Positions 1-42,949 of a stretch of DNA of 42,949 nucleotides are shown one piece after another; within the stretch, counting starts at the first letter, position 1, and every line of letters begins with the position of its first letter. The stretch is taken from positions 1 to 42,949 of the forward strand of contig NZ_PVWF01000037.1 of NCBI RefSeq assembly GCF_003003995.1, in the 5' to 3' direction. The notes beneath the pieces were generated by a model. The model had not been told where the DNA came from, ran no database searches, and saw only the letters and a program-made list of their open reading frames with translations. Both the position numbers and the translations under genes were made by a program. Source of the DNA: Pleurocapsa sp. CCALA 161 (GTDB taxonomy: Bacteria > Cyanobacteriota > Cyanobacteriia > Cyanobacteriales > Xenococcaceae).

Positions 1-143
1 CTACTACCTACTACCTACTACCTACTACCTACTACCTACTACCTACTACCTACTACCTACTACTTACTACCTACTACTTACTACCTACTACCTACTACCT
101 ACTACCTACTACCTACTACTTACTACTTACTACTTACTACCTA
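1..143. repeat. Heptameric tandem repeat array (CTACTAC)n
   Basis: Twenty complete 7-bp units lie in strict register from base 1 to 140. Most read CTACTAC and some read TTACTAC, then a partial unit follows. The array is cut by the window edge, so its true length is unknown. It is a typical cyanobacterial short tandemly repeated repetitive (STRR) sequence. It sits just 3' of the minus-strand DUF790 gene, whose stop is about 13 bp away. No coding sequence is seen in it. Confidence 0.95.
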
Positions 144-155
144 AAAACGGAACAA

Positions 156-1376
156 TTAACTGTCTAATATCTCCAAGACTGCTTTAGAATTCAACTTGTT
201 TTTAAACCAAATTAATTTATTAGGTAAATCGGTAAATTTGACTCCTGCTTTATCTAAATTCAGTCTCTCGGAAACAGCGAGAATCAAGTTGTCAGTATCG
301 CCATTACGAACTTGATAAAATTTCTTCTGTAAATATTCTGGTCGCCAATAGCCGACAATTTCCAGTAAATATTCTCTGCCGTCTGGATGTACTAAACGAA
401 AGTCGGGAATCATTACACTCCCAGGCAGGGGAATCAAATCGACTTCTCTTTCTAAACGCCATTCCGTTTTAGCTTTTGCCCAACTTTTGGCAAAGGAAGC
501 TTCCAACATACTGTCATAGGGTTTTCCTGGCGGATAATGGGAAACGAGATCGCAGCGATCGCTTGTTAAGATAAACTTACCTGTTTTAGTATTACCCGAA
601 TATTGATCGCGGTTTTGCAGCTTGGCCTGGAGACTCCACTTGGTAACATGAAGCAGTGCAGGAATCATCTTCGCCAAGGCTAGTCCATAACGAGTGCTGG
701 CTTTAAAAAGACTAGCAGGACCATCCATCGTCAAGGTAAAACCAGTATCGGCATCTCCTTCAATATATGCCATCAGTTGAAACAGTTTGATGTAGCGAAA
801 TAAGAGCTTATATTCTCCAGGATCGTTACGATGAGCATTAATAACAACGCTGCTAGCGCGATAGAAAACTCCCTGCACCTGGGATAAATTATAGCGGTGC
901 AACAGAGATTCAGCCAAAGGTGGTTCAAACTGAGTTAAAATTCGATTTTCCAGCAAGTCTGCATATAATCCCGTTTCAATTTCCTGACGTGATACAGGAT
1001 GCTTTAATTCATCGCTCAAAGAACGGGCAATACTTTCTAAAGTATCGCTTCGATAATCTGGTAATGCTCCTGTTTTGGCAGCTTCGGCAAAGACTTGTTG
1101 TCTTAAAATCAAAGGCTCAAGAGGACTGATAACTTCAAAAGTAGCAAAGCTATTACGGAGAATATGAGCTAATCCTCTTTTAAGTCGATAGTCTGGACTG
1201 TCTCCTTCTAACTCCAATAAGCGGCGATCTAATTCTCCCTGAGTTTGACCAAGACAGTCTTGAAAACAATCAATAATTTCTGTAGCGATCGCTAAATTTC
1301 GGTTATCGATTCCTAACTTTTTGGGTATGATTGTCTCCCCATTACGTTTATATATAAGTAAGTCGCTTTTTAGCAT
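156..1376 (-). CDS. DUF790 / Bax1-like nuclease
   Basis: This 406-residue protein resembles the DUF790 family, which I associate with archaeal Bax1, the nuclease partner of the XPB helicase. The N-terminal part begins MLKSDLLIYKRNGE and carries a family-like run near residues 61-72 (PDYRLKRGLAHI). The C-terminal part has a restriction-nuclease-like core: IPDF with D325, then a strand ending LLEIVGYW with E339. These are plausible metal ligands of a PD-(D/E)xK-type site, although the usual lysine after the glutamate is not in its standard place. A partner helicase gene is not upstream: the upstream neighbour is a divergent TPR gene 26 bp away. One could lie beyond the left edge. ATG start. The family call is fairly firm; nuclease activity and the helicase partnership are inferred. 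Confidence 0.75.
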   Translation of the reverse strand: MLKSDLLIYKRNGETIIPKKLGIDNRNLAIATEIIDCFQDCLGQTQGELDRRLLELEGDSPDYRLKRGLAHILRNSFATFEVISPLEPLILRQQVFAEAAKTGALPDYRSDTLESIARSLSDELKHPVSRQEIETGLYADLLENRILTQFEPPLAESLLHRYNLSQVQGVFYRASSVVINAHRNDPGEYKLLFRYIKLFQLMAYIEGDADTGFTLTMDGPASLFKASTRYGLALAKMIPALLHVTKWSLQAKLQNRDQYSGNTKTGKFILTSDRCDLVSHYPPGKPYDSMLEASFAKSWAKAKTEWRLEREVDLIPLPGSVMIPDFRLVHPDGREYLLEIVGYWRPEYLQKKFYQVRNGDTDNLILAVSERLNLDKAGVKFTDLPNKLIWFKNKLNSKAVLEILDS

Positions 1377-1402
1377 TAAATTTGTAATTCACACTTGGCA
1401 AA

Positions 1403-2266
1403 ATGTATCAGTCTTTGGAATGTCGTCCAGATAGCTATCAAGAATGGTATCAAAGAGGCAATAAGCTCCGTGCAGAGGGTTACTACTATGAAGCTTTGGC
1501 TAGCTACGAAAGGGCTTTAAACTATCAACCTAGTGACTATTGGTCATGGTATCGCAAAGGGGTCGTCCTTGAGGCGTTGGGTCACTACCACGAAGCAATT
1601 GATAGTTTTACTCAAGCCTCCACAATTGAGCCAGATAACTATTGGTCATGGTACGAACAAGGCTGCATTCATTTTACCGAGTTTCGCGAATACAATCGGG
1701 CGATCGCCTGTTTCAACCAGGCTCTTAAACTGCGTCCTCAAGACTATTGGGCGACTTATCGTCTAGCAGAAGCTTATCGTAAGCTAGAACAGTATGAGCA
1801 AGGGATAGATTACTACAATCATGCTTTAGCATTACGTCCAGATGATTTTTGGGCTTATTATCGTCGCGGAGAAGCACTACAGCAATGGGGTAAGCTCAAG
1901 GAAGCTTTAGCTAGCTATCAACAGGCTTCAAGTCTTGAGCCAGATGATTATTGGGCGTGGTATCAACAAGGGGTAATCTGGCAACAGTTGGTGCAGTTTG
2001 ACCAGGGAATAAACTGTTATCAGCAGGCGTTAGATTTAGAACCGAAATCTGATTTAGCATGGTATCAGCAAGCTTGTTGCTATGCTCAGTTAAATAATCG
2101 CAATTGGGCAATTATCTGTCTAGAGAGAGCGATCGATCTTTACCCCGCAAAATATTTGTCCTTAGCAGTCGATGAAGCTATTTGGTCAGATTTTCGTCGT
2201 CAACAGGGTTTCCAGTTGTTAATTACCAACAAAAGCCGTCGCTATGGCATTCCACGGCATAATTAA
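1403..2266 (+). CDS. Tetratricopeptide repeat protein with aromatic-rich repeats
   Basis: This 287-residue protein is made almost wholly of about seven 34-residue TPR units. Most units open with an acidic-aromatic block such as PSDYWSWY, PDNYWSWY, PQDYWATY, PDDFWAYY or PDDYWAWY. They continue with the usual TPR pattern of small and aromatic residues (for example YHEAIDSFTQAS and QGINCYQQALDLEP). There is no signal peptide or membrane segment, so it is probably a cytosolic protein-protein scaffold. It starts at ATG 1403, divergent from the DUF790 gene, and is followed 148 bp later by a Ser/Thr kinase gene on the same strand. In cyanobacteria TPR arrays are often fused to such kinases, so a functional link with its neighbour is plausible but inferred. 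The C-terminal 60 residues diverge from the repeat pattern. Confidence 0.85.
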   Translation: MYQSLECRPDSYQEWYQRGNKLRAEGYYYEALASYERALNYQPSDYWSWYRKGVVLEALGHYHEAIDSFTQASTIEPDNYWSWYEQGCIHFTEFREYNRAIACFNQALKLRPQDYWATYRLAEAYRKLEQYEQGIDYYNHALALRPDDFWAYYRRGEALQQWGKLKEALASYQQASSLEPDDYWAWYQQGVIWQQLVQFDQGINCYQQALDLEPKSDLAWYQQACCYAQLNNRNWAIICLERAIDLYPAKYLSLAVDEAIWSDFRRQQGFQLLITNKSRRYGIPRHN

Positions 2267-2414
2267 GCTAAAAATTGAGAACTAATAGCTCTTAGCCAGG
2301 GCAAAACTTTTACTGTTAAATTAAGCGTATTGTTGAGTTATCCTTAACTTATTTATTTTCTAAGAAAATATTTTTGTCTTTTGATAATAATAAAATCCGC
2401 ACCAAAATTAAACT

Positions 2415-3521
2415 GTGAAGGGAAGAATCTTAGGTTCGCGTTATCAAGTTTTAGAATATATTGCTGAAGGTGGGTTTGGTAGAACATATCTAGCGCAAGA
2501 CACCCAGCTTCCAGCTAAAGATCTCTGTATCGTCAAGCAACTCGCTCCTAGCTTTAATGATCCTAAACTATTGGAGATCGCTCGACGCTTATTCAAGTCA
2601 GAAGCCGCGGCACTCCATAATTTAGGTAATCATCCGCAAATTCCGAAGCTGTTAGCTTATTTTGAGGAAGCAGAAAAATTTTATCTTGTACAGCAATATA
2701 TTTCAGGTCAAACCTTAGAGAAGGAAATAAATCCCAACCAAGTTTGGTCGACAGAGGAAGTCATCGAATTATTACAAGACTGCTTAAATATTCTGCGATT
2801 TATTCACAATCGAGGCGTAATCCATCGCGATCTCAAGCCAGCTAATTTAATTCGTCGTGATAGCGATCGCAAAATTGTTTTAGTCGATTTCGGCACGGTC
2901 AAAAACATTCTCCAAGGACAAAGTAGTATCGCTGAGTTGACTGTATCAGTGGGAACACAAGGTTATATGCCAATTGAACAGGCAAGAGGGAAACCTCGCT
3001 CTAGTAGCGATTTATACGCTTTAGGCATGATTGCCATTCAGGCTCTTACAGGGGTCAAACCACTAGATCTAGAAGAAGACGAAAATGGAGAAATTGTGTG
3101 GTCACACCTAATTGATACTAAACCTGAGTTGATTAAAATACTCACCAATATGACGCGGTACAATTATAAAGAGCGATATTCTTCAGCGCAATCTGTTTTA
3201 GATGATTTGAATCACTGTTTCCCGCCAGTAGGGATCGACACAAATCAAACCATGCTCAAACCTTGGCAAGTTGAAAACCGCAGACAGGAACTAAATGCTG
3301 GCGAAGATTATAATGCCTTGCCTGGTGTGCGCTCTATCGCCGTCATGGCTAATCGTTCTCCTCAAGTCCAACCCAAACCAGCGAAACACAAGCAGGGAAA
3401 AGTAATCTTAATGATCATAGTTATTGCTGGTGGCATCTATCTATCCATACACCAGTTATTCCTCAAACCTGCCCCCAATGCTTCTCCCCCCGAAGCAACA
3501 CCCGATGCTTTAAATAATTAA
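2415..3521 (+). CDS. Ser/Thr protein kinase with C-terminal membrane segment
   Basis: This is a 368-residue Hanks-type kinase. The catalytic set looks complete: glycine-rich loop GGFGRTY (residues 19-25), ATP lysine in CIVKQL (K41), HRDLKPAN with D139 and N144, DFG at 158-160, and a GTQGYMPIEQA activation/P+1 segment near 180-190. The kinase domain ends near residue 268. A short linker leads to a hydrophobic segment at about 329-345 and a proline-rich tail, so the kinase is probably membrane-anchored with the catalytic domain in the cytoplasm. The start is GTG at 2415; no better ATG precedes the conserved RYQVLEYI strand. The upstream TPR gene on the same strand may encode a partner. The substrate cannot be told from sequence. 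Confidence 0.93.
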   Translation: MKGRILGSRYQVLEYIAEGGFGRTYLAQDTQLPAKDLCIVKQLAPSFNDPKLLEIARRLFKSEAAALHNLGNHPQIPKLLAYFEEAEKFYLVQQYISGQTLEKEINPNQVWSTEEVIELLQDCLNILRFIHNRGVIHRDLKPANLIRRDSDRKIVLVDFGTVKNILQGQSSIAELTVSVGTQGYMPIEQARGKPRSSSDLYALGMIAIQALTGVKPLDLEEDENGEIVWSHLIDTKPELIKILTNMTRYNYKERYSSAQSVLDDLNHCFPPVGIDTNQTMLKPWQVENRRQELNAGEDYNALPGVRSIAVMANRSPQVQPKPAKHKQGKVILMIIVIAGGIYLSIHQLFLKPAPNASPPEATPDALNN

Positions 3522-3664
3522 AAATAGTCTTTAAGGCGATCGCCATAATTATTGATATTTCCTGCGATATAGCTTTTGAGTTAATTAATTTACAACCAAA
3601 GGAAGATCGTTAGATTAGGCAGATTTTGCTTTGATAATAATAACGAATTGCTTAATTTTAAATT

Positions 3665-3964
3665 ATGACCTATCAACAGTTACAAGAATTACCCAGCGAA
3701 GTAACCGAAAAACTGCCCAAACACGGACAGCAACTATTCATGACTGCCTACAATGCCGCATCAGAAAATGGTATGAATGAGGAAAATGCTACCAAAGTCG
3801 CTTGGAGTTCAGTGAAAAATAGTTACCAGCAAGATCAAGACGGTAACTGGGTTTCAATTGAAAACTCGCAAGCAGATCGAGGCAACATTATTGGTACAGA
3901 TCTAGATACTCAAGATCCCATTGGCAATCGTGAGAATAACGCAGGTACGATGCGTGGGGGCTAA
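3665..3964 (+). CDS. ChaB family protein
   Basis: This 99-residue protein matches the ChaB domain over about residues 6-62. It carries ELPSEVTEKLPKHGQQLFMT, then an alanine- and asparagine-rich helix with EENATKVAWSSVKNSY, and ends QDQDGNWV. ChaB proteins were named as regulators of the ChaA cation antiporter, but their biochemical role is poorly known. In cyanobacteria they occur as small stand-alone proteins. No chaA-like antiporter is visible nearby. The C-terminal tail is polar (GNIIGTDLDTQDPIGNREN). The next gene, also small and polar, follows after 74 bp on the same strand and may be co-transcribed up to the terminator at 4401. Confidence 0.88.
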   Translation: MTYQQLQELPSEVTEKLPKHGQQLFMTAYNAASENGMNEENATKVAWSSVKNSYQQDQDGNWVSIENSQADRGNIIGTDLDTQDPIGNRENNAGTMRGG

Positions 3965-4038
3965 ATTCCGTGTGCTATCACAGCTAAATGCTCAATAGCC
4001 AAAAGCCTCGTCAAATATAAAAACCGCAAAAATTAATT

Positions 4039-4335
4039 ATGGATAACCAAGATAAAAAAGTAGTTGTCAAACACGAACCAGAAAATGCTGAACCTGGAAA
4101 AGGCGCTCCTGGCAACCAAATAGGAGTGCAGTTAGCTCAGTCAGTAGATGTTAATGATCCCGAAGCAATTATTCCCTCTGGTGCAGATCCAGAAAAAGAT
4201 ATCGAACAAATAGAAGCATTTGCCGAACAAGAAGAAGGTACAGGTATCAGCACTACTGAAGGCTATGTTATTGATGAATCTGGTCGTTTGAACAATTTTG
4301 CAGTTGAACCAGAAATGTACATAGAAGAAAAATAA
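4039..4335 (+). CDS. Small acidic protein of unknown function
   Basis: This 98-residue protein is not one I can assign to a named family. It is strongly acidic and polar, with stretches such as DPEKDIEQIEAFAEQEEGTG and the ending AVEPEMYIEEK. It has no membrane segment or signal peptide and looks largely disordered. The start ATG at 4039 follows an AT-rich leader without a clear Shine-Dalgarno sequence. It probably shares a transcript with the ChaB-like gene upstream, and a good intrinsic terminator follows 65 bp after its stop. That context supports it being a real gene. A stress-related role would be a guess. Confidence 0.7.
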   Translation: MDNQDKKVVVKHEPENAEPGKGAPGNQIGVQLAQSVDVNDPEAIIPSGADPEKDIEQIEAFAEQEEGTGISTTEGYVIDESGRLNNFAVEPEMYIEEK

Positions 4336-4400
4336 GCACTTCAAATCAAACTAGCGACCTACTCAGCTTGATCGGTACAAATAAAATCACTTAATTAATT

Positions 4401-4426
4401 CGGCTTGCTCAGGCAGCCGTTTTTTA
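4401..4426 (+). terminator. Intrinsic terminator after the ChaB / acidic protein genes
   Basis: A stem CGGC-TGC pairs with GCA-GCCG around the loop TCAG, with one bulged T in the left arm. It is followed immediately by TTTTTT. It lies 65 bp downstream of the acidic protein stop codon and fits a rho-independent terminator on the plus strand. Confidence 0.8.
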
Positions 4427-4602
4427 TGGAAAACTGTTATTTGGCGAATTGTTTAACGTCTTAATCTTTACTTCGGCTGCTACAAATTTCCAGATTCAAG
4501 ACGACGCTAAAATTTAAGGGTGTAATATTAGTAATTGTTAACACTTAATGCTAAATTCACAATGTCGGCATTCTAATGTAACTGTAACTATAGGAATTTA
4601 AT

Positions 4603-5079
4603 ATGGTTGGTCAAATTTCAAATTCAGAAGCAGACATGGCAAAAGTTGAGGCAGAATTGATTCAAGACAACTCTACTCATCAAGAAGTGATTGAAACGGT
4701 AATTTCTAGTCTCGATCAGGACAATACCGCCATGGTCAGTCATACCGATGAGGGTAGCGTCTGGAAGTTTAGTTATGGCAGCGTCGAAGTTTTTGTGCAA
4801 CTTACAGGAGAAAGCGAAAACGATCTTTTAACAGTCTGGTCAAGTTTGCTGCAACTTCCTGCTCGTGATGAACCTGGATTAATGCGTCGTTTGCTCGAAA
4901 TGAATTGGACTGGTACTTTTGAAACCTGCTTTAGTATTCATGATGGCAAAGTGATGATTTCGGCACAACGCACCGTAGCAGATATGTATCCTGGCGAAAT
5001 TTCTCGCTTAATTACTCTGGTTGCCAACCTGGCTGATGATAATGATGATCTATTAAAAGAAGAGTTTGGTGGGTCATAA
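4603..5079 (+). CDS. YbjN domain-containing protein
   Basis: This 158-residue protein matches the YbjN family, which has a fold like type III secretion chaperones and is common in cyanobacteria. The domain spans about residues 15-150. It contains the strand-rich stretch VWKFSYGSVEVFVQLTGE and the helix-strand block MRRLLEMNWTGTFETCFSIH, typical of YbjN. The reaction or partner is unknown; E. coli YbjN is linked to stress and motility phenotypes. The 25 or so N-terminal residues are poorly conserved, so an internal start at ATG 4636 is possible. It is monocistronic: the terminator at 4401 lies upstream and the aminotransferase starts 147 bp downstream. Confidence 0.85.
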   Translation: MVGQISNSEADMAKVEAELIQDNSTHQEVIETVISSLDQDNTAMVSHTDEGSVWKFSYGSVEVFVQLTGESENDLLTVWSSLLQLPARDEPGLMRRLLEMNWTGTFETCFSIHDGKVMISAQRTVADMYPGEISRLITLVANLADDNDDLLKEEFGGS

Positions 5080-5226
5080 ATTTAGTTCAAATAATCCTAT
5101 TTTGCTGACAATTGAGGGATAAATGTAAAGAAAAGTGCCAAGATGTCAGTTAAGCTGATTAGTCTTTGCGAGACTAGATAATATCCTTCAGGGTGCAACA
5201 GTAGCAATATTTTAAGTTTGAATTAA

Positions 5227-6387
5227 ATGGAATTAGCAGCGAGAGCAAATTACGTATCAAGTTCGATCACCTTAGCAATTTCTGCCAAAGCAAAAGAAAT
5301 GAAGGCTCAGGGAATTGATGTTTGTAGCTTTAGTGCTGGAGAGCCAGATTTTCCTACACCCAAGCATATTTGTGAAGCTGCTAAAACTGCCATAGACGAA
5401 GGTAAAACTCGCTATGGTGCTGCTGCGGGAGAACTAAAATTAAGAGAAGCGATCGCCAAAAAGCTACGGCAAGATAATCATCTGCCCTATGAACCAGAGA
5501 ATATCATCGTCACTAATGGCGGTAAGTTTTCTTTATATAACCTGATGCAAGTCTTGATTGACCATGGTGATGAAGTGATTATTCCTGCACCTTACTGGTT
5601 GAGTTATCCAGAGATGGTGAAACTGGCAGATGGTATTCCCGTGATTGTGGATACCTTAGCCGAAAATAACTATAAAATTACTGTCGAAGAGCTAGAGCGG
5701 GCGATTACCCCCAAAACCAAGCTGTTTGTCTTGAATTCTCCCTCTAATCCGACGGGAATGGTCTATACTCCTGAAGAAATTCGAGCTTTAGCTCAGGTCA
5801 TTGTTGAACGAGATATTTTAGTTGTCTCCGATGAAATCTATGAGAAAATTCTCTATGATGATGTCGAACATCTTAGTATTGGTTCGATTGATGAGTCAAT
5901 CTTTGCCCGTACTATTGTCAGCAGCGGTTTTGCCAAAAGTCATTCGATGACGGGGTGGCGTGTAGGCTATGCCGCCGCACCTTTGGAAATTGTCAAAGCA
6001 ATGACGAAAATTCAAAGCCACAGTACTTCTAATGTTTGCACTTTTGCTCAATATGGTGCGATCGCAGCTTTAGAAGCGTCTCAAGAATGTGTGCAAGAAA
6101 TGTTAACCGCCTTTGCTCAACGTCGCAGCTACATGTATCAGGCGATCAACGATATTCCTCAATTAAGCTGTCCTAAGCCCGATGGTGCTTTTTATCTTTT
6201 TGTTGATATATCTAAAACTGGTAAACAATCTCTCGCTTTCTGCCAAGAACTACTCGAAACTAAACAGGTTGCTGCAATTCCTGGGCTAGCTTTTGGGACA
6301 GATAACTGTATCCGCTTTTCCTATGCTACGGATCTAACGACGATCAAAGAAGGAGTTAGAAGACTGGCAGAGTTTGTAGATCAGTAA
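5227..6387 (+). CDS. Class I aspartate/prephenate-type aminotransferase
   Basis: This is a 386-residue pyridoxal-phosphate enzyme of fold type I, subgroup I-gamma. Visible motifs are [10 protein letters not shown] near residues 36-45, the substrate loop with [19 protein letters not shown] (N174), [11 protein letters not shown] (D202, Y205), the PLP-binding lysine in [17 protein letters not shown] (K237, R245) and a C-terminal arginine in CIRFSYA. This matches cyanobacterial and thermophile-type aspartate aminotransferases, some of which also act on prephenate in the arogenate route to Phe and Tyr. The length is normal for the family. ATG start with no strong Shine-Dalgarno. It is followed 185 bp later by rpaA. 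Exact substrate range cannot be read from sequence. Confidence 0.92.
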
Positions 6388-6572
6388 TTCAACTCTTTAG
6401 TATGTGATAAGCGTGATAAAAATTTACTAATCTTTAACATATTACGAGTAACTTAAAATAATCAGCATTTTTGCTTATAATCATGACAGGGTTTGTTACG
6501 TATCTTAGTTTTTGGTGTTAAACCCAATCACAGGAGCGTTGTATTACCAATAAATATCAATCATATTTTAAT

Positions 6573-7313
6573 ATGCCAAGAATACTAGTAATTGACGACG
6601 ATCCCGCAATCTCTGAATTAGTCTCGATCAACCTAGAGATGGCTGGCTATGATGTCAATCAGGCAGAAGACGGCATCAAAGGACAAGCGCTAGCAGTTCA
6701 GCTACAGCCAGATCTCATTATGCTCGATCTCATGTTGCCAAAAGTCGATGGCTTTACAGTTTGCCAAAGGCTACGCCGTGATGAACGCACATCTGATATT
6801 CCAGTTTTAATGCTAACTGCTTTGGGACAAACCCAAGATAAAGTAGAAGGTTTTAATGCTGGTGCAGATGACTATTTGACGAAGCCTTTTGAAGTAGAGG
6901 AAATGTTAGCCAGAGTTAGAGCTTTGCTGCGTCGTACAGATCGCATTCCCCAAGCTGCTAAACATTCGGAAATTCTTAATTTTGGTCCTTTAACTCTAAT
7001 TCCTGAACGTTTTGAAGCGATTTGGTTTACCAAAACAGTCAAACTAACTCACCTAGAGTTTGAACTACTACACTGTCTGTTGCAGCGTCATGGTCAAACT
7101 GTTGCTCCACCAGAGATACTCAAGGAAGTATGGGGTTACGATCCTGATGATGATATTGAAACCATCCGAGTTCATATTCGCCATTTAAGAACTAAATTAG
7201 AGCCAGATCCACGCCATCCCAACTACATTAAAACTGTTTATGGTGCAGGATATTGCCTAGAACTTCCTAGTGCCGAACAAATGCTAGTCCAAGAAGATAA
7301 AGTGACGGCTTAG
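6573..7313 (+). CDS. rpaA: Response regulator RpaA (circadian/light output regulator)
   Basis: This is a 246-residue OmpR/PhoB-type regulator. The receiver domain (residues 3-118) has acidic residues DDD at 8-10, the phospho-acceptor D52 in IMLDLMLP, and K104 in [11 protein letters not shown]. The linker and winged-helix domain contain [20 protein letters not shown] and the recognition region [20 protein letters not shown], ending [12 protein letters not shown]. From memory this wording matches cyanobacterial RpaA closely and differs from RpaB. RpaA is phosphorylated by SasA under control of the KaiABC clock and drives dusk genes and phycobilisome energy distribution. No sasA or kai genes are in the window. 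A hairpin at 7360-7385 follows the gene. Confidence 0.88.
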
Positions 7314-7359
7314 TCAAGAGAGAGTCGGTTGTAGCAAATGCTCATCATTAACCTGATAG

Positions 7360-7385
7360 TTGCCTGTGAATTGCCGTTCAGGCAA
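7360..7385. terminator. Hairpin between convergent rpaA and lepB
   Basis: TTGCCTG (7360-7366) pairs perfectly with CAGGCAA (7379-7385) around a 12-base loop. It sits 46 bp after the rpaA stop in the gap between the convergent rpaA and lepB genes. There is no clean T-run, so termination is possible but not assured. Confidence 0.4.
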
Positions 7386-7478
7386 AATATCGACTTTCTT
7401 TTGATTCAATTCAATTTTAGGTTATTTAAAATTCTAGTTGTTAATCTAGACGGGGTTTAATTTAAGGCGATCGCTTAA

Positions 7479-8069
7479 TTAATTTATACCTTTAACTACA
7501 TATACAGGGCGATCTATTTCTCCAACACGATTAAGAGGCCAAAAACGAAACACTGCTTTCCCAATAATATTGTTGCGGGGGACAAAACCCCAGTAGCGAC
7601 TGTCATAACTATCGTTGCGATTATCACCCAACACTAAATAAGACTCAGCAGGCACAATTTCTGGTCCCCATTGATAATTTGATGAAGCTTCAAGATAATT
7701 TTCCCTTAGGGGAATATTGTTGACAGAAACCCGACCATTTTGGATCTCAACTTTATCTCCAGGTAAACCGATTACTCGTTTAATGAAAGCCCCATAATAA
7801 TTGTCTTGTTTTAAAGTTGGAGTGGGATTAAAAACTACAATGTCGCCTCGTTTGGGTTCGCTAAAATCGTAACTAATTTTGTCGATAACTAGACGATCAT
7901 CGATTTGCAAAGTAGGTAACATAGAGCCTGAAGGAATATAACGCGCTTCGGCAATAAACGTGCGAATTCCAAAAGCCAAAAATAAGCTTAGTCCCAAAGT
8001 TTTAATATTTTCAAGCCAAATATTTTCTGGCTTTGATTGACGATTTGACTGTTTTTTAGCTGCGGACAT
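7479..8069 (-). CDS. lepB: Signal peptidase I
   Basis: This is a type I leader peptidase, 196 residues from the ATG at 8069. A TTG two codons upstream (8075) is an alternative start. One membrane segment lies at about residues 25-41. It is followed by the catalytic serine box YIPSGSMLPTL (S49), the lysine box IKRVIGLPGDKVEI (K98) and the conserved GDNRNDSYDSRYWGFV near 148-163, which completes the Ser-Lys dyad enzyme. The active domain lies on the far side of the membrane and cleaves Sec and Tat signal peptides. The length and single membrane anchor are usual for cyanobacterial LepB. dgkA lies 231 bp upstream on the same strand, separated by a dispersed hairpin repeat. Confidence 0.95.
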   Translation of the reverse strand: MSAAKKQSNRQSKPENIWLENIKTLGLSLFLAFGIRTFIAEARYIPSGSMLPTLQIDDRLVIDKISYDFSEPKRGDIVVFNPTPTLKQDNYYGAFIKRVIGLPGDKVEIQNGRVSVNNIPLRENYLEASSNYQWGPEIVPAESYLVLGDNRNDSYDSRYWGFVPRNNIIGKAVFRFWPLNRVGEIDRPVYVVKGIN

Positions 8070-8175
8070 AATCAAGCTCTGAATAATTTTACATAAGTTT
8101 AGCTAGATTGAATGTCGCTGCCATGTCAATTTGATAATAATTTTGTGGCAAAAATTTTATAGCCGTACAAAGTTA

Positions 8176-8219
8176 GCGGCGCGTTTTGAGTGTGAATCTT
8201 CATACTCAAAAGTCGCCGC
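8176..8219. repeat. Dispersed hairpin repeat, copy 1
   Basis: The left arm beginning GCGGCGCGTTTTGAG pairs with the right arm ending CTCAAAAGTCGCCGC over 21 positions with three mismatches and a 2-base loop. A second copy with the same arms but a different loop-proximal sequence lies at 42129-42168. This copy is in the gap between the dgkA stop and the lepB start. It is a palindromic dispersed repeat rather than a simple terminator, since no T-run follows. Confidence 0.8.
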
Positions 8220-8299
8220 AGATTAGGACATCAATAGTAATCGGTTCGTAAATAGCGCCAAGCAATAAAAAGGATAAGAAATGAAACTCTTCAGCTTTC

Positions 8300-8674
8300 T
8301 TACTGTAGTTTCAAAAGACGAATGCTTTCGATGATTAAAATTGCTGCCCACACCATAATACTTAGCCCAGTCGCTGCCGCTGCAATATCTTTAATGACTC
8401 CGATACGCTTATTGTGCTGAGGTTCTACAAAATCGCACAAAACTTCGATCGCACTGTTAAACAATTCAGAAATTAGCATTAATCCCATTGCTAACAAAAT
8501 TAAGCTGATATCTACCCACTGACGCAAGAAAAAAGAACCGCTTAAAACAGGTATAGATAAAATTACTTTATAAGCAACACTAAAATCAGTCACCACCGCA
8601 ATATGAAGACCTGAGAGGATGACTTTTAACTTGCGGATTGGATGATAGCCAGGGGTGCGAAATTTGTTAGTCAT
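8300..8674 (-). CDS. dgkA: Diacylglycerol/undecaprenol kinase family protein
   Basis: This 124-residue integral membrane kinase has the DgkA signature: ELFNSAIEVLCDFV with E70, N73, E77 and D81, then IGVIKDIAAAATG with K95 and D96. Three hydrophobic segments are visible at about residues 33-50, 53-72 and 97-118. DgkA enzymes form a trimer in the inner membrane and phosphorylate diacylglycerol or undecaprenol using ATP. Gram-positive and cyanobacterial members often prefer undecaprenol, so a role in recycling the cell-wall lipid carrier is plausible. The N-terminal amphipathic stretch is positively charged as expected. ATG start at 8674. The next gene in the same direction is lepB. Confidence 0.92.
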   Translation of the reverse strand: MTNKFRTPGYHPIRKLKVILSGLHIAVVTDFSVAYKVILSIPVLSGSFFLRQWVDISLILLAMGLMLISELFNSAIEVLCDFVEPQHNKRIGVIKDIAAAATGLSIMVWAAILIIESIRLLKLQ

Positions 8675-8772
8675 GAGCGAATAATTTTTTAGAGCAGCTG
8701 AACTAATCTTACAAGTTAAATTGCTATGATTGATTGCTAAAATAGGCTAAGATAGATTGCCAAAAAAATCAA

Positions 8773-8836
8773 CATACACTTCTGTATTGACGGAGGTGTT
8801 TTTTTTATTTAAACTAAAAACATACATAACTGTATG
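8773..8836 (+). promoter_or_regulatory. Putative promoter and two TetR-type operators before the tetR-devBCA genes
   Basis: Two similar inverted repeats flank a possible promoter. Site 1 is CATACA-CTTC-TGTATT (8773-8788). Site 2 is the perfect CATACA-TAAC-TGTATG (8821-8836). Between them TTGACG (8787-8792) and TAAACT (8810-8815) have a 17-bp spacing, so site 1 touches the -35 box and site 2 covers the likely transcription start. This layout fits autorepression by the TetR protein encoded 10 bp downstream. Direct binding is inferred. Confidence 0.65.
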
Positions 8837-8845
8837 GAAAAATAA

Positions 8846-9406
8846 TTGGCTCTAACAAAAGCAGACTGGATTAATGCAGGATGGGTATTAATGGCAAACG
8901 AAGGGGTTGCAGCCGTCAAAGTTGAAGTATTAGCACGTAAATTAGAGGTTAGTAGAGGTAGTTTTTATTGGCATTTTAAAAACCGCCGAGAATTACTGGA
9001 AGAAATCTTAAAACGTTGGGAAAGTGAAACTTTGTGGTTAATTGAGGAGTCGCAAAAAGAAACTACTCCCGAAACTCGGCTAGTTAAATTGTTTGCCTTG
9101 GGAGAAGAATTATGTGATTTACCCGATCCCGAAACAGCTATTTTAACTTGGGCAAATCAAGAACCCGCAATCCAAGAGCGAGTACGTATTGTTGAAACCA
9201 AACGGGTTGATTATCTAAATCAACTATTACAAGACTATGGTTTTAACGAAATAGAAGCTAGACATAAAGCAGAAATTGGCTATTTTGCCTTTATGGGTTT
9301 TTGGGAACGCAGTGAAAGAGACAAAATATTCGATCTCAGCATGAAAGATTTTGGTAAATTTTTGCTTGATTTGCTCTTATCTCCCGTCAAAGAAAGAAAA
9401 AATTAA
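8846..9406 (+). CDS. TetR/AcrR family transcriptional regulator
   Basis: This is a 186-residue regulator. The N-terminal helix-turn-helix covers about residues 5-50, with the pattern VEVLARKLEVSRGSFYWHFK typical of TetR proteins. The C-terminal part is helical and would bind an effector; it has no recognisable ligand motif. The start is most likely TTG at 8846, because the nearby upstream ATG is followed by a stop after two codons and the first internal ATG would remove helix 1. The gene is directly upstream of devB (26 bp) on the same strand and just downstream of two matching inverted repeats. It probably represses itself and the exporter genes until an envelope or lipid signal appears. Confidence 0.9.
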   Translation: MALTKADWINAGWVLMANEGVAAVKVEVLARKLEVSRGSFYWHFKNRRELLEEILKRWESETLWLIEESQKETTPETRLVKLFALGEELCDLPDPETAILTWANQEPAIQERVRIVETKRVDYLNQLLQDYGFNEIEARHKAEIGYFAFMGFWERSERDKIFDLSMKDFGKFLLDLLLSPVKERKN

Positions 9407-9432
9407 AATTATTAATCATAATTAGAGAAATT

Positions 9433-10725
9433 ATGGATAAATTACACAAATTACCTAAGTTACCGCTTAATAACAAGTTAATCATTGCTTTTTGTCTTGC
9501 AGGGTTAGCCTTGGTGATGGGAACAACAATTTATAGTGTTAATCAAGCTGATATTCAAGAAGAAACAGAAACAATCAAGCCCCAACCAATTAAGGCTGTA
9601 ACTGCTTTAGGGCGGATTGAACCCCAAGGACAAATGATTCAACTTGCACCCTCTCCAGACTTAGGAGGATCGAAAATAGCGCAGTTACTAGTGGCAGAAG
9701 GCGATCGCGTCACGGCAGGACAAACTATTGCTTTGTTGGATAACCATAGACGTGCCAATGCAGTTTTAGAGGTAGCGCGCCAAGAGGTAAAGGTAGCACA
9801 GGCAGATTTAGCCATTATTAAAGCGGGAGCAAAACGAGGAGATATCAATGCACAGGTAGCAAATCTTCAACGGTATAAAGCCGAGTTAGAAGGAGAAATA
9901 GTCGCCAATGAGGCAGAAGTAGCTCGTCTACAAGCTCAACTAAGTACCGAAAGGTTAGAAAAGCAAGCCACAACAGAGCGTTTGCAGGCAGAATTACGTA
10001 ATGCAGCCAGCGAATTTAAACGCTATCAACAATTAGCGCAACAGGAAGTCATCTCCGCATCCGAATTAGATTCTCGCCGTCTTACCTTAGATACAGCCAA
10101 AACAGCGGTAGCTGAAGCCCAAGCCAGTTATAATCGCACCCGAACCACTCTACAACAGCAAATCAATCAAGCCCAAGCGATCGCCCTGCAAAACAAAAAT
10201 ACGCTACAACAACAAATTAGCCAAGCAGAAGCAACTTTAGATAGTGTTGGGGAAGTCAGGGATGTCGATGTGATCAAAGCACAGGCAGAGGTAGACAAAG
10301 CGATCGCCGCTTTACGCCAGGCAACAGAAGACTTAGAACTTACCAAAGTCAAAGCACCGAGCGACGGACAAATTATTAAAATCAATGCTTATCCAGGAGA
10401 AGTAGTCGGTGATGACGGGATAGTTGAATTTGCGCAAACCAGCAAAATGATGGTTATTGCGGAAGTCTACGAAAGCGATATTGGCAAAGTTAAAGTCGGT
10501 CAAACTGCCAGTATTACCAGTGAAACAGGGTCATTTGCCGAAGAACTCAACGGAGAAGTCCGTCAAATCGGCTTAAAAATTGGCAAACAAGATGTCCTCA
10601 GTACCGATCCTGCTGCGGATGTCGATAGCAGAGTTGTGGAAGTCGAAATACATTTCGATCCTGAAACTAGTAGCCGTGTCTCTCATCTGACCAATTCTAA
10701 GGCGATCGTCAAAATTAATTTGTAA
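9433..10725 (+). CDS. devB: DevB/HlyD-type membrane fusion protein
   Basis: This 430-residue periplasmic adaptor has an N-terminal membrane anchor at about residues 17-35. A biotinyl-lipoyl-like half-motif (VTALGRIEPQGQMIQLAPSP) follows, then a long Gln/Ala/Glu-rich coiled-coil hairpin at about 110-285. The second lipoyl half is LTKVKAPSDGQIIKINAYPG, followed by a beta-barrel domain. This is the DevB type of ABC exporter adaptor, which bridges DevCA in the inner membrane to TolC across the periplasm. In heterocyst-forming cyanobacteria DevBCA exports envelope glycolipids. Other cyanobacteria carry several homologues with uncertain cargo. It lies in one transcription unit with tetR upstream and devC downstream. 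No tolC gene is present in the window. Confidence 0.92.
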   Translation: MDKLHKLPKLPLNNKLIIAFCLAGLALVMGTTIYSVNQADIQEETETIKPQPIKAVTALGRIEPQGQMIQLAPSPDLGGSKIAQLLVAEGDRVTAGQTIALLDNHRRANAVLEVARQEVKVAQADLAIIKAGAKRGDINAQVANLQRYKAELEGEIVANEAEVARLQAQLSTERLEKQATTERLQAELRNAASEFKRYQQLAQQEVISASELDSRRLTLDTAKTAVAEAQASYNRTRTTLQQQINQAQAIALQNKNTLQQQISQAEATLDSVGEVRDVDVIKAQAEVDKAIAALRQATEDLELTKVKAPSDGQIIKINAYPGEVVGDDGIVEFAQTSKMMVIAEVYESDIGKVKVGQTASITSETGSFAEELNGEVRQIGLKIGKQDVLSTDPAADVDSRVVEVEIHFDPETSSRVSHLTNSKAIVKINL

Positions 10726-10750
10726 GCCAGTATATAGATCGAGCGAACGG

Positions 10751-10827
10751 TAATCAGTCCTAAAGGATAAGCTTCGCAAATAATCAGTAATCAGTAATCA
10801 GTAATTAGTAATTAGTAATTAGTAATG
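10751..10827 (+). repeat. Heptamer array TAATCAG/TAATTAG providing the devC start codon
   Basis: Between devB and devC there are three TAATCAG units (10781-10801), three TAATTAG units (10802-10822) and a partial unit TAATG whose last three bases are the devC ATG. A single TAATCAG also occurs at 10751, and the fragment CCTAAAGGA...GCTTCGC (10759-10777) before the array recurs near 42179-42196. No purine-rich ribosome-binding site is visible in the array. Confidence 0.9.
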
Positions 10828-11973
10828 AAAATCCCTCTCTCTTGGTTACAGTTAAGTCATGAAAAAGCACGGTTGCTAATTGCGTTAGCAGGTATTGGTT
10901 TTGCAGATATGTTAATGTTTATTCAGTTAGGTTTTCAGGCAGCTTTGTTTGACAGCAGCGTTACTTTTCACAAAGCACTGACTGGGGATATATTTCTCAT
11001 GAGTCCACAATCTGATGCTTTGGGCTTTACCAAAACTTTTTCAGAAAGACGTTTATATCAGTCTTTAGCAGTTGAAGAAGTAGAGTCAGTAGTGCCAATT
11101 TATCTTAATTTTGGCTCTTGGAAAAATCCGATTAAGCGTAACACCCGCACTATTTTAACGATCGCTTTTAATCCTGCCCAAAATCCTGTAAATTTCCCAG
11201 GTATTCAACAAAATATTGACCAGATTAAATTACCAGACGTAGTGTTATTTGACGATAGTTCGCGAGCAGAGTTTGGCCCAATTCCTGATTTATTAGCCCA
11301 AAATAAAGTGGTAAAAGCTGAAGTTGATTCTCGCAAAGTAACTGTGGGAGGAATATTTACGATGGGAGCTTCTTTTGCTGCTGATGGCAATATTCTGACG
11401 AGTGATACTAATTTTTTGCGCCTATTTCCCGAGCGGCAAAAGGGATTAATTGATATGGGAATTATTAATCTCAAACCAGGAGCAAATTTAGAGTCGGTCA
11501 AAGCAACCCTAGAAGCTAAACTACCAAAAGATGTCGAGATTTTTGATCGAGCAGAATTTATTCAAAATGAAATATCTTATTGGCAAAATGCTACGGCGAT
11601 TGGGTTTATTTTTACTCTCGGCACAGCGATCGGTTTTGTCGTGGGAATAGTGATTGTCTACCAAATTCTCTATACTGATGTTGCTAATCATTTGCCTGAA
11701 TATGCCACCCTCAAAGCAATGGGGTATAAGGATAGCTATTTTGTAGTTTTAGTATTTCAAGAAGCAATTATTTTGGCAGTATTAGGATTCCTGCCTGGCT
11801 ATTTAATTGCTACAGGCTTGTATAGTTTGGCAGCAGGAGCCACCGCTTTACCTCTAGCCATGACAGCCAATCGAGCTATAACAGTCTTAATTCTAACTGT
11901 CATTATGTGTTGTGTTTCAGGTACTGTTGCTGTGAGGAAATTGAGCGCAGCCGATCCCGCAGATATTTTTTAG
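10825..11973 (+). CDS. devC: DevC-type ABC exporter permease (FtsX-like)
   Basis: This 382-residue permease opens with the DevC-type sequence KIPLSWLQLSHEKARLLIAL. It has a first membrane helix (about 18-38), a large extracytoplasmic domain (about 40-255), and three C-terminal membrane helices with the FtsX/MacB-like core (ATLKAMGYKDSYF near residue 293). DevC dimers with DevA form the inner-membrane engine of a MacB-like type I exporter working with DevB. The start codon lies in the last unit of a heptamer array and no Shine-Dalgarno is evident, so translation may be coupled or inefficient. devA starts 14 bp after its stop. Confidence 0.93.
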   Translation: MKIPLSWLQLSHEKARLLIALAGIGFADMLMFIQLGFQAALFDSSVTFHKALTGDIFLMSPQSDALGFTKTFSERRLYQSLAVEEVESVVPIYLNFGSWKNPIKRNTRTILTIAFNPAQNPVNFPGIQQNIDQIKLPDVVLFDDSSRAEFGPIPDLLAQNKVVKAEVDSRKVTVGGIFTMGASFAADGNILTSDTNFLRLFPERQKGLIDMGIINLKPGANLESVKATLEAKLPKDVEIFDRAEFIQNEISYWQNATAIGFIFTLGTAIGFVVGIVIVYQILYTDVANHLPEYATLKAMGYKDSYFVVLVFQEAIILAVLGFLPGYLIATGLYSLAAGATALPLAMTANRAITVLILTVIMCCVSGTVAVRKLSAADPADIF

Positions 11974-11987
11974 TTAATTGTTAATCG

Positions 11988-12716
11988 ATGAATAAGATTC
12001 AATCCACCATCAACTATCAACCATCAACAACTAACCAAGTTGTTAATATGCACAACCTCAATCATTTCTTTGGGGAAGGAAAATTAAAAAAACAAATTTT
12101 ATTTGATATTAATTTAACTCTTAATTCAGGAGAAGTAATTATTTTAAAAGGGCCATCTGGTTCAGGTAAAACCACTTTGCTAACTTTAATGGGAGGATTA
12201 CGATCGGCCCAATCAGGTAGTTTGCGAGTATTTGGGGAAGAATTAGTTGGGGCGAAAAAAAATAAGCTAGTACAGACTAGAAAAAATATTGGCTATATTT
12301 TCCAATCACATAATTTATTGGCATCTTTAACGGCAAGACAAAATGTCCAGATGTCATTAGAGCTACATCATGGCATTAAAGCCACAGAAATAGAACAAAG
12401 AGCGATCGCCTTACTCGAAGCTGTAGGTTTAAGCGATCATATCAACTATCATCCCCATAGTCTTTCTGGAGGTCAAAAACAACGGGTGGCGATCGCTCGT
12501 GCTTTGGCTTCTCATCCCAAAATGGTACTGGCAGATGAACCCACCGCAGCTTTAGATAGTAAATCAGGTAGGGATGTGGTGGAATTGATGCAACAATTAG
12601 CCAGGGAACAAGGTTGTACAATTCTGATTGTGACTCACGATAACCGCATCCTAGATGTAGCCGATCGCATTGTGGAATTAGAAGATGGCAAAATTACTTT
12701 AGATACCAAACAGTGA
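11988..12716 (+). CDS. devA: DevA-type ABC transporter ATPase
   Basis: This is a 242-residue ATPase: Walker A GPSGSGKTT (residues about 55-63), Q-loop YIFQSHNLLA, signature LSGGQKQRVAIARAL, Walker B MVLADEPTAALD and switch histidine in VTHDN. This is the MacB/LolD-like class that powers DevC. The conserved family part begins near VVNMHNLNHFFGEG. The first 16 or so residues after ATG 11988 are encoded by heptamer-like repeats (CCATCAA, CTATCAA, CCATCAA, CAACTAA at 12007-12034). The native start may therefore have been lost, or may be ATG 12048, and the present N-terminus looks repeat-derived. It is the last gene of the tetR-devBCA unit. Confidence 0.92.
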   Translation: MNKIQSTINYQPSTTNQVVNMHNLNHFFGEGKLKKQILFDINLTLNSGEVIILKGPSGSGKTTLLTLMGGLRSAQSGSLRVFGEELVGAKKNKLVQTRKNIGYIFQSHNLLASLTARQNVQMSLELHHGIKATEIEQRAIALLEAVGLSDHINYHPHSLSGGQKQRVAIARALASHPKMVLADEPTAALDSKSGRDVVELMQQLAREQGCTILIVTHDNRILDVADRIVELEDGKITLDTKQ

Positions 12717-12885
12717 AGTAAGTAGGTAGGCATAATTAATTTAAAGACTGATGTGAAGTAGTGAAGTAGTGGAGTAATGGAGATAGGGGAGTAAAGATAA
12801 GAATCCGTTATTTTATATTTAATTCCACCCAGCTATTTATATTAATCAACATTAACAAACAAACTTACTATATTTGCTATATTAG

Positions 12886-12987
12886 TGTGAACCGCCACCT
12901 GTAAAACAATTAGGAGCTTACTCAATTACAGGGTATTGCGGAAATAAGTTCCTAAACATTTCCTCTTTATCGAACATTAGGTTCACA
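12886..12987. repeat. 102-bp inverted-repeat element or structured RNA candidate
   Basis: TGTGAACC (12886-12893) pairs perfectly with GGTTCACA (12980-12987). Inside, CTGTAA (12899-12904) pairs with TTACAG (12926-12931), and GGAA/TTCC flank AATAAG near 12940-12952. The nested arrangement could be a small non-autonomous mobile element or a structured RNA. Strand and expression are unknown. Confidence 0.5.
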
Positions 12988-13022
12988 ATTTAACTAGAAA
13001 ATAATTAAGAAGGGCTGTGTTG

Positions 13023-13113
13023 AACACAAACTAAATAATGATTTGCAAAATCAAGGATATCGACTCAGCTTTTATAGCTTTGACTAAATTGGTTTTCCTC
13101 ATTATTTAGTGTT
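13023..13113. repeat. Long imperfect hairpin upstream of the SPFH gene
   Basis: CTAAATAATGA (13031-13041) pairs perfectly with TCATTATTTAG (13099-13109). The stem extends through AACA/TGTT across a 4-base bulge. Further in, AAAATCAA (13047-13054) pairs with TTGGTTTT (13089-13096) with one G-U pair, and AGC/GCT near the apex can close the loop. The structure ends 32 bp before the next start codon and could be a leader RNA structure or a remnant of a mobile element. Confidence 0.55.
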
Positions 13114-13145
13114 CTTCTTGTTTCTAGGTTTAATCATTTACAATA

Positions 13146-13892
13146 ATGAACTTATTCCAGAAGGTAGTTTCAGTAAGACCAAATCAGATTGGTTATTTAT
13201 ATCAAGACAACAAGCTACACAAAAAGCTTAATCCAGGAATTTATAAGTTTTTTGATTTTTCTCACAAGTTTGACGTAGCTATTATTCCTACCATTAGTAA
13301 GCTAATTACTGTGGCTAATCAAGAAGTTTTGACCAAGGATAATATTTCCTTGCGACTATCTTATCTTTTGGAATATCAAATTACTGATGGTGATATTTTT
13401 ATAAATAGATTCAGCTTATTTGATACTCCTGCATACAATTCCTCTGCTAATTTAATTGCTCAAGCAGAGAGCGTGGTTCATAATCTATCTCAAGTTGATT
13501 TACGAGATGCGATCGCCAAGATTGACAGCCAACAAATAAATGAACAAAAACATGAAGTTCTTAATCAAATCCCAGAGTCGCTAAAAAATCAGTTAGGAAG
13601 CTACGGTATTACAGTTCATCAACTGATAGTTAAAGACGTTTGTTTTCCTAAAATGATTCAACAGCTATTTGCTCAACAGTTGGAAACAAAGATTAGGGCA
13701 AAAATAGATTTAGAAAATGCGCGGACTACTGTTGCTACACTAAGAGCTTTGAAAAATGCTGCTGAATTGATGCAAAACCACGAAAACATTAAGTTTATCC
13801 AGTATTTAGAGACAATTGTCAAGATTGCTGCCCAGGGGAAACATACTTTTATTTTAGGTGATATACAAAACCAGAATTTGCCTAAAGGCTAG
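13146..13892 (+). CDS. SPFH/band-7 domain protein
   Basis: This 248-residue protein resembles the SPFH (stomatin, prohibitin, flotillin, HflK/C) superfamily. The N-terminal beta-strands include VVSVRPNQIGYLYQDNKLHK and LNPGIYKFF, followed by the DVAIIP and LTKDNISLRLSYLLEYQI strands and the VVHNLSQVDLRDAIAKID helix. GSYGITVHQLIVKDV closes the domain near residue 175. A helical region rich in Ala, Glu and Gln follows (AKIDLENARTTVATLRALK). No strong N-terminal membrane helix is visible, unlike classic stomatins, so it may bind membranes peripherally. Function is unknown; the family forms membrane-associated oligomers. It appears monocistronic, with a structured leader upstream and a convergent sugar kinase gene downstream. 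Confidence 0.82.
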   Translation: MNLFQKVVSVRPNQIGYLYQDNKLHKKLNPGIYKFFDFSHKFDVAIIPTISKLITVANQEVLTKDNISLRLSYLLEYQITDGDIFINRFSLFDTPAYNSSANLIAQAESVVHNLSQVDLRDAIAKIDSQQINEQKHEVLNQIPESLKNQLGSYGITVHQLIVKDVCFPKMIQQLFAQQLETKIRAKIDLENARTTVATLRALKNAAELMQNHENIKFIQYLETIVKIAAQGKHTFILGDIQNQNLPKG

Positions 13893-13943
13893 CTGCCTTT
13901 TGCTCAATTTATAGTCATTCAATCCTTTAATTAGCAATGCCGA

Positions 13944-15212
13944 TTATTGCAATAAAGACATTACAGATTGTTTAGCAGCTAGTAAGGCAGTACCATAAGC
14001 TGCTTCAGTATACTTTGCCGATGTAACTGATACTTTTAGATGTCGCTGGCGAATTTTCTGCCAGGCAAGGTTTTTTGCCCCACCTCCTGCTGTGTATACA
14101 CGAGTTAAGCGATCGGCACCAAGGCTTTGCAATTTTTGATAGCCAGTTTCTTCAATCCGCGAAATACCCTCTAATAGACCATGGAGAAATTCTACTGGTT
14201 CTTGGGGACGAGGTTCTAGCTGGGGTGGCAAATTAGGATCATTGATGGGAAAGCGATCGCCTGGCTGAATTAAGGGATAATATTCCAAAGAACTGGCTAG
14301 ATCGGGATCGATTTGCCTTGACAGTTGTTCTAGCTGCTCGTTACTAAAAAAATGCTGAAGTACAGCGCCACCTGTATTAGAAGCACCACCAGTTAACCAT
14401 AAGTTTCCTATTTTATGGCTATAGATACCAAATTCAGCAGCAGTAACCTTAGTTCGACTCAATAATTTTAAAACTAAGGTTGAACCGAGAGAAGTAACGG
14501 CTTCTCCTGGTTGGTTAGCGCCACTAGCCAGAAATGCAGCAATACTGTCCGTTGTACCGAGCTTAACGATACAGTTGGGCGGTAACTTTAAACGCTGACA
14601 GTTAGTCTTAGTTAACATCCCTACATATGCCCCAGGAGTTAGAACTTGAGGATATAAATAACTAAAGGGTAAATCTTGTAACCATTGGGGATAACACAAA
14701 TTATCTACGTCGTACCCTAACTTAAGAGCATTGTGATAATCGCTGATACCTAATTTACCGTGTAGCAAATAAGCCAACCAATCAGCCTGATGGAGAAAAT
14801 AATGAGCTTGCTTAAAGTAAGGCTGTTCACTCCACCAAATTAATTTTGCCAGACTGGAAGTGGCGCTAATTACTACATGATTATCAGGAGCGATCGCTTT
14901 AACCCGCTCTAACACCTCTTGTCCTCTAGAGTCATTATATAGCAGCGGTTCGGTGATGGGTTTGCCCACAGCATCACAGAGTAACACTGTAGATGAAGTT
15001 CCGTTAATAGCGATCGCCTGAATATTTTCTCTCACCTTGACGGGTATCTGAGTAATCAACTCAAATAAAGTATCTTGCCAAGTCTGAACTAACTGATGCG
15101 AAGGTATATTACCGAAATTAGCTTGCTGAGTATCAATAATATTTCTTTGGCGATCAATTGCGATCGCCCTCGCGCCAGAAGTGCCAAAATCAATACCAAG
15201 ATAGAAGTTCAT
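13944..15212 (-). CDS. FGGY-family carbohydrate kinase, D-ribulokinase-like
   Basis: This is a 422-residue sugar kinase. The first ATP motif is LGIDFGTSGARAIAID (residues 5-20), followed by AINGTSSTVLLCD, the catalytic aspartate in LGTTDSIAAFLASGA (about D223), LGSTLVLKLL and the adenosine motif YTAGGGAKNLAWQKI near 385. It is shorter than typical xylulokinases (about 480-500). It resembles the cyanobacterial/plant sugar kinase group once called XylB-like, whose S. elongatus member was shown to be a D-ribulose kinase. The likely reaction is ATP-dependent phosphorylation of D-ribulose or a related ketose. It is the last gene in a minus-strand run and starts 52 bp after the GT2 gene. Confidence 0.88.
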   Translation of the reverse strand: MNFYLGIDFGTSGARAIAIDRQRNIIDTQQANFGNIPSHQLVQTWQDTLFELITQIPVKVRENIQAIAINGTSSTVLLCDAVGKPITEPLLYNDSRGQEVLERVKAIAPDNHVVISATSSLAKLIWWSEQPYFKQAHYFLHQADWLAYLLHGKLGISDYHNALKLGYDVDNLCYPQWLQDLPFSYLYPQVLTPGAYVGMLTKTNCQRLKLPPNCIVKLGTTDSIAAFLASGANQPGEAVTSLGSTLVLKLLSRTKVTAAEFGIYSHKIGNLWLTGGASNTGGAVLQHFFSNEQLEQLSRQIDPDLASSLEYYPLIQPGDRFPINDPNLPPQLEPRPQEPVEFLHGLLEGISRIEETGYQKLQSLGADRLTRVYTAGGGAKNLAWQKIRQRHLKVSVTSAKYTEAAYGTALLAAKQSVMSLLQ

Positions 15213-15264
15213 CGTTATGAGCAGTGCGTATTTATGATCTTACTATCAACACAACTTGGGCAGT

Positions 15265-16245
15265 TCACAACGTACATTGATGCAATAAATCTTGCCATTC
15301 ACTAGAAGCCAGCAAATTATTAACATCAAACTGTTGACCATATTCGGCAGAATAGTTTTTGAAAGATTCAAGCCAGTCTAAAGGTATCTTGGTGGAATAT
15401 TGATTGCTGTAGGCTTGAGACTTAGTTAGATAATCCCTCATTTCGGCTAAATATCCTGTTTGATGTAATCGCCAAGCACTCCAGATCAGACTTTGATAAC
15501 GAGATTGTGCCTCTACAGTTTTTATTGCTGGGGTCAAATTAGATTCAGTGAAGAAATTAGCTGTAATTTGGTTTAACTCTTGAGCTTGCAGCAAGGCATT
15601 TTTAGATGCATTGGTTTCATGTTGCCGATATTTTACTGTTATTTGTTCTACCCAAGCAGCGGGACAGCCAATTTTAGCCAGACGCATCACTAAATCGACA
15701 TCTGGGGTTTGTTCTAAGCTAGTGTTGAAACCTCCTACTCGCTCTAGCCAATTACGGCGAAACAGCATTGCCCCCAAGAAAACAGGTTTCCAAATGATCA
15801 GATCAGCCGAGGTAAGCTGAGGTATTTGTTCCCATGGCTTTACCGCAGCTGCTGCTGCATCTTGGCGATCGCTAATTGAATTTTCCCTGTAAATTTGCCA
15901 CCCACTATTAACCATGCCTAAATCAGGATCTCGATCAAGCAATGCTGTTTGAGAAGAGAGCTTATCAAGTAACAAGATATCATCCTGATCTAAAAAGGCA
16001 ATATAGTCCCCCAAGGCTGCTGCTAATCCAAGATTACGGCTAGCTGCTACTCCCTGATTTGTTTGGGTCAAATATCGAACCGCCTTGCCATATTGTTGAG
16101 CTACTTGAGCCGTGTGATCCGTTGAACCATCATCGACGACAATAATTTCATAGTCTTGATAGGTTTGTTGCAACACACTATCAATCGCCTCTGCTAAATA
16201 GCGATCTCCATTATAAGCAGGAATAATTACACTAACTTTGACCAC
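15265..16245 (-). CDS. Family 2 glycosyltransferase
   Basis: This 326-residue GT-A enzyme opens VKVSVIIPAYNGDRYLAEAI with IIVVDDGSTD near residues 35-44. The nucleotide-sugar binding DxD-type motif lies in DYIAFLDQDDILL (about 90-102). A further acidic motif occurs in PDVDLVMRLAKIG (about 181-193). The C-terminal third is helical without a membrane segment, so it probably acts at the cytoplasmic face of the membrane on a lipid-linked or polysaccharide acceptor. The start is GTG at 16245. It lies 32 bp downstream of a GT4 gene, so the two probably work in one surface glycan or glycolipid pathway. Donor and acceptor are unknown. Confidence 0.92.
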   Translation of the reverse strand: MVKVSVIIPAYNGDRYLAEAIDSVLQQTYQDYEIIVVDDGSTDHTAQVAQQYGKAVRYLTQTNQGVAASRNLGLAAALGDYIAFLDQDDILLLDKLSSQTALLDRDPDLGMVNSGWQIYRENSISDRQDAAAAAVKPWEQIPQLTSADLIIWKPVFLGAMLFRRNWLERVGGFNTSLEQTPDVDLVMRLAKIGCPAAWVEQITVKYRQHETNASKNALLQAQELNQITANFFTESNLTPAIKTVEAQSRYQSLIWSAWRLHQTGYLAEMRDYLTKSQAYSNQYSTKIPLDWLESFKNYSAEYGQQFDVNNLLASSEWQDLLHQCTL

Positions 16246-16275
16246 AATCTTTGCTAGAAAAGAAACATCAGTAGC

Positions 16276-16300
16276 GATTATTGATTATTAATGATTAATT
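16276..16300 (-). repeat. Heptamer-like GATTATT repeat at the GT4 3' end
   Basis: Two GATTATT units in register (16276-16289) are followed by the related AATGATTAATT. The GT4 stop codon lies in the first unit and the last residues of the protein (LIINNQ) are encoded by the repeat. This suggests a repeat has replaced or extended the original C-terminus. Confidence 0.5.
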
Positions 16301-17444
16301 GTCGATTGGCAATTTCTGAATATAGCCGTTCTAACTTAGTGATATTTTGCTGGAGCGTATACCTTTCCAAAACTCTTTGACGAGCTTTATTACCCAATAA
16401 ATTAGTCATTTCAGGATGATCCCGAAATAGGGGGAGCAGAGTTTTTAACTGTGAAGTCACGTCTTGAGTATCTAAGACCACTCCCGCACCCTGATCTAAT
16501 ACTTCCCCATCTGCCCCCGCATCGGTGGCCAGACAAGCGACACCACAAGACATTGCTTCTAATAAAGAAATAGATAAACCCTCTACTAAAGAAGGCAAAA
16601 TAAACACATCAGCAGCCCGCAAAATATTGATGCGCTGTTGCTCATCAGAAATATAGCCAAGCCAGATAACATTATGTTCCTTACCATAACTAAGCTGTAG
16701 CGAGCTTCTCAACGGGCCATCCCCCACCATTAGTAGCTGACAGCTATCCCCCAGATCTGCTAATTTCCAAGCTTTCAATAAAGCCTCAATATTTTTTTCG
16801 GCGGCAATCCGTCCCTGATAAACAAATAGTCTTTTCGCTCCTAGCTGATATTTGACGCTAGAATAACCTGGGGAATATTTCTGCTGATCCACACCATTGG
16901 GAATAATTATCACGCGATCGCTGGGAACTCCCAGTTTAATCAACAAGTCTCGTTGAATCTCACTAAAGACAATTACTCGGTCATAACGAGCCAAAAACGG
17001 CGCATATAGCTGATAAGTGAGGTATTGAGTACTAGACTTAAGATTGCGGATCTTGCTGTCGAAGGGGGGATGAAAGGTGGCAACCAGGGGTATATTTAAC
17101 TCTTCACAAATATCTGGCAGACGAAAATCTAGGGGAGATAAAGTTAACGAGGCGTGAACTAAATCTGGTTTTAACCGTTGAAGCGATCGCAACAATACCT
17201 TACTCGATTTAAAGGTGGGAATTGTATAAACCTGAGATTTGTAGATAAACGGTAGGGAAACCTCGTGGCAATATGGCCAATCTGGTGATTCCTGAGTGGG
17301 ATGATGTTCGTAATTGGTCTGTGGTTGAGAAAAATGCAGAAAACTCACCTGATAATCTCGGTCTAACAGGGTATTAGTTATTTCTCGACCATAGGTTACA
17401 TTGCCACAAAAAGGCGTTTTTTTTCCCAGCCAAGCAATATGCAT
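16278..17444 (-). CDS. Family 4 glycosyltransferase
   Basis: This 388-residue GT-B enzyme has an N-terminal acceptor domain opening HIAWLGKKTPFCGNVTYGRE, with an ATFHPPFDS-type segment near residues 120-130. The C-terminal donor domain shows IIPNGVDQQKYSPGY, YQGRIAAEKNIEALLKAW, MVGDGPLR and FILPSLVEGLSISLLEAMSC (the E-x7-E motif), then ATDAGADGEVL. It transfers a sugar from a nucleotide donor to an unknown acceptor. It heads a GT4-GT2-sugar kinase sub-run on the minus strand and lies 114 bp after the MFS gene. The final few residues are encoded by a short heptamer-like repeat, so the C-terminus may be repeat-derived. ATG start at 17444. Confidence 0.93.
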   Translation of the reverse strand: MHIAWLGKKTPFCGNVTYGREITNTLLDRDYQVSFLHFSQPQTNYEHHPTQESPDWPYCHEVSLPFIYKSQVYTIPTFKSSKVLLRSLQRLKPDLVHASLTLSPLDFRLPDICEELNIPLVATFHPPFDSKIRNLKSSTQYLTYQLYAPFLARYDRVIVFSEIQRDLLIKLGVPSDRVIIIPNGVDQQKYSPGYSSVKYQLGAKRLFVYQGRIAAEKNIEALLKAWKLADLGDSCQLLMVGDGPLRSSLQLSYGKEHNVIWLGYISDEQQRINILRAADVFILPSLVEGLSISLLEAMSCGVACLATDAGADGEVLDQGAGVVLDTQDVTSQLKTLLPLFRDHPEMTNLLGNKARQRVLERYTLQQNITKLERLYSEIANRQLIINNQ

Positions 17445-17507
17445 TCAAATGCTCTTTCTCCTAGGCAACTACGACAGTAAAGCTATTTATTAGCTTTAGT
17501 TAATTTA

Positions 17508-17528
17508 CCAGATTAGGGTAAACTCTGG
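17508..17528 (-). terminator. Weak hairpin after the MFS gene
   Basis: CCAGA (17508-17512) pairs with TCTGG (17524-17528), 30 bp beyond the MFS stop. A second stem AAAGCTA/TAGCTTT lies at about 17479-17497. Neither has a convincing T-run in the minus direction, so read-through into the GT4 gene is possible. Confidence 0.3.
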
Positions 17529-17558
17529 CTTTTTCTCCAGAAAATCCGTTGTTAAATT

Positions 17559-18941
17559 CTAAACTTTTGTCTCTGGTTGAGACTGATCGCGATCTAGAGC
17601 ATCAGCAGTCTGCATCATATACCAAGTTAAAACCCCTCCGAAAACAGCGATCGCTGCTAAAACCCAAATCACTCCAGACAAGCCCAAGTGACTTTCTGCT
17701 TCGGCAGCCAGCACTAAGGGTAAGGAAAGAGCTATATTTACGGCATTATTCTGTAGACCAAATACCTTTCCTCGCATCGCTTCAGGAGTTCGTGACTGGA
17801 TTGTAGTTTGCATCGGTACGCCGACTAAAGCTGCAAATGCGCCGATTAATGCTGTCATCGTCAAAGCTAACCAGAGATTATGGGTCGAAAAAGATAAGCC
17901 GATTAAAGCAGCAGCCATTCCAATTGAACCAATTAAACTTAAGCGAGCGCGCCTGATACTTTCTCCTTTGCTCCCTAAAATAGCTGCACTTGTTCCCAGA
18001 CCGATGCCTGCTGCTGCCAGCAAAATACCAAATTGTTCGGCTGCAATCTGAGGAATGTGATCTGCTATGCTCACTGCCAGCACTGCCAAAGCGGCAAAAA
18101 TTGAGAACAAAATTACTAATTGAATCAAGGCATTGCGTACACGGTTATTTTCTCCCAGGTATTTAATTCCGTCTTTAATATCAGCTAAAACATGAGGCGT
18201 TTCTTGTGGAGATTGCTCTATCTCTCCTGTTTTGAGGATGAGTAATATTACCCCAGCGATTACATAAGCACATCCAACTAAGATTTCTTTGCCGATATTT
18301 GAGGGCAACCCAACTTGGGCAGCTAAACTATCGGCAATATTTAACAATGGTTCACCAATAGCAAACCCAACAATTAGCAGCGCCATCATGGTGGTGGTAT
18401 AAAGAGAATTAGCTGCCAAAAGATTTTTGTCTTTGACTATTAAGGGAATTACCGCTTGCTCTGCGGGAGCAAAAAACTGCGTAAAGGTAGAAACTGCAAA
18501 AGTAACCCCTAGTATTACGCCAAATCCCCAGGGAATAGTAGTAGACAAAATCTGTCCTTGAAATATCAATAACAAAGGTGGCAATGTCAATACCAAAATT
18601 CCTCGGAGCAAGTTAGAAATAACTAATACAGGTTTTTTGCGCCAGCGATCTACATATACTCCTGCTAAAGACCCAAACAACACCGCCGGAATCGTAAAAG
18701 CAATCATGATAGGCGATACCCATTTACTAATCGGCTGATTAGGTAACTGAAATTGATTAGCGACTATGGCAATCATCATCACCAAGTAAACTTTATCAGC
18801 TAGCTGAGAAAATATTTGACCGCTCCAAAGTATTAAAAATTGTTGGTTCTTTAAGACAGGAGCAAATCCTTGATGGTCTGATGTTGCTATTTCTGTTTTG
18901 CTATCTGAAGTTGAGGAAGTTTCTGATTCCGACAGGCGCAT
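17559..18941 (-). CDS. MFS transporter
   Basis: This is a 460-residue major facilitator protein with about 12 predicted membrane helices. After a 35-residue polar, Ser/Thr-rich N-terminus come helices starting at QFLILWSGQIFSQLADKVY. The typical MFS loop-2 motif is seen as GVYVDRWRKKPVL (about residues 93-105). The second half has DIKDGIKYLGENNRVRNAL in the central loop and QTTIQSRTPEAMRGKVFGL near residue 378, which is common in EntS/MFS_3-type exporters. Substrate is unknown; related proteins export siderophores or drugs. The gene follows recO by 21 bp, so it is probably co-transcribed with recO, deoC and ispD. Confidence 0.9.
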   Translation of the reverse strand: MRLSESETSSTSDSKTEIATSDHQGFAPVLKNQQFLILWSGQIFSQLADKVYLVMMIAIVANQFQLPNQPISKWVSPIMIAFTIPAVLFGSLAGVYVDRWRKKPVLVISNLLRGILVLTLPPLLLIFQGQILSTTIPWGFGVILGVTFAVSTFTQFFAPAEQAVIPLIVKDKNLLAANSLYTTTMMALLIVGFAIGEPLLNIADSLAAQVGLPSNIGKEILVGCAYVIAGVILLILKTGEIEQSPQETPHVLADIKDGIKYLGENNRVRNALIQLVILFSIFAALAVLAVSIADHIPQIAAEQFGILLAAAGIGLGTSAAILGSKGESIRRARLSLIGSIGMAAALIGLSFSTHNLWLALTMTALIGAFAALVGVPMQTTIQSRTPEAMRGKVFGLQNNAVNIALSLPLVLAAEAESHLGLSGVIWVLAAIAVFGGVLTWYMMQTADALDRDQSQPETKV

Positions 18942-18962
18942 TTTATATAGTTTGGCTGGATT

Positions 18963-19814
18963 TTAAAATTCAATATAGAGATTATCTATTAGCTTAGCTG
19001 AACGAATCGTCTTACCAATATGATATTGGATATATTCTCGCAAAACCTTTTCGATTTTGCTCCAAGTTATCTCTAAATCAAAATTGCTGGTTACTTGATG
19101 CGTGAATAATTCTGTTGCAGGTAGTTCCTGATTAATTAACTGTTGTAACAAAGATAATTCCAGCCCGTTGAGGCGATAATCGATTTGAGGTAAGCGAATA
19201 TTATAAGTTTCCACTGCATCTAGTTCATGGTCATGTTGTTGCTGCAACGCATTCAAACTGATAATCCCCCCCCCTTCAAAACTAAATCCCACCTGCCAGG
19301 CAACAGAATCGAGATTGGGATGAATAATTTCTTGAGTTACACAGCATTTTAAAAGCTGAGGAGTTAAGCCAGCGATCGCAACTAGATGAAATACTGCCTG
19401 AGCCAAATAAGGATATACCGACTCCCCTAATTCACACCCTTCAATTCGTCGCAGATGCTCATTAAGCAGTTCATATAGCTCTGGCTGGGGTTGCTCCGCT
19501 ACCGCTAAGGCAAGGGACAATTCCGCCAAATATTGAGCAGTTGCTAACTTGCCAATGTCTCGGCTTAAACCAGGATAAGTATAAACAGTATTTGCCTGAA
19601 TAATTTTATCCAGCGATCGCCCTTGAATGATCAAAAACTCATTAATTACAAACAGTTCAGTTCTGCCTCGTAACTGGGATTTATACTTTTTTGCTCCTGG
19701 CGCAATTGCCCTAATCAATCCATACTCAGGAGTTAACACCGTGACAAGGCGGTCATTTTCCTTAAAGGATGAACCTTTTAAAACAATTCCTATAGCTTTA
19801 TACTTTTGGTTCAT
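18963..19814 (-). CDS. recO: DNA repair protein RecO
   Basis: This 283-residue protein has the RecO N-terminal OB-fold: YKAIGIVLKGSSFKENDRLV, LTPEYGLIRAIAPGAKK and SQLRGRTELF. The helical C-terminal domain follows. RecO binds ssDNA and SSB and, with RecR, loads RecA at gaps. The zinc-finger region is degenerate: only CC at about residues 158-159 remains of the usual CxxC pairs, as in several cyanobacterial RecO proteins. A run of C residues in the coding strand's complement (about 19267-19273) encodes a glycine string but keeps the frame. It lies between deoC (80 bp upstream) and the MFS gene (21 bp downstream). Length is slightly above the E. coli protein (about 240). Confidence 0.92.
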   Translation of the reverse strand: MNQKYKAIGIVLKGSSFKENDRLVTVLTPEYGLIRAIAPGAKKYKSQLRGRTELFVINEFLIIQGRSLDKIIQANTVYTYPGLSRDIGKLATAQYLAELSLALAVAEQPQPELYELLNEHLRRIEGCELGESVYPYLAQAVFHLVAIAGLTPQLLKCCVTQEIIHPNLDSVAWQVGFSFEGGGIISLNALQQQHDHELDAVETYNIRLPQIDYRLNGLELSLLQQLINQELPATELFTHQVTSNFDLEITWSKIEKVLREYIQYHIGKTIRSAKLIDNLYIEF

Positions 19815-19894
19815 TATTGAGGAAAAATCGATTGGTTTTTAGTTTTTGCTGCTAAATTTTCGATTGGCAAAAATGGTTTGATTAACTTTTGACT

Positions 19895-20569
19895 TCACTT
19901 ACCCAATTCATTCTGTTGCCGAAGCAAATCTACTCCGCGAGAAGTGCCAAGACGGGTTGCGCCTGCATGAATTAGAGCGATCGCCTGTTCATAAGTACGA
20001 ATTCCTCCTGAAGCTTTGATGCCGACTTGTCCTTTGGTAATTTCTTTGAGTAGTTCAACATCTTCTATCGTTGCCCCACCAAACCAGCCTGTACTAGTTT
20101 TGAGATAAGCTACCCCCGCATCAAGACATACTTCTGCTGCCAGTCTTTTTTCTTCGTTGGTTAAAACTGTAGTTTCTAAGATTGCTTTAACAGTTTGACC
20201 TGTTTCATCACAGATTTGCGCTATCTCACGATAGATCTTGCCTGATTCTCCAGATTTAGCCCAACCCAAATTAATTACGACATCTAGCTCAGTCGCCCCA
20301 TTTTCCATTGCTTCCTGCGCCTCGTATAGCTTCACTGCGGAAGTAACTGCACCCGTAGGAAACCCAATCACAGTACAAACATGAGGCTGCTTATCATGCA
20401 ATAACTCCCGCGCCTGTTTTACCGCAGCAGGATAAATACAAACGGCAGGAAAATTATATTGCCATGCTTGCTGACAAATCTGCTTAACTTCTTCAGCAAT
20501 AGCACTCGGCTTTAGTAGGGTGTGGTCAATATAGGTAGCCAGATCGATCTCTAAATCAGTTACAGACAT
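19895..20569 (-). CDS. deoC: Deoxyribose-phosphate aldolase
   Basis: This is a 224-residue class I aldolase. The Schiff-base lysine is K157 in [14 protein letters not shown]. The proton-relay residues correspond to D96 in [10 protein letters not shown] and K185 in [15 protein letters not shown]. The N-terminal YIDHTLLKP box is intact. It cleaves 2-deoxyribose-5-phosphate into glyceraldehyde-3-phosphate and acetaldehyde in deoxynucleoside catabolism in the cytosol. Length matches bacterial DeoC. It starts 22 bp after the ispD stop, so ispD-deoC are probably in one transcript with recO. Confidence 0.96.
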
Positions 20570-20591
20570 TTTTTCGGTAAGTTCAACTAAA

Positions 20592-21299
20592 TTAATTTGC
20601 TCTTTGCCGTAAAATAAATTCAGCGATCGCCAAATCTACAGGAGTAGTAACTTTAAGATTGGTTTCTTCTCCCCGCACAATTTTTACAGGCAGGTCGCAG
20701 TTTTCAAATAAAGCAGCATCATCTGTGACTTGCCAACCTAATTCTTTGCCTTGAGCATGACAACGTTTTAGTAACTCTACTTCAAATCCTTGGGGAGTCT
20801 GAGCAGCCCACAAGTTATGGCGATCGGGGGTAGCGGAAATAATGCCGTCTTGATCTACCACTTTAATCGTATCTTTCACTGGCACAGCAGCAATCAATCC
20901 TGGACAAGTGTGTAATGTTTCGCTACAAAGATCGAACAGTTTAGGAGTGACCAAACACCTCGCGCCGTCGTGAATTAAAACGCGCTTGGCATCTGCTGGT
21001 AAAGCCTGTAAACCATTGTAAACTGACTCCTGACGAGTTTCCCCTCCCACAATTAACTCAACTGGATTAGTTAAATTTAATTGCTGCAAAATATTTTGGA
21101 ACTCGATCAAGTCTTCAGACTGACCCATAATACCAATCCATTTGATAGTTGAAGCGGCTTGCGCAGCCAATAAACTCCAAGCTAGTACAGGCTTTCCCAA
21201 CAGTTCCAAGAAGAGCTTATTGCGTTGGCGTAGCCCTCGCGTAGCGAACTCGCTGCCCATGCGACGACCCATACCTGCTGCGGGAATCAATAAGTGCAT
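20592..21299 (-). CDS. ispD: 2-C-methyl-D-erythritol 4-phosphate cytidylyltransferase
   Basis: This 235-residue enzyme of the non-mevalonate isoprenoid pathway couples CTP and MEP to give CDP-ME. The nucleotide loop opens [16 protein letters not shown]. Further family motifs are [54 protein letters not shown] and [16 protein letters not shown]. An unusual feature is a stretch of about eight residues, F18 to Q25 (FATRGLRQ), inside the CTP-binding loop, where homologues pass almost directly from MGS to NKL. At DNA level (about 21225-21248) it is a GC-rich GTAGC-type repeat. The rest is intact, so the gene is probably functional, but the insertion falls close to the active site. Confidence 0.93.
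21225..21250. repeat. GC-rich dispersed repeat inserted in frame in ispD
   Basis: The segment around GGCGTAGCCCTCGCGTAGCG (21227-21246) has two GCGTAGC units and resembles dispersed GC-rich repeats of cyanobacterial genomes, unlike the AT-rich gene around it. It adds about eight codons to ispD and keeps the frame. Confidence 0.65.
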
Positions 21300-21393
21300 T
21301 TTAATGATGTTTTCCTAAAAATAATCCGCTTTAGCTCTATCATCTACTAAAATTGTCCTCAGATAAAACTAAGGACTATATTTTCTTTATAGA

Positions 21394-22332
21394 ATGCGTG
21401 TACTAGCCCTCGTGCCTGGCGATATTGGCAATCAAATTCTCTTTTTTCCTACCCTGGAAACAATTAAGCAACAGTATCCTCAAGCGTCAATTGATGTTTT
21501 AGTCGAACCTAGCTCTAAAAAAGCTTATCGAGTTTGCAAAAATGTTGATGACGTTCTAGTGTTTGATTTTCAAGACCGCAACAGTTTCGCCGATTATCTC
21601 AATCTTTTGGGGACGGTGCGCGATCGCGAGTATGATGTCCTCATTAGTCTCAAAACCTCCTGGCGAATTAAGCTCTTACTCTGGCTCAATGGCATCCCCA
21701 CTAGAATTGGCTACCAAGATGATTCAGCAATATACCTATCCACTACTGTGAACCGTAAAGCAGAGCAGTATACGGCGCAAATGTATCATGATTTGCTCAC
21801 AGGACTGGGTATTCGGGCTTCTTGCCCCCCCATTACGATCAATGTACCGACGGAAGATATTCAGTGGGCAGAATCGGAACAGCAGCGACGGAGGATGGAT
21901 AGTGGGTATATTGTTCTTTGGGATCAACCATCAACAACTGAAATAAGTTCTTACCCCATTGCCAACTGGCAAACAATTGTTCAAGATATGGAGCAGCGTC
22001 AAACAGGATTATCGATTGTCATCTTACAAAGCGATCGCAATCAAGCCTGGGTGACGACCATGGTTTCGGCTAATGGCAATCTCAAGGAGATCGCCCCTCC
22101 TGATGTGGGTAAAACCGCAGCAATTATTGCTGGAGCTAACCTAGTACTATGTACTAGTGGAATGGCAATGCAGCTAGCTATAGCCACTGATACTTATACT
22201 TTTGCGTTAGTTGGCAGTCAAGACAAAACTATACCTATTAACCAAGAAAACTGTCATGCCATTTCTTCTAAAACCGAGGATTTGCAAGAAATACAGCCTG
22301 AGACAGTGATTACACAACTATGGCAACAATAA
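21394..22332 (+). CDS. Family 9 glycosyltransferase-like (heptosyltransferase-related) protein
   Basis: This 312-residue protein resembles GT9 ADP-heptose:LPS heptosyltransferases. It opens MRVLALVPGDIGNQILFFPT, with QQYPQASIDVLVEPSSK near residues 30-46, YDVLISLKTSWRIKLLLW near 80, and the C-terminal donor-site segment ANLVLCTSGMAMQLAIATDT. It would transfer a sugar in envelope glycan assembly at the cytoplasmic membrane, but the donor is not certain because cyanobacteria often lack LPS heptose. A 17-base segment (21923-21939) encoding QPSTT is identical to one in the devA start region and looks like a heptamer-repeat trace. ATG start. It is divergent from ispD with 94 bp between them. Confidence 0.82.
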   Translation: MRVLALVPGDIGNQILFFPTLETIKQQYPQASIDVLVEPSSKKAYRVCKNVDDVLVFDFQDRNSFADYLNLLGTVRDREYDVLISLKTSWRIKLLLWLNGIPTRIGYQDDSAIYLSTTVNRKAEQYTAQMYHDLLTGLGIRASCPPITINVPTEDIQWAESEQQRRRMDSGYIVLWDQPSTTEISSYPIANWQTIVQDMEQRQTGLSIVILQSDRNQAWVTTMVSANGNLKEIAPPDVGKTAAIIAGANLVLCTSGMAMQLAIATDTYTFALVGSQDKTIPINQENCHAISSKTEDLQEIQPETVITQLWQQ

Positions 22333-22343
22333 AAGTATGATCG

Positions 22344-22572
22344 ACGTGAGTTCGATCGACAATTTTGATCTGCCCAATTAAGACGACAAAACGAGCAAAT
22401 TAATCGGCGTTGCCTCATCATAGGATGGTATTGACTTGGGGACTTGGAGCATAATTAATCGTTGCTGACTCTAAATCATCTGCGGCTAGGCAACGCCAGT
22501 GAGAACGAGAAGTAAAGCTTTTCCCTTTTCTCAATCTAAACCATTCAATTTTGCAACCCATCGAACTCACGT
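22344..22572. mobile_element. 229-bp MITE-like element with 13-bp terminal inverted repeats
   Basis: ACGTGAGTTCGAT (22344-22356) is the exact reverse complement of ATCGAACTCACGT (22560-22572). Inside, GGCGTTGCCT (22406-22415) is the exact reverse complement of AGGCAACGCC (22488-22497). No transposase is encoded; a 74-codon minus-strand frame is not convincing. No clear target-site duplication is seen. It may be a non-autonomous element or a structured RNA gene. It ends 16 bp before the HD gene start. Confidence 0.6.
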
Positions 22573-22588
22573 TATGTAGCCATAGTTT

Positions 22589-23560
22589 ATGACACAAAAA
22601 TATTGGGAAAAAAAACCTACCTCTTTTAAAGAGATGGTTCAATTAGTAGAAAAGTATCTTCAGACTGAAATTGTTCGAGAAACCAAAGATAAACAACTTT
22701 ATTATCACAATCTCAACCATGCTTTAGCAGTTAAAAGGCGTGCTAACTCAATTTTTCAAGCAATTAAACCAGCCTTGTCCCAAAATCACTCACTACAGGA
22801 GCTAACACGATTAGAAAGTCTGATTGATATTTGTGGATTGGCTCACGACATGGTGCAAGTATTTGAGCCGACTTCATCAAATCTTTCTCGTAAGAGGCTT
22901 TCTGGCTTGAGCGAAACAGAAACAGCCAACAAACTGTTAAGGTATATTCAAGAGCTAAATCAGGCTTTATCAACAGAAAAATCAGCTCCAACTTTTTTAT
23001 TTAGCGATCGCGAACAGCAAATTATTCGCGATGCTATCATTGCCACGATCTGTATCCAAGATCCCCAAGGAAGCAAGACCAAAACCACTTTTTTTTCCTA
23101 TTCAATCTACCAACCCTATCTTTACGATCCTCAAACCAAGATCTCCCTCGTCGGCAGCATTATTGCTTTGGCCGATTTAGGTGCTTTAGGCATGGACGGA
23201 GTAGAGGCATATATTCAGGATGGAATATTAGTTTTTCTCGAAGACAATCCCTATCTTCTGGAGTTGGTCTTAAATTGCGATCGCCCCAACTCTCTTGCGC
23301 CGGACGTAACTAAAGCCAAGTTATTAACCATGGCTCGCTTTATAGTTGACTTAGCTCATGAAAGACAAGCCAGATTTGAGCAGGAAATTGCAGGATTTAT
23401 GCCCCAAATGCGTCAGATTCTACGCAACCAAGTTTTTATTTACTTAAATCAAGATAGTATTAATCAGGTTAAAACTCTAGTCCCAAATCAATCAAGCGCC
23501 AGTCTTTCCGAACTCATCAGTTTTTTCTGCTCAAATAAAATTAAAACTATTAGTACTTAG
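22589..23560 (+). CDS. HD-domain phosphohydrolase-like protein
   Basis: This 323-residue protein has an HD-type metal site: YYHNLNHALAV with H40/H44, GLAHDMVQ with H86-D87, and a later aspartate in IIALADLGALGMDG (about residue 197). This spacing is like the HD/PDEase superfamily, which hydrolyses phosphate esters of nucleotides or signalling molecules. The substrate cannot be assigned. The C-terminal 100 residues are helical. There is no membrane segment. The ATG at 22589 lies only 16 bp beyond a MITE-like inverted-repeat element, with no clear ribosome-binding site, so its promoter region is probably formed by or interrupted by the element. The next gene is convergent. Confidence 0.8.
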   Translation: MTQKYWEKKPTSFKEMVQLVEKYLQTEIVRETKDKQLYYHNLNHALAVKRRANSIFQAIKPALSQNHSLQELTRLESLIDICGLAHDMVQVFEPTSSNLSRKRLSGLSETETANKLLRYIQELNQALSTEKSAPTFLFSDREQQIIRDAIIATICIQDPQGSKTKTTFFSYSIYQPYLYDPQTKISLVGSIIALADLGALGMDGVEAYIQDGILVFLEDNPYLLELVLNCDRPNSLAPDVTKAKLLTMARFIVDLAHERQARFEQEIAGFMPQMRQILRNQVFIYLNQDSINQVKTLVPNQSSASLSELISFFCSNKIKTIST

Positions 23561-23597
23561 TATAAAAAGCAAAGTATGAAAAGCAAACTAATTGTCA

Positions 23598-23972
23598 TTA
23601 GTTGATTACAGAAGTTCCTACCTGAGAAGCCTGCCAAAGCTTATATAGAGAATATTCGATTTCAGGATTTAACTCACAAACAAATACTCCTTCTTCGCTA
23701 TTTTTTGTTTGAGCTAGCCAAGTACCGATTAAGCTAACTTCTAGATAATTATCATCACAGGGAATTAATTCAATCGGCTGATTTTCCACTAACTTGACTA
23801 AATTATTGGTTTCAGAACTAATTGATAGTACTATATTGGCGATGCTGGATTCAAAATAGATGCATACTCCAGCGCGCAAATTAACTAGAATGCGATTTGC
23901 TTTCCAAACTTCAACAGCTTCTTCTAAATACTCTAAATTGATTCCATCTTCTAAATAAGTAATTTTTAGCAT
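23598..23972 (-). CDS. Conserved cyanobacterial hypothetical protein (alr0857-like)
   Basis: This 124-residue protein looks like a small cyanobacteria-restricted family that I recall as alr0857-like, with moderate certainty. It opens MLKITYLEDGINLEYLEEAV and continues VWKANRILVNLRAGVCIYFE, then strand-rich segments up to EGVFVCELNPEIEYSLYKLW. It is acidic, with no membrane segment or cysteine motif. The function is unknown. The start is ATG at 23972. It is convergent with the HD gene (37 bp between stops) and preceded by a 565-bp gap that separates it from a divergent RHH gene. Confidence 0.65.
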   Translation of the reverse strand: MLKITYLEDGINLEYLEEAVEVWKANRILVNLRAGVCIYFESSIANIVLSISSETNNLVKLVENQPIELIPCDDNYLEVSLIGTWLAQTKNSEEGVFVCELNPEIEYSLYKLWQASQVGTSVIN

Positions 23973-24537
23973 GATAATGCTTTACTCCTCTAAGGTAAGG
24001 TTGTCCCTGTAGATTCAGGTTGGGGATATATTTATTGGATTGAAATAATCCATAACTAACTGTTGACTATTTTCTAGTTTTTGACATTGACACAAATCAC
24101 TTGACAATTGTTTACTTGGAAAAAATTAATTTTAAAAAACCCTGGAGAATCTTTTTGAGGCTGCGAGATATGTTAAATTTTATTAAAATAAGCTCTCAAT
24201 TTAGTATGGCTATTTTGAACTGTTTTGCCCCGCTATCCATTTCTAGGCGTGATTTACGCTCAATTTTTAGAGTGTAATCCCTAACTAATTCTAGGTTATT
24301 ACCCTTTCTACGTTTTATTATTAATAAATATGCTGTACTTTATACTGCACTTTTCCCTAAACTCACACAACGCTGGCGTTTGTTGTTTAAAAACAAACAT
24401 ATGTTGAGGCGCGATACATTATGGATTAAAGAGAAAAGTGATTAAAACAAGATTAAATTTGTGGCTAAGGGTTTCCAAACTACATTTTTAATACTACAAT
24501 TATAGCACCGTGTATGTCTAGTATCTAGAGGAAAAAA
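23973..24537. other. 565-bp non-coding gap between divergent genes, long leader of the RHH gene
   Basis: No gene of ordinary length is seen. Two TTGACA hexamers lie near 24085-24120 and could be promoter elements. A short frame (24206-24277, 23 codons) and a 14-codon frame near 24402 are too short to support. Two overlapping stems occur near 24369-24398: AACGC/GCGTT and GTTTGTT/AACAAAC. They share bases and so exclude each other. A strong Shine-Dalgarno (AGAGGA, about 24526) precedes the next start codon. Confidence 0.5.
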
Positions 24538-24873
24538 ATGCGAACCCTAACTCGCACATCAACAACTGAAATGGAAGTTACCAGTATTCGTTTAGAGCGT
24601 AGTCTCAAAGACAAGCTCAAAGAACTTTCGGGTAATCAAGGCTATCAGGCTTTAATCAGAGATATTTTGTGGAACTATGTCCATCAAAAATCTGGCGATT
24701 ATCGACCTCAATTTGCTCGCTCTGATATTCGCGCTACAGTAGAAGCAACGGCTCGCAAAGATGAAAGTTGCGCCTTAACAGGGAAGCTAATTCAAGAAGA
24801 CGAATCAATGCTGCTAGGATTTACAATCTACGGTGATTTAGTTCCTCTAAGCGTTAGTAGTGTAGCCGAATAA
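24538..24873 (+). CDS. Small ribbon-helix-helix-like protein
   Basis: This 111-residue protein resembles small cyanobacterial proteins with a ribbon-helix-helix-like N-terminus: a strand MEVTSIRLERSLKDKLKELS (residues 12-31) followed by a helix QGYQALIRDILWNYVHQ. This is the CopG/MetJ-type pattern, in which the strand contacts DNA. The second half (SDIRATVEATARKDESCALTGKLIQEDESMLLGFTIY) is conserved-looking but not one I can assign. It is preceded by a strong Shine-Dalgarno and a long AT-rich leader. No toxin gene lies beside it, so it is not an obvious antitoxin. A DNA-binding regulatory role is inferred. Confidence 0.72.
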   Translation: MRTLTRTSTTEMEVTSIRLERSLKDKLKELSGNQGYQALIRDILWNYVHQKSGDYRPQFARSDIRATVEATARKDESCALTGKLIQEDESMLLGFTIYGDLVPLSVSSVAE

Positions 24874-24952
24874 TGTTTTGCGGGGATCTAGGAAGTTAAT
24901 TGCTATCTCCACGAAGGTTTTTACCATTTAGCTTACTAATTCCCCCTACAAC

Positions 24953-25077
24953 TATAGTGATTCCAATTAATATCCGCAGGTGTGTCATTTAGGGCATATG
25001 CCCGTATGTAGTCAAAAGCTTTACAGCAAATTTACCAGCTTTTACTCTTCGTTTGGTTTCTATTTGAAATGACTATA
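24953..25077. mobile_element. Degenerate 125-bp TA-flanked inverted-repeat element
   Basis: The left end TATAGTGATTCCAA and the right end TTGAAATGACTATA are imperfect inverted repeats, each with an outer TA as in IS630/Tc1-type insertions. Inside is a perfect 12-bp palindrome GGGCATATGCCC (24992-25003). There is no coding capacity. It lies in the 411-bp gap between the RHH gene and the Fe-S carrier gene; the rest of that gap shows nothing else clear apart from the AGGAG site. Confidence 0.45.
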
Positions 25078-25284
25078 TCTCCAAGATCTAGGCATGAATT
25101 TGTGGTTTATAACCTGAACAATATAATCGAGTCAGCATTATTATTTTCCTGGTTCTAAACAAAGAATCTAAAATATAGAGAAGTGATGAAGTTTATTGTT
25201 CTGGAGAATCCTGAGTAAGCCACAGTTGCGAGGGAGTCCCATGACTAAATGATCGTTAGATCTCAATAGGAGTTATTTAAAAAG

Positions 25285-25641
25285 ATGACAGAAGCAATCA
25301 AAACAATAGAAAGAGGAATTCAATTAACCCCAAATGCTTTTAAGCATATTAAAATGCTGCAAGAACAACAGGGAAAGGAACTTTGTCTTCGTGTAGGGGT
25401 TCGTCAAGGGGGTTGCTCTGGCATGTCCTACATGATGGATTTTGAAGAACCCGATCACCTCAACGATAGCGATGAAGTGTTTGATTACGATGGGTTTCAG
25501 ATTGTATGTGATCCTAAAAGCCTGTTGTATCTTTATGGTTTAGTTTTAGACTATAGTAACGCTATGATTGGTGGTGGTTTTGAGTTTACCAACCCGAATG
25601 CCGCTCAAACTTGTGGCTGTGGCAAGTCTTTCGGCGTGTAG
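25285..25641 (+). CDS. A-type iron-sulfur carrier protein (IscA/SufA/HesB family)
   Basis: This 118-residue protein has the three conserved cysteines of A-type carriers: C44 in [10 protein letters not shown], and C110 and C112 in [11 protein letters not shown] typical strand [17 protein letters not shown] and the [11 protein letters not shown] loop precede the last pair. The protein takes up or delivers Fe-S clusters or iron in the cytosol and is part of the SUF/ISC network. I cannot decide between the SufA- and IscA-named paralogues. An AGGAG site lies 12 bp before the ATG. A strong terminator at 25724 ends the unit, so it is monocistronic. Confidence 0.93.
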
Positions 25642-25723
25642 ATACATTAATTAGAAGGCTCAGTTAAACTTAGTCAAATAATAGACAATAAGGTGAAACT
25701 AGCTAAATTTAATATTTTGTCAA

Positions 25724-25754
25724 AGCAGGTTAACCATAATTAACCTGCTTTTTG
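25724..25754 (+). terminator. Intrinsic terminator after the A-type carrier gene
   Basis: AGCAGGTTAA (25724-25733) is the exact complement of TTAACCTGCT (25740-25749) with a six-base loop, followed by TTTT. It is a strong rho-independent terminator on the plus strand, in the gap between the convergent Fe-S carrier and leuS genes. Confidence 0.9.
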
Positions 25755-25868
25755 TTGCTCTAGTATTCTAAAAATCGCTGGGTAAAGGTAATATTTGTAA
25801 TGTTTAATTTCTTTCTCAAGCAAGAAAATAAGATGCGCTCTGCGCTGGCTTTGCCAATCGCCAAAAAA

Positions 25869-28451
25869 CTATTTTCCCAGCACAAAATTAACTAACTTAT
25901 TCGGTACGACAATTACCTTTTTCACTTCTTTCCCTTCGATATATTTTTGAGCAATTTCCGATTCAGTGGCGTATTTTTCCAACGTGGACTTATCAGAGCC
26001 AGCAGGGACTTGAATTGTACCGCGAGTTCTGCCCATGATTTGCACCACTAAAGTTACCTCGTCTACCACTAAGGCAGATGGATCTACTAACCTCCACGGT
26101 TGTTGGTGGACTGATTCACTGTTACCTAACCTACTCCATAATTCCTCAGCAATGTGAGGCGCAAAAGGAGCAAGCAATAAGACCAAAGTTTCAATTCCTT
26201 CTTGATATACAAGGGAAGTTTTACACTGAGCATCTTTTAAGGCATTGCTTAACTTCATTAACTCCGAGACAGCAGTATTAAATTGGTAATCTCCTGTTAA
26301 GTCTTCGGTAATTTCCTTAATGGCAGTGTGAATAGCTCGGCGTAATTCTTTTTCGGCTTTAGTAAGTTCTCCAGGGGATTGATTAATACCAGCAGGATCG
26401 TAGTCTGTCGCCAAAGTCCATACTCGATTTAAAAAGCGGAATTGTCCCTCTACCCCCGCGTCATTCCATTCTAAATCCTTTTCAGGAGGAGCTTGAAAGA
26501 GGATAAACATCCTAGCGGTATCCACACCGTATTTACCCAACCCTTCTGCTAAACCGACACCGTTATATTTGGATTTGGACATCTTTTCGTAGAAAACTGC
26601 TAATCTATCTCCTGTTTCGGGATCTACAGGATTGTCACGATTAACTTCGGTAGAGGGAATATATTTGTTAGTTTTGGGGTTTTTATAAGTTAAACCCTGC
26701 ACCATTCCTTGAGTTAGCAAACGTTTAAATGGCTCGTCAAAATTGAGTAAACCGCGATCGCGCAACACTTTAGTAAAGAAGCGAGAATATAATAGATGTA
26801 AAATAGCGTGTTCGATGCCACCTACATACTGATCCACAGGCATCCAGTCGTTGACCTGCTCAGGAGCAAAAGCTTTTTCAGGGTTATTAGCATCGCTGTA
26901 GCGGAGGAAATACCAAGAAGAATCAACAAAAGTATCCATCGTGTCGGTTTCCCGTTGAGCAGGTTTGCCACAGGCGGGACAATCTACGTTAATCCAGCTG
27001 TCTAACTGAGCCAGAGGCGAGCCACCGCGCCCTGATAATTCCACAGATTCGGGCAATTTTACAGGTAGATCGTGGTCGGGGACAGGTACAGTACCGCAAT
27101 CAGCGCAGTGAATCACGGGAATGGGGCAACCCCAATATCTTTGGCGAGAAATTAACCAATCCCGTAAACGATATTGAATGCGTGCCTGACCATAACCCTG
27201 TTGTTCGGCATATTCGATGATCTTGGCTTTTCCTTCAACCGAAGGCATACCGTCAAACTGTCCTGAATTAACTATTGTTCCTGGCTCCGTATAGGCATCT
27301 TGTAGGGGCGTTTCGCGAAACGCCCTTACGGGAGACGCCCCTGGATTTGTTTCGTCGGGAACAATTACGGTTTTAATGGGCAAACCTTTTTCGGTGGCAA
27401 ATTTAAAGTCTCTCACGTCATGAGCAGGGACACCCATTACTGCACCAGTACCGTATTCATAGAGAACATAGTCAGCAATTAGGATCGGTACTTCTTCACC
27501 GTTAAAAGGATTAATTGCTTTGCCCCCAGTCAGGATACCTCGCTTAGGCTTATCCTCCGCAGTCCGTTCAATTTCAGTCTCTCCTTTAACCTCTTCAATA
27601 AAAGCTTCTACCGCTGCTTTTTGCTCAGAAGTAGTTACTTTAAGAGTTAAAGGATGTTCGGGGGCAAGCACAATATAGGTTACCCCATAAACAGTATCGG
27701 GACGGGTAGTAAAAACAGCAATCTTGTCGTCTCTACCGACAAGAGGAAACTCTAAATAAGCCCCAACAGACTTACCAATCCAATTAGCCTGCATGGTTTT
27801 GACTCTTTCTGCCCAGCCGTCAAGCTGATCTAAATCCTGTAATAGCTTCTCTGCGTAGTCCGTAATTTTAAAGAACCACTGCTTGAGTAACTTTCGTTCT
27901 ACAATTGCCCCAGAACGCCAAGAACGTCCTTCATTGTCTACCTGTTCGTTAGCCAGCACAGTCTGATCGATCGGATCCCAATTAACCGCAGCTTCTTTCT
28001 GATAAGCCAATCCTGCATCCAGAAATTGGAGAAACAGCCATTGAGTCCATTGATAGTAGTCAGGAGAACAGGTGGCAATTTCTCTCTCCCAGTCAATCGA
28101 AAGCCCCAACTGCTTAAGCTGCTCCCGCATTTGAGCAATGTTTTGCCACGTCCACTGAGCAGGAGGAATTCCGCGATCAATCGCTGCATTTTCGGCAGGT
28201 AAACCAAAAGCATCCCAACCCATAGGATGTAGCACTCGATAACCCTGCATCCGTTTTAGACGCGCAATGACATCAGTGATCACATAGTTACGCACATGAC
28301 CCATGTGCAAATTGCCCGATGGATAGGGAAACATAGACAAAGCATAGAATTTTGGGCGCTCGCTCTGCTCTGGAGTTTGATTGCTCGCCAATTCTTGCCA
28401 CTGCTGTTGCCATTTTTGTTCAATTTCTGCTGCGTTGTATCGTGACTCCAC
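25869..28451 (-). CDS. leuS: Leucyl-tRNA synthetase
   Basis: This 860-residue class I aminoacyl-tRNA synthetase charges tRNA-Leu. Visible are the HIGH-type motif in [12 protein letters not shown] (about residue 50), the editing (CP1) domain with [13 protein letters not shown] near 340-352, a zinc-like region CADCGTVP and [23 protein letters not shown], and the KMSKS loop in [11 protein letters not shown] near 625. A feature unlike most homologues is a stretch of about 13 residues ([13 protein letters not shown], near 370-382) in the editing-domain loop between [10 protein letters not shown] and YTEPG. Its DNA (27304-27342) is a palindromic repeat. The frame is kept and all catalytic motifs are intact, so the protein is likely active. 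ATG start. Confidence 0.97.
27304..27342. repeat. Palindromic repeat inserted in frame in leuS
   Basis: GGGCGTTTCGCGAAACGCCC (27306-27325) is a perfect 20-bp palindrome. In addition AGGGGCGT (27304-27311) pairs with ACGCCCCT (27335-27342), giving an alternative larger hairpin. The 39 bases correspond to 13 codons in the LeuRS editing domain. GC content is far above the surrounding gene. Confidence 0.85.
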
Positions 28452-28957
28452 AACTGGGGTTACTCCTATAAATTGCTACGATAAAATTTGATAACTCTTC
28501 AATATTACATTTATTAGTTTAGTAAAGTTATCTACCCTAGCATAAAGATAATTATGAGCCAGTCGAACCAAATATCATCTCAAGCAACTACCAAAAAATT
28601 GGGCTCTTCTAAAGTAGTTATGACAAATTAGTACAAAATAAAGTTAAATTTGTTTTCGATTAGAGGCATATTAACATCGGTAGGAGTAATAGCAGATACT
28701 CTCAAAGCCCATACTGACTAAAAGCCTGGAGTTTGCGATCGCGCTTTTTCTAGATGGACGTATACTGATTTTTTACAAGTTAACTATACAATCTTATTAA
28801 TTGAATATTAATCAATATTACTTTTGTAGGCCAACTTGTGCTTCAAGAGTTTCAAGCCTTTTAAACGTTGGCAAAAAATAATTAGACTTTTAATTCTATA
28901 GCTTGAATCATTGCTAATAAAAACAAACGTAGTTGGAAAGTATTTTACTTATTGCAA
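28452..28957. other. 506-bp intergenic region with no recognisable gene
   Basis: The region lies between the divergent leuS and UbiA-like genes and would hold both promoters. It is AT-rich with one GCGATCGC site near 28736. The only short frame of note (28554-28631, 25 codons, MSQSNQISSQ...) has no clear ribosome-binding site and no recognised similarity. I see no riboswitch or T-box-like structure before leuS. Confidence 0.5.
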
Positions 28958-29917
28958 ATGCCATCGAGTCCAATCAAACAGGTCGAGCAAGTTAATAATC
29001 TAGAATTAGCTGAATCAGTAACTCCTAAAAAAAACAAAGTCAGAATTTTTTTGAGCAATGCTATTTATTTGCCATTTGCCTATTTAGAAAAAGTAAAGCG
29101 CAGAGGCGAAAACTATACGCTTAAAGTAATTTTATGGGATGATGTTCCCCTACTTTTATTAGCCTTTTCTTGGCAAGCAACTAACTCTGTTTTACATGGC
29201 GTTAGCATAATATTTTTGTTAGTTTCCTTCTGGTGTGTATATGAGTTGGGCTATTACGAAAATGACTATGTTGCAGAAAAGTATGAATCAAAGCCAAAAC
29301 TAGCTCTGACTTATTATGCCCATAAGTCGATGATGAGGACTGCTTATCCCTGGCTTTGGTCGTTAGTGTTTGGTTTGATCGGGATAATTTTACTAGAGAA
29401 AACTCAAGTCATTCATCTGCCTTTTGCAATATTAATAGCGCAAAAGATTAATTTTTTTAATCCGATAATTTTAACTTACTTATCTTGGATTATCTTTTTA
29501 GTTTGTATGAGATACTGTTTTTTCGTGTACAATTATGCCAATAAACAGACTAGAATCTGGTTGTACATAATATTACAGTCATTTCGTTATTACAGCTTTT
29601 TATGGGTGACAGCAACTAATTTAATCGGCATTACTTTGTTATCCAGTCAGATACTTTCACGTAGCCTTTTGTATCTCGTATATCGATACTCTGGAGGCGA
29701 TTCTAACGACTGGCCTAGAGAAATACCCGAAAAAGTTTTGCGCTGTTTAATCTTCATCTTTATGCTAACAAGTATCTGTTTTGGCAGCCAAAGTTTAGAA
29801 TTATGGCAAAGGTGGCAAACGTGGACTATTATTGCCTGGTGTGTTATTCAGGGTCAAGGTCAAATCAAAAGAATACTGCTTCAAGTTAAGCTAGTAGCTC
29901 AAGATGGTTCTAATTAA
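28958..29917 (+). CDS. Polytopic membrane protein, UbiA-like
   Basis: This 319-residue membrane protein has about seven hydrophobic segments and a 50-residue polar N-terminus. It contains WCVYELGYYENDYVAEKYES near residues 90-110, which recalls the first Asp-rich NDxxD region of UbiA prenyltransferases. The second Asp motif of UbiA is not clear. The downstream HAD gene supports the idea, since UbiA-like and HAD phosphatase domains are often fused or adjacent. A role in lipid-linked sugar or prenyl-phosphate chemistry in the inner membrane is possible but unproven. I chose ATG 28958, because the TTG six bases upstream has no better ribosome-binding site. It is separated from the HAD gene by 128 bp. 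Confidence 0.55.
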   Translation: MPSSPIKQVEQVNNLELAESVTPKKNKVRIFLSNAIYLPFAYLEKVKRRGENYTLKVILWDDVPLLLLAFSWQATNSVLHGVSIIFLLVSFWCVYELGYYENDYVAEKYESKPKLALTYYAHKSMMRTAYPWLWSLVFGLIGIILLEKTQVIHLPFAILIAQKINFFNPIILTYLSWIIFLVCMRYCFFVYNYANKQTRIWLYIILQSFRYYSFLWVTATNLIGITLLSSQILSRSLLYLVYRYSGGDSNDWPREIPEKVLRCLIFIFMLTSICFGSQSLELWQRWQTWTIIAWCVIQGQGQIKRILLQVKLVAQDGSN

Positions 29918-30045
29918 ACCCGATTATTGTAGCCTTTGGCATTACAAGAGTATAAAAGCTAATACTGATTCTTAGATAAGAATATTGTATTAGTAGTGTT
30001 TCTTGGGGGAATGATTATAAAACTAAATTTTTCTAATTTTTGACA

Positions 30046-30762
30046 ATGGAAAAGAATCAAAGTGAAATAATGAACACAATTGATTCACAAAAATCGCTCG
30101 CAGCGATCGCGAATGCTACTAAAGAAACCACTGTAATTCTCGATTTTGACGAAACTCTCCTCCTTAGAAACTCAACAGCAGAATATATCAACAGTTTACG
30201 TCCCCGCTTAATTGGCTTTGTGTTAATTATGCTCTTAAAGATAATTAGACCTTGGTGTTGGCTACCAGGAATATTCAGAGGGAATCAAACTAAAGATTGG
30301 TATTTGGTAACAATTCCTACGATTTTATTACCCTGGACGCTGTTACTTTGGCAGCAGAAAGCACAAAGATTAGCTAAAGATTATAGCAATCTGGAAATTA
30401 TTTCAGCGATCAAACGAAATACTGAAGCCCCAGTTATTGTTGCCAGTTTGGGCTTCAATTTTATTATTACTCCTTTACTTCAAAATATGCCGATGAGATG
30501 CGATCGCTTAGTTAGCTGTCGATTTTGGCAAGGAGCAAGCGATCGCCAACAGGGTAAACTATTAATGATGCAAAAAGTATTATCCCCATCGGCAATCAAA
30601 ACAGCACTCTTAGTCACTGATTCTGAGGATGATTTAGGGTTACTGCAAGTGGTTCAGCAACCTTGTTTTGTTTTATGGTCTGGTGCTAAATATGTCGACC
30701 CGTTTCAAGACTTTTGGCTTAATGCTCTAGTCAAAAAACTTAAGAAACTAATTAAGGGCTGA
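30046..30762 (+). CDS. HAD-superfamily hydrolase
   Basis: This is a 238-residue haloacid dehalogenase-type phosphatase. Motif I is ILDFDETLLLRNS (the nucleophile is the first Asp, about residue 34), motif II is a serine in VIVASLGFN, motif III is a lysine in QQGKLLMMQK, and motif IV is VTDSEDDLGLL. A cap region with a hydrophobic segment (RLIGFVLIMLLKIIRPW and TILLPWTLLLW) lies between motifs I and II and may touch the membrane. It would hydrolyse a phosphomonoester, perhaps a lipid or sugar phosphate made by its neighbour. ATG 30046 was chosen; a TTG at 30040 and an ATG at 30070 are alternatives. Confidence 0.82.
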   Translation: MEKNQSEIMNTIDSQKSLAAIANATKETTVILDFDETLLLRNSTAEYINSLRPRLIGFVLIMLLKIIRPWCWLPGIFRGNQTKDWYLVTIPTILLPWTLLLWQQKAQRLAKDYSNLEIISAIKRNTEAPVIVASLGFNFIITPLLQNMPMRCDRLVSCRFWQGASDRQQGKLLMMQKVLSPSAIKTALLVTDSEDDLGLLQVVQQPCFVLWSGAKYVDPFQDFWLNALVKKLKKLIKG

Positions 30763-30840
30763 AGATAGGTAAAGTTCACACAAGATCCAATATCTATGAG
30801 AATGTTGATTCTCCAGAAATTAGCTCAGTTTTTTTAAATG

Positions 30841-31302
30841 TTAGGGGGTTGCGGGAGTAGAAGCTTCTGTATCTTTAGTAGTCGAGAAAAATCGCTCTGT
30901 AATCGCAGCGGTAAAGATATGGGATAACAATCCTACTGGTCCCGCAAAAAGACAGAGAATTAAAGAATGAACCGTCCAAACTCCAGTTTTTTGCCCCTGC
31001 CAGTAAATCCAGCGACCAACAAAAAGATCTAAAACTAAAAAATGAACCCATCCCGTAGCTGCAATTCTTTCGGTAGCAAAAAATTGAGCGATATCTGTTA
31101 GCTGAGGATTAGAAAGAGCCTGAGCCGATTCTGGAGTAATTGACCCTGAAAAGAGATAGATATAAAGACCCGCTAATGCGATAAATGGGAGAAAAGATGC
31201 CATGGCTTTTTGCGTAATTCCCCATTTAGGCAAGAAAATCATCAAAATCCAGAATGGAAGCACGAAGAAATTGGCAAGATTGAATAGCTGATTAATTGTC
31301 AT
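30841..31302 (-). CDS. ABA4-like (DUF4281) membrane protein
   Basis: This 153-residue integral membrane protein has four hydrophobic segments and matches the ABA4-like family. Typical stretches are LFNLANFFVLPFWILMIFLP, the acidic-polar loop before FFATERIAATGWVHFLVLDL, and FVGRWIYWQG followed by FAGPVGLLSHI. In plants ABA4 is needed for neoxanthin synthesis; in cyanobacteria the role is not established and a carotenoid function is only suggested by the homology. The C-terminal tail is Ser/Thr-rich and poorly conserved. It is the last gene of the minus-strand group, 54 bp after holB. Confidence 0.85.
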   Translation of the reverse strand: MTINQLFNLANFFVLPFWILMIFLPKWGITQKAMASFLPFIALAGLYIYLFSGSITPESAQALSNPQLTDIAQFFATERIAATGWVHFLVLDLFVGRWIYWQGQKTGVWTVHSLILCLFAGPVGLLSHIFTAAITERFFSTTKDTEASTPATP

Positions 31303-31356
31303 TACAAATACGGAATTAACAAGTTATCTTGAAGTGATTTTAACAAACAGGACGGA

Positions 31357-32298
31357 TTATAAGGAAATTAAATTTAACAGCGCACACTCCCATACCAAGC
31401 GGGGTTGCACGTAACTCAGTAAATACTGACGAGTTTTCTCCCAAGTTTCCATTAACTCTGGGTGTTGATTTTGTTGCCAGTAATAATATTGCAGATAATC
31501 CACCAACCACAGTTGTACTGAACTATCTAATTGAGTAGTAATAGCTTGTGCTAGGTTGAGAGCCTCTAAAGGAGTTTTGGGGGGTTGCTTTAACTGCTGT
31601 AACAGTTGATCGGGAATTAGCTTTAATTGCTGCCAAGCAGCGATCGCCTGTCCTGGACTTCCCTGGGCGATCGCCATGAGTTCAGGATGCTCTAAAATTT
31701 CTCGATAGTCATTTTGCAGTATAGTGCTTAAATTCTTTGAGGAGAGAGGATTGAACTGAATTTTTTGACAGCGAGATACCAAGGTGGTTAACAAAGAGTC
31801 GGCATCAGGGGCAATTAAAATTAGCGTGGCCTTGACTGGCTCTTCTAGGGTTTTTAATAAAGCATTAGCAGGTGCTTCTGCCATAGTGTGAGCATCTTCA
31901 ATAATGACAACCTGTCTTGTGGCTTCTAATGCAGGACGATTGAGAAACTGGGTAATCTGCCGAATCTGTTCAATCCGAATCTTGGGCGGTGTTTTCTGCC
32001 AACCTTGTTCAGTAGCTTGAGCAGCAGTATATAGTTCACCCCCCTTAATAAAAGTAGGTTCTACCCATAGTAAGTCTGGATGATTACCTGTGTGTAACTT
32101 TCTGCAAGCCAGGTGCTGTTTTTCGGCAGACAAACCAATGGTTAATAACAGTTGGGTAAAATTTTGGGCAGCGATGGTGCGTCCAATTCCCGATGAACCA
32201 CAAAAAAGATAGGCGGGGGCTATTCGCTGTTTGGCGATCGCCTGTTGTAGCAACTGCACTGCTCTTGATTGACCTAGCAGATTAGCAAAAGCATTCAT
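31357..32298 (-). CDS. holB: DNA polymerase III subunit delta'
   Basis: This 313-residue clamp-loader subunit shows the HolB pattern: FANLLGQSRAVQLLQQAI, then a P-loop-like CGSSGIGRT (residues 33-41) in which the Walker lysine is arginine (R40). The delta-prime sensor motif is in LLTTLVSRCQKIQF (the SRC motif). The lysine loss agrees with the known non-ATPase role of delta'. The zinc-binding part is reduced to C65 followed by HTGNHPD. It acts in the beta-clamp loader at the replication fork. The C-terminal third is helical. It is located 70 bp after the FHA gene on the minus strand. Confidence 0.92.
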   Translation of the reverse strand: MNAFANLLGQSRAVQLLQQAIAKQRIAPAYLFCGSSGIGRTIAAQNFTQLLLTIGLSAEKQHLACRKLHTGNHPDLLWVEPTFIKGGELYTAAQATEQGWQKTPPKIRIEQIRQITQFLNRPALEATRQVVIIEDAHTMAEAPANALLKTLEEPVKATLILIAPDADSLLTTLVSRCQKIQFNPLSSKNLSTILQNDYREILEHPELMAIAQGSPGQAIAAWQQLKLIPDQLLQQLKQPPKTPLEALNLAQAITTQLDSSVQLWLVDYLQYYYWQQNQHPELMETWEKTRQYLLSYVQPRLVWECALLNLISL

Positions 32299-32368
32299 GT
32301 CTTAACCAAGGCCAAATCTAAAATATGGGCTAAAGCTTAAAGCTGAAAACTAGCTAGTTTATACGAAG

Positions 32369-32803
32369 CTAATTCACATCATCATCATCAATCATGGCAG
32401 GATCGATCAGGGTAATATCGTAAGGATCGTCGGGGGGAATAGTTGGAAAAACATCATATTCTCGATATTCATACACGGCTTCCACCTGTGGACCAAATAC
32501 AACCTTATCCCCATGTTTTAAATCGTGAAATCTAACTTTTTTTCCATTGATTAATAAACCGTTGACGCTATTTTTTCCTTCAGAATCACCATCAATAATT
32601 CGATAATAATCATGATCCTCTTCCTTTCTTCTGACTAGGGTGGCATGATGGCGAGACACAAACTGAGATTGCAGCAGAATATGACATTGTGCGCCTCTGC
32701 CCATGGAGTAAAGATCATCCTGAAGACGAATTTCGCGATGACCTTTGCCATCGGTAACAATTAAAATATGCTCTTCACGGTGTTTTACAGGTCTTACAGT
32801 CAT
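32369..32803 (-). CDS. FHA-domain protein
   Basis: This 144-residue protein consists of a single forkhead-associated domain. The core motifs are SMGRGAQCHILL (GR and the polar loop), SRHHATLVR (the phosphothreonine-binding serine and histidine) and SVNGLLINGKKV (the NG motif). FHA domains bind phosphothreonine peptides and usually work with Ser/Thr kinases. Two kinase-type genes occur elsewhere in the window, but no direct link is shown. The C-terminal tail is acidic (IDPAMIDDDDVN). It lies between holB (70 bp) and a DprA/LOG-like gene (129 bp) on the minus strand. Target unknown. Confidence 0.9.
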   Translation of the reverse strand: MTVRPVKHREEHILIVTDGKGHREIRLQDDLYSMGRGAQCHILLQSQFVSRHHATLVRRKEEDHDYYRIIDGDSEGKNSVNGLLINGKKVRFHDLKHGDKVVFGPQVEAVYEYREYDVFPTIPPDDPYDITLIDPAMIDDDDVN

Positions 32804-32932
32804 GGAAATATTTTAAAATCCCTAGTCTATTCTAACTAGTTATGATCTATCTAACTAGCGAATATAGATGGGATACTATAAAAAATAGCAACTACAGGTA
32901 TTAAGCGATCGCTACGCCATCAATAAAACAAC

Positions 32933-33454
32933 TTAATCAAAATAAAATAAGGTAACAATTTTTCTTTGTTCCTCAGCTTCTCGACAAGTTTTCAAAAGAG
33001 TATCGCTATCGTGAAACGCAAAGCAAATTAATTGCTGGCAACGAGAAATAATTTCGCTGTTACACATTGCACTGGCTTCCCCCAGAGACAGATGATCGTT
33101 GCTAGAATTCTCAATTAGATGAACGACTTTCTCCAGTTGTTTTTTAGATTCTTTAGGCTGACGTGAGAGACTCTGGGGCAAAATTACAGTTAATAAATTT
33201 GAGTCCGCACGCATTGCACCTTTAATCGCTGCTGAATTAGTGCCAACTGCTCCAGAAGTAACTAACCGATTTCCTGCCAAAACCAAAGCGTAGCTCATCA
33301 TTTCAATTAGCTGCTGGTGCATTAAAGGCACATGGCGAGAACCTAGTAAGGCAAATCGCTTAGAACCAGTTTGCTGAATCGCTGCTAATTCTTGGGTTAA
33401 TGTATCGAGGCTAATGTCATTTGCGGTAACAGTGTCTAGTGGTTGTTGGCTCAA
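32933..33454 (-). CDS. DprA/LOG-like Rossmann-fold protein
   Basis: This 173-residue protein has the Rossmann pattern of the DprA/LOG superfamily: FALLGSRHVPLMHQQLIEMM, LVTSGAVGTNSAAIKGAMRA and LLTVILPQSLSRQP. Cyanobacterial copies are commonly labelled DNA recombination-mediator protein A. DprA loads RecA on ssDNA during transformation, but this protein lacks the flanking domains of classic DprA and could instead bind a nucleotide or nucleoside monophosphate. It starts at TTG 33454; no ATG fits before the conserved strand. Its neighbours NurA and HolB are DNA-processing proteins, which gives weak support for a DNA role. Confidence 0.72.
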   Translation of the reverse strand: MSQQPLDTVTANDISLDTLTQELAAIQQTGSKRFALLGSRHVPLMHQQLIEMMSYALVLAGNRLVTSGAVGTNSAAIKGAMRADSNLLTVILPQSLSRQPKESKKQLEKVVHLIENSSNDHLSLGEASAMCNSEIISRCQQLICFAFHDSDTLLKTCREAEEQRKIVTLFYFD

Positions 33455-33591
33455 TGAACAAATATGGTGATCTTAAGATTAACGCCAGTAATTGTAACAA
33501 ATGATTGTCCTTCAAAGCGATAGGTTGTGGGAAAACTTTATTTTCAAAATTTTCCAGATCTCAACCCCCACTCCTCAACTCAACTCCAACA

Positions 33592-34788
33592 TTAGGCAAT
33601 ACTGCCTCGTTTACGGGCTTCTTTGTAGGATGTGCCGACGTTGCGTAAACCTGCTTTAATTAGCTGCTGTTCTAATAGACCAAAAAAACGCGCGCGATCG
33701 CTGCCTCGAACTACGGCTTGATTATGAGCTTCTGCTAGGGCGACAGGATAACCATAACCTTTCTGTACCTGAGCCAACATAATACTCAAAGACTGATCGA
33801 ATAGAGCCTGATCTTCTACTACCCAGGCAGGAACTTCAATCCGTGCTACTTCTGCACCAACGTTGACATAGCAAAAATAGACTCTTTGGGCTGCTTCGTA
33901 AAGATCTAAAATACGTAAATTACTCCGATATAAAGGGCTACGCTGTCCTGGTTGGAGGCGACTTGCCCAATAGGTTGAATCTCGTAGAGAATCTATTTTC
34001 TGACAAGGATATTTTTCCACTAGATCGCCACAATGAGATACACAGTTTGGCTGTTCATGTTCACAGGTATGCAAGCGCAGAAAGTTTAGTCCTTCAGTAC
34101 TTCGGGATGCACTGACATAACCCATCAGGGGAATTTGAGTTTCTCTGAGGCGTTCACAAGCAGCGAGAATCGGCGGTAATATTTTATCTCTTGCTTCCCC
34201 AGGCAAGCCATCTAAAAACCAGTAAATTAACGAACCATCAACCAAAGCCAGATTAGGTACATGATGGTGTTCTCCTGGGGGTAGCACCCAATTACAGGCC
34301 ATTTCTGCCAACATTTCGGCTTCGGCTACCGTGCGTCGATAACCCATCCATTCCTCTAACCGAATACCCCACTGTCGAGAGATGTATAAGTCTTCGGTTT
34401 TGTAAAAAACTTCGGGAAGGCTATCTAATAATGGATGTAGGCTTTGTCCATAATGAAGCATAATCTGACCGATGTTAATCAGATAGCAGTAGGCAATCTC
34501 ATGGTGAGAAGGAGAAATCTGTGAACCATCGGTAGCAAAAACACTATGGCTATAGGGTGCGGTTGGAATCTCAAAACATCGATCTAAAGGCTCGATGGGA
34601 GTAGCTGCGGCAAACAGCAGGCGATCGCGAAAATCTGTCTGCTGCTGAATTAATTCTGTCTGTAACTTAGCTGCCTGTCGCTGTAAATTTTGGGCATACT
34701 CCAGTCTTTTGCTGGAGGCGATCGCCTCTTTGTGCAGATGTTGACTAATTCCAGGAATTTGTCCCGCAATTTTGGCTAGGTCTAACAT
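33592..34788 (-). CDS. NurA-domain nuclease
   Basis: This 398-residue protein has the NurA/RNase H-like core. The first metal aspartate is D87 in VFATDGSQISPSHH. A second is D184 in NLALVDGSLIYW. A late histidine in VALAEAHNQAVV is also conserved-looking. In archaea NurA trims DNA ends with HerA and the Mre11-Rad50 complex. In bacteria the domain is found in stand-alone proteins whose partner is often a HerA-like ATPase; none is seen here. It is cytosolic. The N-terminal 60 residues form a coiled-coil-like helix. It lies 137 bp upstream of the DprA/LOG-like gene and 89 bp downstream of an MscS channel gene. Confidence 0.88.
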   Translation of the reverse strand: MLDLAKIAGQIPGISQHLHKEAIASSKRLEYAQNLQRQAAKLQTELIQQQTDFRDRLLFAAATPIEPLDRCFEIPTAPYSHSVFATDGSQISPSHHEIAYCYLINIGQIMLHYGQSLHPLLDSLPEVFYKTEDLYISRQWGIRLEEWMGYRRTVAEAEMLAEMACNWVLPPGEHHHVPNLALVDGSLIYWFLDGLPGEARDKILPPILAACERLRETQIPLMGYVSASRSTEGLNFLRLHTCEHEQPNCVSHCGDLVEKYPCQKIDSLRDSTYWASRLQPGQRSPLYRSNLRILDLYEAAQRVYFCYVNVGAEVARIEVPAWVVEDQALFDQSLSIMLAQVQKGYGYPVALAEAHNQAVVRGSDRARFFGLLEQQLIKAGLRNVGTSYKEARKRGSIA

Positions 34789-34877
34789 AGTTTTGCATAA
34801 TTATTGTAAATAAAGCAGATTTATCAATTTTAAATCGACGGATGTTGCTCCCCTAACCGAGATAGATAGATGGTTGG

Positions 34878-35762
34878 TTAGTTAGTTTGTTCGACCTCAA
34901 CAGGGGAATAATCGTGATATTTTTCTTGATCGTAATAGTAAAGAGTACGTATAGGATAAGGGATACTAATATTTGCTCGATCCAAAGCTGTTTTAATCGC
35001 CATTATGGCTTTAGTTTGTACCCTACGCAGTTGTCTTTGCTGGGATCTGCTCCAATAACGCACGACAAAGTCAATGGAACTATCGCCAAAGTTGACCAAG
35101 TCAACTTCAGGACTAGGTTCGCGCATAACCCCTTCAACCTGACCAATTGTTTGCAATAATAGTTGACTCGCTTCGGGTAAGGAGGTATTGTAATCGACTC
35201 CTACTGCTAAATCTGTTCGCCGATAATCATAAGCAGTAACCACTTTAACTGCATCGGCAAAAACCGCTGAGTTGGGTAATAAGACTCGTTCTCCTTGATA
35301 GGTACGAATCTTGGTAGTACGAATACTAATATGTTCGACTTTTCCCTGATATTCACCAATTACGACCTCATCACCAATCCGAAATGGTTCTTCAACTAAC
35401 AAAATAATTCCTGCTAAGAAATTCTTGAAAATATCTTGGAAGGCAAACCCAATCGCTACCGAACCCACCCCCAGCGTCGCAATAATATCTCCTAGCTCAA
35501 ATCCAGGAAATGCCAAAACGCAGGCAAGCAAAATTCCTACCGTCCATACGCCGATGCGACATACTTTGATGAGCAATAGCTGTAGGGAAGTACTTTTAAT
35601 CGCGCGCCTTCCTGTTTCATCGGCAAGTTTTAAGGTAATTTTGACTGCGTATTGAGTCAAAAATAACACTACCAAAGCCGATAATAAACTCGGTAGTGCT
35701 TTAATACTTTGACCTAGCAACTCCAGTAAAACTTGAACAATTGTATTAATGATTTCGGGCAT
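34878..35762 (-). CDS. Small-conductance mechanosensitive channel (MscS family)
   Basis: This 294-residue protein has three N-terminal membrane helices (about 20-40, 65-87 and 92-122). The pore-helix motif is GVGSVAIGFAFQDIFKNFLAG, followed by EPFRIGDEVVIG, which opens the beta domain. The vestibule domain includes ISIRTTKIRTYQGERVLLPN and AIKTALDRANISIPYP. It opens under membrane tension to release solutes during hypo-osmotic shock. Length and layout match E. coli MscS (286). It is the first gene of the minus-strand group, with a 517-bp AT-rich region upstream. Confidence 0.95.
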   Translation of the reverse strand: MPEIINTIVQVLLELLGQSIKALPSLLSALVVLFLTQYAVKITLKLADETGRRAIKSTSLQLLLIKVCRIGVWTVGILLACVLAFPGFELGDIIATLGVGSVAIGFAFQDIFKNFLAGIILLVEEPFRIGDEVVIGEYQGKVEHISIRTTKIRTYQGERVLLPNSAVFADAVKVVTAYDYRRTDLAVGVDYNTSLPEASQLLLQTIGQVEGVMREPSPEVDLVNFGDSSIDFVVRYWSRSQQRQLRRVQTKAIMAIKTALDRANISIPYPIRTLYYYDQEKYHDYSPVEVEQTN

Positions 35763-36279
35763 AGTTTTACCGTTAATAATCAGTGTTAGATATATGTTTT
35801 AGCATCTTAAAGTGGAAATTTTGCTAATTACTAAGGCAATCTGGATTATTTGGATGGACACGCAATTGAGAAAATTAATATTTTTCGTCTGAACAAGATG
35901 TTTGGGCAAAACTATATCTTGGCAATTGCATAATTTGTTCAATTGACCCTGTCTACTCGTTTTCAACTAATGTTGTAGCTTGATATATTTCCGTAAGTAA
36001 AATTATTTACTCCACAATCATTAAAATCTCGCCTCACGACCTTGTAAAATATAAATAGGCAATTAATTAGCACTCAACTTAGCAGCAAATTTATCCATAC
36101 AATGCCTATCCACTAAAGCTATCAGAGTTTAAATAAGTAAATTTACACATTATTTACATTTTTACGGCAATAATTACTTAAACTTTACGGCTTGCTCCCA
36201 TATTCGCGGATATACTGAGTTTAAGTCATAAAAATAAACATAGTAACTCTATTGTAATCACCAACATATCAGTAAATTC
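35763..36279. other. 517-bp AT-rich intergenic region
   Basis: This region separates the divergent MscS gene and the small coiled-coil ORF. It is very AT-rich. A GTA-N8-TAC match (35997-36010) and the palindrome GTAAATTTAC (about 36139-36148) are present, but such short matches are expected by chance here. No gene, hairpin terminator or repeat array is seen. Confidence 0.5.
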
Positions 36280-36555
36280 ATGGAAGACATTAATAACTAT
36301 ATTTCTGCTATTCAACAAGAGATTGTTGCTGAAGAAAAAACCGTTAAGGTTGCTCGGTTAATTATTTTGCTAATCAAAATTGAGAAAGAATTAGCTGCTG
36401 TGAAAGAAACTTTAGCCAAATTGCAAAATCATCAGCAAAAATACAACCAAGATTCTCAGCTATCGGCACAAATTGAGCAGAAAATTGCTACCGTCAACCG
36501 CCTTTCTGCCAAAATTAGTAAAGCAAGACTTAATTTAAACTACTATTTTATTTAA
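36280..36555 (+). CDS. Small coiled-coil protein of unknown function
   Basis: This 91-residue reading frame encodes an almost wholly helical sequence rich in Lys, Glu, Gln and Leu, for example LIKIEKELAAVKETLAKLQ near residues 31-49. The heptad spacing of hydrophobic residues suggests a coiled coil. I do not recognise a family. The ATG at 36280 lacks a strong Shine-Dalgarno, and there are no co-directional neighbours, so it could be spurious. The codon use looks coding-like. There is no signal peptide. Confidence 0.5.
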   Translation: MEDINNYISAIQQEIVAEEKTVKVARLIILLIKIEKELAAVKETLAKLQNHQQKYNQDSQLSAQIEQKIATVNRLSAKISKARLNLNYYFI

Positions 36556-36733
36556 AGTCTGCATTTTAATTACAGCCGTCTAATTTTAAAAAAATTAACT
36601 ATAAAAACTCTCATAATTTTGAGTAAATAAATCTGCAAATTGTTTTGAGGCTGGTGTTTATGTCAGTCTGTGAACGAGGAAGGCGATTAATCTACTGCAC
36701 TTTTGGGTTGAATACAACACTTGATTGAGTGAT

Positions 36734-36797
36734 CAACGTGGTCTGTTCAATTGAACATGGGGATGGCGAACTTGCATTGTCAGGTCAAACCACGTTG
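36734..36797. terminator. Inverted repeat downstream of the tandem kinase-like gene
   Basis: CAACGTGGT (36734-36742) is the exact complement of ACCACGTTG (36789-36797). Just inside lies the perfect palindrome GTTCAATTGAAC (36745-36756). It starts 17 bp past the kinase-like gene stop on the minus strand. There is no T-run, so it may be a transcript-end structure or a small repeat. Confidence 0.4.
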
Positions 36798-36814
36798 TTG
36801 AAAACTGCTGTAAA

Positions 36815-39800
36815 TTAATTTAGACGACAGCCTAACTGTCTCATATAGTCCATAATTATCGTCGATGCGCCACCTGCTGCGCGTGCGCTGCGATATGTGT
36901 CACAGGCTTGATTATACTGAGCATTTTTGGTTTGGAGCGAACCTTTTAAGCCCCATAAGGCGGAATTTTGGGGATAAAATTTAAGTCCGCGATCAATTGC
37001 CGAGATGGCTTGATTATCTTTACCTAAAGCTGACCAAGCGATCGCCAATTCTCGCCAAATTTGCACATCGTAAGAGCTAAGTTCACTCGCCTTGGTTAAA
37101 GATTCGATCGCTTGAGTATATCGTCCTTGCTGATTTAAGACAACGCCGCGATCGCGCCACAACAAAGGGATATTATCATTAATTTTGAGAGCTTGATCGT
37201 AGTTAGCGATCGCCTGATCGAGATTATTTTGCTGTTGGTAGATTGTGCCTTTAGCCTGCCAAGCTTGATAAGATTGAGGACGGATTTGGAGCGCGCGGTC
37301 TAATGCCGCCAAGGCATTTATCCCCTGACCATTTTGTGCTAAAGCTTCGCCTTTGCCTAACCAGCCTCGATAACTATCGGGCATTAATTTAATCGCCTGG
37401 TCATAAGCTGCGACTGCTTTGCTATACATTTGAGTTGCTGCAAAAAAATCTCCTTGAGCAATCCAAGCTGATCTATCTTCGGGACGCTGCTGGGTGATTT
37501 TAATATAGTTGTTATTTATTTCTTTGCGAACTTTTTCCGCCTCTTGAAAACGATTTAAAGCCTTTAAAACAAAAAACTTATCTTGCCATAGCTCAAGACT
37601 GTCAGGTTTAATTGCCTGAACTTGATTAAATAAGTCCAGCGCCTCAGGATATTTTCTCAGTTGAAATAATATTTTGGCGCGATCGCTTAAAAACTGAGGA
37701 TTGAGCTGATCGCGCTCTAATGCTGCATCTTGCATGACCAAAGCGGCTTCATATTGCTGAAGTTGGAATAAAGCCTGTCCCTTGCGATTATAGATTATGG
37801 CTTCTTGTGGCTCTAACCTTAACGCTTGATTATAGGCGGAGATAGCTTCAGTAAAATTATCGAGACGGAATAAAGTATCTCCTCGCTTTTGCCAACTAGA
37901 ACCAAGATCGGGATTTAACTCTGTCGCCTCAATGTAGGCATCTAAAGCTTCAGGATAGCGTTCCATAGCTGCTAAAGCATCTCCCTTCCCTAACCATGCC
38001 CGCCAACTCTGAACTTGAAGATTAATCGCTTGAGTAAAGCGATCGACAGCAGCCTGGGGCTTCTGGGGCAATAGTTTCTGACCCTGATACAAATAATAAA
38101 TAGGTCTAACAGTTGGAAAAGTAAATTCAATACTGCCCAGTAAACAAATAACACCTAATAATCCCACCAGCAGGGGCAAACTCGATCTTGGCTGCCGATT
38201 AACAGTCTTAACATCTTGAAGTTGAGTTTTAGGTGGGTGGTGATTTAAATCGTAACTGTTAATTTTTCGTAGCTCACTAAGAACTTTGTCGGCTGAGGTA
38301 TATCGCTGTCCTAAATCTAGCTGAACTAATTTATCAATAATTTTAACTAAACGGCGGTCTAGATTGAGATTTTGCTCCCATAACAACTTCCCATTCTTTT
38401 CCCTGGTAAAGGTTGCTGGCTTAGTTCCTGTCAATGCCTCAATTATAGTCATGCCCAAGGCGTAAAGATCGCTGCTAATCGTCGGTCGTCCCGCAACCTG
38501 TTCTGGTGGGCAATAATTTTGTCGGTCAACGCTGCGATTATCGACCAAATTAGCCAAATTTGAGCGGGTTTTAATTTCATGCAAAATACCAAAATCAGTG
38601 ATAATTACCTGCTGATCTAGTTCGCGAACGATTAAATTAGACGGCTTAATGTTGCGGTGAATTAAACGATTTTGATGAATAAATTGCAGAACAGATAAAC
38701 TACTATCTAAAATCTGAACTATTTGAGCAGTAGAGAGATTTTGCTGGGCTATTCTCTGGGCGAGACTTTTGCCCTGAATATATTCTTGAACTAGGTAAAA
38801 TTCATCGTTTTCTTCAAAATGATCCCGTAGTTGAGGAATTTGCTCATGATAGCCTAGTCTTTCTAAAACAGATAATTCTTCGACAAAATGATGTTCGAGC
38901 TGAATCTTGTTGTCATCATCGCTATGAGGTAGTTCAAGTTGTTTGATTAAACAAGGAGATTGATATTGACGGTGCAGATTATTAGCCAGATAAGTCTCAA
39001 CCCCTTCATTCCCTCCTAAATAGTTTGTAATTAGATAGCGACCACCTACTAACTGTTTAATTTTGAGCAATGGCCGCAAATCTTGCAGCACCTCTAAAGC
39101 AGAAAGATAGCGATGCTCTACTATCGGGGACATCATTTTAGTGAGAATTGCCTCTAATTTACTGCTGATCTGACATTGCGATCGCCAGTCAAGATTAGCT
39201 TGCTCTAACTCTAGGGGCGATCGCCCTGTTAAAGCATAAACAGCAGTTTTAGCCAGGGCATAAATATCACTGCTAAAGTAGAACTCTCCTGCTTTTTGCT
39301 CTGGGGCAGCATAGGCTGGATTACCAATACCTCTACTTAACATTAGCTCCCCTTGTAGGTTAATTTCATTGGCTTCAATTTTACGCAGTGCGCCAAAATT
39401 AATTAAAATATGAGCCTGATTCTGCTTGCGTCTAAGCAAATGAACTGGTTGAATATCACGATGCAGCACATTAGTCTTATGAATAAAGTCGAGAATCCTT
39501 AACCCATCTTGGATCAAGTAAACTGTCTCGGCTTCGTCAAATTTTTTACGTTCAATTTCTTGTTCGAGATTATCACCGTCAATATATTCACGGACGAGAT
39601 AAAATTGTTGACCTTCGCTAAAGTAATTTTGGATCTGGGGAATTTGAGGATGATCTCCCAGTCTTTTGATGAGCGTAACTTCCTTAAACAGATATTCTTG
39701 AATAATTTGCCAATTTACTTCATTTTCGCTGTCAAAGTCCAATTGTTCGACTATGCACTTTGCATCAACCATAGTCTGTAAGTCTTTTGCTAGATAGGTT

Positions 39801-39874
39801 TGTTCCCTTTCTGAGCGACCTAACTTTTGAATAATCTGATATCGATTATCAATAATAGTGCCTGGCAGGTGCAT
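36815..39874 (-). CDS. Tandem kinase-like domains with membrane segment and TPR array
   Basis: This is a 1019-residue protein. Domain 1 (about 10-270) is kinase-like but has E43 in place of the ATP lysine (CIVEQL), a degenerate glycine loop, HRDIQP (D140 kept) and NFG (N159) instead of DFG. Domain 2 (about 278-540) keeps K311 (CLIKQL) and DFG (427-429) but has HRNIKP, so N408 replaces the catalytic aspartate. A membrane helix lies at about 567-586. About eleven TPR units follow to residue 1010 (for example SWRAWLGKGDALAAM). The kinase-like half is thus cytoplasmic and the TPRs would lie on the other side, if the helix is single-pass. Kinase-TPR fusions are common in cyanobacteria; two successive degenerate kinase domains are not. 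It may be a signalling scaffold. Confidence 0.93.
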   Translation of the reverse strand: MHLPGTIIDNRYQIIQKLGRSEREQTYLAKDLQTMVDAKCIVEQLDFDSENEVNWQIIQEYLFKEVTLIKRLGDHPQIPQIQNYFSEGQQFYLVREYIDGDNLEQEIERKKFDEAETVYLIQDGLRILDFIHKTNVLHRDIQPVHLLRRKQNQAHILINFGALRKIEANEINLQGELMLSRGIGNPAYAAPEQKAGEFYFSSDIYALAKTAVYALTGRSPLELEQANLDWRSQCQISSKLEAILTKMMSPIVEHRYLSALEVLQDLRPLLKIKQLVGGRYLITNYLGGNEGVETYLANNLHRQYQSPCLIKQLELPHSDDDNKIQLEHHFVEELSVLERLGYHEQIPQLRDHFEENDEFYLVQEYIQGKSLAQRIAQQNLSTAQIVQILDSSLSVLQFIHQNRLIHRNIKPSNLIVRELDQQVIITDFGILHEIKTRSNLANLVDNRSVDRQNYCPPEQVAGRPTISSDLYALGMTIIEALTGTKPATFTREKNGKLLWEQNLNLDRRLVKIIDKLVQLDLGQRYTSADKVLSELRKINSYDLNHHPPKTQLQDVKTVNRQPRSSLPLLVGLLGVICLLGSIEFTFPTVRPIYYLYQGQKLLPQKPQAAVDRFTQAINLQVQSWRAWLGKGDALAAMERYPEALDAYIEATELNPDLGSSWQKRGDTLFRLDNFTEAISAYNQALRLEPQEAIIYNRKGQALFQLQQYEAALVMQDAALERDQLNPQFLSDRAKILFQLRKYPEALDLFNQVQAIKPDSLELWQDKFFVLKALNRFQEAEKVRKEINNNYIKITQQRPEDRSAWIAQGDFFAATQMYSKAVAAYDQAIKLMPDSYRGWLGKGEALAQNGQGINALAALDRALQIRPQSYQAWQAKGTIYQQQNNLDQAIANYDQALKINDNIPLLWRDRGVVLNQQGRYTQAIESLTKASELSSYDVQIWRELAIAWSALGKDNQAISAIDRGLKFYPQNSALWGLKGSLQTKNAQYNQACDTYRSARAAGGASTIIMDYMRQLGCRLN

Positions 39875-40009
39875 TGCTTTTTCGGAATTAGTGGCTAGGA
39901 AGGTCTATTGTAGTTTGACTAGCTTGATTGTGAGGGAGCAACTTTTACTAGTTCGTAACCTGGAAAATATTTTAGCTGATCGTTTCAGCTTAAATATCCG
40001 ATTGTACAG

Positions 40010-41239
40010 TTATGGTCTAGTCAGGTTTGAGCGACTAGAAATGGGTTGAACAGCGGTACTTTGCTTGAGGTTAACTATCTTAGTGGTGTTGCTTTCTCTC
40101 GCCACACGAACTAGTAACCCTGCCAGTAATAATGAAGCAATAATTGAATTAATGCCATAACTAAAAAAAGGTAGAGGTAAGCCAGTCGTCGGTAAAGAAC
40201 CTGTGGCAACACCAATATTAATCAATGATTGTCCAATAATAAACACCATTGCTCCCACTGCAACTAATCGTGGCAGTTCTTGACTACACTTAATTGCGAC
40301 TCTTAAAGCTAGAGTGCCATAGCCAATAATTAACAATAGCAGCAGTACACAACCGATAAAGCCAAATTCTTCGGCATAAACGGCAAAAATAAAGTCGGTC
40401 GAGCGAATTGGCAGAAATGATAATTTTTGTTGAGAAAGACCATATCCTGAGCCGCTAAAACTGCCAGAAGCGATCGCCAGTAAGCTTTGGATTAGCTGAT
40501 ATCCCTTGTTATGATAGTCCTGCCAAGGATCGAGGAAGGAAGTGATCCGATCTAATTGATAGGGATTCAAGGCAATACTGAGGCTGGCTATGCCTACTCC
40601 TCCTCCCGCTACGGTTAGTAACTGACTCAAGGGTAATTCAGCAGCCAGAGCAATCAGCCACAAACTCATCCCACATAGTCCTGTAGTACTTAAATTAGGC
40701 TGCTTCAAAATTCCTGCTAATACCAAAGCAAAAATGATTAACCAGACTAATCGTACTTTATTAGTCAATTTATGCCAGCGGGAAAACAAATATGCTGATT
40801 GGAGTACCAAAAAGGGTTTAATTAACTCAGAAGGCTGCAAGGAAAAAGGCCCAATGGCAATCCAGCGACTTGCTCCCATGGTGGTCTTGCCCAAGCCAGG
40901 AATCAATGTGGCAAAAATTAAGACTAAGAACACTAACACCATCAAAGGCGCAATCTTAATCGTTTTATTCAACGGTAGACGAGACACTAGGTTAAATCCA
41001 ACAATGCCCACCGCCACCCCAATCATCTGGCGTTTTAAAATATACAGTCCGTCATTATTGTTGACCATTCCTTCAGGATAGGAAGCGGACATTAAAGTCC
41101 CTAAGCCAATAATTAACCAGACGCAGGTTAGCCAGTTTAATAAGCGGGCTTCCCATGTCCAAGATTTAACTTGAGGCGCGACGAAAGGAACGAAATAACT
41201 AAGATATTGCTTAACAACTTTAGTTTTTTTAGCTTTCAC
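40010..41239 (-). CDS. ftsW: FtsW-type SEDS glycosyltransferase
   Basis: This 409-residue SEDS protein has about ten membrane helices. It shows the FtsW/RodA signatures ASRWIAIGPFSLQPSELIKP, DRITSFLDPWQDYHNKGYQL, and FLPIRSTDFIFAVYAEEFGF (the last holds the aspartate needed for polymerisation), and ends with a typical SYGINSIIASLLLAGLL. SEDS proteins polymerise lipid II into glycan strands with a partner class b PBP. It is more like FtsW than RodA. The start is GTG at 41239. Its upstream neighbour is the first terD gene, divergent. No division cluster genes such as ftsQ or murG are present. Confidence 0.93.
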   Translation of the reverse strand: MKAKKTKVVKQYLSYFVPFVAPQVKSWTWEARLLNWLTCVWLIIGLGTLMSASYPEGMVNNNDGLYILKRQMIGVAVGIVGFNLVSRLPLNKTIKIAPLMVLVFLVLIFATLIPGLGKTTMGASRWIAIGPFSLQPSELIKPFLVLQSAYLFSRWHKLTNKVRLVWLIIFALVLAGILKQPNLSTTGLCGMSLWLIALAAELPLSQLLTVAGGGVGIASLSIALNPYQLDRITSFLDPWQDYHNKGYQLIQSLLAIASGSFSGSGYGLSQQKLSFLPIRSTDFIFAVYAEEFGFIGCVLLLLLIIGYGTLALRVAIKCSQELPRLVAVGAMVFIIGQSLINIGVATGSLPTTGLPLPFFSYGINSIIASLLLAGLLVRVARESNTTKIVNLKQSTAVQPISSRSNLTRP

Positions 41240-41530
41240 TAAGATTAATTTTGAGGTTTGTATTTTTGCTTTTTCAAGGTAGCAGATGATTCCCCTAAAT
41301 TAAACCCAAGTCAGAGATAAACAGTTTACTCTTTTTCCTGAATCAGCCCCAATGGATTAATTTGTCTCTTAAAAGTTAAATCAGGAAAGTAGATAATATT
41401 GACAAGAGGAAAAGCCAAGAAACTGAAGACTATTCTAAAATTTATTAAAATAAGCACAATCAGCAGTTAACACCCAGATTGAGTTTCCGACTGAGCAAAA
41501 TACCGAGTAAAAATTTAGGACAGATCAACA

Positions 41531-42106
41531 ATGACTATTAATTTGAGCAAAGGGGAAAGAATTTCTCTTGAAAAAGTAGCCCCAGGACTAGTACAGATTT
41601 TTATCGGCTTGGGCTGGGACATTAACGTTACGGATACTGGAGGGGACTTTGATATTGATGCGTCAATTTTTCTTTTGGACAGCAACGATAAGTTGATTTC
41701 CGATCAGCACTTTATTTTCTACAATAATTCCAAAAGTCCAGACCCTGAACAATCAATTCAGCAACGGGGTGATAATCGCACTGGCGCAGGAGAAGGAGAC
41801 GACGAGATCATTGATGTCAACCTTAAAACTATTCCTCCAGAAGTAGTAAAAATGGCTCTTACCGTCACTATTCATGAGGCGGAGAAGCGTCACCAAAATT
41901 TTGGTCAGGTAACTAATGCTTTTGTCAGAATTGTCAACTGCGAAAATGAACAAGAAATCATTCGCTACGATTTAACGGAAGACTTTTCCGTAGAAACAGC
42001 CTTGATTATGGCAGAACTTTATCGCAAGGATGGTGAATGGCGCATGAATGCTGTCGGGGCGGGTTATCAAGGTGGACTACAGGCTTTGGTAGAACGATAT
42101 CAATGA
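41531..42106 (+). CDS. TerD family protein, copy 1
   Basis: This 191-residue protein belongs to the TerD/CABP family. It opens INLSKGERISLEKVAPGL and has GLGWDINVTDTGGDFDIDAS (acidic calcium-site region, residues about 28-47), GDNRTGAGEGDDE (second calcium site), IHEAEKRHQNFGQV and the C-terminal signature DLTEDFSVETALIMAELYRK. TerD proteins bind calcium and are linked to tellurite resistance and stress responses, but tellurite is probably not the natural signal. An AGGA is 12 bp upstream of the ATG. A second paralogue lies downstream; the two share most motifs and near-identical last 40 residues. The stop codon is within a heptamer-like CAATGAA pair. Confidence 0.93.
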   Translation: MTINLSKGERISLEKVAPGLVQIFIGLGWDINVTDTGGDFDIDASIFLLDSNDKLISDQHFIFYNNSKSPDPEQSIQQRGDNRTGAGEGDDEIIDVNLKTIPPEVVKMALTVTIHEAEKRHQNFGQVTNAFVRIVNCENEQEIIRYDLTEDFSVETALIMAELYRKDGEWRMNAVGAGYQGGLQALVERYQ

Positions 42107-42292
42107 ACAATGAACAGCGCGAAGTTAAGGCGCGTTTTGAGAAAGAGTATTCTTACTCAAAAGCCGCCGTGCGTTGCCCTAAAGGACTTGCTTCGCGGCG
42201 CGGGGGTTTCCCCCGTTGTCCCCATGGGTACACCTTCGGATAAGCAAACTTCGTAAGAAGTGAGCAGTAATTAATAATTTGTAATCAAAAAC
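42101..42292. repeat. Repeat-rich spacer between the two terD genes
   Basis: The gap contains, in order: two CAATGAA heptamers overlapping the first terD stop (42101-42114), the second copy of the dispersed hairpin repeat (42129-42168), a CCTAAAGGA...GCTTCGC segment shared with the devB-devC gap, a hairpin CGGGGG-TTT-CCCCCG (42201-42215), and degenerate heptamers (GAGCAGTAATTAATAATT) before the second terD. A 68-codon frame through it is an artefact. Confidence 0.75.
42129..42168. repeat. Dispersed hairpin repeat, copy 2
   Basis: GGCGCGTTTTGAG pairs with CTCAAAAGCCGCC, with the AAGA/TCTT arms closing the inner stem. The outer arms match copy 1 (8176-8219), while the loop-proximal bases differ. 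Arms conserved but loop divergent suggests the structure, or the mobility of the element, matters. Confidence 0.75.
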
Positions 42293-42868
42293 ATGGCAGT
42301 TAATTTAAGTAAAGGACAGCGCATTTCTTTAGAGAAAATAGCACCAGGAATCAGCGAAGCATTTGTAGGCTTGGGTTGGGATACAAATATTACTGATACG
42401 GGGCAAGATTTTGATATTGATGCTTCTGTATTTTTGCTAGATCGCAATGAGAAGTTGATCTCAGACAATCACTTTATTTTTTATAACAATCTTGCTAGTC
42501 CTGATCCTCATAAATCTGTCGAGCATTTGGGAGATAATCGCACGGGTGCAGGGGAGGGAGACGATGAGGTAATCAAAGTCAATCTCAAGCAAGTCCCGCC
42601 AGACGTAAATAAGATTGCGATGGTGGTAACTATTCACGAAGCGGAACAACGTCAACAAAATTTTGGACAGGTGCAGAATGCTTTTGTGCGCGTGGTTGAT
42701 GCCCAAAACAAACAGGAAGTAGTACGTTATGATCTGACAGAAGATTTTTCTGTGGAAACGGCTTTGATTATGGCAGAACTCTATCGCAAGGATGGTGAAT
42801 GGCGAGTTAATGCTGTTGGTGCAGGCTATCAAGGTGGTTTACAGGCATTGCTAGATCGTTATCAGTGA
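42293..42868 (+). CDS. TerD family protein, copy 2
   Basis: This 191-residue protein is the tandem paralogue of the gene upstream, with the same length. It carries VNLSKGQRISLEKIAPGI, GLGWDTNITDTGQDFDIDAS, GDNRTGAGEGDDE, IHEAEQRQQNFGQV and the ending DLTEDFSVETALIMAELYRK. Both calcium-site regions are intact. Differences cluster in the middle third (about residues 55-120), while the ends are almost unchanged, which suggests either constraint or recent gene conversion. The reading frame is complete, with ATG at 42293. The stop codon opens a heptamer array that runs off the window edge. The role, as for copy 1, is in stress or metal-related processes and is not precisely known. Confidence 0.93.
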   Translation: MAVNLSKGQRISLEKIAPGISEAFVGLGWDTNITDTGQDFDIDASVFLLDRNEKLISDNHFIFYNNLASPDPHKSVEHLGDNRTGAGEGDDEVIKVNLKQVPPDVNKIAMVVTIHEAEQRQQNFGQVQNAFVRVVDAQNKQEVVRYDLTEDFSVETALIMAELYRKDGEWRVNAVGAGYQGGLQALLDRYQ

Positions 42869-42949
42869 GCAGTGAGCAATGAGCAATGAGCAATGAGCAA
42901 TGAGCAATGAGCAATGAGCAATGAGCAATGAGCAATGAGCAATGAGCAA
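42863..42949. repeat. Heptamer array (CARTGAG)n after the second terD
   Basis: Two CAGTGAG units and then about ten CAATGAG units run in register from 42863 to the window end, where the array is cut. The first unit overlaps the terD stop codon (TGA 42866-42868). It is a cyanobacterial STRR-type array. Confidence 0.93.

Follow-up and report, generated by a model that had tools for sequence, protein, structure and literature searches.

Several described systems resemble the protein analysed here. PASTA kinases (PknB, Stk1, StkP) place a kinase inside the cell, followed by one membrane helix and a repeat ectodomain, and their genes are reported to adjoin SEDS/cell-wall genes in Actinobacteria (PMC3989709). 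Bacterial pseudokinase families (CP1, DLHK and others) are described as having lost K, HRD or DFG, and CP1 pseudokinases occur in cyanobacteria (PMC12599244). In animals, HER3 binds ATP with a Kd of ~1 uM despite the change of its catalytic Asp to Asn, and JAK JH2 domains likewise have Asn at this position (PMC4718504). Plant tandem kinase-pseudokinase proteins of the Yr15 type are described as two successive kinase-like domains, one of them degenerate. A bacterial protein joining tandem pseudokinases to a membrane helix and TPRs was not described among the open-licence PMC literature matches listed, as judged from titles and the beginnings of abstracts, and the words "tandem" and "TPR" are absent from the main text of a 2025 review of bacterial pseudokinases (PMC12599244). 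Here we describe such a protein, for which we favour, on balance, the reading of a non-catalytic membrane receptor or scaffold whose ancestor was an active tandem Ser/Thr kinase and which has lost phosphate transfer.

Architecture and genomic setting

The window, the whole stretch of 42,949 nucleotides analysed from Pleurocapsa sp. CCALA 161, contains a reading frame without internal stops (36815-39874, minus strand) and a conserved neighbour:

36815..39874, minus strand: tandem pseudokinase - membrane helix - TPR protein, 1019 aa
39071..39850, minus strand: kinase-like domain 1, aa 9-268
38264..39046, minus strand: kinase-like domain 2, HRN type, aa 277-537
38120..38179, minus strand: single predicted membrane helix, aa 566-585 by hydropathy; AF2 helix 567-585
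36833..38074, minus strand: TPR array, ~12 helical pairs, aa 601-1014, from Pfam and AF2
36827..36904, minus strand: C991 and C1016, end of the TPR array
40010..41239, minus strand: SEDS (FtsW/RodA-type) gene, upstream conserved neighbour

Pfam Pkinase matched this frame in two stretches (197 bits), with TPRs besides; per domain, PF00069 scored 118.9 and 86.3 bits, both above the Pfam cut-off of 31.7, and the 25 of 26 Pfam families listed were solely of kinase or helical-repeat type. The membrane helix and TPR array of the preliminary description were both recovered, as one predicted helix at ~566-585, whose KD value of 2.2 compares with 1.05 for the best segment elsewhere in the protein, and ~12 TPRs. 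C991 and C1016 were both present in 16/16 long-form clade-A rows (L026 lies outside this list; L070 and L071 are gapped here).

The AF2 model of domain 1 (pLDDT 85.1, pTM 0.82) has a kinase fold, with Stk1/PknB as the nearest solved structures (TMq 0.76-0.77 for the top three). A search of the PDB with phmmer and the tandem part of the protein gave no match at 1e-20, whereas the A3 profile did find one. Foldseek with the full-length model (pLDDT 75.8, pTM 0.47) gave helical-repeat-type matches among the 50 listed. An interface between domains 1 and 2 taken from AF2 was dropped because the full-length model is too poor in the N-lobes.

An FtsW-type SEDS gene adjoins the tandem pseudokinase gene in 18/18 family genomes that carry the latter, and this steady position provides a concrete first hypothesis on function. 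In 5/18 genomes, from three genera, an opposite-strand ORF intervenes, so that the SEDS and kinase genes do not form one operon there; this separation counts against the non-catalytic reading. A promoter/terminator scan of 34700-41700 returned an uninformative 24 and 7 sites (shuffle means 17.3 and 5.3), and Rfam gave no match at gathering score over 34500-42949.

Catalytic residues of the two domains

Residues were compared across 11 members of the genus to which the window belongs. The key positions, all on the minus strand, are as follows, with the genus counts (n=11) where available:

39746..39748, minus strand: E43, replaces the beta3 lysine of domain 1 (codon GAA); E 9, K 1, Q 1
39455..39457, minus strand: D140, HRD aspartate of domain 1, retained (codon GAT); D 9, N 2
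39440..39451, minus strand: Q142 and H145, replace the catalytic-loop Lys and Asn of domain 1; Q 11/11; H 9, N 2
39398..39400, minus strand: N159, replaces the DFG aspartate of domain 1 (codon AAT); N 8, D 3
39320..39322, minus strand: N185, replaces the P+1-loop threonine of domain 1
38942..38944, minus strand: K311, beta3 lysine of domain 2, retained (codon AAA); K 11/11
38651..38653, minus strand: N408, replaces the HRD aspartate of domain 2 (codon AAC); N 11/11
38594..38596, minus strand: D427, DFG aspartate of domain 2, retained (codon GAT); D 10, N 1
38522..38524, minus strand: R451, replaces the P+1-loop threonine of domain 2

All six residues that the preliminary description had named in its two kinase-like domains (E43, D140, N159, K311, N408 and D427) were confirmed, and further losses emerged in domain 1 (S21, E24, Q142, H145, N185) and domain 2 (N289, V292, R451). 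S21 and E24, like N289 and V292, occupy the positions of loop glycines 2 and 3. We took a VAIK Lys, an HRD Asp, a DFG Asp and a P+1 Thr within one domain as the mark of an active Ser/Thr kinase; domain 1 lacks the Lys, the DFG Asp and the P+1 Thr, domain 2 lacks the HRD Asp and the P+1 Thr, and neither can be assigned to this class. Both are pseudokinases by the bioinformatic definition, under which at least one of K, HRD-D and DFG-D is absent. Both domains were degenerate in 11/11 genus rows. The P+1 Thr was found in 0/11 genus rows for domain 1 and 0/11 for domain 2, and in 5/5 other clade-A rows for each (L026 apart). The residues of the fold were retained in each domain in 11/11 rows, namely alphaC-E, HRD-H and R, DFG-F, APE P and E, alphaF-D and the subdomain XI R.

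The second glycine of domain 1 is gone in 11/11 genus rows (replaced by E in 5, K in 3, S in 2 and L in 1), and at 12 positions of this domain another residue has become fixed, among them G22E, Q95R, E101D, E102N and K142Q, which, judged by motif position, would sit around the nucleotide pocket. Three genus rows with the domain-1 DFG-D, and the sister row L040, in which K43 is retained, count against the non-catalytic reading. By eye, no WNK-like substitute lysine was found in the domain-1 glycine loop of the window. A Lys after beta2 (YLAK/YLVK) is common across the genus and presumably does not sit at the WNK place.

The preliminary description had regarded the losses as complementary, and one could imagine that domain 1 supplies the catalytic Asp (D140) and domain 2 the ATP site (K311 and D427). 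The active site of a kinase is formed inside a single cleft, and we know of no kinase in which it is split between two domains. Most of the nucleotide and substrate residues of domain 1 are gone, its catalytic-loop Lys and P+1 Thr being absent in 11/11 rows, the P+1 Thr is missing from domain 2 as well, and D140 itself is D in 9/11 and N in 2/11 rows. Because most other pocket residues of domain 1 are lost and D140 is not conserved, we reject complementary active sites, and trans-complementation is scarcely credible.

Domain 2 has the HER3-like HRN residue set (HRN 11/11, K 11/11, N413 11/11, D427 10/11). Together with the alphaC-E (11/11) and a dN/dS below that of domain 1 in 4/4 pairs, this set would also suit a weak but real kinase, with domain 1 as its regulatory partner in a JAK-like pair. 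HRN sites can stay weakly active, some activity being described for HER3 and JAK2 (PMC7586955), which likewise counts against the non-catalytic reading. The degenerate glycine loop weighs little here, because the HRD-bearing relatives L020 and L021 also have it in domain 2 and a 2007 survey reported the exact motif for just 53.3% of the STKs of cyanobacteria (PMC2176072). The five other clade-A rows also lack the domain-2 glycines, whose loss therefore predates that of the catalytic Asp. Against a weak kinase stand the missing P+1 Thr of domain 2 (11/11) and the fate of the paralogous clade B, whose domain 2 has Asn in the HRD motif and subsequently lost K in 11/16 and alphaC-E in 11/16 rows. 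We consider this alternative unlikely.

Relatives, selection and the paralogue

In the tree, clade A comprises 17 genomes (support 100/100), and among the relatives there is a gradation from proteins with two complete domains to proteins in which both are dead. K, HRD-D and DFG-D are present in both domains of L070, L071, L020, L021, L027, L047 and L054, and also of L052, which has Ala for the domain-2 alphaC Glu; all eight lie outside the genus. The preliminary description had proposed that complete homologues would reveal random decay in one strain. Complete pairs do exist, but within the genus the loss is common to all rows, and we therefore regard it as a change of the lineage. Sequencing error at E43, N159 and N408 was ruled out, since the near relative Hyellaceae CSU_1_1 (L072) carries the same three substitutions (identical E43, D140, N159, N408 and D427). 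The reading frame of CSU_1_1 is split into three pieces in a low-coverage assembly; it may be that this relative can do without the gene, or that the assembly is in error. This broken frame counts against the non-catalytic reading. Since 6/20 aligned kinase domains of the window's own genome lack a key Asp, such a loss is not exceptional, which also counts against the non-catalytic reading.

In four pairs, dN/dS was 0.12-0.25 for domain 1, 0.06-0.19 for domain 2 and 0.12-0.18 for the TPRs. In the pair L011-L012, domain 1 (0.25) was not below the linker (0.24; TPRs 0.18), an observation that counts against the non-catalytic reading. This pair, the broken frame of CSU_1_1, the extreme degeneration of L026 and the drift at lost positions such as the second glycine of domain 1 would be expected if the kinase domains were dying and the TPR part alone mattered. 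Such neutral decay is disfavoured and highly improbable: dN/dS is low for both kinase domains in 4/4 pairs and close to that of the TPRs in 3/4, mean pairwise identity is higher in the kinase domains (0.70 and 0.71) than in the TPRs (0.61), and the fold residues are invariant in the genus. Retention of a near-unchanged protein by evolution suggests a role as a switch or scaffold, not as an enzyme. Degeneracy of both domains in 11/11 rows with low dN/dS supports the earlier proposal that this membrane/TPR protein carries a pair of regulatory pseudokinases. Because the relatives range from tandem kinases that are complete in both domains to a double pseudokinase with low dN/dS, each step on the way to a pseudokinase is accessible to testing.

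In a special form of the non-catalytic reading, the protein would serve as an allosteric partner dedicated to its clade-B paralogue, a tandem kinase (contig C237) in which the K, HRD-D, DFG-D and P+1 Thr of domain 1 are all present in 16/16 rows. A second tandem gene resembling clade B occurs in 16/18 clade-A genomes (8 placed by the tree and 8 assigned by identity and length only), and G009 and G010, the other two, have a partial match. However, the two genes lie on separate contigs, and the pairing is little informative because all 27 family genomes, including nine without clade A, have at least one tandem match. We consider so specific a partnership improbable.

Proposed mechanism and comparison with known systems

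We propose a non-catalytic receptor or scaffold in which, going by hydropathy and analogy, domains 1 and 2 would be cytoplasmic and the TPRs periplasmic. Domain 1, still shaped like a kinase, may serve for docking and would not bind nucleotide. Domain 2 combines the HRN motif with a retained K, alphaC-E, catalytic N and DFG-D and, by analogy with HER3 and JAK2-JH2, probably binds ATP without turnover; judging from these motifs, nucleotide sensing is plausible for domain 2 only. A ligand of the TPR array could alter how the two domains are posed or whether they dimerise, and the domains may thereby recruit a partner or control it allosterically. Such a partner would most likely be either a Hanks-type kinase with a complete catalytic set in the same cell or the adjacent SEDS cell-wall machinery. 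More speculatively, the protein could be a HER2/HER3-like bacterial receptor that arose stepwise from a fully active tandem kinase, the intermediate stages being represented by extant relatives. Its TPR ectodomain would sense the periplasm or the wall, and its double pseudokinase would allosterically control an active Hanks kinase or the adjacent FtsW-type glycosyltransferase; we rate this full scenario as rather unlikely.

In contrast to PASTA kinases, the protein has two kinase domains, neither of them catalytically full, and TPRs in place of PASTA repeats: the PASTA kinase profile NF033483 scored 183.5 bits where its cut-off is 450, and PASTA families were absent from the 25 of 26 Pfam families listed. 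Yr15-type plant proteins are not known to have TPRs and are described from plant immunity, unlike this cyanobacterial protein. MviN (MurJ) of mycobacteria is a flippase that crosses the membrane several times and carries a single pseudokinase domain; it is not known to have TPRs or a tandem arrangement. It is nevertheless comparable as a membrane pseudokinase linked to peptidoglycan synthesis (PMC3989709). CP1 pseudokinases are described as COG3899-linked and without a membrane helix (PMC12599244); the predicted helix, and the fact that the 25 of 26 Pfam families listed are all of kinase or helical-repeat type, set the window protein apart from CP1 as so described. HER3/ErbB3 and JAK2 JH2 resemble domain 2 in the Asp-to-Asn change of the catalytic loop and in the retained K, catalytic N and DFG-D (PMC4718504). 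Both belong to animal tyrosine-kinase families, whereas the window protein keeps in domain 2 the alphaC Glu that is absent in HER3 and adds a more degenerate kinase domain in front.

Architecture and catalytic residues of the tandem kinase-like protein

Two pseudokinase domains in tandem, a membrane helix and TPRs make up the window protein, an architecture that is real and conserved and is encoded as follows.
36815-39874, minus strand: stop-free ORF of 1019 aa, within which Pfam places two Pkinase stretches and many TPRs.

Hydropathy analysis marked a single helix at about residues 566-585, and AF2 predicted the TPR part as a long solenoid, mostly with pLDDT of about 90. Modelled alone with 24 aligned domains, domain 1 reached a pLDDT of 85.1 and a pTM of 0.82, and its top three PDB matches were Staphylococcus Stk1/PknB and mycobacterial PknB (TMq 0.76-0.77). 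Immediately 5' of M1 (window 39875-39907), an in-frame TAG is followed by ten codons, none of them ATG, GTG or TTG, and the upstream open frame is longer in 9 of 10 other genus rows than in the window; the start of the protein therefore seems to have moved.

The six residues named in the preliminary description (E43, D140 and N159 in domain 1; K311, N408 and D427 in domain 2) were confirmed. To place them, 44 tandem proteins were aligned with duplicates and fragments removed: 11 rows from the window's genus, five other rows of clade A (the window's own type) with intact fold motifs, the divergent clade-A row L026, 16 rows of the paralogous clade B and 11 others. In domain 1 of the genus rows (n = 11), the beta3 Lys is replaced by E in nine and Q in one and kept in one, DFG-D is N in 8/11, the catalytic Asn is His in 9/11, and the second and third loop glycines are lost in 11/11 and 6/11, respectively. 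HRD-D is kept in nine rows and N in two, while the catalytic-loop Lys is Gln and the P+1 Thr is lost in all 11, so the proposal that the two domains had suffered complementary losses falls. Domain 2 retains beta3 K, alphaC-E, HRN and the catalytic N in 11/11 rows each and DFG-D in 10/11, with the P+1 Thr and the second and third loop glycines lost in 11/11; because all five other clade-A rows equally lack these glycines, their loss came earlier. Both domains keep HRD-H and R, alphaC-E, DFG-F, APE P and E, alphaF-D and the subdomain XI R in every genus row. Counting against our reading, position 43 is still Lys in the nearest intact relative (L040), and the loss of this lysine is therefore not fixed even among close kin.

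Occurrence and graded degeneration of homologues

Among named genomes, one scan gave 11 confirmed loci, all under cyanobacterial titles, from Pleurocapsales/Xenococcaceae/Hyellaceae types, Hydrococcus and Gomphosphaeria. The nearest, from Hyellaceae cyanobacterium CSU_1_1, matched at 93% over its best segment in that scan and is 93-97% identical by piece; its low-coverage assembly shows this orthologue (L072:8001-11046) as three pieces divided by two frame changes, which we also count against our reading. Its SEDS, NurA, FHA and MscS neighbours are each a one-piece match, and the breaks are either real loss or assembly error. The tandem query matched 27/27 family genomes at 1e-60, 20/195 order genomes at 1e-80 and 5/292 phylum genomes at 1e-75, counts that pool tandem genes of clades A and B with those of other types, the order and phylum figures being samples with 7 and 4 scored candidates per genome, respectively. 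Clade A occurs in 18/27 family genomes, the broken CSU_1_1-like copy of genome G017 included, and is missing from nine.

Tandem homologues complete in both domains, which the preliminary description would have taken as a sign of random decay in one strain, do exist, but both domains are degenerate across the window's genus. K, HRD-D and DFG-D are present in both domains of L070 (Hydrococcus), L071 (Gomphosphaeria), L020, L021, L027, L047 and L054, and also of L052, but there the alphaC Glu of domain 2 is Ala. Domain 1 is complete in L067 and L069, with HRN in domain 2, and in L068, where domain 2 combines HRD with NFG. Likewise, all 16 clade-B rows pair a complete domain 1 (K, HRD-D, DFG-D) with Asn for the domain-2 HRD-D, 12 of them reading HGN, as in the window genome itself:
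G000:C237:20706-22946: clade-B paralogue, tandem gene, domain 1 complete, domain 2 HGN.

Since domain 1 is complete and domain 2 altered in clade B and L067-L069, domain 2 degenerated first there. L026 (G010:C19) sits on a long branch with most sites degenerate; most catalytic motifs are gone from both domains, yet its open frame exceeds 1000 aa. Elsewhere, L051 carries Arg for the domain-1 beta3 Lys together with HRN and keeps the domain-2 Asp (HQD), and L048, L049 and L050, from another family, have Asn at both HRD sites with K and DFG-D kept. Judged by sequence, the latter three make up another, distinct lineage devoid of both catalytic Asps; tandem loss of both is thus not unique to the window's lineage, a further point against our reading.

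Across the 44 rows the domain-2 HRD site is N in 32, D in 11 and Y in one, requiring a minimum of four changes on the tree. Support was 100/100 for clade A, 100/100 for the genus plus L026 and 100/99 for the genus; branching within clade A is weakly supported, so the HRN of L067/L069 and that of the genus may represent one event or two.

Selection, and other kinases of the same genome

Nei-Gojobori dN/dS for the genus pairs WIN-L010 (WIN, the window protein), L011-L012, L014-L015 and L013-L018, the last with dS >1 for all four parts, was 0.16, 0.25, 0.15 and 0.12 in domain 1; 0.13, 0.19, 0.12 and 0.06 in domain 2; 0.18, 0.18, 0.12 and 0.15 in the TPRs; and 0.42, 0.24, 0.56 and 0.42 in the linker (about 30 codons). 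In L011-L012, the domain-1 value therefore does not fall below that of the linker (0.25 versus 0.24). WIN-L011 and L010-L011 gave 0.16 and 0.21 for domain 1 and 0.12 and 0.08 for domain 2, with dS >1 throughout and some parts undefined or extreme. Mean pairwise identity among the 11 genus rows was 0.70 (domain 1), 0.71 (domain 2), 0.24 (linker) and 0.61 (TPR). Such selection would point to a functional protein.

Positions with one residue in ≥10/11 genus rows and another in ≥6/7 outgroup rows number 12 in domain 1 and five in domain 2 (four Leu/Val to Ile, and K314E). From motif positions, the domain-1 switches G22E, Q95R, E101D, E102N and K142Q probably lie at the nucleotide pocket. Shared descent alone also gives apparent fixation, with 86/260 domain-1 positions invariant within the genus.

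The window genome (5.37 Mb, 249 contigs) yielded 23 Pkinase matches, 22 over cut-off. Both the catalytic and DFG Asp are kept in 14/20 aligned domains (in one of the 14, L107, the beta3 Lys could not be assigned a position); a key Asp is lacking in the other six, namely both window domains, domain 2 of the C237 paralogue and one domain each on C60, C150 and C219. Pseudokinase domains are therefore not rare in this genome, which again counts against our reading; among the genes aligned, the window gene alone carries two degenerate domains. The kinase-like domains on C219, C150 and C60 lack the HRD or DFG Asp, and in that on C219 the beta3 lysine, too, is replaced by Glu. In Pleurocapsa sp. MO_192.B19, L066:12260-14578, downstream of the clade-A gene with one opposite-strand ORF between, encodes a protein with a membrane stretch and TPRs in addition to a single kinase-like domain (HGN); it shares 34% identity with the domain 2-TPR part of the window protein.

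Gene neighbourhood and proposed role

The kinase gene is preceded by a gene of the SEDS family.
Next upstream of the kinase gene, 135 bases off: SEDS gene (Pfam 317 bits).

Its top model was TIGR02614 FtsW (304 bits, below the cut-off of 337.5). A SEDS match lies on the same side of the clade-A gene in 18/18 family genomes carrying clade A, G017 included; an opposite-strand ORF intervenes in 5/18 (L086, L088, L089, L090 and L091), and the L067 example, examined over its full length, looks FAS1-like. No SEDS match was found within the 8 kb flanks of L070 and L071, and six FtsW-type loci from the nine family genomes without clade A (L085, L087, L092-L095) had no tandem match within roughly 1.5 kb or less on either side. 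The FtsW-type gene lies near genes that we presume to be apcA/apcB, and because these neighbours persist in three of the six loci without clade A (L093-L095), something other than the kinase may hold the gene order. The link of the kinase gene to SEDS is suggestive only. Elsewhere in the window, 41531-42868 holds two adjoining TerD-like genes (Pfam applied to the first); CSU_1_1 has three consecutive TerD matches at the corresponding spot.

The idea of a regulatory pseudokinase stands, unproven. The protein would be non-catalytic, given its residues and the precedents of HER3 and JAK2 (PMC4718504, PMC7586955). In cyanobacteria, a 2007 survey already recorded five STKs from which the catalytic Asp is absent; one of these, SpkE, showed no kinase activity (PMC2176072). 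The window protein may act as a receptor, as suggested by its membrane helix, its TPR array and a pair of cysteines at the array's end, both present in 16/16 long-form rows listed, and a putative disulfide between these cysteines would fit a periplasmic site. Gene position could also connect it with wall synthesis, by analogy to the actinobacterial cluster of pknA, pknB, rodA and pbpA (PMC3989709).
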